From Cordylochernes scorpioides (taxonomy: Eukaryota > Arthropoda > Arachnida > Pseudoscorpiones > Chernetidae), in NCBI GenBank assembly GCA_030710605.1, contig CP092870.1, positions 92,102,924 to 92,166,923 of the forward strand: 64,000 nt of DNA, read 5' to 3'. A model generated the notes under the pieces. That model worked only from the letters and a program-made list of their open reading frames with translations, searched no databases and was not told the origin of the DNA. Position 1 is the stretch's first letter, and each line of letters begins with the position of its first letter. Shown here in pieces: positions 1 to 64,000 of this stretch. Both the position numbers and the translations under genes were made by a program.

Positions 1-109
1 AACGCTAGCTTTCAAGCGATAATCGCTCTTCAACGGACTTAATAAAATATCTACTTTATCCTACCAGAAATATTTACAAAAACAAACGCGCGCAGCGTTT
101 TTGCATGTA

Positions 110-379
110 CACCTATCCCTCGATTTACACGGTAGATACGTACCTGAGAAAAACGTGTAAATCGGGGGATAGGTGTACACAAAAATAAAAATAAAATGCA
201 TTGACAGGTTAAAATATGTAGTCAGCACATAAGCTCGGGATTCCTCGTGAGATGTGTACACAGCGCATGTGTTCAATCACAGTAGCATTTAGTATAGTGC
301 GATAAAAAAAACTTATTTGGAAAACCGTGTAAAAGCGAAAACGTGTAAAACAAGTACCGTGTAAATCGGGGGATAGGTG
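110..379. mobile_element. MITE with 25-bp inverted termini
   Basis: A non-coding element of about 270 bp is bounded by near-perfect inverted repeats starting CACCTATCCCTCGATTTACA on the left, with the complement ending at 379. TA dinucleotides flank it, as expected for Tc1/mariner-type insertion. A third copy of the terminal sequence lies inside at about 153-180, inverted to the left end, so a partial internal duplication or nested insertion is likely. No coding capacity is visible. Confidence 0.7.
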
Positions 380-384
380 TATTG

Positions 385-955
385 ATAAAATGTCAATAAA
401 ATGATGCAATGTGTCTAATTTCTCTCAAGACATTTTGTACTGTTGGGAAACCCTATTACAAGGCGTACCCATCATGGAAGGGACTTGTTCATGGCCTCAA
501 ATTGCTAGCGTAATACGAATAACAATTTTTATAAGGTTTTAGCAATTGAGTTATTTTTAAGAAGCCATTTTTTGAGCAAATGGGCCGCGTTATAAAAATT
601 TAGTATTTAGAATGATTGTGTTATTTGAAATACATAGCTGAAATTAACAACAATATGCACAACAACGGGATTATTTCAATGAAATTTCTTTACATGATAT
701 TTAAGATTTCGGGCACTAAGCATCATTCCTGTAGTAACGTGATTTATAAGGGAATCGAGCTGCTGTCGCTATGTAAATATGTATATATGAAGCTGTCTGT
801 GAAAGAGTGGGAGCTCGAAAGCTCGCCCCATTCTAATTACAGAAACTTAGTTTTGCAAAACTTGCTCATCATTTATTTACATAGCTATTTATTCGTTAAA
901 AACATACTTGCACATTAGCTTTAATTTCGATCAAATCGGTGCTGAATTAAAGAAT
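385..955. other. unassigned AT-rich interval
   Basis: I see no gene, RNA or repeat boundary here. Short open frames exist but have biased low-complexity composition and no recognisable domain. Confidence 0.4.
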
Positions 956-959
956 GATT

Positions 960-1290
960 TTGACACTTATTTACGGTCACTGGACGACCATGTCTCTTTA
1001 ACGACCGCGCTTATTCAACGACCAAATCTATATTACGGTCACGCCTCTTTAACAACTACACTTATATAACGGTCACTCTTCTTTAACGACCACACACACA
1101 TTTTTATTACGGCCACTCCTATTTAACGACCACTCTTATTTAACGGCCACGCCTCTTTAACGACCACACTCATTTAACGGCCACGTCTCTTTAACTACCA
1201 ACTTATATAACGACCACTTCTCTTTAACGACCACACATATTTAACGGCCAATCCTCTTTAAAGACCACATTTATTTTAAGACCAATAATA
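960..1290. repeat. degenerate tandem repeat, TTTAACGACCAC type
   Basis: Imperfect alternating units built around TTTAACGACCAC and TTTAACGGCCACGCCTC recur about a dozen times. Unit lengths vary, so this is an old, drifting minisatellite. Confidence 0.65.
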
Positions 1291-1380
1291 GAGCGGCCTG
1301 GTAGATTAAAATGGCGAAACTGCTGGAAATGAGCTCTCCCAATATTTCACCATCAGAGTGGGAGCAGTTAAATATTATCT
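1290..1380. repeat. family C repeat fragment
   Basis: It shares the segment GGTAGATTAAAATGGCGAAA with the foldback repeats at 17.5-18.1, 60.2, 60.7 and 61.7 kb. The rest of the element has diverged. Confidence 0.5.
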
Positions 1381-1740
1381 TGAATTGAAAATATGCCGTT
1401 ATATAATTATTTTAAAATATATTGTTTATTGAATTACTTAAATATATATATTTGCCTGTATAGCGACTAATCCTATATTGTACAAAGTTCCTATTTGAAC
1501 TTCTCTCAAAATAAAGATTGTTGTGTTGGAGTCACATAAAAAGTCTTTCTGCCTTATTTTTACATTTAAACGCTGAATCCAATCTCTGGAAATAAAATGT
1601 TGGGAAGAAATGAAATCCATCGTCCAAAAATATTTTATATTCCATTGTGGTATCAAAATGGGAAAATAGATTAAACTCCAGCGCGGTGTCGCCTTTCTTA
1701 GATTATATCTAGTCGCTTCATTTACTTTTTTTTATAATTA

Positions 1741-1943
1741 CACTCATGGACAAAACTTAAGGAAATTGTACTTTTTAGCATGTATATAGGGATTCAGACA
1801 ATAACTCTGAAAGATATTTGATACACAGTGATCTTTATTGAAGATACACGAGATAACCAAGTGTGAATAAAAATTCCTCTGCCATCTTACAAAAACAGAC
1901 GACCGGCGACATCAAAGACTTTCCTCAAGTTTTGTCATTAGTA
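1741..1943. mobile_element. family G MITE, about 200 bp
   Basis: The left end CACTCATGGACAAAACTTAA and an internal block (GTATATAGGGATTCAGACAA) are shared with copies at 29971-30293 and 53.7-54.2 kb. The right end at about 1922-1943 is a diverged inverted copy of the left. It is non-coding and of Tc1/mariner MITE type. Confidence 0.7.
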
Positions 1944-2153
1944 TACGCTATGGTGTAAGCTATGATAACCATAGCTAGTTGTAGTAGGCAGCTGCTTTTA
2001 ACGGCAAGTGCACATGTCAACAGAAAGCTGTTTGACTTCTGGTGGGGTTAAACCTTTGCAAGAATCGGGGTCCATTGGAGCAAATTTTAATTCAGAAAAA
2101 AATGTTCAATTTCAAAATTCGATTCCGGATCGTGGCTCTCAGAAATCGATGGT

Positions 2154-2234
2154 TTATACCACTTCTTTCTAGTTCATCACATTATTACATAAGTTATACC
2201 ACTCCTTTCTAGTTCATCACATTATTACATAAGT
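2154..2234. repeat. two-copy tandem duplication of about 40 bp
   Basis: Two adjacent near-identical copies of a block containing CTAGTTCATCACATTATTAC differ at a single T/C position in the part I compared. Confidence 0.75.
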
Positions 2235-2485
2235 AGCAATTTGATTTGGAATAAGGTCACAAGCTTTCAGATATAGGTGTGTAGGATGGTTGTTGCGTGA
2301 TGTGTTGGTGTGGCTTGTAGAAAGGCCGCTGATAAAATTATAATTAAAATTAATTTCTTTAAAGCGAGAAATATAAAAATAGAAAATGAAGTAACGGTTG
2401 AAGTAACGGCCGTTGGCGCTAGCCTTGTTGTTTACCGCGTGAGTGCCAGATCAAGTGTCGGAAGACGCCAGTCGCTAGAAAGTTC

Positions 2486-2712
2486 CGGATGACGCCCGCG
2501 CATGCGTAGTGACGTGTTCTCCCAACACGTGCTTACCGAGGCATAGTGGGGCCGCCATTCTTCTGCCCATATGTGTTTCGGAGCTTTGTCCCAGTTCGCT
2601 GAAGCAAACAGGCGTATAATTTCTTACAGTATCGCCGACTGATCTTTGCATAGGAGCTATGAGTGTGGATTCCGTTTAGATATCCTCGAGTTTCACTATC
2701 GCATATGTAAGA
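2486..2712 (+). promoter_or_regulatory. candidate host CpG-type promoter and first-exon edge
   Basis: This patch is clearly richer in G+C and CpG than its surroundings. Within about 80 bp it packs CGCGCATGCGTA (2497-2508, NRF1-like), TGACGTG (2510-2516, CRE-like), CACGTG (2526-2531, E-box) and GCCGCCATTCTT (2551-2562, YY1-like). Such clusters mark housekeeping promoters in animals. A GTAAGA at 2707-2712 could be a splice donor closing a non-coding first exon of about 150 bp on the + strand. No coding exon follows that I can recognise, so gene identity and strand are inference. Confidence 0.35.
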
Positions 2713-2877
2713 AAGGCTAACACGTTCTAATTTACATATAACCAAAATATTTCATTTAAATACCATTTAGTGCTGAGTGATATTTCAATGAAAGGAATAT
2801 TTCGCTTTAAGATTTCCATACAAATACATTGGTTTAACATTTCTTACTAAAAATAACTATTTATTCAAATTAAAAAT

Positions 2878-2938
2878 ACTTCGGCCAGTAAATATTTGTA
2901 TTATCTTAAAGATAGTAAAAAAGATTAACTGGCCGAAA
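2878..2938. repeat. short inverted repeat
   Basis: TTCGGCCAGT and ACTGGCCGAA form 10-bp complementary arms around an AT-rich loop of about 40 bp. No further context was recognised. Confidence 0.5.
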
Positions 2939-3251
2939 TATCTTTAATTTGAAGAACTATGAGTGCCGGCCAGGCAACCTCTTTCTTTACGATAAAAATA
3001 AATAGTTTAAATTTGTTTTAAATTTGAAATCATAAGAGAAATGCCATATAAAAAGTGATATTTAACGAAACAATTTATAATAAAACTCAAACATCGCTGA
3101 TCAAAAAAATATTTCTTAAATAAAACCAACCAAGAAAGACATTTGTGTTTTCACATTGAAAAGAGAATAAATAACCAAAGAATTGGTGATTTGAGTGTAG
3201 ATTTTCCCTGGAACACTTTGATAAAGTTAGCATTCAACCATACAGATCCCT

Positions 3252-3479
3252 CATCCACCCTATTCCCCCGACTTAGCCCCCAATGACTTTTTCCTCAATC
3301 CTAAATTGAAAATGAAGTTAAAAGGAAGGAAATTTGACAACGTTGATATGATACAAGCTGAATCGAAGGCAACCTTGAGGAACCTCTCAAAAAGTTATTT
3401 TATCTCCTGCTTCGACAATTGGAAAAAAAGATGGAACAGGTGTATTGAGGCAGGAGGGGTATATTTTGTAAAATATTAA
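3252..3479 (+). pseudogene. mariner transposase C-terminal fragment
   Basis: A 75-codon open stretch ends in TAA at 3477-3479. It starts with the mariner block HPPYSPDLAPNDFFL, which holds the third catalytic Asp of the DD34D triad, and continues into KLKGRKFD and a CFDNWKKRWNRCIEAGG-like C-terminus. The first two catalytic Asp residues and the DNA-binding domain are absent, and I see no transposase sequence immediately upstream. A sequence resembling a mariner terminus (GCACCTTGTA) follows near 3550. This is a 5'-truncated, dead copy of the subfamily also seen at 12986-15828. Confidence 0.85.
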
Positions 3480-3559
3480 ATTAGTTTTTTTATTTGTTTT
3501 ATTTTTTCAAAGATACAGAGCAGTCCTGGAAATTAATAAACGCACCTTGTATAACAATG

Positions 3560-5490
3560 GTTGTGATCATTGATTTCTATTTAAGAAACATTTTTTTTAT
3601 ATTTCAAAAATAGTTGTGTGTTATAAATTTCTATTTGTATATTCTATTTTCTTCAAATATAGATTCAAATAATATTATAATTGAATTAAATAAATATAAA
3701 TATATTTGCATAGTTTCTTTATTCAGTAAATTGGAAGGCAATCTTTCACGCTGTCTTTTCTGTCTAAATATATTTTAGTCTGAAAATATATATTGAACAA
3801 GAGCATACTAATGAATTATAATCTCCCTCTCTCTCTCTCTCTCTCCACCAATCATATAAGTCTACGAAGACAACCAAAACGAAACTTCACTGAAAATCTA
3901 TTTTTGAAGATAAAAGAAAAGAAATATGAAGATTTACAGTTGATAAATATTCCGATTTATTCGAATAATTCTTTGACAAGAGGTTTAATTGAATTTGACC
4001 AGGAGAAGGAGACAATAAATAACAAATTAAAACTAAATATGCCTCAAAATACAAGATGTCAAGAATAGAGAGACTCAAGAAAGAGAAATTGCCTGAAAGT
4101 TAAACTTTGATCATGTCTAAAAGAAAAACTCTTGTTTTAATTTTGATGAATATGACGAGAAAAACAAAATGATGCAAACAAAGAACTCATTTTAAAGTAA
4201 GAGTAAATAGCAAAGATGTGTCGAAGATGTCAGGTAAGAATTTCTCTGTAATCATTAAATTTACTTCCATTAAGGTTTTTCGGTTAAAGCAAAGAAATCC
4301 AACTCTCCTATCAACCTGATAGAGTCGCCTCTTTCTTGAAACTTCTCTACTGATGAGGGCCACAATCTACTGTTGAATTGGACCAACCCGAAGTTAGGTT
4401 TATTCTACCAACATTTATTGCCTCATCAACCAAACAGATATTGGATATAAGCACATAATGTGACCTGAATCAATGTATTGGGTCATTAGACTACGTGATA
4501 AAGTAACCCAAATTCATGTCTTTTAACAGATTCAAAACAATTTCGCGATGCTCTAGCACTTATTCCTGTTGTAAATCAATCTAGATGAGAAGTTAATCTG
4601 ACTGACTGACTATATTCCAGCTAATTGACCAAATGGGATGGCCTTCTAGCTCTACTAATGTACTGATATGAATCAGACTGACCGCGGCAAAGGGTGTAGG
4701 TAACAAAGAAGTGGCGAGCCACTGATACTGCAAAAACACAGGTGAGTATCCCTGGGTCAGAGGGAAAGAGAAGAAGAGAAACCAAAATATAAAGTAAGGA
4801 ATGGGGTAGAGATAAATAAAGAAATGTAAATAATCAGAGAAGAGGATAAATAAAAAAAATAAAATAATGGAAAGTAAATAAATAAATGAATAACTAATAA
4901 AATAATAATAAAACATTAGAAAAAAAAGTAATGTAAAGAAAAGAGAAAACTAGAACTAAAACTAGAAAACTAGCTCTAATCTGTCACCAAATATATAAAG
5001 AAGTGCTATGGCATCCATCACTGTATCCTTCTTTAGACGTTGTTGACCTCGAGAGTTCAGCTCTTTGGCTATATTAAATATTTATCTGAAGATAAGAACA
5101 TATACACACTACAAAACTATCAGTAGTGTGGTTTTAAAAGGAGGAAGATAAAAATATAAAATAATATCAATATTTTAGAATTATTTATCTCTCTAAAAAT
5201 ATTCAATAAAATCAATTGAAGAACGAAGTAGAACTAAATTAGAACAAAGCCGGTATGTTAAAGGAAATGCAAGTGACGTGGTTTTTGTTGGTTTCCTGAG
5301 GGTTCTTCAGATTGTGTTTACAGCCACTTTATCTGGTTGTTGTTACGAGGTGATGAACTTCACGTGAACTTACTTATTAAGGCTGAAATCATAAAAGTTA
5401 GGTTTTAAGAAATATCAATAAACATTATTTTTTTTTTAATTTGTAAACCAGGTGAAGACAAATGATAAAAAAGGGACTCGGTGACAATAT
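3560..5490. other. unassigned AT-rich interval
   Basis: A (CT)n microsatellite lies at about 3827-3847. The open frames here show no recognisable domain. A CTGATGAGGGCC string near 4350 resembles half of a hammerhead core but lacks the rest. Confidence 0.4.
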
Positions 5491-5499
5491 TTATCTGTT

Positions 5500-6420
5500 G
5501 ACTATAAAGTCTGAATTCTAGGCTGCTGTGGGTAACAGACGTTCCAGATGGGGAGCCACGGACTTGACTTCGTCCCAGTTCTACTAACGGCGTTGTTGCG
5601 AGGATCTAGCTAGTGACTGGACAGTACTGGGACAGTCAGTGCTTATACCTATGAGGTAATGATAAAGTCATAATGTGTCCTTTCCTTCGGGTCGGTCAGG
5701 CAAATGTCGTCATCGTCCATTCCACGGACGGCCATGTGCACGTGGACTGGAACTCAACTTCCCTCCTCCGATAGCTTGCTCGCTCCACAGACCCAGGATT
5801 AGGTTCTGATTACTAGACTGCTGGTTCTGGCGCAAAACTCCGATGAGAGGCCTCGCGTGTGATGTAAGTCCGGCTTTCAGCGTTGTTAGTATCAGCAGGG
5901 CTGTAGTCAGTCTCTAGTTCGCTCCATTCCACTTTGTTGCCAATAGAGAACTCTACATAGAGTACAGCGAGCTGTCGGAATGGGAAGTTGGGCTCAGAGG
6001 TGTAAAAGACTGATGGGGTAAGAGAAGACAGACAGCCTCTAACTCCCCTCTGTGTTATGTATCTAGATATCACAGTGGAGCCCTTACCAAGTCTTGTTAG
6101 CATTTAGGTCAATGTCTTTCTTTAAGCTCCCTCCTTACGTCACTGAGTCCCTTCTTTATAGATTTATCTTTCCACGGGATTCACTCTCATATAAATCGAC
6201 AATCCTATCTCCATAAATTTCGGGATTTCTCTTCAGTCCCCTGCAGGGAAAATTGGAAGTTCACCTATGAGGAGTTAGGAAACCAAACAGTAATATTGGA
6301 ACCCAACTTCTAATTTTATGTTCTGATTCTTCTCAACTTCTGTTATGTCCAAATTGACGGTTTGGATACCGGGAAGGTGTCGCCGGTATGGAACCTTAGC
6401 TGTACAGTTCAAGTTGATTA
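5500..6420. other. unassigned interval of more balanced base composition
   Basis: Base composition is noticeably less AT-rich than the flanks and the sequence is not obviously repetitive within the window. A 96-codon open frame on the minus strand (5813-6103) has no domain I recognise. It may be unique host DNA or an old transposon. Confidence 0.35.
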
Positions 6421-6427
6421 TTACAGA

Positions 6428-6927
6428 CTAGACGAATGACCCGGGCAACGCCCGGGTTTACCCGATTAAATGTTTTATTCAAACACTATTCGTTACAATT
6501 ATAAATTGGCGCCGTGGATGTCACTCTTGTGAAACGTCCCGCTCCAAACTTTACAGTCAGATTAGTTACGATATAAATCTTCAAATCGAGCGAGCGTCTA
6601 TAAATATTTCGATTTAGATCAAGTATTCTAATTAGTAAGCGAACTATTTTAAACGTATTTATAACCTTGATAGAGGGCGCTGTTCGTGAGCTAAGTAGAA
6701 TAATTAGAATATATAGTTTTAATATTTAATTTATATATAATTTAAAATAACCTATCGTTGTCCTAGGTAGCCTAGTGGTCATGGCATCTGCCCGGTAAGC
6801 GGAATGTCGTGGGTTCGATTCCCATCCCTTGACACTTTTTTTATTTTATCCATTCTGACCAAATTCTATCCGTGAACTTCACACAGTGAACTTCACACAG
6901 ACAGAATAAGGCAATTATATAAGTAGA
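6428..6927 (-). mobile_element. Helitron-like non-autonomous element with tRNA-like insert
   Basis: Read on the minus strand it begins TCTACTTATATAATTGCC and ends in a GC hairpin (CCCGGGC, GTT, GCCCGGG) about 10 nt before a terminal CTAG followed by T. Those are the structural hallmarks of Helitron 3' ends. No Rep/helicase coding is present. It shares both ends and the tRNA-like core with the shorter copy at 24151-24388 and shares its middle (AGAGGGCGCTGTTCGTGAGC) with 23.7 kb. Confidence 0.7.
6760..6834 (+). pseudogene. tRNA-like sequence inside Helitron-like element
   Basis: It retains a good A box (TAGCCTAGTGG) and B box (GGTTCGATTCC) and is followed by a T run. The acceptor stem is mismatched compared with the better copy at 47523-47597. 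The anticodon loop CCGGTAA lacks the usual U33, so this is unlikely to be a functional tRNA. Confidence 0.7.
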
Positions 6928-7023
6928 TGCCACTAACCAAGAGAGAGTAACGTAGATGATAATTTTAACAATAAACAATTCTCTCTCTATATATACAAGT
7001 CGTCATACTATAATTACATTATA

Positions 7024-7170
7024 CAATACTAGACGAATGACATGGATAAAGCCCAATTTTTAACTGAGAATATATGTATAAAATAAAATATGTTGTGATT
7101 ATATAAATTAAATGATACTCATTACAATTATATATTATAACCTGGCTTCGCCCGTGTTCTCCTCAAGTGA
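7024..7170. mobile_element. decayed Helitron-like 3' ends
   Basis: CTAGACGAATGAC at about 7030 and CCTGGCTTCGCCCGTGTT at about 7141 are degenerate versions of the terminal CTAG and GC hairpin of the Helitron-like elements elsewhere in the window. Confidence 0.45.
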
Positions 7171-7466
7171 ATGTTTTCCCAATATATAATGCCAAAATCT
7201 GTAATAATTATTTTGCTATTTCGTTTCTTATGATATATATAAATCTTTTCTCTTTTTCTTATCCTAATACCTTCAATTCTTCCTTTTTTCCCTCGTGTTC
7301 TACTGCTATGACGCGTAACTGCCGAAGCTACAGCGTGAACTTGTTATAGCCCTATGTTGTTACTTAAAATACAAAACCTTTTTGACACCTTAAAAATAGC
7401 ATTTATCTATTTACTTTTTAACTATCAATACTCCTTCTACCAATTATCTTCCATATATTATAACTC

Positions 7467-7469
<3 letters not shown>

Positions 7470-7506
<37 letters not shown>
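7470..7506. repeat. (TA)n microsatellite
   Basis: Uninterrupted TA dinucleotides, about 17 units. Confidence 0.95.
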
Positions 7507-7507
<1 letters not shown>

Positions 7508-7591
7508 TCAAATCAAGATAAATAATATGCAACTTAGATAGATCACTAACAGAACATACCTGTTCCCTGTATATGCAGTATTTACAAAGCT

Positions 7592-7687
7592 ATGGAGACT
7601 CTAGAACCAGCGACCTAAGGATCACCGTTAATGCATCTACAGTCCTCCGCTCTGCCAACTGAGCTATCGAGGGTAATGGAGACTCTA
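7592..7687 (-). pseudogene. retroposed, truncated, intron-containing tRNA-Tyr(GTA)
   Basis: The minus strand of 7604-7675 reads as the 5' part of an unspliced tRNA-Tyr: acceptor CCCTCGA, A box TAGCTCAGTTGG, anticodon region ACTGTAG, a short intron, ATCCTTAGG, then GTCGCTGGTTC. It stops abruptly in the T loop. The 3' T stem and acceptor strand are missing. The fragment is flanked by a perfect 12-bp direct repeat ATGGAGACTCTA (7592-7603 and 7676-7687), a target-site duplication. It therefore arose by reverse transcription of a pre-tRNA truncated in the T loop, without a poly(A)-type tail. It cannot make a functional tRNA. Confidence 0.85.
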
Positions 7688-8164
7688 AAAGACGTTATGC
7701 ATATATGTCAGATTCTATTTGCATACACGAGGGAACCTAAACCTCAGGTTTTACATTCTTTTACCTCATTAGATTACCTGAGACATCAAAGGAATCCTCG
7801 TTCCCATTCCACAAACAAAAATTCCATTTCCTCCAATTTATATAATATTCCAAAATCAAATAATAGAGGAGAAATTCTAACGATGGAGTCTCCGTATAGA
7901 GGTATTTGCCGAACACAAATGATGTATCGTCTTTTGGAATTATTGGGAAAATGGTGAAAACACACAAAAAGAACAAAGCTTTATTAGAATAATTTGAATT
8001 TATTTGAGTGAATTCTGTTCCCCATAATCATACGTTTGTATAAAATATAAATTTAATATTATAGATTTACTAGAACATTAGCCTTTTCTACAATGGGTAT
8101 TGTACAAGAACTATTTCAAAGCTTTATTAAAGTTTTGAAAGTTTACATATATATTTGTATACAT

Positions 8165-8345
8165 AATTATCATTACTCTTTACAATTCATCCTATCATAC
8201 TTCATCATCTCTAAGGTTAGAAATAATCGCTATTTCTCCTTAAAATAAATTTTGATTTTTCGTTCAAAAGAAATATTCACGGTGTATAATTCTTCTCAAT
8301 GTATAATTTTCTTACAACATAAACCTTAGATTATTAAAACATTGG
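8165..8345. repeat. family D repeat copy
   Basis: It carries the block AGAAATAATCGCTATTTCTC followed by TTTTTCGTTCAAAAGAAA, shared with copies at 47.3-47.75, 53.8-53.9 and 58.9-59.25 kb. Non-coding. Confidence 0.65.
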
Positions 8346-8514
8346 ATCAGTAAACATGAGGGCAACCATTTCGTTATTTTACATTACTTTATTTTTCATA
8401 TAACATTTTTGTAAACAACAAAGGTGATGATGATAAATTCAATGAATATTTACACAATCATAGAAAAATTAAGTTAAACCTTTATATAAACATAAATATT
8501 CTAACTAAATTAAA

Positions 8515-9070
8515 CACGCGGTATAATTGCAATTTTCGTTTTACAATTATAAGCCGCATTATATTGTATTATAAAACACATTTACATATTATAATGCATT
8601 AGCGCGCCATCTGTTATCAAAATTCGAAACTATTATAGACGCGTTAAAAAGAATCATACGCGTCTATAACATTTACATATATTTAGGCATATAATAAAAA
8701 TATAGAGAGAATATGCTTTTACCATCGTGCTACTAACCAAAATGTATGGTTTTTAAGCCAAAAAATGAATGTAGCAATCAGACAAGCTGTAATGCACTAT
8801 AGCAAAGTACCAAGGTGCTGCACGCCACCAAGGTTGTTCAAAAAAAGGTTAGATTCCCCAGGCCAGGGCATAAATATATAAATATGCATATATTAATAAT
8901 ATCCAAGATAAACAGATTACAAATTAAAACAGATAAATTAATGAAAATTAGAACTTATTTTAGACGCGTAAGATTCTTTTTGAAATTAAACAATTTCTAC
9001 TGTCCTTACTGTAATGGAAAAATTAATGGAGGGCCTGGTTTCTAATTTTCATAACAGGTGGCGCGCTAGT
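8515..9070. repeat. mosaic of family D and C fragments
   Basis: 8515-8585 holds the family D tail (ATTATAAGCCGCATTATATT). 8600-8660 holds GCGCGCCATCTGTTATC with TAGACGCGT. 8940-9065 holds the family C block TTTCTACTGTCCTTACTG and ends with GGTGGCGCGCTAGTACATCG. No genes are visible. Confidence 0.55.
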
Positions 9071-9149
9071 ACATCGTAAGATAAATTAATATACAAGATT
9101 AATGAGAAATAGTACAAAAGTGAATTTGTACTTAGATCAGGTAGATAAA

Positions 9150-9268
9150 TTGAGAAAAAGGGCATTTCCTGATCATGCAACTAAAAAGTTTCTGATTTAT
9201 TCCGATAGATGGCGCAAGCCATCAGCAACTTTTAGTTGCACGATCAGGAAATGCCTCTTTTTTCTCAA
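9150..9268. repeat. family A tail, inverted pair
   Basis: Two copies of the family A 3' tail (GCAACTTTTAGTTGCACGAT and its partner GATCATGCAACTAAAAAG) face each other and form a foldback of about 120 bp. The hammerhead part is absent. Confidence 0.6.
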
Positions 9269-9499
9269 CATACAAGATTAGGTCAATAAATGATCGGTAA
9301 TAATTTTTTTATTAACAAACTAGAAAACTGAAACTCTCTATATAAGAAAACTCCGCTCTAAATACTTTTATTTATGACGTTATTATGTGGCTTGCATTCT
9401 TCGACTAGAAAAATTTTTAACAATGATTTTTTAAAAATAAATTTCGAATAATAATTTTATTTTTCTTTAAATCTCTCTCTCTCTCTCTTTTATTTTATG

Positions 9500-9785
9500 T
9501 ACGGTTAAACCTGCCTATAGCGTCCCTCTAAAAATCGCCTCCTCTCTATTGCGCCCGATTTTAAATACGTAGTACGATGTGATTTACATTAAAAGTGACC
9601 TGTCTATAGCACCCCCTCTCTATAGCACCCTATTTTGGTGAGTTCCAAGAAGGGGCGCTATAGACAGGTTTAACTGTAGGTAGTACGATGTGATTTACAT
9701 TAAAAGTGACCTGTCTATAGCACCCCCTCTCTAAAGGTATTTTGGTGAGTTCCAAGAGGAGGCGCTATAGACAGGTTTAACTGTA
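9500..9785. mobile_element. MITE, TATAGCG type
   Basis: Its inverted termini are CGGTTAAACCTGCCTATAGC on the left and the complement GCTATAGACAGGTTTAACTG on the right, flanked by TA. An internal segment starting AGTACGATGTGATTTACATT is duplicated 111 bp apart. It is the same family as 24550-24928. Confidence 0.75.
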
Positions 9786-10187
9786 TGTATATTTATTCAT
9801 CTATATTTATTCTTATTTAATCTTATTTATTTATATATATTCATTTATTTTATATGTATAACCTTATATAACCATATATGAACGATTTAATAATGAAGTT
9901 TTAATCTCAATCTCTCTCTCTAAAAAGTTTAGCTTTCTTATTGTTAAAAAAAATACACATAAAGTTGCATAATTGTAATATATATTTGAATATAAACCTT
10001 CCATTTCCGACTGCTGCAACCCGGTATCGAATCTCGTAACATTGGGCGCTTTTTTTCTGAATAACAAAACTTGCTCTGATGGCTTTCGATACTTTCAAAG
10101 TTTCAACACCAACAGTGAGTGCAAGTAACCAAACGGGGCCCTGGCACATTTGTAATTTACAAAAGTTGAAATAGAAGTTTTATTTAT

Positions 10188-10320
10188 TTGTGAAACGTAA
10201 ACATTCGCGTTTTAAAGTCTTCATTCGTTTTATATAGATGGCGTGTGATTGCTTTGTATTGAAAAATCAAACTGCTTTCTACATATCTAGATATCAATGT
10301 GCTCGTGGTCAGGAGATGCC
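10188..10320. repeat. family C end and family A fragments
   Basis: 10188-10265 matches the family C terminus (AACATTCGCG, then ATAGATGGCG). 10290-10320 matches the end of the palindrome that follows (GTGCTCGTGGTCAGGA). Confidence 0.5.
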
Positions 10321-10422
10321 TTATTTATTTTTAATATCAATATATATATATGAAAAAAAAAAACGAAAGAAAAAATAAAAGATAAAAAGGTCAGGTGTTG
10401 AAATCAATAATTTAAAAAAAAA

Positions 10423-10674
10423 ATGGCATATCCTGACCAGGAGTACATGTGCTTTACAGAAGGCAGAGCGCCATCTGGTGGAACAGAAATCAACTAAACA
10501 TTGATTTAGCCTGTTCCCTGATATTTGGCCAACCCAATTTCTTGATTTATCAAGAAATTGGGTTGGCCAAATATCAGGGAACAAGCTAAATCAATGTTTA
10601 GTTGATTTCTGTTCCACCAGATGGCGCTCTGCCTTCTGTAAAGCACATGTGCTCCTGGTCAGGATATGCCATTT
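10423..10674. repeat. 252-bp near-perfect palindrome (family A 3' halves)
   Basis: Two arms of about 125 bp are inverted about a centre at 10548-10549 (CTTGATTTATCAAG). Each arm contains CCACCAGATGGCGCTCTG (inverted in the left arm) and GCACATGTGCTCCTGGTCAG. The arm sequence matches the tails of the hammerhead-bearing repeat at 28.7 kb and the fragment at 49.56 kb, so this is two 3' halves joined head to head without the ribozyme. Confidence 0.85.
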
Positions 10675-10689
10675 CTATTATTAAATATA

Positions 10690-11260
10690 TATATGTAATG
10701 TAATCAATCCAATATATGGCATTTTATTATCTACATATGTAAATATGTGGTGCATATATAGTAAAAGTAGTCGCTAACTATTAATCTGTACCACGTGACT
10801 ACGGATAATTAAAAAGAGTAGTGAATTTTAATAGAATATTATACGATGTATTTTTTTATGTAAGCGGAAACTTCTAATATTAAAAGATTATTTATAAAAT
10901 ATAAATAAGGAGGGAGTGTTGATTAAGCTTCCTATATAAACGAGATTTCTTAAATAATTTATGGGGGAAACTTTAAACAAAATATATCGTCTGTATAACC
11001 ATTTTTTTATTTAGCCTAATAAGTGTGTGGTTTTCAAAGTATCTCTTTTTAATTACTTCAAGTTCATATTACATATTTTAATTACAAAATACCAAATCCT
11101 TTAAGAGTTTGGTAATTATGGGGAACACTTTTTCAAAACAAAGTTGAAAGGGCCAAGTTTTTGTTCGTTATGGAGATTTTGCATTATAAATAGAGGGTGA
11201 GATGGGTAAACTTATATCTTTTTTTTAATATTCAGGGTTTTTTTAGGTAGATCTCTAGGG
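10690..11260. other. unassigned AT-rich interval
   Basis: I see no gene or repeat boundary. Confidence 0.4.
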
Positions 11261-11266
11261 GAGCCA

Positions 11267-12882
11267 TGTTCTTTTCTATCTTGAGTTCTTCTCTTTATTT
11301 CTTCATATCTTCCCATCCAGTTCAACGGTCGAATTCTTATAGCACTATGTTCTTTAAGAAGGTACTGTTCTTGAGTGACGTCATACTTCTCTATCATGAG
11401 TTCTTCTCTTTATTTCTTCATAACTTCCCATCCAGTCCATCAGTCCAATTACTCTATCTCTGTTCTTGAGTGACGCCATACTCCTCTATCATGAGTTTTT
11501 CTCTTTATTTCTTCATAACTTCCTATCCAGTCCATCAGTCCAATTACTCTATCTCTGTTCTTGAGTGACGCCATACTTCTTTATCTTGAGTTCTTCTCTT
11601 TATTTCTTCATAACTTCCTATCCAGTCCATCAGTCCAATTACTCTATCTCTGTTCTTGAGTGACGCCATACTTCTCTATCATGAGTTCTTCTCTTTATTT
11701 CTTCATAACTTCCTATCCAGTCCATCAGTCCAATTACTCTATCTCTGTTCTTGAGTGACGCCATACTCCTCTATCATGAGTTCTTCTCTTTATTTCTTCA
11801 TAACTTTCTATCCAGTCCATCAGTCCAATTACTCCATCTCTGTTCTTGAGTGACGCCATACTTCTCTATCTTGAGTTCTTCTCTTTATTTCTTCATAACT
11901 TCCTATCCAGTCCATCAGTCCAATTACTCTATCTCTGTTCTTGAGTGACGCCATACTTCTCTATCATGAGTTATTCTCTTTATTTCTTCATAACTTCCTA
12001 TCCAGTCCATCAGTCCAATTACTCTATCTCTGTTCTTGAGTGACGCCATACTCCTCTATCATGAGTTTTTCTCTTTATTTCTTCATAACTTCCTATCCAG
12101 TCCATCAGTCCAATTACTCTATCTCTGTTCTTGAGTGACGCCATACTTCTTTATCTTGAGTTCTTCTCTTTATTTCTTCATAAATTCCTATCCAGTCCAT
12201 CAGTACAATTACTCTATCTCTGTTCTTGAGTGACGCCATACTTCTTTATCTTGAGTTCTTCTCTTTATTTCTTCATAAATTCCTATCCAGTCCATCAGTC
12301 CAATTACTCTATCTCTGTTCTTGAGTGACGCCATACTCCTCTATCATGAGTTCTTCTCTTTATTTCTTCATAAATTCCTATCCAGTCCATCAGTCCAATT
12401 ACTCTATCTCTGTTCTTGAGTGACGCCATACTTCTCTATCATGAGTTCTTCTCTTTATTTCTTCATAACTTCCCATCCAGTCCATCAGTCCAATTACTCT
12501 ATCTCTGTTCTTGAGTGACGCCATACTCCTCTATCATGAGTTCTTCTCTTTATTTCTTCATAACTTCCCATCCAGTCCATCAGTCCAATTACTCTATCTC
12601 TGTTCTTGAGTGACGCCATACTTCTCTATCATGAGTTCTTCTCTTTATTTCTTCATAACTTCCTATCCAGTCCATCAGTCCAATTACTCTATCTCTGTTC
12701 TTGAGTGACGCCATACTTCTCTACCATGAGTTCTTCTCTTTATTTCTTCATAACTTCCTATCCAGTCCATCAGTCCAATTACTCTATCTCTGTTCTTGAG
12801 TGACGCCATACTTCTCTATCATGAGTTCTTCTCTTTATTTCTTCATAACTTTCTATCCAGTCCATCAGTCCAATTATTCCTA
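11267..12882. repeat. 95-bp minisatellite, about 17 units
   Basis: The unit contains TGTTCTTGAGTGACGCCATA and recurs at exactly 95-bp spacing from 11366 to 12791. A diverged first unit starts at 11267 and the last unit degenerates near 12880. Units differ by a few substitutions only, for example CTCCTC/CTTCTC and ATCATGAG/ATCTTGAG. Non-coding. Confidence 0.95.
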
Positions 12883-13648
12883 CCGTTCTATTTCCGTTCA
12901 TTTTACTTTTCAAAACTTATTTCATCAATCCACATTTCCCCTTAATATATACGTTTCATCCAAGTAAAATATTTATTAAATAATACAAGGTATGTCCCTA
13001 AAGTACCGGAATGGGTGCATAAAAAAATAAATAAATGAAAAATGTAAATAAATTTGACTGTTTATTATAGAAAAAATATCTGGGAACACGGTGGTATCAA
13101 TATCGAGGCGGTACATTAGCGCGCGCCAAGGTCATTCTAATTTATTTAAAGGTCACACCTAGCGCTGCGGCGATTTTACGATGGAACAAAAATTGAAGCA
13201 GAGGATTTGCATAGAAATTTGTGTGAAACTTCAAATATCAGCAACCGAAACTTTTAAAATGCCTAATAAAGCATTCCCCAATGACCCCCCAAAAAGAACA
13301 ACTGTTTTTGAATGACATTCTAGATTTAAAGCTGGCAGAATTTCTATTGAAGATGATCCTCGGCAAGAACGCCCAAAATGTGCAAAAAATCACCGATTTT
13401 ATAAAAGAAAATCCTCGAACCACGATTGGAAGGATCGTAACCAAAGATTTGAAGCTCAAAAAGACTCCTGCAAAATTCATCCCAAGATTCCTCACTAATG
13501 AGCAAAAACTGTGTCGGCTTGCAACCTGTGAGAACATGTTGGAAATGACAAGAACGGATCCGGAATGGAAAGACAAGATAATCACAGGCGACGAGACATG
13601 GGTCTATGACTATGACCCTGAAACCAAGCGTCAATATGCCGAGTGGAG

Positions 13649-13653
13649 AGGTC
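13649..13653. repeat. target-site duplication, left copy
   Basis: AGGTC immediately precedes the left LTR and is repeated at 15231-15235 immediately after the right LTR. Confidence 0.9.
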
Positions 13654-13826
13654 TGTGATGTAATTGTACATATTCAGATGTAAATATGTAAATATGGTTT
13701 TGCATATAGACGCTCGAGTTAGGATATAAATAGAGATAATTGGAAGCTGTCGGTTAGTTAGTAAGTTCCGTTCTTAAATAAAGAAGTGTTCACCATCGAA
13801 GCCCGATTCCTTGAAGAAACAAAACA
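13654..13826 (+). repeat. left LTR, 173 bp
   Basis: It starts TGTGATGTAATTGTAC and ends AAGAAACAAAACA. It contains TATAAATAG at about 13727-13735 as a possible TATA element and AATAAA at 13778-13783 as a possible poly(A) signal. Confidence 0.9.
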
Positions 13827-13932
13827 TGGTGGCAGCGTAAAAGCGGTATAAGCGTAAAAGCGGTAAAAGCGTAAAAGCAATTTTCAAAATTATAAAGTTG
13901 AAATATAAGATTTTTTTAAGAAAAGGAAAAAA

Positions 13933-14283
13933 ATGGTGGCTAAAAATGATGCAAATAAGTATGCATCCTATTTGTGTGCAGCATATAGCTCAGAAGGATT
14001 TAAATTTGATGACGTTTCAAAAGGAATTCTTGAAATACTCAATATTGAAGTAGGAAAGGTGAAATACAAGGATACGAAATATTGTAGAAAATGCAAGTTA
14101 AACAAGGAAGAGAATGGTTTGCCATGTCACAGGCTATGTAAGACCTGCTGGATCGGTCATGTGAGTGAACATCTTTCTTCTGAGAAACTTGAAGATCCTA
14201 TAACGTCTCCAAATGAAGAATGCAAAGAAACTTTGAATTCTGAACAAATAAAATTGTACAAAAGTAAAATTGTACAAAAGTAA
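13933..14283 (+). CDS. 116-aa ORF with clustered Cys/His ligands in the LTR element
   Basis: It starts ATG shortly after the presumed primer site and ends inside the 16-bp tandem array, so the last residues are repeat-derived. The middle contains CRKC, then 11 residues, then CHRLCKTC, a spacing like the second half of a small RING or other zinc-binding module. I do not recognise it as a normal Gag, and it lacks a CCHC knuckle. It could be a gag remnant or a captured host segment. The unbroken frame and the youth of the element suggest it may still be translated. Function is unknown. Confidence 0.5.
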   Translation: MVAKNDANKYASYLCAAYSSEGFKFDDVSKGILEILNIEVGKVKYKDTKYCRKCKLNKEENGLPCHRLCKTCWIGHVSEHLSSEKLEDPITSPNEECKETLNSEQIKLYKSKIVQK

Positions 14284-14755
14284 AATTGTACAAAAGTAAA
14301 ATTGTACAAAAGTAAAATTGTACAAAAGTAAAATTGTACAAAAGTGAAAATTGTACAAAAGTGAAAATTGTACAAAAGTGAAATAGTACAAAAGTAAAAT
14401 TGTACAAAAGTGTAATTGTACAAAAGTGTAATTGTACAAAAGTGTAATTGTACAAAAGTGAAATAGTACAAAAGTAAAATTGTACAAAAGTAAAATTGTA
14501 CAAAAGTAAAATTGTACAAAAGTGAAATAGTACAAAAGTGTAATTGTACAAAAGTGTAATTGTACAAAAGTGAAATAGTACAAAAGTAAAATTGTACAAA
14601 AGTGTAACTGTACAAAAGTGTAATTGTACAAAGGTGTAATTGTACAAAAGTAAAATTGTACAAAAGTGTAATTGTACAAAGGTGTAATTGTACAAAAGTG
14701 AAATAGTACAAAAGTAAAATTGTACAAAAGTGAAATAGTACAAAAGTAAAATTGT
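14250..14755 (+). repeat. 16-bp tandem array, about 31 units
   Basis: Units of AAAATTGTACAAAAGT with variants (TGAAATAG, TGTAATT) fill 500 bp inside the LTR element. The unit resembles the start of the LTR (TAATTGTACAT), so it may have arisen by slippage at that motif. It creates long open frames on the minus strand that are artefacts of the repeat. Confidence 0.93.
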
Positions 14756-14948
14756 GGTTCCTGTGGGATTCCTTTGAAGGTGCGGAGTGACAATTCGGAT
14801 CACTATGGCAAATCAAGGGAAGCTTGTTCTGCTCCCTCTATAATAGGTGTTGTGAATGCTATTGAAGAAAAGGAGTAAAGGATTCTGAAGCGAAGCCTAA
14901 GGGCGCAGGAGTACGAGGACTGCCTCCATTGGAAAGGCCAACCCACAC

Positions 14949-15041
14949 ACTTCGGATGCTACTACGGATGTGGCCGGATCATCAACATCTCCTGGAAGAA
15001 CAGTTCGTCCGCCCAGACGTTTTGGAGAGGACTGGAGCTAA
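14949..15041 (+). pseudogene. C-terminal tail of a gypsy-type polyprotein
   Basis: One frame reads RTVRPPRRFGEDWS and stops at TAA just before the polypurine tract. Basic tails of this type end the pol polyproteins of many gypsy-like elements. It shows that the LTR element is an internally deleted derivative of an autonomous parent. Confidence 0.7.
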
Positions 15042-15057
15042 TCTCTAAGAGGGGAGA

Positions 15058-15230
15058 TGTGATGTAATTGTACATATTCAGATGTAAATATGTAAATATG
15101 GTTTTGCATATAGACGCTCGAGTTAGGATATAAATAGAGATAATTGGAAGCTGTCGGTTAGTTAGTAAGTTCCGTTCTTAAATAAAGAAGTGTTCACCAT
15201 CGAAGCCCGATTCCTTGAAGAAACAAAACA
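15058..15230 (+). repeat. right LTR, 173 bp
   Basis: Identical to the left LTR by eye over its full length. It is followed by the AGGTC target duplication. Confidence 0.9.
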
Positions 15231-15831
15231 AGGTCAGGGTGAGCCTAGACCAAAAAAATCCAGGATATTGAAATCCAGAAACAAGGTGTTGCTGGTCGCT
15301 TTTTTGGATAACAAGGGCATTGTTCATCACGAGTATCTTCCTGCAGGCCAAACGGTTATTAAGGAAATGTATTTGGACATTCTTCGCCATCTAAGGGAAG
15401 CGATTCGAAAAAAATGCCAGAAAAATGGCCTAATGGTGACTGGATCCTACACCATAACAATGCCCGCCCTCACACAGCGCACTTGTTGACGAGTTTTTTT
15501 GGCTAAAAACGGGACAGAAATCCTACCTCAACCACCCTATTCCCCAGGCATCGCACCAAATGACTTTTTCCTGTTCCCCAAACTTAAAGCAGTTCTAAAA
15601 GGAAGACATTTTGACACCAGGGATGACATAATAGAAAAATCGCTGTTGGCATTGAAGAGCATTCCAAAAGAGCTCTATAAAAACTGTTTCGACAATTTGG
15701 GGAAACGATGGCGCTGGTGCGTTGAAGCAAGGGGGGATTACTTTAAAAAGTTTTAATATATATATTTTTTAAATATCTTACCTTTTTTTTTTATGGACCC
15801 CGTCCGGGAACTTATGGGACACACCTTGTAT

Positions 15832-16120
15832 TAATAAATTAAAAAAAAACGAATAGAAATAATTAGCAGAAATTTGAGGGTTTTTTTTTCGTTATAGAGA
15901 GAGTTTTCTTATATAGATTTTCTCAATAAATGTGTTTAATTTTAAAATGTCCTAAACTATCAGAATATCTCGTATTCGGTTGATTTCTTCTTGACGAAAA
16001 TCGTTTTTACAAAATGTTTATTATTCTTATTGTATCATTAATATATTATTATCAGAGTTGTTTGAATTTTCATTCAAAAATATTCCATTATTTTTTTTAA
16101 ACTGTAAATTGCAATTGTGT
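15832..16120. other. unassigned AT-rich interval
   Basis: Nothing recognised apart from homopolymer runs. Confidence 0.4.

Positions 16121-16201
<81 letters not shown>
16121..16201. repeat. (TA)n microsatellite, about 40 units
   Basis: A pure TA run. It abuts GAAAATAGAGCAATCCATA, the terminal motif of the family A/E repeats, which are also next to TA runs near 59.76 kb. Confidence 0.95.
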
Positions 16202-16202
<1 letters not shown>

Positions 16203-16285
16203 TTTTGAAAATAGAGCAATCCATAGATAAATCTTTAATTAAAAAGGCATATTAGTAAATTAAATTTTATTGCCCTCTATCGTTA

Positions 16286-16424
16286 AAATTTTACACAAAT
16301 AAATTTACTGGCAATGCGTTTCTTTTTTAAATCTCTACAGACCTGTAGAGGTCTGTACCTCTACAGGTCTGTAGAGATTTAAAAAAGAAACGCATTGCCA
16401 GTAAATTTATTTGTGTAAAATTTC
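16286..16424. repeat. about 139-bp palindrome
   Basis: Arms containing TTTACTGGCAATGCGTTTC and its complement are inverted about a centre near 16355, with CTACAGACCTGTAG on one side and CTACAGGTCTGTAG on the other. It is embedded in family A/E terminal sequence. Confidence 0.8.
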
Positions 16425-16427
16425 AAA

Positions 16428-16512
16428 AAGGCATATATTGGATCAAAATATCATTTATTTTACCAATATTTCAGCTGGCTGAACGCCAACCTTTATCAAG
16501 GTGTTATAACAT
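16428..16512 (-). repeat. family E repeat copy
   Basis: On the minus strand it reads CCTTGATAAAGG, then GGTTGGCGTTCAGCC, then GAAATATTGG, and continues to GATCCAATATATGCCTTTTT. This resembles a decayed hammerhead core (a CTGATGA-like start, a stem and GAAA), but CTGATGA itself is not preserved. Foldback versions are at 59.5-59.76 and 61.14-61.29 kb. Confidence 0.6.
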
Positions 16513-16959
16513 TTTAAAGTGTGTCAACAACAAATTCAGCGCCACATAACGTCAACAGCATTAAGTTTTTAAAATATTTTGTTATATTCATTTGTTATAT
16601 TTGCATACTAATTCTGTACATATTTAAATATCTTTCTTTCTTTTTTTTTTCAAAATATTTGTTCATGTTTAAAATGCAAGTGTCCCTAGGGGGATATAGC
16701 GCTCTAAGTCGAATTAAAGAAAAATAAAGAAAAAGAGTGATGGCAAAAGTGATGTGTGTTAGATAAAATTATCAATAATCCATTCTTATTATTTTATCCG
16801 TGTTATACACTTTGCCTTTCTCTCTCTTACTTACTGATTTCTTGAATCCTTTGTGCTTGTGTGTGTGAGGAAATATAGATTATCATCATATATATACTAT
16901 TATTGTGCCTTCTACAAGCTTCGGTAAGCTTTTTAAGGCATAACTCATAGTTAGGTGTC

Positions 16960-17110
16960 TCCGAGCAACCCGCCGCAGAGGAGGGCCAAGGAGAGGGCTG
17001 GAGAGGCGACGGCGAGGCCGTGGGCGCCCCGGGGGAGAGGAGGGCTAGTGCACGCCGTTTTGAGGGAACCAAGGCAGCGCCGAGCACAACTCCGGCACCG
17101 CAGGCTTCAA
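16960..17110. other. isolated GC-rich island
   Basis: About 150 bp, rich in G and C (for example GGCGCCCCGGGGGAGAGGAG), stands out sharply in AT-rich DNA. Open frames on both strands look like low-complexity Pro/Ala/Arg products. It could be an exon or promoter relic or a captured GC-rich segment. I do not recognise it. Confidence 0.4.
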
Positions 17111-17263
17111 AAATAGGGGATCATCAGAGATCAAAGGTCTGGCTTTTACCTTTCGACCTCCCGAAGGAAGTGAGATTATCATCATTATATATCATTAATA
17201 TAAAGCAACAACGCGCGCCATCTATATATAGCAAATGAAAACATTAAGACGCGAAAGTTTCTT

Positions 17264-17450
17264 TCACACATGAAAAATCAAACTTCTACTGTCCTTACTG
17301 CGATATAAAATATTGGGAGGGCTTGGCTCATCAATTGTCGAAATCATTTTGAGGTTTTATTACTGGTAAGCCAAGTCCTCCCAATATTTTTTCATCGCAG
17401 TAAGGACAGTAGAAGTTTGATTTATGTGTAAAAAAAGTATTCGCATCTTG
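17264..17450. repeat. family C foldback
   Basis: Arms bearing AAACTTCTACTGTCCTTACT and the complement are inverted around a spacer near 17340, with TATTGGGAGGGCTTGGCT just inside. It is a 187-bp foldback related to the larger one downstream. Confidence 0.8.
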
Positions 17451-17481
17451 ATGTTTTCATTAATTATATATCATTATTTAT

Positions 17482-18083
17482 AAAATAAAAGGATTTAAAA
17501 GCGCGAATGTTTCTTTTATACATAAAACGAACTTCTACTGTCCTTACTGCGATGAAAAAATATATTGGGAGGGCTTGGCTCATCAGTGGTGAACCCTCCC
17601 AGCGGTTTCGCCAATTTAATCCACCAGACCGCTTCTCAGAGCTCTAATGCTGTATTGTATCATTCTGCTTTTATATGCTACACTGAAGGATGGAATCTTA
17701 GAAATGGTTTTCAAGTAAACTATGGACATAAGCTTATAGGACAGTAGAATTACATTCAAATATTTGCTTCGAGCAATGCTCTTCAGCAAACTATAAAGAC
17801 AAGGCCATTAGGAATAAATTAACACAAAGCAATAACGCGCCATCTATACATATAAAATAAAAGGATTTAAAAAATATAAAAGCAGAATGATCCAATACAG
17901 CATTAGAGCTCTGAGAAGCGGTCTGGTGGATTAAATTGGCGAAACCGCTGGGAGGGTTCACCACTGATGAGCTAAGCCCTCCCAATATATTTTTTCATCG
18001 CAGTAAGGACAGTAGAAGTTCGTTTTATGTATAAAAGAAACATTCGCGCTTTTAAATCCTTTTATTTTATATGTATAGATGGC
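17482..18083. repeat. large family C foldback, arms about 200 bp
   Basis: 17482-17678 is inverted and repeated at about 17875-18080, with a spacer of about 195 bp. Each arm contains the ATTGGGAGGGCTTGGCT / AAGCC block, CCAGCGGTTTCGCC and CAGCATTAGAGCTCTGAGAA. Part of the spacer (about 17820-17870, ACGCGCCATCTATACATATA) is itself inverted relative to 18055-18105, so the structure is nested. Confidence 0.85.
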
Positions 18084-18109
18084 GCGTTATTGCTTTGTGT
18101 TAATATATC

Positions 18110-19130
18110 ATTATTATTATTATCATTTTATAGCGCCAAAATTATGCAAATTTGTTTGCTATTCGATTAATTTTCACTGGATAGTTGGTCACTCTAGTAC
18201 GTGGCTTCAGAAAACCTAGTTACATCATGGGAGAGTGAGAAAAACTAATTTGTATAAGTTGTTTGTATAGCATCTCCTCTTTAAAGGGAGAGGTGCCCTA
18301 TTTTCTCACATACTAATATAATATTTTAAAAGTAATAGTTAAGTGTGTGTGTTGTTTCTTTATTGATAGATATATTTCAAATTGGTTTTAATTTCTGATA
18401 ATTCGATGTACTCGTATGTCTCTGTAAGATTAATATAATGATCAACCAGCTATGTACTAAAATAACCACGGAAATATGTAAATACAGAAATGTTATATCA
18501 CAAATGGTTTCCATATTTAAAAAAATAATAATAAAATACAAAATTTCAAAAACAATATTAAAGAAAAAGAATGTTTAAGAATTGTAGAAAAATATTAGAG
18601 AAAACGCTTTATATTTTCATCCAAAAAAATATATGAAAAAAACAGAAATATAAAATATATAAACAAGATTATGGATTAGGATTGAACAAATATAAAGGTT
18701 TTACTACAAAGTGGGGAGAAACAAAAAATAACAAAATGCATTTTGAGAGAGATTTTAAAAAATGAAAATATCGTAGATAAAAGTAGAGTTAAATATAGAG
18801 AAAATAGGAGACAAATATATTTGACTTTGGAAAAAGCCGTTAAAATGGAAGCAGAAGATGTCAATAAGGATCAGCAGACACACACAAGCTGTCACAGCGG
18901 CAACAATACATTGAAGAATGCATCCATATGCACCGAGCGATGCATTGTGGGATACCACAGTAGCTCATCCATAATTATATCCCAGAATTCCTTTGTGGCA
19001 TAGTTCGCGCCCTTTACAAATTGCCGGGATTACAATATTCTTTTTCGTCTGTTTGGGAAATACTTCTTAAAACTATTTATTATATCTCTTATATTTGATT
19101 CTATCTCATATTAATTATCTTCATTTTTTT
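18110..19130. other. unassigned interval with a possible Staf/ZNF143-like site
   Basis: The interval is mostly AT-rich without recognisable genes. GCGATGCATTGTGGGATA at about 18937-18954 resembles the animal Staf/ZNF143 site, and CCCAGAATTCC lies 30 bp downstream. No linked gene is visible. Confidence 0.3.
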
Positions 19131-19139
19131 TTTAAATAG

Positions 19140-19460
19140 AGCAATCCATAAGTAAATTAAGAAAAAGGCATCTCCTTATCGTGCAAACTGAAAGTTGCTG
19201 ATGGCTTGCGCCATCTATCGGAATAAATATCAACTATTCTCGTTGATTTTTAATTATTCCAGAATTGGCCAAATATCCATTCTTGATTAATCAAGAAAAG
19301 CTTACAACGGACGCGTTTCGGGCTGTTGGCCCTCATCAGCGTGGTGCAAGCTTTACCTCAATTTTATTGTATTAATTTATGCACCTTATCCCAGTACAAT
19401 ATCACTTTTTTTTTTTTGTACTATTTTTTCCCATAAGTAAATATTTAATTAAAAAGGCAT
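19140..19460 (-). mobile_element. family A repeat carrying a hammerhead ribozyme
   Basis: Minus-strand order: hammerhead (19351-19301), CTTTTCTTGATTAATCAAGA, TGGCCAATTCTGG, ATAGATGGCGCAAGCCATCA, GCACGATAAGGAGATGCC, and a terminal GGATTGCTCTATTTA. The string CATAAGTAAAT leading into AAAAAGGCAT occurs near 19150-19172 and again at 19431-19460, about 283 bp apart, so the copy is slightly longer than one unit. No protein is encoded. Confidence 0.7.
19301..19351 (-). ncRNA. hammerhead ribozyme, family A (type I layout)
   Basis: Minus-strand elements in order: stem I 5' strand AAGCTTGCACCACG, core CTGATGA (19339-19333), 13-nt stem-loop II GGGC CAACA GCCC (19332-19320), GAAA (19319-19316), self-complementary ACGCGT (19316-19311), residue 17 = C, and stem I 3' strand CGTTGTAAG. 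All invariant core positions of the hammerhead family are present. Stem I pairs at ACG/CGT and again at AAGCTT/AAGCTT around an internal loop. Stem III can only be long if two molecules pair, as in minimal hammerheads. Activity is inferred, not shown. Confidence 0.8.
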
Positions 19461-19604
19461 ATACAAATGATATTTTGAGCCAATATATGCTTTTTTAATT
19501 AAAATACTTCATTTATGTAAATTTTATTCATTAAAATTACATATTATATAAATTTATCCGCGTTTTATTTAAACGGTATATAATTATTAGAGAAACTATA
19601 TATC

Positions 19605-19740
19605 TCCAATTGTGAAAAAGACATCTTCTTTATCGTGCAACTGGAATTTGATGATGGCTTGCGCCATCTATCGGATTAAATATAAACTATTCTCGTTGAT
19701 TATCCAAGTACAACATCATATTTGTACTATTTGTTCATAT
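19605..19740 (-). repeat. family A fragment without ribozyme
   Basis: It contains the tail blocks GATGGCTTGCGCCATCTATC and ATCGTGCAACTGGAATTT, and stops before the hammerhead region. Confidence 0.6.
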
Positions 19741-20303
19741 ATATCCAATGTTTAAAATTGGGTTAAATAGAGTGCAAGACTTTTTATATCGAATTTGGTG
19801 AAAATCTTTGGTAAAATGAGTATGCTATCTCTCTCCAAGTTTCAATTTCAAGTTCTTTCTGTAGGCAGGAAAAACGTAGGATTTTTATATTTGGATAAAT
19901 TTTGTTAATATTCAGTAGAGAGAGAGAGCATAGCGCCCTCCCCTAAACACATGGTTAAACCTGTTTTTTCCTGGAGGTATTTATTTATTTATTTCAATTC
20001 AAAACGCTATGTCCCCCTAGGGATACTTGTGCTAAATGTACATACAAATATAACAAAGAAAATATTCAACATAGAAAGATACGCAGAAAGTTACTTAGAA
20101 AGATTCATAAATATTATTTACATATATAGAGATATTCTTTGAATTTTATTTACAGTTACATCATTATATTTAAAATATATACATATATACACACATATAT
20201 ATACGCATACACCTATATATTGTTTACAACCATATAATATGTCCCATATTTCCTTGAGATCGTTACATCAAAGACCATTTTCTTGGAGGTGTAGTCTATA
20301 AAA

Positions 20304-22856
20304 GTCGGTGGATGAGAGGGTAACACGCTCGATTCCCGACAATAAGTCGGTGGATGAGAGGGTAACACGCTCGATTCCCGACAATAAGTCGGTGGATGAG
20401 AGGGTAACGCGCTCGATTCCCGACCATAAGTCGGTGGATGAGAGGGTAACACGCTCGATTCCCGACAATAAGTCGGTGGATGAGAGGGTAACACGCTCGA
20501 TTCCCGACAATAAGTCGGTGGATGAGAGGGTAACACGCTCGATTCCCGACAATAAGTCGGTGGATGAGAGGGTAACACGCTCGATTCCCGACAATAAGTC
20601 GGTGGATGAGAGGGTAACACGCTCGATTCACGACAATAAGTCGGTGGATGAGAGGGTAACACGCTCGATTCCCGACAATAGGTCGGTGGATGAGAGGGTA
20701 ACACGCTCGATTCCCGACAATAAGTCGGTGGATGAGAGGGTAACACGCTCGATTCCCGACAATAGGTCGGTGGATGAGAGGGTAACACGCTCGATTCCCG
20801 ACAATAGGTCGGTGGATGAGAGGGTAACACGCTCGATTCCCGACAATAAGTCGGTGGATGAGAGGGTAACACGCTCGATTCCCGACAATAAGTCGGTGGA
20901 TGAGAGGGTAACACGCTCGATTCCCGACAATAAGTCGGTGGATGAGAGGGCAACACGCTCGATTCCCGACAATAAGTCGGTGGATGAGAGGGTAACACGC
21001 TCGATTCCAGACAATAAGTCGGTGGATGAGAGGGTAACACGCTCGATTCCCGACAATAAGTCGGTGGATGAGAGGGTAACACGCTCGATTCCCGACAATA
21101 AGTCGGTGGATGAGAGGGTAACACGCTCGATTCACGACAATAAGTCGGTGGATGAGAGGGTAACACGCTCGATTCCCGACAATAAGTCGGTGGATGAGAG
21201 GGTAACACGCTCGATTCCCGACAATAAGTCGGTGGATGAGAGGGTAACACGCTCGATTCCCGACTATAAGTCGGTGGATGAGAGGGTAACACGCTCGATT
21301 CCCGACAATAAGTCGGTGGATGAGAGGGTAACACGCTCGATTCCCGACAATAAGTCGGTGGATGAGAGGGCAACACGCTCGATTCACGACAATAAGTCGG
21401 TGGATGAGAGGGTAACACGCTCGATTCACGACAATAAGTCGGTGGATGAGAGGGTAACACGCTCGATTCCCGACAATAAGTCGGTGGATGAGAGGGTAAC
21501 ACGCTCGATTCCCGACAATAGGTCGGTGGATGAGAGGGTAACACGCTCGATTCACGACAATAAGTCGGTGGATGAGAGGGTAACACGCTCGATTCCCGAC
21601 AATAAGTCGGTGGATGAGAGGGTAACACGGTCGATTCCCGACAATAAGTCGGTGGATGAGAGGGTAACACGCTCGATTCCCGACAATAAGTCGGTGGATG
21701 AGAGGGCAACACGCTCGATTCCCGACAATAAGTCGGTGGATGAGAGGGTAACACGCTCGATTCCCGACAATAAGTCGGTGGATGAGAGGGTAACACGCTC
21801 GATTCCCGACAATAAGTCGGTGGATGAGAGGGTAACACGCTCGATTCCCGACAATAAGTCGGTGGATGAGAGGGTAACACGCTCGATTCCCGACAATAAG
21901 TCGGTGGATGAGAGGGTAACACGCTCGATTCCCGACTATAAGTCGGTGGATGAGAGGGTAACACGCTCGATTCCCGACAATAAGTCGGTGGATGAGAGGG
22001 TAACACGCTCGATTCCCGACAATAAGTCGGTGGATGAGAGGGCAACACGCTCGATTCCAGACAATAAGTCGGTGGATGAGAGGGCAACACGCTCGATTCC
22101 AGACAATAAGTCGGTGGATGAGAGGGTAACACGCTCGATTCCCGACAATAAGTCGGTGGATGAGAGGGTAACACGCTCGATTCCCGACAATAAGTCGGTG
22201 GATGAGAGGGTATAACACGCTCGATTCCCGACAATAGGTCGGTGGATGAGAGGGTATAACACGCTCGATTCCCGACAATAAGTCGGTGGATGAGAGGGTA
22301 TAACACGCTCGATTCCCGACAATAAGTCGGTGGATGAGAGGGTATAACACGCTCGATTCCCGACAATAAGTCGGTGGATGAAAGGGTATAACACGCTCGA
22401 TTCCCGACAATAAGTCGGTGGATGAGAGGGTAACACGCTCGATTCCCGACAATAAGTCGGTGGATGAGAGGGTAACACGCTCGATTCCCGACAATAAGTC
22501 GGTGGATGAGAGGGTAACACGCTCGATTCCCGACAATAGGTCGGTGGATGAGAGGGTAACACGCTCGATTCCCGACAATAGGTCGGTGGATGAGAGGGTA
22601 ACACGCTCGATTCCCGACAATAGGTCGGTGGATGAGAGGGTAACACGCTCGATTCCCGACAATAAGTCGGTGGATGAGAGGGTAACACGCTCGATTCCCG
22701 ACAATAGGTCGGTGGATGAGAGGGTAACACGCTCGATTCCCGACAATAGGTCGGTGGATGAGAGGGTAACACGCTCGATTCCCGACAATAGGTCGGTGGA
22801 TGAGAGGGTAACACGCTCGATTCCCGACAATAAGTCGGTGGATGAGAGGGTAACAC
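20304..22856. repeat. 42-bp minisatellite, 60 full units plus a partial
   Basis: The unit starts GTCGGTGGATGAGAGGGTAA and ends CCCGACAATAA. The period is 42 bp, except for five consecutive 44-bp units with an extra TA at about 22211-22390. From the first GTCGG (20304) to the last (22834) is 2530 bp, which is 60x42 plus 5x2. Each unit has the 5-bp pair GTCGG/CCGAC, an A-box-like TGGATGAGAGGG and a B-box-like GCTCGATTCCC. Because 42 is divisible by 3 and the unit lacks stops in several frames, long open frames appear on both strands. They are repeat artefacts. Confidence 0.97.
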
Positions 22857-23110
22857 CCCCGACAATCATGAACCGGGATTGAATCCCGCGTTAAAATTTG
22901 TTCAATATGTGAATAACCTTCACATATATTATTCACTGTTTCAATTATCATGAACTAGGTTGCTCTTGCTGAGCGGTACCTATTAATGTGATTTTGAACC
23001 AGAGGTGTAGTCTCTTATCAGAGGGTCTGTTTCAGTCGAAAGACTCCTCATGACTAGGTATCAGATGACAGATCCTCTGTTGAGAGACCACCGCCAGGAG
23101 AATATTTGTG
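22857..23110. repeat. dispersed repeat flanking the minisatellite
   Basis: GACAATCATGAACCGGGATT, ATCCCGCGTTAAAATTTG and AGGTTGCTC are shared with 63.78-64.0 kb. Here the AGGTTGCTC block follows the TTTCAATTATCAT block. At 63.8 kb it precedes it, which hints at a larger tandem parent unit. Confidence 0.75.
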
Positions 23111-23277
23111 TACGGTACTGTATAGTCAGAACCATGTCTAAAATAGACTAAGTATGTAAATATGGTATTCTAAACTTATCATCAATCATTATAAATCTTT
23201 GCTTTGAGGGTTTTCCCCTCAACTTGAATAACCGGACAGAATTGATTTTAAATAGAAAGATGTAAAAAGAAAGAATA

Positions 23278-23520
23278 ATCACCTCTCCCGTCAAAATAGA
23301 TGCAGAAACTAGGTGCCATCTATCGACCGTCTCTACAAACTAGCGGACTCGGTTCGGTGACAAAATCGCAATACCATCTTTGAAAATTCCAAACTTCTAC
23401 TTGAAGATCATTGTTTCGAGATAATGGTTCTCCTCAAGCATCTAGAGCAGGCTTTGTTTGCTTTGGCAGTCAATATATTACACATAATTATGAGTCTATT
23501 TTGACGGTAGAGGTAAATTA
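23278..23520. repeat. family B repeat, decayed foldback
   Basis: It is bounded by CACCTCTCCCGTCAAAATAG on the left and the diverged complement near 23500 (ATTTTGACGGTAGAGGT). The ribozyme region is degenerate, with no CTGANGA/GAAA pair. Confidence 0.65.
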
Positions 23521-23539
23521 TCTTTCTTTTTATAGATTA

Positions 23540-23905
23540 AGTAGACGGGTGACCCGGGCTTCGCCCCGGGATTGACCCGTGTGCATATCTACCCGAGTGA
23601 TATATATTTAAAAAAGATATTTTATATAATTGTTTGTTATTAGCATTATCTATTTGTTTGCATCAGCATAATTTAATCTAATCTTTGATAGAGGGCGCTG
23701 TTCGTGAGCTAAGTAGAATAATTTGAATATATAGTTTTAATAATTGATTTATATATTTTTTTTAAAATAGCCTATCGTCTTCCCCGTATTTTTTTATCTA
23801 TATATGGAAATTTTGGTTTAAATTGGTGAACTACTGCGAATTTGTATACCGGACATACAAACAAACAAACATACAAACATTGATTTTTATATATATAGAT
23901 ATGTC
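23540..23905 (-). mobile_element. Helitron-like element, non-autonomous
   Basis: A GC hairpin (CCCGGGCTTCGCCCCGGG) lies next to the minus-strand 3' end (TAGACGGGTG). The other end carries CATACAAACAAACAAACAT, typical of the 5' regions of these repeats in this window. It shares AGAGGGCGCTGTTCGTGAGC with 6.69 kb. Confidence 0.6.
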
Positions 23906-23989
23906 CTACCGGGAAATTTTTATCATCAATATAGACATCAATTTATTTAAATCTCTCCTAGATATAAATTAAATAATACAAAAGTTTTC

Positions 23990-24130
23990 TGGAGATGAGT
24001 TTCTTTTCATTTTATTAACATAATCTCAAGCTTTCGGGTATTTCTCTCCTTCTACAGTAGTACATGAAAAGGAATAAACGCCATTAAGTGTGCAAATTCC
24101 CGAAAGCTCGATATTGCGTTAATTCATATT
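23990..24130. repeat. family F foldback
   Basis: CAAGCTTTCGGG at about 24030 and CCCGAAAGCTCG at about 24103 are inverted copies of the family F core, with CTCCTTCTACAG between them. The minus strand of the first copy reads CTGTAGAAGG followed by CCCGAAAGCTTG. Confidence 0.6.
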
Positions 24131-24150
24131 TAAACTAATTATATAAATAA

Positions 24151-24388
24151 CTAGCCGAATGATCCGGGCAACGCCCGTGTTTTACCCGATTGAATGTTTT
24201 GATTCAAATACTATTTGTTACCATTATAAATTGTGGTCATGTGGCCTAGTGGTCATGGCATCTACCCGGTAAGCGGAAGGTCGTGGGTTCGATTCCCATC
24301 CCTTGACACTTTTTTTTATTTTATCCATTCTGTACAAAATCTATCCGTGAACTTCACACAGACAGAATAAGGCAATTATATAAGTAGA
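24151..24388 (-). mobile_element. short Helitron-like element with tRNA-like core
   Basis: It has the same ends as 6428-6927: terminal CTAG with the hairpin CCGGGCAACGCCCG, and TCTACTTATATAATTGCC at the other end. At 238 bp it is little more than the two ends plus the tRNA-like sequence. Confidence 0.7.
24236..24308 (+). pseudogene. tRNA-like sequence
   Basis: A box (TGGCCTAGTGG) and B box (GGTTCGATTCC) are present, followed by T8. The acceptor stem is poorly paired. The anticodon loop CCGGTAA matches the other copies. Confidence 0.65.
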
Positions 24389-24399
24389 TTAGCATCTTA

Positions 24400-24475
24400 A
24401 CCGGGACGTTTATTCGTTTTTATGATCTCCTGTAGAAGGGTAGAAATATCCGAAAGCTCGATATTACGTTAATAA
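24400..24475 (+). repeat. family F fragment
   Basis: It reads CCTGTAGAAGGGTAGAAAT, then ATCCGAAAGCTCGATATTA, a single-arm copy of the family F core. Confidence 0.55.
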
Positions 24476-24549
24476 AAATGAAAATAAAAACATACCCAGA
24501 AACCTGATGCATTACTTATTTAATATAGACGTCAATAGAGAAAAATATA

Positions 24550-24928
24550 TACAGTTAAACCTCTCTATAGCGTCCCCTCTTGGGAGTCATCAAAATAGGG
24601 TGCTATAGAGAGGAGGTGCTATTTAGAAGGGGCGCTATAGACAGGTCACTTTTAATGTAAATCGCATCGTACTACGTATTTAAAATCGGGCGCTATAGAG
24701 AGGAAGGCGCTATTTAGAGGGGGCGCTATAGAGAGGTCACTTTTAATGTAAATCGCATCGTACTAAGTATTTAAAATCGGGCGCTATAGAGAGGAAGGCG
24801 CTATTTAGAGGGGGTGCTATAGACAGGTCACTTTTAATGTAAATCGCATTGTACTGCGTATTTAAAATCGCGCGCTATAGAGAGGAAGACGCTATTTAGA
24901 GGAGACGCTATAGACAGGTTTAACTGTA
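24550..24928. mobile_element. MITE, TATAGCG type, with 91-bp internal tandem repeats
   Basis: Termini CAGTTAAACCTCTCTATAGC and the complement ending AGGTTTAACTG are flanked by TA. Inside, about three and a half units of 91 bp repeat (TAAAATCG at 24681, 24772 and 24863). Each unit contains sub-terminal sequence GCGCTATAGA, so the tandem array may reflect terminal-repeat amplification. Confidence 0.8.
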
Positions 24929-25344
24929 CTTTCACAGGAATTCAAAAGATAACCAAGGATATATATCCCAGTGTCAAATTCTCTCTAGGCACCAGGTCTG
25001 CGATATTAATGTCAACTTTCCACATTTTCCAATTTCCCTGGAGATTCCATTAAAAAACTGACGGACTGATGCAAATATCTGGGCTGGAGAATTCCTTCCT
25101 TCGTCGTCTTCTGCTGGCATTTTTTTTTAAATACAAACATTTAGTAAAAGTCTTTTTTTTTGTTTGAATTAATATAATATTATATAAACCTTCATATATT
25201 TATATATTTTTCTTTATTATTTATATATTAATTTATTTTCTTACTTTTTTTCACACACATACGTAAGCACCCATTATATATATATATATATATATATGAA
25301 TCTAAAGTGACACCTCTCCTTTTTATTATGCATACTTTATATAT

Positions 25345-25590
25345 ATATAAAGATCACCTCTCCCGTCAAAATAGACGATAAAACTAAGCACCATCTGTTG
25401 ACCGTCGCTGCAAACTCAGGTTGGTGACAAATCCACAGCATCAGCTTTGACAAACTGAGAAGCGCTCACCTGGTGACTATGGATTCGAACTATTGTTGTT
25501 TTGTCACCGACCCGAGTCCTCTAATCTGTGGAGACGGACAATAGATGGCACTTATATTTTTAGAGTTTATTCTGACGGTAGATGCGACTA
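25345..25590. repeat. family B foldback without full ribozyme
   Basis: The left end CACCTCTCCCGTCAAAATAG and a diverged inverted right end (TTCTGACGGTAGATG) surround CAGCATCAGCTTTGACAAAC and TTTTGTCACCGACCCGAG. Only the 3' part of the hammerhead (stem III and stem I side) is left in a mutated form near 25465-25490. Confidence 0.65.
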
Positions 25591-25814
25591 GATCAATCTT
25601 CTCCCGGCAATATTTCTATATATATATATATAAATGCGCTCAGATTGGTTGTGCACTGTCACGTGAACTTAATCAGCCTATCAGCTTCAAGTTCAATATC
25701 CAATCAACGTGCCGTATTTCATTAGTTTAAATAATATTGAACATTGAAATTCCATATTGAAATGTGATTAAGAGTTCAATTCTAAAAACTTCTTTTTGTG
25801 TGTGCCATCAAAAG

Positions 25815-26156
25815 GGGAGAGGCGCCCATTGCTTCTATGGATTAATTTCCTCCCGGCAAATTTTCCATCTATATTCTAGCCATAGATTTGGCCCAGCCAC
25901 ATTGCCAGCAAAACACCTCTTTGGTAGATTGTGAAGATTCCATTAGATCCCGTGTGGATCTCATGGAATAAAGTCCGCCCTAGACTGACGAGGGCCATTA
26001 GCCCGAAACCATGGTCTCTAGGTGGACGCTTCTCAGTTTGCCAAAGCTGGTGTTGTGGCTTTGTCACCGACCCGAGGCCGCTAGTTGCGGCGACGGTCAA
26101 TGGATGGCGTCAGTTTTTGACGTTTATTTTGACGGGAGAGGCGCCCATTGCTTCTA
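25815..26156 (+). mobile_element. family B repeat carrying a hammerhead, 319-bp period
   Basis: It begins and ends with GGAGAGGCGCCCATTGCTTC at 319-bp spacing, so one full unit plus about 23 bp is present. The order within is CCTCCCGGCAAATTTTCC, GATCCCGTGTGGATC, the hammerhead, GTTGTGGCTTTGTCACCGAC and ATGGCGTCAG. No open reading frame of note is present. The overlap at both ends is expected for a copy made from a circular or multimeric RNA. The same organisation is seen on the other strand at 51918-52266. Confidence 0.75.
25973..26027 (+). ncRNA. hammerhead ribozyme, family B (type I layout)
   Basis: Elements in order: stem I 5' strand GTCCGCCCTAGA (25973-25984), core CTGACGA (25985-25991), stem-loop II GGGC CATTA GCCC (25992-26004), GAAA (26005-26008), self-complementary ACCATGGT (26008-26015), C17 at 26016, stem I 3' strand TCTAGGTGGAC (26017-26027). 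CTAGA pairs with TCTAG, and GTCC with GGAC across an internal loop. Every core residue expected of the family is present. Cleavage is predicted after 26016. Confidence 0.85.
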
Positions 26157-26639
26157 TATATATATATATATGATACATTTTGAATGATGGAATGTAAATA
26201 TTTTTTGTTTTTACTGAAGATTTAACTAAATGGAGTATGTAAATTTTTGTTTTGTTTAAAAAGATTTGAAAAATAAAGAGATAATGATTGAGGTCGAGAC
26301 AGCCACAAACGACTGCTAATTCTTTTTCACACATCTAGAATAGAAATATATCATATATATATATTTTTTTTTATTTGTGTCATTCTATCTCGACTTTTAA
26401 TAACAATTTTATTTCAGAGTTATATATTATGCGTTATTTTGATGTTTCAAAGTATTATTCTCTGTATGAAAATGACACCCACCGCTTAATCTCCTTATAG
26501 TATATAAAGGTAAATTTTAGCGGCGTGAGAAGAGTTCGATAAAATTATAACATCGATTTGTAGGTTTGATTCTTCTTGCTAAGTTCCTGTCCCCGCGAGC
26601 TAATATACTCTAGTCCCTCTAAAGTAGTTTACAACTAAC

Positions 26640-26760
26640 TTTAATTTTTCCATCGCAGTAAGGACAGTAGAGATTGTTTTATTTTAAAAAGAATATTACG
26701 CCTCTAAAATAGTTTTATAATTTGATAACAGATGGCGCTCTAGTACATCGTAACTTGGTC
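26640..26760. repeat. family C fragment
   Basis: It carries CATCGCAGTAAGGACAGTAG, then ACAGATGGCGCTCTAGTAC. Confidence 0.6.
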
Positions 26761-26825
26761 TATTAAATATCATTCGATATATAGACAAAAGCACACAAGC
26801 AGTAGACTAGTAGTAGGCAAGAAGT

Positions 26826-28340
26826 ATTCAAGTAGTATTAAAAAGTAGACAAGTAGTATTAAAGAAAGAATTTGACAAGTAGTATTAAAAAGTAGACAAG
26901 TAGTATTAAAGAAAGAATTTGACAAGTAGTATTAAAAAGTAGACAAGTAGTATTAAAGAAAGAATTTGACAAGTAGTATTAAAAAGTAGACAAGTAGTAT
27001 TAAAGAAAGAATTTGACAAGTAGTATTAAAAAGTAGACAAGTAGTATTAAAGAAAGAATTTGACAAGTAGTATTAAAAAGTAGACAATTAGTATTAAAGA
27101 AAGAATTTGACAAGTAGTATTAAAAAGTAGACAAGTAGTATTAAAGAAAGAATTTGACAAGTAGTATTAAAAAGTAGACAAGTAGTATTAAAGAAAGAAT
27201 TTGACAAGTAGTATTAAAAAGTAGACAAGTAGTATTAAAGAAAGAATTTGACAAGTAGTATTAAAAAGTAGACAAGTAGTATTAAAGAAAGAATTTGACA
27301 AGTAGTATTAAAAAGTAGACAAGTAGTATTAAAGAAAGAACTTGACAAGTAGTATTAAAAAGTAGACAAGTAGTATTAAAGAAAGAATTTGACAAGTAGT
27401 ATTAAAAAGTAGACAAGTAGTATTAAAGAAAGAATTTGACAAGTAGTATTAAAAAGTAGACAAGTAGTATTAAAGAAAGAATTTGACAAGTAGTATTAAA
27501 AAGTAGACAAGTAGTATTAAAGAAAGAATTTGACAAGTAGTATTAAAAAGTAGACAAGTAGTATTAAAGAAAGAACTTGACAAGTAGTATTAAAAAGTAG
27601 ACAATTAGTATTAAAGAAAGAATTTGACAAGTAGTATTAAAAAGTAGACAAGTAGTATTAAAGAAATAATTTGACAAGTAGTATTAAAAAGTAGACAAGT
27701 AGTATTAAAGAAAGAATTTGACAAGTAGTATTTAAAAGTAGACAAGTAGTATTAATGAAAGAATTTGACAAGTAGTATTAAAAAGTAGACAAGTAGTATT
27801 AAAGAAAGAATTTGACAAGTAGTATAAAAGAAAGAGTTTGACAAGTAGTATTAAAGAAATAATTTGACAAGCAGTATTAAAAAGTAGACAAGTAGTATTA
27901 AAGAAAGAATTTGACAAGTAGTATTAAAAAGTAGACAAGTAGTATTAAAGAATTTGACAAGTAGTATTAAAAAGTAGACAAGTAGTATTAAAGAAAAATT
28001 TGACAAGTATTATTAAAAAGTAGACAAGTAGTATTAAAAAAAAATTTGACAAGTATTATTAAAAAGTAGACAAGTAGTATTAAAGAAAAATTTGACAAGT
28101 AGTATTAAAAAGTAGACAAGTATTATTAAAGAAAGAAGTAGACAAGAAGTATTGGCACAAGTAATCGACCAGAAGTGTAAAAACAAGCAGAATACAAGAA
28201 GTGTTCAAGAAGTATTAAAAAGTAGACAAGTAGTATTAAAGAAAGAATTTGACAAGAAGTATTGACACAAGCAGTAGACGAGAAATATTCACACAAGTAG
28301 ACGAGAAGTAGACTAGAAGCACACAAGTTGTAGACAAGAC
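26826..28340. repeat. 47-bp minisatellite, about 26 units
   Basis: The unit combines GACAAGTAGTATTAAAAAGT and AGACAAGTAGTATTAAAGAA with GAATTT, period 47 bp from about 26871. The array is very regular to about 27750, then shows indels and degenerates by 28340 into ACAAGAAGTATTGACACAAG-type sequence. Non-coding. Confidence 0.95.
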
Positions 28341-28624
28341 GTAGGCAATATGTAGATAAGAAATCCAGGCGACGCAGAGCGAAACCATGTACTATGTTTT
28401 ATACTTTCAAATGTAGTATGTAAATATAGATATAACCGATAGGATCTCAACCCTATTATAAGGAAGAACCCCTCGTGAGGCTCAAAGCGCCGTGTTTTTT
28501 TTTTTTTTTTTGTTTGTTTTTATTCCCTCGCTGAAAATTTTGTTCCAGCCCTTCTGACCTCTTTTTTACGTTAAGGTTTATAGACAAGTTTAGTTTCGGT
28601 TTGAAACTAAAAAGAGAAATACTA

Positions 28625-28885
28625 TTTCTCCCGTCAAATTAGGTGCAAATAAACGGGCCTCATCTTCTCTATATAAACATAGAATTATCCTGTTTATATA
28701 TTTTTATATGTAGAGGTACAGACTGCATCACGCTGACGAGGGTCAACAGCCCGAAAGGCGTTCGTGATTGACTTTTCTTGATTTATTAAGAAAATGAATT
28801 GCCCAAATATCATGGAACATGTTAAATCAACGTTTAGTCCATTAGACGGCCCTCGGGCATCTAAAAAGCTCATGTAGGCGGTCAG
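28625..28885 (+). mobile_element. family A/B mosaic repeat carrying a hammerhead
   Basis: It opens with a family B-like TTCTCCCGTCAAATTAGGTG and continues through the hammerhead at 28727-28768. It then runs into CTTTTCTTGATTTATTAAGA, AATTGCCCAAATATCATGG, and a tail like the palindrome arms at 10.4-10.7 kb. Confidence 0.65.
28727..28768 (+). ncRNA. hammerhead ribozyme, family A, third copy
   Basis: ATCACG (28727-28732) pairs perfectly with CGTGAT (28763-28768) as stem I. Core CTGACGA is at 28733-28739, stem-loop II GGGT CAACA GCCC at 28740-28752 (one G-U pair), GAAA at 28753-28756, AGGCGT at 28756-28761 and T17 at 28762. Stem III has lost the perfect self-complementarity of ACGCGT, so activity may be reduced. 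Confidence 0.75.
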
Positions 28886-28910
28886 AACATTCTTATATTG
28901 TTTTTAATAT

Positions 28911-29452
28911 ACCTATATATATATAAAGGTCAATGTCTGTCTGTCTGTTTCGCGATAAACTCAAAAACTACTGAACCAATTGGTACCAAATTTTGCATGT
29001 CGCTTTTTATAAACCTGAGGAAAATTTTCAGCTACATTTTGATTAGTATTTTTGGCTATTTCTTTTTTTCATTTGAAGAACTTTTTTTTTACGCGGAGTA
29101 ATCCGGAATGGAATGAATACCCAAATATGGCAATTTTTTATAAGCATCGGTGGTTCAGTGGTAGAATGCTCGCCTGCCACGCGGGCGGCCCGGGTTCGAT
29201 TCCCGGCCGATGCATTTTTTTTACAATTTTTAAAACTCATTATCAGTTATATCAACTATATTAATTAAATCAAATACCTAAACACTAATATAATACAATT
29301 TTTGCCATCACACACACTTTTTTCCTGTATTTTATGTGTTACTTCTGTATTGCTATTCTATGGCACTTCTAATATTTATTATTGATGTACTTTCAGTATG
29401 AAGGAAATTGCAATCGTGGGAATTCTCGGGCGAAGCCGGGTCATACGTCTAG
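28911..29452 (+). mobile_element. Helitron-like element containing a tRNA-Gly gene
   Basis: The 5' part has TCAATGTCTGTCTGTCTG followed by CGCGATAAACTCAAAAACTA, a pattern common at the start of these elements. The 3' end has a GC hairpin (CTCGGGCGAAGCCGGG) about 10 nt before the terminal CTAG, followed by T. There is no protein-coding content. Confidence 0.6.
29144..29214 (+). tRNA. tRNA-Gly (anticodon GCC)
   Basis: A 71-nt sequence folds into a complete cloverleaf. Acceptor GCATCGG pairs with CCGATGC plus discriminator A. The D arm holds the A box TGGTTCAGTGG. Anticodon stem CTCGC/GCGGG encloses CTGCCAC with anticodon GCC. The T arm CCGGG/CCCGG holds the B box GGTTCGATTCC. A T8 terminator follows directly. 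All expected positions are intact, so it is probably functional or very recently copied. It lies inside a Helitron-like element, which could be dispersing it. Confidence 0.95.
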
Positions 29453-29970
29453 TATATATATATGTTAACTTTATGTTGAATATGTATATATATTGTGTGA
29501 GTCGACTCCATTCCACATCATGTTAGAATAGCAGACGGAGTAAAAGTGGAAAAAGAAAGCAGTCAATTTAGCAAGAATAAAAAAGACAAGATTGTCGGTG
29601 TTTGGAGCTAAAATGGAATCCGTGTTTCTTTCCAATGATGTTCAGCTGATATTTCACCTGAGATGTCTTTGCCTGACGTTTGGCAACTCTGTGAAATTTT
29701 AGGTGTGAGCCACTCAAGCAAAAAGGATTTCTCTTCTTCAATTCTTCAAATTACTTTCTTGTGTATTTTCTCCTTAGTTTTACTTCCTAATACGGAATTA
29801 TTGTAAACTGGATTCGAAAATTCTGGAAAAACATCAAATAAAACGAGATTAAAGACTATTAGATATCTTTTAGGAATTTTATTATGCAACTTTTGAAAGT
29901 ATGTAACATGGTGATGGAATTCTTGATCATTCCTTGACTACTTATTCAATGTTTCATATTAATTTATATA

Positions 29971-30293
29971 CACTCATGGACAAAACTCAAGGAAATTGTG
30001 CCTTTTAGCATGTATATCGGCATTCAGACAATAATTACAGTGACCTTTATTGAAGACACACGAGATGACTAATATACACTCATGGACAAAACAAGGAAGT
30101 TGTACCTTTCAGCATGTATATCGGGATTCAGATAATAACTCTGAAATATATTTGATACACAGTAACCTTTATTGAAGACACACGAGATTACCAAGTGTGA
30201 ACAAAATTGCCTCTGTCTACTTAAAAAAAAAAAAAACACTGACGACCGACGATATCAAAAATTTTCCACTTCTTTAAAATTTGTCCATGAGTG
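29971..30293. mobile_element. family G MITE with nested partial copy
   Basis: Termini CACTCATGGACAAAACTCAA and the complement ending TTTGTCCATGAGTG are flanked by TA. A second left terminus occurs inside at about 30076, so two copies overlap. Confidence 0.75.
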
Positions 30294-30639
30294 TAAAAAT
30301 ATAAATAAAATGCATAGTTGGTATTTTAATATAATAATATTTATATTTCCGCGCACACAAGAAATCAGTATTAAAAAAGAGAAAGAAGCTCAGTAAATAA
30401 AACGATATCTTTTGAGAAAATTTTCCCAACATATTTACATACGTAGCTGGGTCCATTGTTTCTCTCACAATTTTAGATTTTTATCTCTTTTTTTTAATCT
30501 AAATCTTTAATATTTCTAAAAGCCGGGCGTTCCATTTTATAGCTTCTGGAAATATCAAATATCGATAATAAACATTTGTTGGCAAAAAAAAATAATCATT
30601 TAGCGATAAATTTCTTGAAAATAACTTTTATTACCTCTA

Positions 30640-30690
30640 GCTTTCGGGCTTTAACGCCCTCCTACAGGACTGTTCGAACGCTATATCTCT
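30640..30690 (-). repeat. family F fragment
   Basis: The minus strand reads CCTGTAGGAGGGCG, then AAAGCCCGAAAGC, a variant hammerhead-like core with T where the sixth core residue should be A. Confidence 0.5.
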
Positions 30691-31270
30691 TAGAAAGATA
30701 GAAATATATATATACATTTTTTATTTATACTTAAAGATCAAACATTTTATAAAATAAATAAAATTAAAATTTTATATATATATATATATTTACATATATG
30801 ATAAAAACGGATTTGTTTAAAAAGACCTTTTTTGAATATTATTATAAATTTTTGTTTTAAAAAATCCTCTTTTTTCTAACCTATCTCTCCGCTTTATCAT
30901 ATACTAGAGGATGTACCCGGCTTCGCCCGGGTTTTACCCGAGTAAAGGTTTGTCTAACTAACATTTGTTAAAACAATTCTCTATAAACTTATAAAAAATA
31001 TAATAGATATATTTTGATAATTTGAAGCTCGTAAATTTGAATCTCTCGATAAAATGAAATTTTTTCCCGGTCCCTTGAAAAATACTCGATAAGTTGAATA
31101 AAATCAATATTAATTGGTTCCCTCGGTAATTGGAAGTTAAAGGAATAGTATCTTGCCTTGGAATTGTATCATTATTCTTGTCTCAAATAAATTGCCGTGT
31201 CATCCTGAATTTTGTCTTTCCTAATTTTCTACATTACAAAATCATCATTTTTATCTATTCTCCCAATATA

Positions 31271-32572
31271 CAGGGTGTACCAGGTAAATTGGGAATTTCA
31301 ACAATGGTATTTTAACTGAAATTTTTTGCAAGTAAAAATTAAAATATCCGAATGAAATTTGACACAGTAGTAGATAAAAGGATATAGTTTTTATTTATCC
31401 AATGTAGTTTCCATTATTAGCTACAACAGTCTCGAGGCGAGTGCGGAATGAAGCACAGGCCTTGGCGACGATGACCTTGTCCATTTGGGTCATCACCGTG
31501 TGAACTGCTTTCTTGACAGACTAGATGGTGGTATGAGGAGCTTTGTTGACATCTCTCTCAACAACGCCCCATACATAGTAGTCGAGGGGATTGCAATCTG
31601 GAGAATTAGGGGGCCAAATATCAGGACCCCAGTGACTAGGGACGTTAAGTGTCAGCCACGATTGTGTCTTTTTTGCCTTATGGGCTGGAGCTGAGTCCTG
31701 TTGGAAGACATACTTCCTTCCTGCGGCCACCATGTCCATCCAAGGCTTCACAACGGTCTCCAGAACATTGATGTAGGTGTCAGCGTTCATCCTAAGGCCC
31801 TTCTCAAAGAAATGGGGAGGCATGACATCACCTTCACTGCTTATAACGCCAAGGACCATTACGGAGGCAGGAAATTTCGTGTGCATCACGACAGGTATCT
31901 CTGAGGGGTCTTTACAGATCCAGCGATCATTCCTGGGATTTACCTTTTGGTCCACGTCAAAGTTCTTTTCGTCAGAGAAGAACCTTAGCATGCCAAAAGA
32001 GTCGTGTTTCAGGTTGTTGAGGAGGGCAGCAGCCTTTCTTTTTCTGTTATTCTTCATATTCTCAGTCAGCAACTGACCTTTCCGAAGGGCATAAGACTTG
32101 AGACCAAGGTCCTCATGGATAGTTCTGACAATTGTCATAGAGCCAACATCCATTTCCTTGGCTATGGCCCTCATGCTCTTCCCAGGGTTTCCATCAATCT
32201 TCTCCTTGACATTTTTGACAAATTCTTCGCCTCTTACCCTGTCCGATCGACGCGAGTGATTTTTCCTTATAGCTATCCCCTCTTTGTTACTGTCGGCCTC
32301 ATCAAACTGCTTCTTGACACGATAAATAGTGGTTTTGGGCAACTTAAGAAAATCCACTATCTCTTTGGGGCTCCTTCCGGCGCGCAGAGCAACGATGATG
32401 GCAGCTCGATTTTCAAATTCTCGGTTACTCTTCACCACTACACTGCGAACACATGTACTGTTGCATTTTACATGAATATGGCTACGTAATAAAAAAAAAC
32501 AAGTTTTTAATCTCAAGTAGTTTTTGTTTTATGGACTGTCAAAGTTAGTCCCAATTTACCTGGTACACCCTG
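31271..32572 (-). mobile_element. maT-type (DD37D) Tc1/mariner transposon, 1.30 kb
   Basis: Termini CAGGGTGTACCAGGTAAATT and its exact complement are flanked by TA target duplications. The inverted repeats match for at least 24 bp. The length and single transposase frame are normal for the superfamily. The termini look young. Confidence 0.93.
31396..32516 (-). pseudogene. maT transposase, near-intact with one premature stop
   Basis: From the first ATG at 32516 there are 331 codons before TAG at 31521-31523. The N-terminal region has two helix-turn-helix segments (EFENRAAIIVALRAGRSPKE and GKSMRAIAKEMDVGS). The catalytic triad is visible: FFSDEKNFDVD, FQQDSAPAHKA and NSPDCNPLDYYVW. I count 37 residues between the second and third Asp, the maT signature. 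Past the TAG, transposase-like sequence continues for about 40 codons (MTQMDKVIVAKACASFRTRL) to a stop near 31396. The true start may lie a few codons inside the first ATG. A truncated protein could still be made, but loss of the C-terminus probably inactivates it. Confidence 0.9.
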
Positions 32573-32940
32573 TATATGTTGTAGATAAATGATAAACCTA
32601 ACTTTGACTTGTGCGCAATTAATAGGTAGAAAATCTTACTTTTGATAAATAATCTTTAAGATAATAAACTTAGTAATAATAAAACTTTAGATAAAAAAAA
32701 CTTGTTATCCTCGTCGCAATGAGAGCGCTGCTTTTGAGTTAATTCTACAAATCTGTAAATGACTCTAAGGATATTCAAGATATCCGAGAAATTATTTTTC
32801 AAAAACCTTTCCGGGGATATACCTAATAATATCCCAAAATATCACGGCGATTGGATGTATGGTTTTTGAATCTATGGAGTACAAACATACAGACAGACAG
32901 ACATTCAATTTTATATATATACTTGTGTATATAGATAAAT

Positions 32941-33210
32941 ACACAGTAAAACCCCTCTATAGCGAGCCCCAATGGGACTGAACCTGTGATTCAGTATAGC
33001 CATAGTTCGTTATAGCCATATTTTACTGTATTATAAAATGGTGATTGTTTAAGGTTGGTTATAACGGAAAATTCGCTATATCAATGGTTCGTTTTAGCTA
33101 GATTTCACTGAATTTACAGTAAAACGTCTCTATAGCGAATTCCAATGGAACTTACCTGTGATTCACTATAGCCATGGTTTGTTATAGCCATAGTTCACTG
33201 TATTACTGTA
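32941..33210. mobile_element. pogo/Tigger-type MITE copies
   Basis: Two partial copies begin CAGTAAAACCCCTCTATAGC (about 32944) and CAGTAAAACGTCTCTATAGC (about 33117). Both contain CATAGTTCGTTATAGCCATA or a close variant. The same family is found at 59837-60002, with fragments at 35.35 and 50.72 kb. Confidence 0.75.
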
Positions 33211-33674
33211 TATACAATTTAACTTCTTTTTTTAATGTTTAATTTTTAAGTAGTGTATAAATACATATAAAGTATAAATAGATTTTTTGTATCTCTTCAA
33301 GAGGTGACGTTATAGTTAAAAATACTCTGTTGGAGGAGGTAAAAGTCCGAAAACACACACTAGAGATAATCAAATTCATTTCAGGAAACCTTTCACTAAA
33401 TGATGTTTTTTATCCGAATAATATATAGCGCAAGGGATTCAAAATTTCGAAAAAGTAATAATTATAATATGATCACTTTAATACGATATCAAATATATGC
33501 GAGTGTTATTATTTTATAATATTGTTATTGTGGGTAGTTATCGTGATGCAATAATTATCGTGGGGAGCAATGATATTAAGGTGTTTGGTTATGTGAATCA
33601 GACAGTAGTTACAAATTCGAAACCTGGGGCAGGATATTTTTTTAATATTAAAAAGATTAAAAAAGTGAAATTGT

Positions 33675-33905
33675 ACTTTAATCAGGTAAATAAATTAAGA
33701 AAAAGGCATGTCTCCTGATCACGCAACTAAAAGTTGCTGATAACTTAGGCCATCTGTCGGAATAATTCTCAACTAATCGTTGATTTTTTGTATATTCCAG
33801 AATTGGCCAAATACCCATTCTTGATAAATCAAGAAAAGCTAACCACGTACGCGTTTCGGGCTGTTGGCCCTCGTCAGCGTGGTGCAAGCTGTACCTCAAC
33901 GACCA
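33675..33905 (-). mobile_element. family A repeat carrying a hammerhead
   Basis: Minus-strand order: hammerhead, AGCTTTTCTTGATTTATCAA, TATTTGGCCAATTCTGGAAT, GACAGATGGCC, CAGCAACTTTTAGTTGCGTG, AGACATGCCTTTTTC. It is about 230 bp long. A second tail lies inverted at 34060-34130, so the pair forms a loose foldback. Confidence 0.7.
33837..33890 (-). ncRNA. hammerhead ribozyme, family A, best copy
   Basis: On the minus strand ACCACG (33883-33878) pairs perfectly with CGTGGT (33847-33842) as stem I, with AGCT/AGCT pairing again beyond an internal loop. Core CTGACGA is at 33877-33871, stem-loop II GGGC CAACA GCCC at 33870-33858, GAAA at 33857-33854, self-complementary ACGCGT at 33854-33849 and A17 at 33848 (a GUA cleavage triplet). 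All core residues are canonical. Confidence 0.87.
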
Positions 33906-34059
33906 AAAATGTACGTCTTTGGAGAATCCGGAAAAAATTATTGGTAGTTAGTTTTACTTGATTCATCGAGAAATAGTATTTTTTTCCCTTGGCAGAGCTG
34001 ACTGCTATAGGGCGCCTCCCCAGGTGGCGGATAGGGGAGCGACCTTCAGATATGAAGGT

Positions 34060-34130
34060 TAATTATTCCGACAGATGGTGAAAGCCATCAGCAACTTTTA
34101 GTTGCATGATCAGAATATATGCCTTTTTCT
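34060..34130 (+). repeat. family A tail fragment
   Basis: It contains CCATCAGCAACTTTTAGTTG and ATATGCCTTTTTCTT. No ribozyme part is present. Confidence 0.6.
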
Positions 34131-34139
34131 TATTTTTTA

Positions 34140-35480
34140 AAAATATTTGTGAAGATATAATATCTCACATAAAGCATTTTGTTGACACATATTCGTGGTA
34201 TAGTGACATCATTTTTAGCTCTATAGTCAATTAAAGAGTATATTCCATGGTACAAAAAGATATAAAAAATGTAATTAAAGAGGGATATCTCGTAAAAATG
34301 ACGAAAAAAACGATTATTAGTTCTTGAATATTTGAAATGGAAGACAAGGGGATTAGAGTTATGCAAATATGGTTGATAAAGGTGAGGTTTTCGATATAAA
34401 ACCGCTAAAATTCATTTCCTATTTGAATAATGGCCAATGTAATCTAAAGATGTTCTCATTCGATGATGATAGGCCATAATAAATTATCAAATTAAAGCAC
34501 GAAACTGAAGATTAAGGAAAAAATGAAGGGGAATTAATATTAATAGGGTGAACGGCAGCCATCTTTAAATTAATAAATCGTTTGGGATCAAAATATTTTG
34601 GCAGAAGACTTATTCGTGTGATCAGCAGAACTTCTCAGGCTCAAATGAGGCGATTTGACTTGTGATGAAATTATATAACTTTAATGGATTATGCAAATTG
34701 AAAAGGCTTGAAGCTTATTGGTTAATTTTTTTCGTTTGGTATTTTTTTTTTTTTTTTTGGAGCAGACGAATATTTTGAGGAGTTTATTTCTCATTTTTAA
34801 TGGGAATTTTCTCATTTTCTCTCTCCCTTTTTATTTTTTTTTTCTTTACGGATGATTATATTTGCTTATATAATTTATCTCTTTTATATATACCAATATA
34901 TTTAACATACAAATATAGGAAATAATTAAGTTTAATAGAGAGAGAGTTTAGAATTTAAATCTATATTTATATTTTTCAATAAATTCAAGAATTTAATAGG
35001 TTTAAAATTATTCTCGGAAGCCTTATATTTCCCCTTAATATATATTTCGTTTATATATTTTATTTTTAAAATATATATAAATAAGAAAAATAATCGATTA
35101 TTCAATCGATATGATTTTTATTGATTATAAATACAAATATTCACAGAGAGGTATATCGATGATGATAACGTCTCAATAATATCTGATTTATATTTGTTCA
35201 GAATTAGAACTCACATAAACTAAATGTAAATTTCATTTAAATTGATAAACAAAAAGAAATATGAATAAAATACTTTTAATATTTTTTTAGAATAAAAGTT
35301 ATTAATATCAATTTTGAAGTTATAGATCTATTTCATTTTCGTTATAAGGGAAGGTTCACTATATCCCCGGTCCGTTTTAACGCGGGGTTTTTACTCTATA
35401 TGCATATATGTATAGTAATAAAAATTTGCATAATATGTGTTTTTCAATAATATTTTTGATATTCTAATATATGGAGTACT
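34140..35480. other. unassigned AT-rich interval
   Basis: No gene is visible. A pogo-type MITE fragment lies at about 35340-35397 (CGTTATAAGGGAAGGTTCAC). Homopolymer T runs are near 34745 and 34830. Confidence 0.4.
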
Positions 35481-35493
35481 TTTTTTACATATA

Positions 35494-35671
35494 CAACAGA
35501 GCCACTTTCTAAAAGACAACACCTAGTTGCATAACCAAAGTGTTTTTTAGAAAGAGGTGTCCTCTTACTGGAGAGCAGAAAATCAGTAAAATGGTAATTT
35601 TGATGATGAAAATTGTCCTTTTTATAGAGGTGTTCTCTAGCGAGTGTCCTCTCATGGAGGTTCTATTGTAT
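35494..35671. mobile_element. MITE, about 178 bp
   Basis: The ends CAACAGAGCCACTTTCTAAA and the approximate complement of GAGGACACTC followed by GGTTCTATTGTA are imperfect inverted repeats. Internally GAGGTGTCCTCTTACTGGAG and GGTGTTCTCTAGCGAGTGTC are related. Non-coding. Confidence 0.45.
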
Positions 35672-36600
35672 GTACATTATGTTTGTTTTTCAATTAGAAG
35701 ATTTCACAAATCCAACACAATACATTACCTATCGACATTACATAAAATTCCACGTTACTACAAGGCAGTTACGACCAAAATAATTTCGAATTTAAAATTC
35801 CATGAAAAATCATAAATTTTATTACATTCACATTAAACTCGCCTATAAAGTTTTTTTTTAGGTTCTTTTCCTTTCTTCGCGCTTGATGTCTCCCAAATGA
35901 CTAATAAAATGTCAACAATATTTACTACGTTTTTCCAAGCGACCAAACATCAAAAATACTTAAACTTGTAAAAATATTTGATACAAACCAACCCAATTTT
36001 TTATTTTTTTATTTCCTAAACTTTTTTTTCATCCTTGTTTAGATTACTTCTCTAGTTTTTTAAAATATATTCTCTCTTTGTGTTAATATTTAAAAAAACA
36101 TCGAATTTTTAAAGAAATATCATTGCAAAAGAATTTTATAAATATTTTTATATATCAAATATTCTCTACAATTTTTTTTTTTTAGAAGTTTGTGAAACTA
36201 ATCTTTAAAATACAGATATACGATTTTTTTTCAATCAAAAAATATATATATATATAAAAGGGGAAGAGTATTTTAAACACCAAAGTTGTCGTCGAACTTT
36301 TTTTTATTCAATTGAAAGCTAAATAATTCGAAAGAAGCAATTAAAGGAAAGAAAAGTAAAAAACTTAGTTTAGAACTAGTTAATCTTTTGTTAACTCTAA
36401 CAGACCAATTGTGACTTCCCTAATTTACCGAATAAGATTGGCAACCCTGGTGAAACGATTAGCTTTATCTTCTGCATTTTAAAAGAAAACAAAAGAGAGT
36501 CGTTTGGTTTAATGTGAACTCGAGAGTAGAAATTCTAAACCATTTAGGCTTTTTTTCAATAGATATTCTATTCATATGCTAATTCCGTTTATACAAATAT
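35672..36600. other. unassigned AT-rich interval
   Basis: No gene or RNA recognised. Several A/T homopolymers are present. Confidence 0.4.
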
Positions 36601-36607
36601 AAATATA

Positions 36608-37004
36608 CAGGGTGATCCAAAAGTCCCGCACAACTTTAAAAATTAATAACTCCGCGAATATTTGCGCTAGAGCAATGCGGTAAACATCATTGTGTTCAGG
36701 ATGCAATGGGATTTTTATGGCAAATAATAAAAAATTCGAAATTGATTTTAGTTACAACTTTATTCGCTAGATGGCGCTCTACCAGAATCAGAGATTCAGC
36801 GGCCAAATTGTTTAATAAATTGAAAAATATAACTGAACGATACATATTTTTTCTTTTTGAATACCAGGAAAGAGCCCTAACAATATCAAATGATAAATTA
36901 ATAAAACACCATTTCGCCAAAAGTTAGAAGAAATGGTTGACGATTTTTAAATACAATCTGAGATATGTAAAATAGGTATATGCAAATTAAAACATGTAGC
37001 AAAA
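36608..37004 (+). repeat. left 397-bp inverted terminal repeat
   Basis: It contains TTTGCGCTAGAGCAATGCGG and CGCTAGATGGCGCTCTACCA. Its inverse is at 46870-47267. Confidence 0.85.
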
Positions 37005-37720
37005 ATATTTATATTTTAGACGGAGTTTTGTGAAATAAATTGAATGTTTGAAAATAACTACTGATATCAATACACGATTTTTGAAATGTTAATATAGTAC
37101 CAAAATTTCTTGACTAATTGTCGACACTTGACTATTTAACTGGATATTTGTCATGATCCAAAAATGAAATATAGAGGGGAGTGACAAAATATATTTATCG
37201 TACTTTATTCCAAATATCCTATGGGTTTGTCAAATGTTATCATTGTTTATTATACTGTACATAATTTTGAAAATGTATCCCCTCAAAAAAAATCATTTTT
37301 AAATCGACTTTTGCGTTGAAAAACGTGGTAGTAAAATCATTTTGTATTATTTTTTGCGCAAAATATCTAAAGTTGGGGGGGGGGGATACAGAGATTATTC
37401 CTTATGCTATTTCTTCTAATGAGCGAAAAGCGATAAACTAAACATAAGGGGTAAAATTGTGTATACCAGTGTTATTCGAGAAGTTATAACACTTTGGCCT
37501 GCACGACATAATATAAAATGTGGGCAAATGACAAACAAAAAATTACTGTTTACAGAAAAAAAAAGAGTCAAGATGTGAGGACAGCATTTATTATTCCCAT
37601 AACCCAAAACAAAGAGCTGCAAAATATAACACATGACGTAACTGCCTTCCCTCTTGTATTAGGTCACAATCCTTGCTCAATGTGGCGCCCTTCATTCTCA
37701 AACACCGCCTGCAGACGATA
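37005..37720. other. transposon interior without coding sequence
   Basis: An AT-rich stretch between the left arm and the transposase remnant. A G9 run is at about 37375-37385. Nothing else recognised. Confidence 0.4.
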
Positions 37721-37779
37721 GATGACAGAATGGTTACAATTAAATAGTTGAAATTTATAAAACGTGTCATCTGATAGAA

Positions 37780-38751
37780 GCCTTCAACATGGGCAATGTG
37801 GTAGGCCGTCATCGATAAAAACGCGACTTAATGTACCCCCATAACCGAAATTGTAAGGCGTCAAGTCTGGTGATATTGGAGGCCACTGGTATATAAAGTG
37901 GCGACTTATCAACGAATTCCACCGAACGTATCCTTCAGCAATTGTTTGGCACCGCGGGAGATAGGAGGAGGTCCTCCATCTTGCATGAATGTTATTTCGC
38001 TTAGTGCTTGTCGGTCCTGCAATATGAGAATAACCTTTTCTCTCAAAAGTTGAACATAACGTTCACCAGTTACAAAAACGGTTTTAAAAGTTCTTCCATT
38101 GATTTTTTCAAAGAAAAATGGCCCAATAATAAAAGAAGAAGTGAACCCACACAAAACTGTAACTCTGTGCTGATGAAGTGGTATTTCTGTAAAAATCCTA
38201 GGGTTTTCTGTTGCCAAAATGAGGCTGTTTTGAATGTTAAATTCTCCCTTTAGATAAAAGTAAGCATCATCTGTTCTTAGAACATTTGACAGCCAGTTTT
38301 CATCAATATCAATTTGCCGGAAAACCCATGCAGCGAATTCTTGACGCTTCTCAAAATCGCTGACTTTCAACTCGTGAAAACTTTGAATTTTGTTAGGATA
38401 TTTTTATAGAAAAATTCTAAATGTGTGTTCTCTCCAAACTGTTCCATACGAAATCCCCGTTTGTCGAGAAACTTCTCCATACGTGGATAACGTTTCAATA
38501 GCTTCAGCATTCTGCAAAACCGTAACAGCCACTGACTTGCATGTCGATAGTCTTCCACTCCGAGGTTTTGCTTCCAGAGATCCAGTTTCCTCAAAAATTT
38601 TAATCAATCGCTTTAGAGAGTAGCAACTCATTGGTCCTTTACCGCTTCGAATATCTTTAAAGGAACGAAACGCTCGTAAAGCTTCAGTGGCAGATTCTGA
38701 ATCACAATTGAAAAAATTCACCAAGAGTGCTTTATCCTGTAGTGACGGCAT
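37780..38751 (-). pseudogene. decayed IS630/mariner-superfamily transposase
   Basis: The N-terminal part from ATG at 38751 has a helix-turn-helix module (ATEALRAFRSFKDIRSGKGP, then KRLIKIFEETGSL). After at least one frame change near 38430 and a break near 38370 come EKRQEFAAWVF and the first catalytic block TDDAYFYLKG. VTVLCGF and IIGPFFFE follow, then the second catalytic block MQDGGPP. After another frame change the third block reads WPPISPDLTPYN, with Asn replacing the expected Asp. It is probably the original transposase of the long-terminal-repeat transposon. It is certainly inactive. Confidence 0.8.
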
Positions 38752-38875
38752 TCCAGGGGGAAGGGGAGAAGTTCGACCACACCTCCTCGCGGTCCCCCCT
38801 GGACCCTTGGATTATTTGACCAAATTCTGGCTCGTTTCCAAGATGACTAACGTTGCAACGGCACCCATTTTCAAA

Positions 38876-40922
38876 TGAATAGCAAAACTGATATCTCCAG
38901 TAATGCTACCGCGTCCGGTGTAACCGCCGCGTCAGGAGCTGCAGCTCGAGCTCATGATGAGAAATCTACTACGAGTACACATTTCAATCTACTACAACTC
39001 AATATAAATGGTACCCAGAGGAAAATAAAGAGCTGACTTGTCTTCTCTGTGACAACAATGTACAAATTAATTGTCCTCAGGAGACAAAATTGAATCAGAA
39101 TCTGAGATTCAATATCAAAGATTATACAACACTACGAATGGACAGACCGGGAAAATTCGGAGGAGGACTTGCCGTTTTGATTAAAACTCTAGAAATCAAA
39201 TTTAAGGAAATCGCCTATAATCAGAGTAAGCCTAGAGAAAGCACGACAGAAGCTCAGGCAATAGAAATCTATCTTACAGATAAAACAATCCCAATCATAA
39301 ATGTTTATCACCACGATAATACTAGCATCAATACAGGCCTGATAGAGACATTAAATGAAGCGTCTTCGGATATCGCAATCATACTTGGTGATTTTAACGC
39401 CGAAAGACCAACTTGAGGATCACCTGTCCAGGATAACAAAGGTCAGCAGGTTGAGGACATGCTAACCGACCTCGACCTTACGCCGATTAAATAACGAAAA
39501 GAACACCTATCTATCCAAGTCCACAGGCACAGAATCCGCAATAGACATCACAGCGATAAATTACAACATCGCACCCACAACACAATGGAAAATTCTGAAA
39601 AGTGCAATCAGTGACCACAGACCAATTTTAACAACCCTAAAATTCAAAATTGAGAATTTTCAACAGAATAAAAGAACACTGGAAAAATATTTACAGAAAA
39701 GCTTGGAGAACTGTGCAACGAAGAATTAAATCACAGAACGATTGACAAAAAATTGGAAAAATTATCTTTGAACATATCCAAAGCTGCAAAAGTATCGATA
39801 CCTAGAGGTAGACGTAAAGACCTGTGAATACTTTACTGGAAGGACCACAATATCGAGGCAATGATTGCAGAGAGAGACAATAAAAATGAACTTCTTAAAA
39901 CAAATAAAACAGAAGAAATCATAAAGGAACTCATTGAAATTAGTCACAAAATAGAACAAGAAATTTGGGTATTCAAACAAGAAAAATGGGCAGAATTCTG
40001 CGAAAAAAATGGATCCAAAAAAGGAAAGCCATCACTGGAATATAATTAGTGTTATAAAACAATCAAAACCAACACTAATCCTCCAATACTCAAACCGATA
40101 TGAACAGTGAGAACGAACAAACAGATGGCTGACATAATTGCTGAATATCTTTCAAGCACTTCCAGACTCAGCTATACGAATGAAGGCAGGACTCTAAAAA
40201 TAATATAAACAAGTTAGTTAAACAAGCAAGAAATTACCATCAACAAGATATTTACTCGAGAGACTTCACACTGAATGAGCTAAATTCATCAATAAGAAAG
40301 TTAAATCCAAGATGTCACCTGGAGATGCTCTAATCTTTGGTCAAATGATTAAACACTTTGGAGACGAAGCTAAAAATCAACTCCTACGAATACTGAACAT
40401 TTCATGGAAAACTGGTAAACTACCAAAGAATTGGAAGATATCAATTATAGTGCCAATGCTGAAACCAAACAAAGATGCTAAGGAATGCAAGAACTATCGG
40501 CCAATTGCTCTTACCAGCATACTTTGTAAAATAACAGAATGAATAATCCACTCTAGGCTCATAGTCTGGCTCACTAACAATAATAAAATAAACTTCTACC
40601 AAACTGCCTAAAGATCCAGACACTGTACAACTGATAAACTTTTCTACTTCTGTCAATCAATAATAGATTTCTAGGAAAAACCGCATAAAGAAGACAACGG
40701 CCGTATTCCTGGATATGACCTCAGCTTTTGATCGAGTGTAGAAATTATTTGAAAGGCTGCACAACATCGGAGTAAGGGGAAAAACCTTAATCTGGATTGC
40801 AGACTTCTTAAGGGGAAGAAGGATAAAGGTTCGGGTCAATGGAACATTTTCCAAGGACCGAAGATCATGGGCTGGTGTACTTCAGGGATCTGTGCTCAGT
40901 CCTCTACTCTTCTCGCTATATA
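38876..40922 (+). pseudogene. non-LTR retrotransposon (endonuclease + reverse transcriptase)
   Basis: An ATG near 38876 opens an Ala/Ser-rich leader into LLQLNINGTQRKI, the start of an apurinic-type endonuclease domain. A frame change follows near 39030, then INCPQETKL with the catalytic Glu, LGDFNA at about 39385 and ISDHRPI at about 39607. The reverse transcriptase begins near 40312 with the NYRPIALTSILCKITE block. It continues through FLDMTSAFDRV and GVLQGSVLSPLLFSLY, with multiple stops. It is cut at 40922 by a mariner before the YADD region. The domain order resembles jockey/I-like LINEs. Confidence 0.85.
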
Positions 40923-42061
40923 CGAGGGCCATCCAATAAATAAGTTTCCCTATTTTTTTTTCTGCGAACGAAACGTTGTAAAAATTAGTTAGCATAGAAG
41001 AAATGGTCACTAGGATGCGTTGGAAGCTGGTGACCTTCAAAATCACGCTACTCGTACGCGCAAGTCCGTAGCGCTTCAGTTTCCATGGAGCTACCAGTGG
41101 TGAACGTGTCCACTTGCGAACTCCGTTCTGTAATTCGTTTTTTCACAGCGAAAAATTAAACTGCGGTCAATATTCATTGCAAATCAGTGTCAGTGTATGG
41201 TGAAGAATGTATGAGCATCCAAATGGTTCGCCGATGGCGTTCATGGTTCTTAGAAGGACGGCAAAACGTGCATGATGACGAGCGAAGTGGCAGCCCCGTT
41301 ACTGCTACGGACAATGCAGCCGTTGCTGCTGTTCGGAATGTGGTGGAAGCAGATCGTCGCGTCACCATTGACGAAATAATGATTCGAATGCCTCCTGGAA
41401 TCGAAATTAGACGCTCTTCGATTGGAACAATCATGTCAGATGTTTTGAATTTTCGCAAAGTCTGCGCAAGATGGGTCCCGCGTTTGCTCTTGGAAAACAC
41501 AAGCAACAACGGATGGAGGCAGCCCGAGCTTTCCTGGAAATGCATCAAAGAGATGGAGATCAACTTTTTTCCCGTATTGTCACTGGAGATGAAAGCTGGG
41601 TGCATCTTTCAACTCCAGAAACAAAACGACAAAGCATGGTGTGGAAGAAGCCTGAGGAAAGTGCACCAAAAAAGGCGAAGGTCACAATCTCTGCAGGAAA
41701 AGTTATGGCTATGGAAAACTTCAAATGGGAAATTTTCACACATCCACCTTATTCTCCGGAACTTACCCCAAGCGACTTCCATCTTCATCCAGCACTCAAG
41801 TGGCACCTTAGAGGCAAGCACTTTGCCAATGATGAAGTGCAGGCGGAGGCGAACCACTGGCTACGAAGACAGGACACGGCTTGGTACAACAGTGGTATCT
41901 AAAAATCGCTACAACGGTACCAAAAATGTTTAGACAGAAATGGTGATTATTTAGAGAGGTAGTCTATGAGTTGTATAATGAAAATAAAATAACTGCATAA
42001 TTGTAAATAATGTGGTTTATTTGTTAAAAAATAGGGAAACTTATTTATTGGATGGCCCTCG
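40923..42061 (+). mobile_element. mariner element inserted in the LINE
   Basis: Termini CGAGGGCCATCCAATAAATA and its complement match over at least 36 bp and are flanked by TA. It is 1.14 kb long. The LINE frame resumes on the far side for a few bases (TTAAC) before the gypsy LTR begins, so the mariner interrupted the LINE within the SLY-IN codons. Confidence 0.92.
41113..41933 (+). pseudogene. mariner transposase with catalytic-core deletion
   Basis: The N-terminal region has YGEECMSIQMVRRWRSWFLE and DDERSGSP. The frame changes near 41470. The first catalytic Asp is in IVTGDESWVHLSTPETKRQS. After ISAGKVMA the sequence jumps straight to EIFTHPPYSPELTPSDFH, which holds the third Asp. The segment of roughly 80 residues that normally holds the second Asp is deleted. 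A further frame change precedes the C-terminus near 41900. The protein cannot be active, although the termini are still well matched. Confidence 0.9.
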
Positions 42062-42071
42062 TATTAACAGT

Positions 42072-42207
42072 TGTTTATGTAAATAGATGAATATTATTTG
42101 TATTATTTAAAGCCTCATTATGTAAAAATATATGTATATATAAATTGGACATTTGTTGTTGGCCATGGTCAAGTTTGAGTTCTTGTACGTCTAATTACGA
42201 CACAACA
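42072..42207 (+). repeat. gypsy left LTR
   Basis: It shares GTAAATAGATGAA, TCATTATGTAA and TATATAAATTGGACATT with the right LTR and differs at many positions towards its 3' end. Confidence 0.8.
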
Positions 42208-42315
42208 AAAGTGGCGACGAGGATGCGCGATCTACAGAGCCAGTAAAAAGCTGAGGAAAACGGTGTCTATGCAAGTATAACAACTACATTATTAATAGGC
42301 TAATCCCTTAATAGA

Positions 42316-42499
42316 ATGTTAAAAAATCAATAAGCTTGAGGGATGAGTATCTTTAGTAAATAAATTTATTTCAAGCTTTCGGGCTCAACCGCCCTTCGAC
42401 AGGAAAATTTTCCTGTCGAAGGGCGGTTGAGCCCGAAAGCTTGAAATAAATTTATTTACTAAAGATACTCATCTCTCAAGCTTATTGATTTTTTAACAT
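42316..42499. repeat. 184-bp near-perfect palindrome (family F) in the gypsy leader
   Basis: Two 92-bp arms meet at AAAATTTT (centre 42407/42408), and I see one mismatch between them. Each arm contains CTGTCGAAGGGCGG and AGCCCGAAAGCTTG in opposite orientations. It lies between the primer-binding site and gag. Confidence 0.9.
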
Positions 42500-42623
42500 A
42501 AAAACTACATATTTTAAACAAATCTGACTCTCGGATTATGGAGAGGAAAAATAGGAAAACGGGTTAAGATTACATCTTTTAAACTATCTGGATCAAGAAA
42601 ACAAAGGAGTAGAAAAGATCAGC

Positions 42624-43370
42624 ATGACAAGTTCAAAATTAATAGTACCTTTTAGATGCTATAGCCCAGTGGAGGACACTTCGATCTTTTTGTACAAAAA
42701 TTTGAGGCTTACTTTTTGGCATCTGAAGGAGGAGATTAAAGTGCTGATTTTTACCTCGCTACCAGATTCTGAAACTTTGAAGCAGGGAAACGACATTTTC
42801 TTCCTGGTCTAATGAAAGATCAACCCTATGATACTATCATTCAAAGAATTAAGCTGCATTTGGATCCAAAGAAGAAAGTGATACTACAGCGGTGCAGATT
42901 TTTAAAGAGAATTCAACGGGAAGGAGAATCAATTTCGGAATATCTTAGAGAATTGAAACATTTGGCAATAAATTGTAATTTCGTCCATATGTTGGGAACC
43001 ATGATGCGAGACCGTTTTGTGGCTGTAATCAAGTCGGAAATCCTGCAAAAGAAGCTACTACAAGAGGACGACGATGTCACCCTGGATAAAGTTTTTGCAG
43101 TGGCGATCGCGTTCGAATTGGCGGAGATAAATACAAGAGAATTACAAGATAAATTAGTGGCCAAGATATCCCCTGTGAATTGAAAGGATAAAAAGGGCGA
43201 GTACAATAATAGTACGGCGCAGTATAGACCTTTCAGGCAAAGTGGCAAAGGCAAAATAGTGTGTTATAGATGTGGTGAAAGACATTCACACGTGGCATCT
43301 GTTTTACCTCATAGAACAAAGACTTCTTTTAAAATGTAATAAACTGGGTCATTTAAGTAGGGTCTGCAAA
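42624..43370 (+). pseudogene. gypsy gag remnant
   Basis: Two overlapping frames (42624-42812 and 42812-43183) carry capsid-like sequence such as RCRFLKRIQREGESISEYLR, typical of retrotransposon gag. After a stop, CYRCGERHSH at about 43262 begins a nucleocapsid zinc knuckle. A second one (CNKLGHLSRVCK) is reached in another frame. At least three disablements are visible. Confidence 0.8.
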
Positions 43371-43805
43371 GCTAGTAAAAGAATGTGGGGATGTAAATTT
43401 GTACAAGAGGACTCTATATATTCTGTACAGGGCGAAACTGATGCCACAATAAATTTAACAGTAGATGAATATTCTTTGTGTTTTACAATAGATACAGGAA
43501 CTCCAGTTACGTTAATACCTAAAGATATTTATAAGAATTATTGGCAAGGTAAAAGATTATTTCCAACAAATTTAAGATTAAAATCCTTTTGTGGTAAATC
43601 AATAGAGATTATAGATCAAATAAATGTTTTTGTGAAAGAAGCCAACCAATATTTACGATTAATAGTTGTAAATGAAAAAATCCAGGTAATTTTATTAGGA
43701 AGAGAATGGCTTAAGCAGTTGAAACTTCATTATTCTATATTGTTTAGCATTAAAATTTTAAATAATGAATATAATAGAAATATATTTAAATATATAAAAA
43801 TTTGA
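43272..43805 (+). pseudogene. gypsy zinc knuckle and aspartic protease region
   Basis: The frame has HLSRVCKASKRM followed by TIDTGTPVTLIPKDIY, the aspartic protease active site (DTG at about 43491-43499), then IIDQINVF and VILLGREWLKQLKLHY. The frame stays open through the protease and ends at a TGA near 43803, just before the reverse transcriptase. Confidence 0.85.
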
Positions 43806-44595
43806 TGGATAGGTATGTAGATTTGTTTAACAAAGATTTGGGCTGTCTAAAGGACGTTAGAATAAATTTTAATTTAAAAAAGGATGTGACTCCTGTGTTT
43901 TGTAAGGCCAGAAGTTTACCTTTCTCTCTAAAAAACAAAGTAGAGAATGAAATTGATCGTTTAGGGAATTCTTGCATTTTATAACCTATAGTTCATGCAT
44001 ATTGGACCGCTCCAATAGTACCGGCATCAAAAAAGGATGGTAGTGTAAGGATATGTGGTGATTTTAGATGTACAGCTAATAAAGCAATATAATTAGATAG
44101 GTATCCCATTCCATCGATCGATGAGATCTTTTCAAAATTATCTACAAGCACCGTACTTTCGACTCTAGACCTATCACAGGCTTACTTACAAGTAATGTTA
44201 GCGGAAGAAGCCAAAGCTGTTGTTGATATAAACACAACAAAGAGGTTGTTTTCTTATAAAAGACTACCATATGACGTAGCGGTAGCACCAAATAGATTTC
44301 AGAGGATTATGGAAGGCCTATTTTCTGATTTGCCAGGTGTGGCCTGCTACATAGATGAAATTTTGGTTGCAGGAAAAGACTTTGAAGATCATGAACAAAA
44401 GTTGGATCAAGTGTTTAAATGATTGCTAGAAAAAGGTTTAAAGTTAAACAGATATAAATGTAAATTTAAAAAGAAATCGGTGGAATATTTAGGGTTTAAA
44501 ATGGATAAATATGGACTGCATCCCTTATAAAATAAAATTAAAGCAGTGATAGAGGCGCCTGAACCTAAAGAATGTTTCGCAATTGAGACTTTCAT
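43802..44595 (+). pseudogene. gypsy reverse transcriptase
   Basis: The region contains PVFCKARSLPFSLK, WTAPIVPASKKDGSVRICGD and LSTLDLSQAYLQV (first catalytic Asp), then FQRIMEGLF. The active-site box reads CYIDEILVAG at about 44345-44370, where the family has Y-x-DD, so the second Asp is Glu. Stops occur at about 43982, 44090 and 44420 and again near 44530. Confidence 0.88.
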
Positions 44596-45289
44596 AGGAC
44601 TCTTAATTTATTATTATAGATTAATAAAGAATATGGCAAACATTTTAGCGCTATTCTATCAACTTTTGAATAAAAATTGTAGATGGAATTGGACGAAAAA
44701 ATATCGAATGTTATTTAAAAAATGTAAATCATTATTAATGGAATATGGACTAGGCGTAATTCTGAGTCATAGAAATGATAGAAAGGAAGAATTCCCTATA
44801 GCTTTTGTTTCTAGAACATTAACTGAAGCGGAAAAACGTTTCTCTCAACTAGAAAAGAAAGCGTTGAGCATAACTTTTGGCGTTGAGAAATTCAGACAAT
44901 ACTTACTGGGACGAAAATTTGTATTGGTCACAGACAACCGACCCTTAATTCATATATTTTCACCTCATAAACCAATTCCCATATGTGCATCATCTAGAAT
45001 TAAAATATGGTCCTTAAAATTAGCTGCATTTAATTATACTGTGGAATTTCGAAAAACTAGTGATAATTCCAATGTTGACGCATTGTCACGTCTAGAATCG
45101 AGTGTCAGGGAGTCTCTTGATGAAGACCAGGTACTTCTTCTTAGGAAGTCGAATGAGGTACCGTTCTATTTTATGGAGGTGGCTAATGAGACGCCCCAAG
45201 ATAAAATACTGTCTATAGTATTAAGGAATGTTAGAGAAGGCAAATGTGTGTGTGGAAATTCACAAGGGTACCGAGAGAAAACCCACTAG
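44546..45289 (+). pseudogene. gypsy RNase H domain
   Basis: A 247-codon frame carries YYRLIKNMANILALFYQLLN (connection), FPIAFVSRTLTEAEKRFSQL and EKKALSITFGVEKFRQYLLG. VLVTDNRPLIHIF holds the catalytic TDN Asp, followed by NVDALSRL. It is open throughout, but the expected start of the domain has a deletion between KCKSLLME and YGLGVILSH, which removes the first catalytic Asp block. Confidence 0.85.
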
Positions 45290-46152
45290 CTCCTCATTAT
45301 AAGATCAATGAGGAATTAAGTTTGGAGTTTGGTTGTCTTCAATAGCGTGAAAGAGTGGTAATTCCCCAAAAATTAATATCTTTAATTTTAAATGACTTGC
45401 ATGAAATACACATGGGGATTGTTAAAATGAAGATGATTGCCAGACGGTATTTTCTGGTGGCCAGGCATAGACAGTAACATCGAGAAGTTAACTAGAGAAT
45501 GTAGAGTATGCCAAGAATCGGCAAGCATGCCCCCGGCTACCATCTCGGAATGGACTTGGCCCGAAAAACCGTGGCATCGACTTCATCTTGATCTAGCGGG
45601 TCCGTTCATGGGAAGAATTTTTTGGTTCTCGTGGACGCATACTCAAAGTGGATAGAAATTTTTATCATCAAAGATATTACCAGAAAAACGATTATAAGTC
45701 ATCTTAGAGAAATTCTCGCCAGAATTGGATTGCCCTAATTTTTTGTTACAGATAACGGAAGACAGTTTGTCTCCGGTGAATTCGAGCAATTTACCAAAAT
45801 GAATGGTATATGGCACACTAAGACCAGTCCGTATAATCCTAGTACAAATGGTTTAGCTGAGAGATTTGTAAGAGAGTTTAAAAACCTTTTGAGAAATAAT
45901 AATGGGAAGGATGATTTAGAGACGAATCTACAAAGATTCCTATTTGCTCATAGAGCATTCCCCCAAACTGTAATAAAGGAATTCCCCGGCGGAACTGCTA
46001 ATGAAGAGAAGTTTAAGATCAAGATTCTCGAATTTAATACCAAGATGGGAAATCCGCGAGAGGTATTTCATGAGGCCGTAAGAAGGCAGGAGCAGTTTAC
46101 TACAGGTTGCGAGGTTTATTTCCGCAACTATGCAACTGGACCTAAACGGTAA
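45290..46152 (+). pseudogene. gypsy integrase region
   Basis: HEIHMGIVKMK and CRVCQESA mark the zinc-binding HHCC module in different frames, with RYFWWPGI-like sequence between. Next come PWHRLHLDLAGPF (first catalytic Asp), VTDNGRQF-like sequence with a stop at about 45738, and SPYNPSTNGLAERFVREFKN (catalytic Glu). The C-terminal part reads through to about 46150. Several stops and frame changes inactivate it. Confidence 0.85.
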
Positions 46153-46159
46153 AAAGGTA

Positions 46160-46550
46160 CCATTTTGGAATTATTGAGCTACCGTCACTACCTTATAAGT
46201 TGCGAGGGCGTCGTGTATAAGAGGCATATCAATCAATTGCGACCTGTGAGAAAGAAACAAGTGGAGACAAGAAATTTGATACTTCCTCGAACATCAGGAG
46301 AGAAGCCTGTAGGTGGAAGTCAGAAATAAAGTGAAGAGGAGGTTCCAGAGGTTACATCAGGAAACAAGGAGGAGACTGCTTCTGTGCACGTACCCTCTTG
46401 CACTCCTATACCAGGGCCTGTTGCTGTGCACGTGCCCTCTTGCACTCCTAAACCGGAGGCTGCCGCTGTGCAAGTGCCCGTCCGCAGTCCTAGACCTCAG
46501 AGAGCCAGGAAACCCCTAGACCGACTGGAGTATTATTAAGGGGGGAGATG
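46160..46550 (+). other. gypsy 3' region with degenerate repeats and polypurine tract
   Basis: 46380-46500 contains three related segments around TGCACGTGCCCTCTTGCACT, a short degenerate tandem. AAGGGGGGAGATG at 46538-46550 is the plus-strand primer site. Confidence 0.6.
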
Positions 46551-46693
46551 TGTTGTGTATGTAAATAGATGAAGATTATTTGCATTCTTTAAAGTCTCAT
46601 TATGTAAGAATATATGTGTATATAAATTGGACATTATTTATTGGCCAAACGAAAAGAATCTGAGGCTCTTTATTGGACACGACAAAAACAACA
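46551..46693 (+). repeat. gypsy right LTR
   Basis: It starts TGTTGTGTATGTAAATAGAT and ends near AAAACAACA. It is diverged from the left LTR. Confidence 0.8.
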
Positions 46694-46869
46694 ACGGCAT
46701 CCCAGAGTAAAATAAATCATCAGAGATAGATAAATATTTTTCAAATGAATTAAAATAAATATAATCGATACTGAGAGTTGAATTTGAAAAAATATAAAAT
46801 TATTATTTTCGAAATATAAATAGCTGAGAGGATTCCAGCAAACCGCATCTAAAATATCAGTTTTTTTTT

Positions 46870-47267
46870 TTTTGCTACATGTTTTAATTTGCATATACCT
46901 ATTTTACATATCTCAGATTGTATTTAAAAATCGTTAACCATTTCTTCTAACTTTTGGCGAAATGGTGTTTTATTAATTTATCATTTGATATTATTAGGGT
47001 TCTTTCCTGGTATTCAAAAAGTAAAAATACGTATCGTTCAGTTATATTTTTCAATTTATCAAACAATTTGGCCGCTGAATCGCTGATTCTGGTATGGCGC
47101 CATCTAGCGAATAAAGTTGTAACTAAAATCAATTTCGAATTTTTCATTATTTGCCATAAAAAATCCCATTGCATCCTGAACACAATGGTGTTTACCGCAT
47201 TGCTCTAGCGCAAATATTCGCGGAGTTATTAATTTTTAAAGTTGTGCGGGACTTTTGGATCACCCTG
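46870..47267 (-). repeat. right inverted terminal repeat of the 10.66-kb transposon
   Basis: Near-exact reverse complement of 36608-37004, including the GGCGCCATCTAGCG block. Confidence 0.85.
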
Positions 47268-47276
47268 TATATAGAA

Positions 47277-47775
47277 CGAAAATTGCAATTATACCGCAAA
47301 TGTTTCTTCTGAACGAAATATCGAAATTATTTTAAGGCGAAATAGCGATTGTTTCTAACCTTAGGATGAAGTATGATAATCGCTATTTCTCCTTAAAAAA
47401 TTTCCGATATTTCGTTCAGAAGAAACATTCGCGGTATAATTGCAATTTTCGTTCTACAATCATAAGCCGCATTATATTGTATTATAAATTACTTTATATA
47501 ATATTTACGAGCGGAAAAATATGTCCAGGGTAGCCTAGTGGACATGGCATCTGCCCGGTAAGCGGAACACTGTGGGTTCGATTCCCATCCCTGGACAATT
47601 TTATTTTTCCGTTTATCATTCATCCTTTCATACTTCATCCTTAAGGTTTAGAAATAATCGCTATTTCTCCTTTAAATAATTTCGATATTTCGTTCAAAAG
47701 AAACATTTGCGGTATAATTGCAATTTTCGTTCTATAATCATAAGCCGCATTATATTGTATTATAAATATATATCA
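47277..47775. repeat. family D foldback with a tRNA-like centre
   Basis: 47280-47400 and 47400-47490 are inverted family D copies (AAATAGCGATTGTTTCTAAC versus AATCGCTATTTCTCC). A tRNA-like sequence at 47523-47597 sits between CGGAAAAATA and ATTTTTCCG. A further family D copy follows at 47600-47770. It is related to 58905-59255, where the tRNA-like part has shrunk to TGTCCAGGGATTGG. Confidence 0.75.
47523..47597 (+). pseudogene. best-preserved tRNA-like sequence, 75 nt
   Basis: GTCCAGG pairs fully with CCTGGAC, followed by discriminator A. The D arm is GCC/GGC with A box TAGCCTAGTGG. Anticodon stem TCTGC/GCGGA encloses CCGGTAA (GGT in the anticodon position, nominally Thr, but C33 instead of U33). 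The T arm has B box GGTTCGATTCC. It could still be transcribed by Pol III, but the loop is non-canonical and no strong T run follows directly. Confidence 0.7.
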
Positions 47776-47779
47776 ATAG

Positions 47780-48365
47780 AGCATATATAATTCTAAATAT
47801 TCAACGAAAATCTCTATTTCTCTAGTATATAATGATTATATGTATATATGTAAGTAGATATATTCACACATTTTATACCCGCTTTCATATGGATCGTCAC
47901 GTGACCTTTATCTTGACCAGTATCTTGAAATTAGATTAAAAAATATTATATAATTAAATATTGTAAACATATAACATATTTGCTTATTTGCCATATTTTT
48001 CATCGCACTTGTTTAAAATTATATTTTGAATATTTTAGGAATATACGTATATATATGTATATGTGTCCATTAGTGTAACTAAAAATAAATTCTATTTTTT
48101 TTATCAGATCAATAACACGCGTGAAAGTTCTCGTCTAGTATTAAAACTTCAAACAGATAAGAAATCGGTGGTCAAATATCAATTTATAGGAATATTGACT
48201 TCACTGAATTCTAAGTTTGGAATCACAAGCCTAAGTGGATGGGATTGCAGCTTCTTGAATTGATTTCTGAAGGCAGTTTCTTTTCCAATACTTACAAGAG
48301 AATATGCATTAAAGCAAAATATTGAATTGAATTTGAAATATAACAGAAACAAATATGCAATTTTA
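47780..48365. other. unassigned AT-rich interval
   Basis: No gene recognised. Confidence 0.4.
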
Positions 48366-48428
48366 ATCTAGCCTATAGTAACACCTCTATGATTATAAAT
48401 AAACGTTTTCCCCTGATTTATACTAAAC

Positions 48429-48572
48429 AAATGAAGCTTCCAGGGTTAAGTTTCTTGTGCAACTTTTATTTTCAAGCTTTCGGACTTTTCAGTCCTTCAA
48501 CAGACAGACAAGTCCGAAAGCTTGAAAATAAAAAGTTGCACAAGAAACTTAACCCTTGGAAGCTTCATTTAT
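48429..48572. repeat. family F foldback
   Basis: Arms of about 60 bp containing CTTCCAGGGTTAAGTTTCTT and TCAAGCTTTCGGACTT and their complements surround a 20-bp spacer. The minus strand of the left arm reads CTGTTGAAGGACTG, then AAAGTCCGAAAGCTTG. Confidence 0.85.
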
Positions 48573-48889
48573 TTAATAATTGTAACACCTCTATGCTAAT
48601 ATTCAACTATTTAGAACATGCTAATTACCTTGAGAGAAGATATGAGTAATTAACTTCAAACTTCTCTTTATACAAATTCCTCTCTTTTTGCATATAATAC
48701 TTTTTTTTTAATTTATTTCAGAGAGTGTACCTGAAGAAGAACAGTAAAGTTTGAAAGCTTGTACGATTATATGCAAATATAATACAGATGTGATTTATTT
48801 TTCATGTAGTTTGAAGTTTTCAGACCCTTACGGCCTTAAATACTCATTCTTTGATATTTCAGAAAGTCTAAAAGATCAGCTTTTTTGGT

Positions 48890-49025
48890 CTTTGAGATAC
48901 ATCTTGTACCACGCTGATGAGGATCAACAGCCTGAAATGTTCATATGGTTAGCTTTTCTTGAATTATCAAGAAAGGGTGTTTGAACAATTCTGGAATAAT
49001 TGTAAATCAACAAATAGTTGATATT
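48890..49025 (+). repeat. family A repeat with decayed hammerhead
   Basis: It aligns with family A from GTACCACG onward and continues to AGCTTTTCTTGAATTATCAA. The ribozyme is described separately. Confidence 0.65.
48907..48955 (+). pseudogene. decayed hammerhead, family A
   Basis: CTGATGA (48914-48920) and GAAA (48934-48937) are kept with the same 13-nt spacing, but stem II is weakened (GGAT versus GCCT). ACGCGT has become ATGTTC, consistent with CpG decay. It is probably inactive. Confidence 0.65.
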
Positions 49026-49059
49026 GTCGCGGAGATAAATACAGCAAGGGCAAATTTAG

Positions 49060-49385
49060 GAATAATTAATTTATTATAAAGGTGGGTATTTACCTTTTAG
49101 TTCTCCAATAAAATTATATACAAGAAGTATTTATAAGGAGAACAACTTATCCCAAGGTAATAATAATGAGAGTGGTCAGCCACCGCCCCGTTTTCCTTAT
49201 TTGCCGATAAGATTCCGAGAACCCCTCACACCTGTGGTCCCGGAGTCCAGTGATGATTGACAGGTGTCCCATGGAGCTTCTTTTGACCGGAGTTGCAGAG
49301 CTACTTGACATTATTAATACCGACAGATAGCGCAAGCTACCCGCAACTTCTACCCGCACGATCAGGAAAAAACCTTTCTCTTCAT
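49060..49385. repeat. diverged repeat with family A tail
   Basis: 49317-49370 (CCGACAGATAGCGCAAGCTA, then CACGATCAGGAAAAAACC) is a family A tail. The preceding 250 bp (TGGTCAGCCACCGCCCCG) is unassigned. Confidence 0.45.
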
Positions 49386-49509
49386 TGTACCATTATGTTG
49401 CATTAGAAGACACTCTTTACTCTAAAAAATTGTTTTTTTTTATATCCTTATTCATTAAACAATTTTACTTTTAAAAAACTCTGAAAAATATATTTAAATT
49501 AATTTTCTA

Positions 49510-49523
49510 TTTTTAAATATATT

Positions 49524-49559
<36 letters not shown>

Positions 49560-49685
49560 CAAGAAATTGGGTTGGCCAAATATCACGGAGCAAGTTAAAT
49601 AAACGTTTAGTTTATTTTTGCTCCTCTAGATGACGCTCTGCCATCTAAAAAGCACATGTGCTCGTGGTCAGGAAAAGCCTTCTTT
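49510..49685. repeat. (TA)n and family A fragment
   Basis: A TA run at about 49530-49553 abuts CAAGAAATTGGGTTGGCCAA and the rest of one arm of the 10.4-kb palindrome family, ending GTGCTCGTGGTCAGGA. Confidence 0.7.
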
Positions 49686-49689
49686 ATTT

Positions 49690-50710
49690 TTAAAATATAT
49701 ATAATTGAAAGACATTTCTACAAATCCTTTATAAGTGCATTGAATAAAAAAGAAAGTGACGAAACCATTGAGAAGGAGTTTATCACTGATGAACCATAAT
49801 TACCCTCTTTTAATGTTATTCATTGTTGTATAGAAATAGGTCAGTATGGAAATAGCTTTTGATTAAAATACTTTTTTTAAATATTAGCGTTAAAATTATT
49901 TCCAAATTTGAGCTATAGATGGCGCTAAGACGAAATTGCTAAGTGGGCATGTGTTAGTGTGTGCGTGTGTGATTCATGCGTGCGCGTGTGTGTACATATG
50001 TGGATGTATGCGTCCGTTTGTGTGTATGGGTGCATGTCGTGGTATGTGTACTTCTAATCTCTGAACACTAATATTACATAAAATGTATATTCTCAATTTC
50101 AAAATTACTCATCCATGTTTCAGTAGGATATTTTAAAGTATAGTAAATTTTTCGTCTGCTCACAGGATATTTTTGGCGGGAAAAAAAAAATTGTATTCAA
50201 ATTTATTCAAGGGTGGATAGCGCGTTCTGTGAAATATTCACTTCGAGATCTTCCCCGAGTGATGATGATAAATTTGCTCTGGGAGAACTCTATTAAAATT
50301 CAGTGAATATATCTATGCAACACAACAGAAACGTTAGAACCGAAAATATATTTTTATTTCGTAATTTCTTGTGGTATTTTGGCCTTTTTTATCTATATGA
50401 ACATGGCGTTAAGATATTTATTTTATTCTTCGGTTTGTGAATTTCTTTTTAATTATACACAGTCTGTGTGAAATAAAAAAGATGCCGTTTATACGAGTCT
50501 TGAATTGACTCAGCAATCAGTTAAAGCTTGGCAATTTTCCATTCTTTTTTTTCCCCGAGTTTCTATCAACAAGACAGGGTAAAAAAAATTGAGGAGAAAA
50601 CAATTAAATTTTATTTGGTGAGCATTCAACAAGTATTTTTGAACTTTAAAATTATATTTCCTTTTTTAGTTTGTATTTTATATATAATTGGATTCACTTC
50701 TCATCATATA
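49690..50710. other. unassigned interval with (GT)-rich tract
   Basis: 49940-50045 is a degenerate GT-rich stretch (GTGTGTGCGTGTGTG). Otherwise AT-rich with no recognised gene. Confidence 0.4.
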
Positions 50711-50714
50711 CCTT

Positions 50715-50800
50715 TGCACACAGTAAAACCTCGCTATAGAGAACCTCAATGGGAACCCAATTTAGCCATAGTAACATCTGCAAATAATGATAAGACACAA
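50715..50800. mobile_element. pogo-type MITE fragment
   Basis: CAGTAAAACCTCGCTATAGA followed by ATGGGAACCCAATTTAGCC matches the pogo-type MITE ends elsewhere. Confidence 0.55.
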
Positions 50801-50812
50801 ACGGATTATAGA

Positions 50813-50965
50813 TTATAAACACAAGGTAATAAGACCAAATCCAAAAAAATAGTGTGTGTCGTTTCGGTAACACAGCGTTTTTACCATCTTCAGACAAAAG
50901 TGCTGTTACCGAAATGTCACACAATATTTATTTGGATTTGGTCTTATTACTTTGTGTTTATAATC
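50813..50965. repeat. foldback with hammerhead-like core
   Basis: Arms containing TAATAAGACCAAATCCAA and the complement are inverted around 50885. The minus strand carries CTGAAGA (50893-50887), a stem with GGTAA/TTACC, and GAAA (50865-50862). The downstream ACGACAC lacks the U needed at position 16.1, so this is a decayed or incomplete hammerhead. Confidence 0.7.
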
Positions 50966-50969
50966 TGCA

Positions 50970-51765
50970 AATAATATCAACAAATAATTGTTTGAGTTAA
51001 AGGTGATCCATTGATATATAAAAAAAGACATACCTGGGTGGGTATTCGAAAGAAAACCTTTTTTTATAAATATTTCGAAGGATATTTCAGCCTTCTCTAT
51101 CAATTCCCTTCCTACAGAGAAAGTTACAGAAGAAGGTAAACAATAGCCATCTTAGAGTTATCTGGATTAATGACAAACAGTTGAACCAGATATCGGCTAC
51201 CGGTCAAATCGACCAATTTAAACAGACGAAAACTTATTAGGTTCTGAATGTTTTCATTAAGTTTACCGCTTTAAATTTAGGACTTTTTTTCCTCATACCT
51301 TGGAATTTATTGAAAATCTTTCTACTTTAGAAATTTATTTTTTTGAAATGGAACAATGGCGTGAATATTGGAGAAAATGTCTCAAATTTTTCTTTTCTTC
51401 GTGTGATTTGTTTTATCGTTTTTTTCTTCATATCTTTAACTTTATATATAAAGTACTTGTACTCTTAAAAATTTATATATATTTTTTTATATAACAAATT
51501 GAGGAGATTTATTTTCCCAAAAATTAAGGTAAGGTTATGTTTAAAATGTGTGTAATAACTTATTTATTAAAATTATATATTACAATCCTATTGTAGTTTA
51601 ATATAATATTAGCTTAAATATTTTGTTATATTATGTAGAATCAGCTTTACATTCTGAACTAGCAATTAATAATAATGTCTCCCCACTAAAAAAAAGTATA
51701 TAATTTCAAATTAATTGCTATATATATAAGGATATTTTGCTGGGAGGAAATTGACATATAAAAAT
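50970..51765. other. unassigned AT-rich interval
   Basis: No gene recognised. Confidence 0.4.
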
Positions 51766-51769
51766 AAAA

Positions 51770-51905
51770 GTCACCTCTCCCGTTAAATTAGACGCCGAAG
51801 CTGTTGTTGTGGCTTTGTCACCGACCCGAGTCCGATAGTTCGTGGAGATGGTCAATAGATGGCGCCTGGTTTAAGCGTCTATTTTTACGGTGGAAGTGAC
51901 TCATA
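51770..51905. repeat. family B foldback, no ribozyme
   Basis: GTCACCTCTCCCGTTAAATT and its diverged inverse enclose TTGTGGCTTTGTCACCGACC and ATAGATGGCGCC. The hammerhead half is absent. Confidence 0.7.
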
Positions 51906-51917
51906 TATATATATAAG

Positions 51918-52266
51918 CATAGGGCGCCTCTCCCGTCAAAACTAGACGCCATCTATTGAACTAGCGGCCTCGGGTCGGTGACAAAGCCACATCAGCTTTG
52001 GTAAATTGAGAAGCGTCCACCTAGAGACCATGGTTTCAAGCTAATGACCTTCGTCAGTCTAGGGCGGACTTTATTCCGTGAGATCCACACGGGATCTAAT
52101 GGAATCTTCACAATCTACCAAAGAGGTGTTTAGCTAGCAAAGTGGCTGAGAAAATCTATCACCAAAATATAAATAGAAATTTTGTCGAAAGGAAATTAAT
52201 CTATAAAAACATAGGACGCCTCTCCCGTCAAAATAAACGTCAAAACTAGACGCCATCTATTGACCA
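51918..52266 (-). mobile_element. family B repeat carrying a hammerhead, about 292-bp period
   Basis: Minus-strand counterpart of 25815-26156. CATAGG followed by CGCCTCTCCCGTCAAA occurs at 51918 and again at 52210, so one unit plus about 50 bp is present. The interior order is the same, including GATCTAATGGAATCTTCAC and CACATCAGCTTTGG. Confidence 0.75.
52015..52069 (-). ncRNA. hammerhead ribozyme, family B, second copy
   Basis: On the minus strand: stem I GTCCGCCCTAGA (52069-52058), core CTGACGA (52057-52051), stem-loop II AGGT CATTA GCTT (52050-52038, with G-U wobbles but still paired), GAAA (52037-52034), ACCATGGT (52034-52027), C17 (52026) and TCTAGGTGGAC (52025-52015). Stems I and III are identical to the 26-kb copy. 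Confidence 0.82.
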
Positions 52267-52294
52267 CCGCCGCAAAATAGATAAATTTCCTATA

Positions 52295-52527
52295 CAGTAA
52301 ATTATCTTATAACGCGATTAATGTGTTCCGTGTTGTATGAAATCGCGTTATAGGAATTCGCGTTGTACTAAATAAAACTTGTATAACGCGAATGTTGTTA
52401 GGGTAAATTGTTTTATTTCATAACGCGTTATACCAAAATTCGCGTTGTATAAATAAATTTGTCGCAATTTTTTTATCGTGTTGTACGAAATCGCGTTGTA
52501 AAAACTCGCGTTATAGGAGAGTATACT
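52295..52527. mobile_element. MITE, TATAACGCG type
   Basis: Termini CAGTAAATTATCTTATAACG and the complement of CGTTATAGGAGAGTATACTG are flanked by TA. Several internal copies of TCGCGTTATA or TCGCGTTGTA are present. Non-coding. Confidence 0.75.
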
Positions 52528-52529
52528 GT

Positions 52530-53690
52530 ATTACTAATACTGAATACACTTTTAATTAGACTGTGATTGCTTTAAAAATAATGATATACTGCTTTGCCAT
52601 ACGTAAACTTCCCATTACTGATTGGTTAATAGAAGCAACACAAAGGCCAATCATAGGCCTTAATTCCTAAGTGAAAGTAAAACAACGAAGGTATTGCCAT
52701 ATTAGAGATATGTAGGGGACATGTAAAAATTATTGTTTTGTATTTCTATTTTATCTAAATTTTATTTGCTTTTAAAAATTCATATTTGTTTGTTGCAAAT
52801 ATGCAAAAATTTTATTATCTAATTTATATATTTTTTCTATTTAATTGGATTCATTCTTTTTTTTCTTTTTTTTTTGTTGTCTGAATATAATAACAATAAC
52901 AAGGTATAAACTTAGGGATAACAACAAAACAAAACTTGATTTTGCAAGAAATGTTTATGTGGATTATTGTTAATTAACCACCATAGATATATGTAAATAT
53001 TGAAATAATTGAGATACGTACCTTTAATTTCTTTTACATTTTTATTTCTTTAAAAAAACTTTTGCAAATATTAAATTATTAATATTCACAGTTGCGAAAT
53101 TTACTTCATAAAATATTTGCATACGAGAGAGTAAAATAAACAACCCATATGCAAAAAATGGCAACCAGACGCGCTATTTACCAACAAAGCAGAATCAAAA
53201 CATTTACAACAATGGTCAAAATGTATTAAACTACCTTCACTGAAATATCTTAGAATTGCCTTTTGTTAACTAAACGAATGTTTTCCCTTTTTTTTTCATG
53301 GCGCTAAGGAAGAAAATAGCTGCAATTTACCTTTCCCCATTTTACCCGATACAATATTCATGTTTGTCATTAAAACTTTTCAGAGATTTTTTTTTTTTTT
53401 CAATTTTTAAAAAAATTTCTAACTCTTTAATTGGGTTTTTGCACTTTTTCTATAAATATTGAACAAAGTTTCCCCCCCCCCTAAAAACTTATTTTTTAAC
53501 TTTTATTTAGGAATAATTTTAGATTTTTTCACGCTTCACAAGATTTGTTGATAAACTAAAAATAGATGAAAGAAGATTTAAAAAGATATTTGCATCCTAT
53601 TATTGTGTAAATTTCACCCATTTTTGGTACTTGGGTTTTCTTTTATAAAATTCGTCAAAATACTATCTTTTCAAACTTCATTTTTAACTT
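52530..53690. other. unassigned AT-rich interval
   Basis: Homopolymer T runs are near 52870 and 53385, with C10 at about 53471. No gene recognised. Confidence 0.4.
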
Positions 53691-53699
53691 GGATGATTG

Positions 53700-54240
53700 A
53701 AAATATACTAATAAACAAATCTAAAGGAAGTTTTACCTTTTACCATGTATAAAGAGATTCAGACACAATAACTCTGATCATAATAACTTTCATCCCATCA
53801 TACTTCATCCCTAAGGTTAGAAATAATCGCTATTTCTCCTTAAAATAAATTTCGATTTTTCGTTCAAAAGAAACATTCGCGGTATAATTGCAATTTTGGT
53901 TTTACAATAACTCTGAAGTCGACAATACAAATGTTCGGCCAAATTGGACGCTTTAGAGAGGTTGAACGCCTTGTAGAAATAGGTAAAATGAACGTACTAA
54001 TACACTCATTAACAAAGCCTAAGGAGGTGGAAAGTCTTTGATATCGCCGGTCGTCTTTTCTTTTTTTTTTGAAGAAGAAGAAGAAAAAAAAAAAAAAAGA
54101 AGACAGAGGTAATTTTGGTAACACTTGGTTATCTCGTGTCATCAATAAAGGTTACTGTTTATCAAATATCTTTCAGGGTTATTGTCTGAACATATATATG
54201 CAAAAAAGGTACAACTTCCTTAAGTTGTGTATATGAGTGT
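53700..54240. mobile_element. family G MITE interrupted by a family D repeat
   Basis: Family G sequence runs 53710-53777 and resumes at 53904. The inserted family D copy (about 53778-53903) is flanked by ACAATAACTCTGA at 53765-53777 and 53904-53916. That is up to 13 bp of target duplication, although part could be shared family D end. The right G terminus is near 54240. Confidence 0.7.
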
Positions 54241-54249
54241 ATTATAGTA

Positions 54250-55080
54250 GATATATAAAATATATTTTATATAATGCGCTTTGGTTATAATTTCATTGTT
54301 CTAATAACCTTTTTATCCCCAGAATTAATTTTAGAAATATTTCTTTCATATTAAGATAACATCACACAAACAACATGCTCTCAATGAATACACTTTAAGG
54401 TCTCGTCTGATAAAAATTCTTAATTAAATTATCAGAATTCATAAAGTTCCTTATAAAATATATGTCTTCGCATATTTCTTTTAAATCACACATTCAAATA
54501 TAAATAAATATTTCTAAATTTCCAAATATATTTTAAGTATAATATACCTTAGTTTATTATATTAATTATATCGTTGTTTTTTATTATAATATTATTTTTA
54601 AAATTAAATAATAAATTTAATGATGTTGGTTAAATTAATTTTATAGAATTTCTTTAATAATTAATTTGATTAACACACACCTCTATAGAATATTTTAATT
54701 TATAAAAATAGAAAGATGAAATGGTTCGAAATGTTATTATTTAAAATTTGAAGAAAAAAAAATATTTTTTTTTAATTGTAAAAGAAAGGTGTCAACAGGA
54801 ATTATTTTAAAATCAAATTAATTAATTTAATTAGTGAGAGAGGATAATATATTGCATTAACACCTTTTATAAATGACTTATTAATTAAGGTTAATGACAT
54901 TTATTTTAAAATAATATTTACATTTATATATGTAAATATAATTATATATAGCTTTTAAATGGTTGGTTACATATATTATGTAAGTATATATGTATATATG
55001 TGTGCTTATGTATATGTAAGTATATATGTGTATATATTATATTAATATATGATTTTAATATAGAATTTTAATTAAATTAT
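54250..55080. other. unassigned very AT-rich interval
   Basis: No gene or repeat boundary recognised. Confidence 0.4.
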
Positions 55081-55119
55081 TATAAAAGAAGGGGCAACGC
55101 CTACTCCTATGATTGAATT

Positions 55120-55290
55120 ATAAAGATAAAAGTCACCTCTCCCGTCAAAATAGACGTCAATTCCAGACGCCATCTTTGTCACCGACCCGAGGCCGCTAGT
55201 TAGTGGTGAAGGTCAATAGATGGCGTCTGGCTTTGACGTCTATTTTGACGGGAGAGGCGACCTTTATCTTTATAGTTCGATGTCCCCTTC
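55120..55290. repeat. family B foldback, near-perfect ends
   Basis: ATAAAGATAAAAGTCACCTC and TCCCGTCAAAATAGACGTCA are inverted at 55215-55285. The centre keeps TTTGTCACCGACCCGAGG but no hammerhead. Confidence 0.8.
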
Positions 55291-55309
55291 CGGCAAAATA
55301 CCTATCTAT

Positions 55310-55850
55310 ATACTCATATGATTGATGTTTATAGAAATTAAATCCGGTAAACTTTCACTTGTTATAGAATGGGGGGAAAGAAAACATTTATAGAGTATGA
55401 AATCATTATATTAAACTTGATTATAGATTGCAAAGATAGAGGCTGCTCCTGACCGGAATTCATAGGTATTTAAAATACAACAACAACAACAAAAGCCTTT
55501 ATTGAGGACCTCTCGTCCTATAAAGGATTCGCGAGTTTACAGAGTAATTGAAGAGAAGAGAACTAAGAATACAGAGATATATGTAGTAGGTATAGTATAG
55601 TATTTTCTACACTGTGACTATATACAACAGCAGCAACAAGCCTTTTACTGGAATCAAAGTCTCATACAGGATTCGTCATTCTAATCCTGACAAAGATTAT
55701 TTGCATATAATTATTTACATCAATTAGATTATGTATATAGCTTCCCTTTCTCTTCAGCCGTCTTCCAAAATTTGAACAACGCAAACGCTCCAGCTCTGTT
55801 TCTCACCACCTCATTCAACAGGAGCTCTAAAGGTAGGTATTTAAAATAAA
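55310..55850. other. unassigned interval with a duplicated block
   Basis: CAACAACAACAACAAAAGCC with CTATAAAGGATTCGCGAG (55480) and CAACAGCAGCAACAAGCC with CATACAGGATTCGTCATT (55626) are diverged copies of one repeat about 146 bp apart. Confidence 0.45.
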
Positions 55851-55881
55851 GATACTTCGGGGAGTAAATATTTTTCATTGT

Positions 55882-55922
55882 CTCTACGTTTCGACAAAAA
55901 AATCTTTTGTCTTCCTCAGGAG
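55882..55922 (-). ncRNA. hammerhead-like motif, short stem I
   Basis: On the minus strand: CTGAGGA (55919-55913, fits CUGANGA), a strong stem II GACAAAA/TTTTGTC (55912-55893), GAAA (55892-55889), self-complementary ACGT (55889-55886) and A17 (55885). Stem I is only CTC/GAG. The core is complete, but the short stem I makes activity uncertain. Confidence 0.6.
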
Positions 55923-56039
55923 CGAACAAAAATTAAAACATTTGGCAAAGCGTTAAAAATTATTCTCTTGATTAAATTTATACGGAACAATTTTATTGTA
56001 TTAGCAATTAAGTGAAATAGTGGCGTCTCTTCTAAACCT

Positions 56040-56336
56040 TTCAACTTATCGTTTAATACAATCCAGACCTAAAGAACCCGTCACCAGAGAACATTCATAC
56101 CCACTCCCGGCCATCTTAAAAAGAACACACCTAGGAACATCAACCACGACATCAGGGCATGGATCAAGCCGACATGGTCAGAATTAAACAAGTCCCTGAT
56201 TCAACATGTCCACACTGCCAAGACCAAACCTTGGGGAATGTCCCATCATTCCAACTACAGTGATTCCAAACGGCTCCACTTCATGGACTGTCAACACCAC
56301 TGTCCTGTTGAATCTACCAAGAAACAAACCAGTATA
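56040..56336. other. sequence preceding the VNTR
   Basis: Less AT-rich, with no domain I can identify. CCACACTGCCAAGACCAA and CTGTTGAATCTACCAAGAAA lead into the first repeat unit. Confidence 0.4.
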
Positions 56337-56752
56337 TAGACACTCGGTGAACTGGTTTACTAAGGCTACCAAGAAGCAAACCGGTCTGGAAACACTTGGT
56401 GAACGAGTTCACTAAGGCTTCCAAGAAACAAACCGGCCTGGAAACACTTGGTGAACTAGTTCACTAAGGCTACCAAGAAACAAACCGGCCTGGAAACACT
56501 TGGTGAACTGGTTCACTAAGGCTACCAAGAAACAAACCGGCCTGGAAACACTTGGTGAACTAGTTCACTAAGGCTTCCAAGAAACAAACCGGCCTGGAAA
56601 CACTTGGTGAACTAGTTCACTAAGGCTACCAAGAAACAAACCGGCCTGGAAACACTTGGTGAACTGGTTCACTAAGTCTACCAAGAAACAAACCGGCCTG
56701 AAAACACTTGGTGAACTGGTTTACTAAGGCTACCAAGAAACAAACCGGCCTG
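56337..56752. repeat. 52-bp tandem array, about 8 units
   Basis: The unit contains GAAACACTTGGTGAACTGG, ACTAAGGCTACCAAGAAACA and CCGGCCTG. It repeats at exactly 52 bp from 56389 to 56753. Confidence 0.95.
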
Positions 56753-58255
56753 GAAACACTTGGTGAACTGGTTTACTAAGACTACCAAGACATAAACCAC
56801 AGCACAGCCCGGGTAGTTGGCGATCTATGGATACACTCCAGGAGCCTGGGTTACCAATAAGTAACTACTGATACTATATTTTTACCGGCCTAGAGATACA
56901 TGGTGAACTGGTTTACTAAGACTACCAAGACATAAACCACAGCACAGCCCGGGTAGTTGGCGATCTATGGATACACTCCAGGAGCCTGGGTTACCAATAA
57001 GTAACTACTGATACTATATTTTTACCGGCCTAGAGATACATGGTGAACTGGTTTACTAAGACTACCAAGACATAAACCACAGTACAGCCCGGGTAGTTGG
57101 CGATCTATGGATACACTCCAGGAGCCTGGGTTACCAATAAGTAACTACTGATACTATATTTTTACCGGCCTAGAGATACATGGTGAACTGGTTTACTAAG
57201 ACTACCAAGACATAAACCACAGTACAGCCCGGGTAGTTGGCGATCTATGGATACACTCCAGGAGCCTGGGTTACCAATAAGTAACTACTGATACTATATT
57301 TTTACCGGCCTAGAGATACATGGTGAACTGGTTTACTAAGACTACCAAGACATAAACCACAGTACAGCCCGGGTAGTTGGCGATCTATGGATACACTCCA
57401 GGAGCCTGGGTTACCAATAAGTAACTACTGATACTATATTTTTACCGGCCTAGAGATACATGGTGAACTGGTTTACTAAGGCTACCAAGACCTAAACCAC
57501 AGTACAGCCCGGGTAGTTGGCGATCTATGGATACACTCCAGGAGCCTGGGTTACCAATAAGTAACTACTGATACTATATTTTTACCGGCCTAGAGATACA
57601 TGGTGAACTGGTTTACTAAGACTACCAAGACATAAACCACAGTACAGCCCGGGTAGTTGGCGATCTATGGATACACTCCAGGAGCCTGGGTTACCAATAA
57701 GTAACTACTGATACTATATTTTTACCGGCCTATAGACACATGGTGAACTGGTTTACTAAGGCTACCAAGACATAAACCACAGTACAGCCCGGGTAGTTGG
57801 CGATCTATGGATACACTCCAGGAGCCTGGGTTACCAATAAGTAACTACTGATACTATATTTTTACCGGCCTATAGACACATGGTGAACTGGTTTACTAAG
57901 GCTACCAAGACATAAACCACAGGACAGTCCAGGTAGTTGGCGATCTATGGATACACTCCAGGAGCCTGGGTTACCAATAAGTAACTACTGATACTATATT
58001 TTTACCGGCCTAGAGATACATGGTGAACTGGTTTACTAAGACTACCAAGACATAAACCACAGGACAGTCCAGGTAGTTGGCGATCTATGGATACACTCCA
58101 GGAGCCTGGGTTACCAATAAGTAACTACTGATACTATATTTTTACCGGCCTAGAGATACATGGTGAACTGGTTTACTAAGGCTACCAAGACATAAACCAC
58201 AGGACAGCCCGGGTAGTTGGCTATCTATGGATACACTCCAGGAGTTACCTAGGTT
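56751..58255. repeat. 140-bp tandem array, about 11 units
   Basis: The unit starts CCTAGAGATACATGGTGAAC and repeats at 140 bp (56751, 56891, and so on to 58151). It equals the 52-bp unit plus 88 bp containing CCCGGGTAGTTGGCGATCTA and GAGCCTGGGTTACCAATAAG. Units are nearly identical. The last one breaks down near 58240. Confidence 0.95.
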
Positions 58256-58259
58256 AATT

Positions 58260-58900
58260 ACATAGTTTTTACTTCTACTTCTCGAAACTCAACATTGAAA
58301 AAAGATATAAAAGCAGATTTTTAAATGAAGCGTAAATTCACTTTTATTGTTATGAAGAAATAAAGGCTAAGAGAGATAAACCAAAGGTAATTTGAAGGAC
58401 AATTTATTGTAATAAAGTATCTTTAGACATTTTTCTATTATATACCATTTCTATTTTGAAATAGAACAAAAAGATCTGTTTTCACCCATTCTAACACAAG
58501 AACTGTGAGAGAAGTATACACAAACCTCATTGAATGAAGAGAAATGTATTTTAAGAAAATAAACCTCTCCAAACGATCAATTCCAAAGCAGAAGAAACCA
58601 CTATTTATTCTGTGGGTCATATTTAGTTGGCAAGTTTCTTCTGGAAATAAATGGATCGAAACACCCCTCGGCTGCCCATTAAATACTTGATTGATGGCTC
58701 CAGGATACCTGTTCTTCTACCAGATTTGTCTAATTATATTCGTTTCTCTCCTGAAAAACAAAAGATTGAAGAGAAAATCAATATATTGATGATAAAGGTT
58801 GATCCTGGAGGCGCGCAACTTATAATTGTTTTAATTAAAGATTTTATTCTGTGTGTGCAAGGTGTCATTTTTATAACAACCACACATCATTGTTTATTCT
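58260..58900. other. unassigned interval
   Basis: A 101-codon + strand frame (58651-58956) has no recognisable domain and runs into family D repeat sequence, so I do not call it a gene. Confidence 0.4.
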
Positions 58901-58904
58901 ATAT

Positions 58905-59255
58905 ATCTATATGTAAAACGACATTTGAAATACTATCCCGTATGTGTTTCTTTTGAACGAAAATTCAAAATTTATTTCAAGGAGAAATAACGATTATTTC
59001 TAACCTTTGGGATGAGGTATGAAAGGGTGAATTGTGAAGAGTAATGATAAACGGAAAAATAAAAGTGTCCAGGGATTGGAATTTATCATTACTCTTCACA
59101 TTTCATCCTTTCATACCTCATCCAAAAGGTTAGAAATAATCGTTATTTCTCCATGAAATAAATTTTGATTTTTCCTTGAAAAGAAACACATGCGGGATAG
59201 TATTTCAAATGTCGTTTTACAATCATAAGCCGCATTATATTATATTGTATATCTA
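58905..59255. repeat. large family D foldback
   Basis: Arms with AACGATTATTTCTAACCTTT, GATGAGGTATGAAAGGGTGA and their complements are inverted around 59075. The centre retains ACGGAAAAATAAAAGTGTCC and AGGGATTGG, the collapsed remains of the tRNA-like insert seen at 47.5 kb. Confidence 0.8.
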
Positions 59256-59411
59256 TATGTATTAAAATTGACACCTCTCCTTTTGAAATTCAATTGAAAG
59301 AATGTATTTTGGCTTATCCATCCACACATAGAGAACAAATCAAAATGGTGGTAATAAAGAATAAGTCACAATACCAGTATTGGCAAATTAAGACAAAAAG
59401 CCAACAACCAA

Positions 59412-59450
59412 TATACCATGGTATCAGGCTATGGCACTCATCAGTACAGG
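59412..59450 (-). pseudogene. decayed family B hammerhead
   Basis: The minus strand keeps CTGATGA (59444-59438) and ACCATGGT (59422-59415), but GAAA is GATA and stem II no longer pairs well. Probably inactive. Confidence 0.55.
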
Positions 59451-59514
59451 GACGGCTTTGATTTCATAACATTCTATGAGAGAAGTTATGAAATGGATCT
59501 AATGGGCTATAAAT

Positions 59515-59751
59515 AAATATTTAATTATAAAGACATATATTGGATCAAAATATAATTTATTTTACCAATATTTCAGTTGGCTGAACGCCAACCTTTATCA
59601 AGGTGTTATAACATGACACACTTTAAAATGTTATAATAACTTGATAAAGGTTGGCGTTCAGCCAACTGATATATTGGTAAAATAAATTATATTTTGATCC
59701 ATTATATGCCTTTTTAATTAAATATTTATTTATAGATTGCTCTATTTTCAA

Positions 59752-59760
<9 letters not shown>
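59515..59760. repeat. family E foldback
   Basis: ATATTGGATCAAAATATAAT, CAGTTGGCTGAACGCCAACC and ATCAAGGTG are inverted about 59625. The right side ends ATAGATTGCTCTATTTTCAA next to a TA run, the terminus shared with family A. Confidence 0.8.
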
Positions 59761-59782
<22 letters not shown>

Positions 59783-59836
59783 GTGTAGAAAAATATAAAA
59801 TTTCATTTATATTTAAATACACATTTTCCAGATATA

Positions 59837-60002
59837 CAGTAAACCAGATATATACCAAACCCTAATGGACTGAACCTTTAGTTCACTATAACCATGGTTT
59901 ATTATAGCCATAGTTCACTGTATTATAAAATGGGGATTGTTTCAGGTTTGTTATAAGGGAAGATTCGCTATATCCCTGGTTCGTTTTAGTGGGGTTTTAC
60001 TG
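59837..60002. mobile_element. pogo-type MITE
   Basis: CAGTAAACCAGATATATACC on the left and GTTCGTTTTAGTGGGGTTTT with ACTG on the right form imperfect inverted ends beside TA. The internal CATGGTTTATTATAGCCATA is shared with 33.2 kb. Confidence 0.7.
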
Positions 60003-60099
60003 TATAATAAAAAAATATTCAAAATCAATGATTCAAATTCAAAAATGAATAATTTCATCAAAGGATTTATTTAATTTCACATAGATGGAATTTTATATA

Positions 60100-60360
60100 G
60101 GTAGCGTACGTCTAATTTGGACGTTTAATTCGACAGTAGAGGCGAACTTTGCTTTTATCGATTATTTTTATATATTAATATGAATTATTTTATTAAATTG
60201 GCGAAACCGCTGGGAGGGTTTACCACTGATGAGCCAGGCCCTCCCATTTATTTTGCCATTGCAGTAAGGACAGTAGAAATTGTTTACTTTTAAAAAGAAT
60301 CATACGCGTCTATAATAGTTTCGAATTTTGATAACAGATGGCGCGCTAATGAATCATAAT
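60100..60360. repeat. family B end and family C copy
   Basis: 60100-60160 has GTCTAATTTGGACGTTTAAT and CAGTAGAGGCGAACTTTG. 60190-60345 is a family C copy: TTGGCGAAACCGCTGGGAGG, CACTGATGAGCCAGG, CAGTAAGGACAGTAGAAATT, ACAGATGGCGCGCTAATG. Confidence 0.7.
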
Positions 60361-60599
60361 GAATTATTTTGTTAATGTATTCTGTGTATTATATAGGGTG
60401 TTATCTGACATACACGCTTGATTGCTCCTTATTCTGTAATGGAACATATTAACGGTGTATGGGAATAGTTAGATTCTATTAGGTTCAACAGCTTTAGGCC
60501 TAATTATTCTTGAAAGTTCTGTCGTAGATGGTTTGTTAATGATGGATAGTATTAGGCTTATGGTAAAACTTTAGAATCCTTCTAAACCCGTTCGACATA

Positions 60600-60930
60600 A
60601 TACTCTAGTAATACATATTTATCAAAATTCGAAACTATTTTAAAGGCGTAAGATTCTTTTTGATATTAAACAATTTCTACTGCCCTTACTGCAATGGAAA
60701 AATTAATGAGAGGGCCTGGCTCATCAGTGGTGAACCCTCTCAGCGGTTTCGCCAGTTTAATCTACCATACCGCTGTTATATTGCATTTTTGTAACTTCCT
60801 TTTATAGTGATACTGTTGGTAGACTCTTGGAATGGGTATTTTAGAAGAACTATGGACATAAGCTTTTAGAACAGTAGAATTACATACATTTATAAATATA
60901 TAATATGCTTCGAGCAATCGCTCTTCCGCA
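60600..60930. repeat. family C copy
   Basis: It carries CAATTTCTACTGCCCTTACT, TCATCAGTGGTGAACCC, CGGTTTCGCCAGTTTAATC and CTATGGACATAAGCTTTTAG, in the order seen in the 17.5-kb copy. Confidence 0.75.
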
Positions 60931-61054
60931 AATATCAAATTGTTTCTTTTATTTATCCATATACATATACATATTTATCCCTGCCTTTATAATTTAATAA
61001 AATCAATAAGCAATCCAAGATCAGGTCTCTTTTAACTTTTTTTTTTTTAATTCT

Positions 61055-61095
61055 CAAGCTTTCGGGGCACTATGCTCTTTCACAGAAGACCTAGA
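61055..61095 (-). repeat. family F fragment
   Basis: The minus strand reads TCTGTGAAAGAGCATAGTG, then CCCCGAAAGCTTGAG. Confidence 0.5.
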
Positions 61096-61143
61096 GGCAC
61101 CACTTTCCAGCCAATTATATACACGTATAATTATTAGATAACA

Positions 61144-61318
61144 AAAGGCATATATTGGATTTAATAAAAGATTTATTTTGCTAATATTTCATAAATGTAA
61201 TGCCTCGATAAAGGTTGGCGTTCAGCCAGCCGAAATATTGGCAAAATAAATATTTTATTAAATCCAATATATGCCTTTTATTATCTAATGAATTAAGTAT
61301 GGATTGCTCTATTTTCAA
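61144..61318. repeat. family E foldback
   Basis: GGCATATATTGGATTTAATA and its inverse at about 61240-61279 flank GATAAAGGTTGGCGTTCAGC. It ends with ATGGATTGCTCTATTTTC. Confidence 0.75.
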
Positions 61319-61544
61319 AACGTATAATTATATATTGGCCCGAAATCTTGAAAAAAAAAAAAATAGTTCAAAGAGATTTGACCCTGGATTGTTTGTTGAT
61401 TTTGCTAGTGCTCTAGGTTACTATACTTATATATTTTGTCTCAGGTGTTTACAGGTGTCGAGTCACCTTGTCCTGGTTATTTAAATATGGTGGAGTAGAG
61501 AAATTTATTTAGCATTCATGTAATTATACGATAACAATGGGCGT

Positions 61545-61745
61545 TATTGTAATTAACACAAAGCAATAACGCGCCATCTATACATATAAAATGAAAGGAT
61601 TTAAAAGCACGAATGTTTCTTTTATACATAATACAAACTTCTACTGCCCTTACTGCGATGAAAAATATATATTGGGAGATCTTGGCTAATCAGTGGTGAA
61701 CCCTCCCAGCGGTTTCGCCAATTTAATCCACCAGACCGTGTAATT
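61545..61745. repeat. family C copy
   Basis: It carries ACGCGCCATCTATACATATA, AACTTCTACTGCCCTTACTG, AATCAGTGGTGAACCC and GGTTTCGCCAATTTAATCC. Confidence 0.75.
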
Positions 61746-61887
61746 GCATATATTCATAGTTTAATTAAAAAGAAAACTATGAATGTATACAATTTGAAGT
61801 CAGAGTTAGGATTTTCCCAACATGTCTGTAAAAAGGAGGAGACAGACTCTCATGTCCACGACTTGTACCTCAACAAGATACACGTGA

Positions 61888-62400
61888 CATTGTGTAATGA
61901 CACAAGCGATAATTAAAATAAATGGCTATAGGTCTAGTGTTCAATAGTTCCTATGGTATTTATGGTGTACCTTTCCTGATATTCAAACATTTATAGCTGC
62001 CATTGAAAAAAGATATTTTATATAGGCTCAGTGTTGAATTGTTGCTATGGTATTTATAATGTCCTTCGAGATTTTTGACCATTTCAATCTTCCATTGGTT
62101 AGAGATTCTTTATATAGGTCTAGTGCACAATGGTTTCTATGGAATTTATGTTTTACCTTTAGGGATAATTGACTATTTGTTCCTACCATGGTTAGAATCC
62201 TTCATAGAAGTTCAGTTTCCAATTGTTGCTATGGTATTTATGGTGTCCCTTTCCTGATATTTGACCATTTGTACCTAACATTGGATAGTGGTCCTTTATA
62301 ATAGGTTCGGTGTATAATTGTTGCTATGATATTTATAATGTCTTTTAGAGTTATTGATCATTTGACATTGTGTAATGACACAAGGGATAATATAAAAAAT
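61888..62400. repeat. degenerate tandem of about 90 bp, flanked by a direct repeat
   Basis: About five diverged units share TATAGGTCTAGTG-, TTGCTATGGTATTTAT- and CCTGATATTTGACCATTT-like blocks. GACATTGTGTAATGACACAA occurs at 61888 and 62364, about 476 bp apart, bracketing the array. Confidence 0.7.
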
Positions 62401-62404
62401 AGTT

Positions 62405-63310
62405 TAAGAAATACCTAAAATGAGAATAGCAAAATTTCCAAGAAATGTGCGTATTTTAGAAGGAATCTAACCTGAGTAAACACTATAATTTAAGAGAGAT
62501 ATACACGTAAACTTGTAAATTTGTAAATTTGAGTATTATTTTTTGATAGAGATGAAATAAAATAAAAATAACTTTAGTAAAAAAAAATATTTTTCAAAAT
62601 TTATATTCAAATGTTCGCTTGGTATATAGTAATTTCGTCCATTAATATAAAAAAAATCTATATTTCGAAATTTTCATAGAAAATCGTAAAAAAAAAAAGA
62701 AATTAATCATCGTTTTTTTTTATTTATTTCATTAAAATAATAATATTTTCTTAATTAATTTTTTTAAAACAATAAGCCATAATTATTTCTCGAAATAAAT
62801 TTAGGGCTTTCAATGATAATTAAAATATTTTTTTAAATGTTAAGCGCGCATTCCCAAAGGCGCTAATCCCAAACAATTCACAGAAACACAAGAGAGAAAA
62901 ATTCCACTTAATTACCAAACGACTGGTAGTGACAAGACCTCGGGCTAGCAACTCACAAAAAGTGCGACTTTTCTCAAACTTTTTTCCCCAAATGACTCAA
63001 ATAATGGAATAATGGTAAGTTAAACGCATTCCTTTTTTTACCGAGCTTATATCAAATATAGGTCGTGAATATTAATGGTAAATTTTATAATAAGTTTTCT
63101 TGCTTATAATTTAGTGATTTTTAAGTGAAAAATATAAGTCAATCAATTTTCGAATTAATGAAAATACCTATATCTATATTGTCATAGAATAATCTGTGAT
63201 GGTTTACTCTGTGAATCATCATCAGTCACGTGATTATATTCGGTATTTTATTTGGAAATAGTTTATCGCAATGATAGAGGTTGTCTGGCCGGCATTCATA
63301 GTTATTTATA
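62405..63310. other. unassigned AT-rich interval
   Basis: No gene or repeat recognised. Confidence 0.4.
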
Positions 63311-63316
63311 TCAATA

Positions 63317-63752
63317 TCTATATATATAATTGCCTTATTCTGTCTGAAGCTCACGGATAGAATGCGCGCCCATTGGCTGCCGGCGAACACGTGTCCTCCC
63401 TGCCCCCCTCTAGACAACCCTGTTATCAGCTGTGTGATACATACACCTGTCTATAGCGGCCACTCTAGACAACCCTGTTATCAGCTGTGTGATACATCCA
63501 CCTGTCTATACAGACCACCCTGTCTATAGCGGTCACCTTAGGCAACCCTGTTATCATTAGTGTGTTACATTCACCTGTCTATACAGACCACCCTGTCTAT
63601 AGCGGCCACCTTAGGCAACCCTGTTATCAGCAGTGTGATACATACACCTGTCTATACAGACCACCCTGTCTATAGCGACCACCCAAGACAACGTTTTTAA
63701 AATATATTCGCACTCGGGTAAAACCGGGGCGTTGCCCGGGCCATTCGTCTAG
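63317..63752 (+). mobile_element. Helitron-like element with internal minisatellite
   Basis: It begins TCTATATATATAATTGCC and ends CATTCGTCTAG followed by T, with the hairpin CCGGGGC GTT GCCCGG just upstream. The interior (63395-63690) is about four units of roughly 55-73 bp containing CAACCCTGTTATCA and CACCTGTCTATA. Non-autonomous. Confidence 0.75.
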
Positions 63753-63779
63753 TAAATTATAATTGTAAATGAACAAACC

Positions 63780-64000
63780 CTGTACACCCCCCACAGTATA
63801 TTGTAAATATGATAATCTAGGTTGCTCTTTTTGAGCGGCACCTAATAAAGTTATTTGGAACCTCTGAAGCGCAAAAAAAGGTCGGTGAACGAGTGGGTAA
63901 CACCCTTGATTCCCGACAATCATGAACAGGGATTGAATCCCGCGTTAAAATTTTGTTTAATATGTGAACTTCACATATTATTCACTGTTTCAATTATCAT
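63780..64000. repeat. dispersed repeat, single-unit relative of the 42-bp minisatellite
   Basis: AGGTTGCTC, CGGCACCTAATAAAG, one unit GGTCGGTGAACGAGTGGGTA with CCTTGATTCCCGAC, then CATGAACAGGGATTGAATCC and TTTCAATTATCAT. The window ends inside it. It shows the minisatellite unit in single-copy context. Confidence 0.8.

Follow-up and report, generated by a model that had tools for sequence, protein, structure and literature searches.

A hammerhead-bearing dispersed repeat in the pseudoscorpion Cordylochernes scorpioides as a probable retrozyme with Penelope-like insertion anatomy

Hammerhead motifs at the locus

The window analyzed here is a stretch of 64,000 nucleotides from the pseudoscorpion Cordylochernes scorpioides (assembly GCA_030710605.1, contig CP092870.1, positions 92,102,924 to 92,166,923 of the forward strand). 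A dispersed repeat, termed family B, carries two copies of a hammerhead motif within it: copy 1 at 25973-26027 on the plus strand, with a predicted cut after 26016, and copy 2 at 52015-52069 on the minus strand, with a predicted cut between 52026 and 52025. The type I layout is confirmed by observation at both sites, where the core CUGANGA ... GAAA ... NUH is combined with an open stem I, and self-cleavage at GUC is the predicted activity of the motif. In copy 1, CTGACGA (25985-25991) is followed by a 13-nt stem-loop II, GAAA, the self-complementary stem III sequence ACCATGGT (26008-26015, plus strand), which would pair over 8 bp between the two molecules of the predicted dimer, and GUC, whose C17 is 26016; stem I consists of 4 bp, a GC/U internal loop and 6 bp (GTCC-GC-CCTAGA / TCTAGG-T-GGAC). 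Copy 1 has GGGC/GCCC as its stem II, whereas the stem II of copy 2, AGGT/GCTT, has one A-U, two G.U and one G-C pair. The two differ by four transitions, and the G10.1-C11.1 pair, which an excerpt of PMC2837043 calls conserved, is no longer present in copy 2. The copies are 93% alike over 160 bp, and are therefore homologous and not independent.

The original prediction had described this type I order (CTGACGA, 13-nt stem-loop II, GAAA, GUC, looped stem I), and the sequence reads so at both copies. Its placement of the motif in a dispersed repeat is likewise borne out: a local sample of 264 kb, composed of the window and 200 kb upstream, holds five such B copies, and the exact core pattern with ACCATGGTC has 16,026 matches across the 24 contigs (2.62 Gb) of the host genome, a figure that counts core-pattern matches, stem pairing having been examined for stem II of 100 listed ones. 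The reversed control pattern has no match. Stems I and II are paired at 6/6 and 4/4 positions in all five local copies, one of which has ACTATGGT.

Four hammerheads of a different repeat family, termed A, also lie in the window, at 28717-28776 (plus strand), 48898-48957 (plus, decayed), 33834-33893 (minus, its 3' tail being repeated in inverted form on the 5' side) and 19296-19355 (minus). Family A has the order of parts seen in B with another stem I, and ACGCGT replaces ACCATGGT in six of the ten rows of its alignment (A1), which holds the four window copies and six from upstream. It is locally denser than B: model R1, a covariance model whose only input was ten family A copies, has 12 matches above 55 bits in the 264 kb, ten of them being its own rows.

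Further CTGANGA...GAAA motifs, which by sequence resemble minimal Penelope-type hammerheads, are located in the window at 55919-55885 (minus) and 48731-48756 (plus), and upstream at L001:6631 (minus), L006:5859 (plus), and L007:7051 (minus) and 7146 (plus). Other features of the window include uniform tandem arrays at 20302-22856, 26829-28153, 56744-58244 and 11365-12876, with units of 42, 47, 140 and 95 bp; tRNA matches above the gathering score at 29144-29214, 47524-47596, 6761-6833 and 24236-24308, all on the plus strand, two alike among which may be SINE heads; and a near-perfect palindrome at 42316-42499, whose 92-nt arms are 99% complementary and have no spacer.

Unit structure and copies of family B

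Three of the five local B copies contain self-repeats, at shifts of 319, 320 and 319; the fourth, with a deletion, has a shift of about 304, and in the fifth a masked run intervenes. The shifts of 319-320 therefore define the element as a unit of approximately 320 nt, and a typical genomic copy comprises about one unit, mostly 1.0-1.2. Unit coordinates are numbered from U1, the first base after the predicted cut. The element that holds copy 1 (25814-26157, plus strand) spans about 1.07 units, carries a 24-nt direct repeat at its two ends (25815-25838 and 26134-26157), and terminates in a short 3' end followed by (TA)n. The element that holds copy 2 (51911-52275, minus strand) is a partial tandem, in which a tail piece (52275-52199) precedes the head, and it also has a short 3' end followed by (TA)n. 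Directly 5' of the ribozyme in copy 1 lies a stable hairpin (25937-25969, plus strand), which could act as a stop for reverse transcriptase (RT); several copies start near its 3' side (U274-286). A 35-nt "tail" region (25837-25873, plus strand) includes a small hairpin (25837-25868) between two alternative 3' ends, which in copy 1 are a short one at about U142 (25838) and a long one at about U177 (25873), 35 nt apart.

Three more B-derived stretches are found in the window: a head-to-head pair without an intact core (25338-25626), composed of a minus arm at about 25338-25495 with the short end and a plus arm at about 25493-25626 with the long end; a decayed copy with a broken ribozyme core (23262-23458, minus strand); and a decayed copy of a subfamily, B' (59363-59505, minus strand), with CCCTGTA... 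in stem I and GTA replacing GTC. Stem I of B' is CCTGTA/TACAGG where B has CCTAGA/TCTAGG.

The unit of copy 1 has a GC content of 0.50 and a longest purine run of 9 nt; a simple scan of the B unit found no tRNA-type promoter boxes, and no ORF of at least 150 aa overlaps either window copy. At 320 nt the unit is too short for an ORF with RT and GIY-YIG endonuclease, as in an autonomous Penelope-like element (PLE), and it lies, with its 16,026 cores, within the range of about 150-450 bp in many copies that characterizes retrozymes. Tandem arrangement takes the form of partial tandems; the 100 listed matches include one pair of cores on the same strand at a spacing of 319 bp, and no long tandem array was seen in the mapped or listed copies. 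Among 30 genome loci, L045 matches the unit of copy 1 at 99% identity. A broken B-type ribozyme repeat gave rise to a 118-bp satellite of about 58 units (L010:1257-8059, some 102-109 kb upstream of the window), which retains GAAACCATGGTA and has lost CTGANGA.

Insertion anatomy

Insertions were mapped in 32 places, namely 30 fetched loci, minus three that repeat another place, plus the five local copies; the fetched loci all have an intact core and lie in the initial part of a single contig. The 3' ends of B fall mainly at two sites that flank the small hairpin, about U142 (...CTTCTAT or ...TCTCTTTA) and about U177 (...TTTTCCATCTATA). Twenty junctions are head-to-head and one is tail-to-tail; 16 of the head-to-head junctions involve a copy with a core, and four are neighboring insertions in the same stretch. 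With end classes that were set after viewing the mapped ends (short, U110-158; long, U165-190), each of the 16 classifiable pairs has one short and one long outer end, and none has two alike. The four unclassifiable junctions comprise one with a right end at U1, two with ends outside the classes and one split by a masked run. Unpaired B pieces amount to 10 long, 9 short and 2 other, and the core copy has no second arm in half of the 32 places. Among the first 100 listed core matches, neighbors within 1 kb are arranged as '-+' in ten cases, '--' in one, '++' in one and '+-' in none. Family B thus displays the marks of Penelope insertion, with inverted copies placed head-to-head (20 versus 1) and a tail on one of the inverted ends (16/16).

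Target site duplications (TSDs) of at least 8 bp were called by script in 5 of 31 cases, with element letters partly included, against 2.8% (pairs) and 0.3% (singles) for mismatched flanks; by eye, TSDs of about 12, 10 and 9 bp are present in L059, L056 and L039, respectively. The right joint carries (TA)4+ in 8 of 31 cases. Most mapped copies have one sense ribozyme each, so that a unit cannot be released from them by two cuts. Some B copies start near U274-286 and U30-32, positions where strong hairpins may have stopped RT at their base, in a pattern that the core-based choice of loci affects. The right arm of L064 is a single copy ending at U1, beside the predicted cut; this one case is close to what would be expected of the 3' end of a cleaved RNA.

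Chance, homology and covariation

A scan for the core with stems II and I of 4 and 6 bp, respectively, returned four places in the window, two of family B, including both copies, and two of family A, and the identical scan gave no match in 100 simulated first-order Markov windows. In prokaryote contigs the core pattern had 17 matches, with both stems fully paired in none of the 17, and a search for the core pattern in viral contigs had no match. The window alone has just two copies, homologous to each other, as chance or an assembly artefact would allow; this reading is ruled out by the counts from the simulated windows, the genome with its control, and the prokaryote stems.

Model R1, although built from family A, matches both B copies, with E values of 3.8e-8 for copy 1 and 1.9e-5 for copy 2. 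At E<=0.01 it has 24 matches (23 distinct), with pairing of 83.1% versus 74.3% in shuffles. The covariation score over these 24 matches is reached by none of 500 shuffles, mainly through stem I, where two-sided changes occur across families at all six inner pairs; the 24-row alignment is fitted to the structure and its rows are related, ten of them being the model's own, and the covariation result therefore leans towards the claim. In the same alignment the number of further pair types is unremarkable (88 of 500 shuffles), and within family A alone covariation gives no signal, 279 of 500 shuffles pairing at least as well.

Stem II of family B behaves differently from what had been anticipated. 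The original prediction took the pairing of stem II despite its differences between the copies as support for an RNA structure, an argument that finds no support in the 100 listed genome copies, in which there is one two-sided compensatory change versus 0.75 by shuffling; the 40 one-sided changes keep the pair in 17 cases and break it in 23. The Rfam comparison that had been proposed also went against the prediction: hammerhead families had no match in the window at E<=1, nor in the 201-base stretch around either copy at E<=10. This null counts weakly because the same window scan at E<=1 also missed all four family A hammerheads.

Predicted folding as monomer, dimer and circle

As isolated 55-mers, both copies are predicted to prefer other folds, with a minimum free energy (MFE) of -22.2 versus -16.2 kcal/mol for the hammerhead in copy 1 (a gap of 6), and of -21.0 versus -9.9 kcal/mol in copy 2 (a gap of 11). 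A stable intramolecular stem III is lacking, as in a single molecule it amounts to just 2 bp closed by CAUG and is absent from the monomer MFE structure. The "complete" hammerhead of the original prediction thus holds for the layout and fails for one molecule; of its wider interpretation, the type I layout, the dispersed repeat and the Penelope connection stand, and the stem II argument and single-molecule completeness do not. The unit of about 320 nt, the insertion anatomy and family A are additions to that prediction. For two strands of copy 1, the predicted cofold is a double hammerhead whose stem III reaches 8 bp; its energy is -51.6 kcal/mol, versus twice -22.2. The cofold of a copy 2 dimer gives no clean double hammerhead. 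Since stem III has only 2 bp in the monomer and ACCAUGGU is a palindrome, these models suggest that a dimer is the likelier active form of the hammerhead. Dimeric action is reported for axolotl hammerheads in excerpts of PMC7229834; for Aedes hammerheads, excerpts of PMC3088659 propose dimeric action with a tested construct that did not cleave, and state that constructs from Aedes and Nematostella, possibly dimer-dependent, failed to cleave.

Folded as a circle, the unit of copy 1 reaches -125.8 kcal/mol, versus -88.7 (sd 5.4) for 50 mononucleotide shuffles, with 69% of bases paired; a long composite hairpin carries the ribozyme stretch close to its tip, in the same non-hammerhead fold as the monomer.

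Penelope-like elements and GIY-YIG genes

According to excerpts of PMC3846280, Penelope copies include partial tandems, adjacent inverted pLTRs and 8-10-bp TSDs, with an optional 31-bp tail on one inverted pLTR; head-to-head is the commonest inverted order, and is explained there by self-priming on an antisense template. Excerpts of PMC11167929 report that a PLE protein cuts and extends both target strands in vitro, that hammerhead cleavage of an Anolis PLE is dispensable for insertion in vitro, and that no RNA-seq reads of this element start or end at the hammerhead cut site. PLEs have been proposed as movers of retrozymes and called a strong candidate (PMC7229834, in excerpt).

Of 17,015 GIY-YIG candidates in this genome, 150 were scored and 146 of these match the family, and all 11 neighbor pairs within 8 kb among the 146 are arranged as '-+'. 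One such locus, L068 (7.5 kb, L068:1-7501), is a near-perfect palindrome whose main arms are 99.5% identical over 3 kb. Its ORF has a GIY-YIG domain at residues 34-114, N-terminal to a stretch read by eye as RT (YVDD); the ORF itself has no RT family match at 0.001 and no solved-structure match at 0.01, and its 15 relatives comprise 8 with RVT_1, 4 with GIY-YIG and 3 with both. The N-terminal GIY-YIG is reminiscent of the Naiad clade of PLEs. Neither B-like sequence nor a hammerhead by regular expression was found in the 7.5 kb of L068, whose 3' ends lie outside that stretch. At L068 3980-4019, a GGGCCGAAAC ... CTGAAGAGGCCC stretch resembles a hammerhead in permuted order.

Among ORFs of at least 90 aa across the 264 kb (those with more than five X left out), none has GIY-YIG by regular expression, and YxDD occurs in seven, which by eye are gypsy-like or other RTs and transposase-like ORFs. 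In 3-kb stretches of the 32 mapped places, the GIY-YIG expression matches none of 22 ORFs of at least 120 aa, one of which has YxDD. Family B is inserted in the manner of PLEs and GIY-YIG genes are plentiful; a PLE-like helper enzyme would be the candidate mover.

Interpretation

Family B is probably a non-autonomous, animal-type retrozyme moved by Penelope-like machinery. The motif, the unit length, the core-match count and, in the sample, the rules of orientation and of ends are observed; transcription, dimer cleavage, RNA circularization and two-ended priming by a PLE protein would complete the process. Cleavage of B transcripts at GUC^U would most likely take place in a double hammerhead that two RNAs form by pairing through ACCAUGGU, and the unit RNA, linear or circular, would be used by a Penelope-like protein with RT and GIY-YIG endonuclease. 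This protein would cut both target strands and prime from each DNA end, at two fixed sites flanking the 35-nt hairpin, with one DNA end per site; the two cDNAs would meet head-to-head to give inverted pairs, and copies of 1.0-1.2 units would result from an event at one end alone or from read-through beyond a unit. A palindromic stem III with two jobs, completing the ribozyme and pairing two unit RNAs to provide one RNP with two templates, is an improbable refinement; if true, head-to-head insertions with short and long ends would be the mark of a ribozyme dimer at a double-strand break.

For the retrozyme reading speak the core and stems beyond chance, the 16,026 core matches with none for the control, the finding of B by a model from A, the covariation of stem I across families, the double-hammerhead cofold of copy 1, the shifts of 319-320, the head-to-head pairs with short and long ends, and the '-+' arrangement of core and GIY-YIG neighbors, together with the excerpted accounts of Penelope copies (PMC3846280), of two-strand extension by a PLE protein (PMC11167929) and of PLEs as proposed retrozyme movers (PMC7229834). 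Against it stand the other folds of the monomer, the unit circle and the copy 2 dimer, the Rfam null and the lack of stem II covariation; the insertion of the Anolis PLE without cleavage, the self-priming explanation of PMC3846280 and the non-cleaving Aedes and Nematostella constructs, all as given in the excerpts cited; the one sense ribozyme per copy, the TSDs in 5/31, the (TA)4+ in 8/31 and the GC of 0.50; and L068 without B, end classes set after viewing, and core-selected loci from one contig.

It is conceivable, though on balance unlikely, that the retroelement is as proposed and that its inverted pairs stem from self-priming on an antisense template, in which case the ribozyme may play no role in insertion. 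Palindromes at inverted junctions (PMC3846280, in excerpt) and the Anolis PLE's independence of hammerhead cleavage in vitro argue in this direction; self-priming would, however, offer no simple reason for short and long outer ends in 16/16 pairs, and the PLE protein's extension of both target strands in vitro also speaks against it (PMC11167929, in excerpt). Family B could also be the solo pLTR of an autonomous PLE that resides in this genome and shares its ribozyme, which is judged unlikely: the unit-to-unit joints of 319-320 nt have nothing between them, ORFs near the 32 places (0/22 with GIY-YIG, one YxDD) offer no such element, and L068 lacks B-like sequence in 7.5 kb, even though pLTRs of PLEs carry minimal type I hammerheads (PMC7761336, in excerpt), solo and inverted pLTRs are described (PMC3846280, in excerpt), and GIY-YIG is abundant here (146 of 150 scored).

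The unconstrained changes in stem II, the decayed cores of several local copies and the descent of the 118-bp satellite from a broken copy would suit a relic, in which the fold is inherited from a formerly active ribozyme element and the family is now dead; 16,026 exact cores, a locus (L045) at 99% identity to copy 1's unit and the presence of every core residue in copy 1 make such a relic distinctly unlikely. A cut-and-paste DNA transposon or MITE, with the arms as terminal inverted repeats and the hammerhead as passenger, is highly improbable, as the arms are unequal in length and inner start and have different end sites (16/16), and half of the 32 places have no second arm for the core copy; what it would account for are the mutually inverted outer ends of many copies and the TSDs in some.

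Relation to known systems

Hammerheads in animal repeats, retrozymes, and PLEs as their suggested movers are already known (PMC7229834, PMC7761336, both in excerpt). In the literature surveyed, largely abstracts and excerpts, no retrozyme with head-to-head, one-tailed insertions of Penelope type was found. PLEs were named in 2020 as a strong candidate for the enzyme that moves animal retrozymes (PMC7229834, in excerpt), and family B hints at the machinery moving ribozyme repeats in animals. This genome makes the identity of that enzyme directly testable, since it holds 16,026 cores of retrozyme type as well as abundant GIY-YIG matches, each neighboring its own kind head-to-head, and the short/long asymmetry bears on the priming of the two DNA ends.

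Family B resembles the metazoan non-LTR retrozymes described in excerpts of PMC7229834 in its type I hammerhead, a unit within 170-400 nt, many copies, tandem joints and a self-paired RNA, the latter in B being a predicted fold. It differs from them in that its copies are mostly of 1.0-1.2 units with one sense ribozyme, head-to-head pairs are frequent, there are two alternative ends, and GC is 0.50. The profile of metazoan non-LTR retrozymes also includes a low GC (<50%), the absence of LTR, PBS and PPT, TSDs that exceed 4 bp where they occur, and linear as well as circular unit RNA in tissue. With PLEs and pLTRs, as excerpted from PMC3846280 and PMC11167929, family B shares partial tandems, head-to-head copies, a one-sided tail and, in a minority of cases, TSDs of about 9-12 bp; its unit is too short for RT or endonuclease. 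Minimal PLE forms are said to lack a stem III in an excerpt of PMC7761336, whereas the B ribozyme possesses one, of 2 bp in the monomer and 8 bp in the predicted dimer.

A weak, palindromic helix III is shared with hammerheads of axolotl and newt satellites and of the Aedes repeat (PMC7229834, PMC3088659, in excerpt), HHR_Amex2 having a 2-bp helix III with a tetraloop and HHR_Amex1 a palindromic tetraloop (Cervera & de la Pena 2020, PMC7229834, in excerpt); sequence and host differ in B, and its dimer is only predicted. The pDo500 satellite of Dolichopoda cave crickets, as described in excerpts of PMC2837043, likewise places a hammerhead in an abundant repeat and poses the question of single versus double hammerhead, but pDo500 is a satellite and family B is dispersed.
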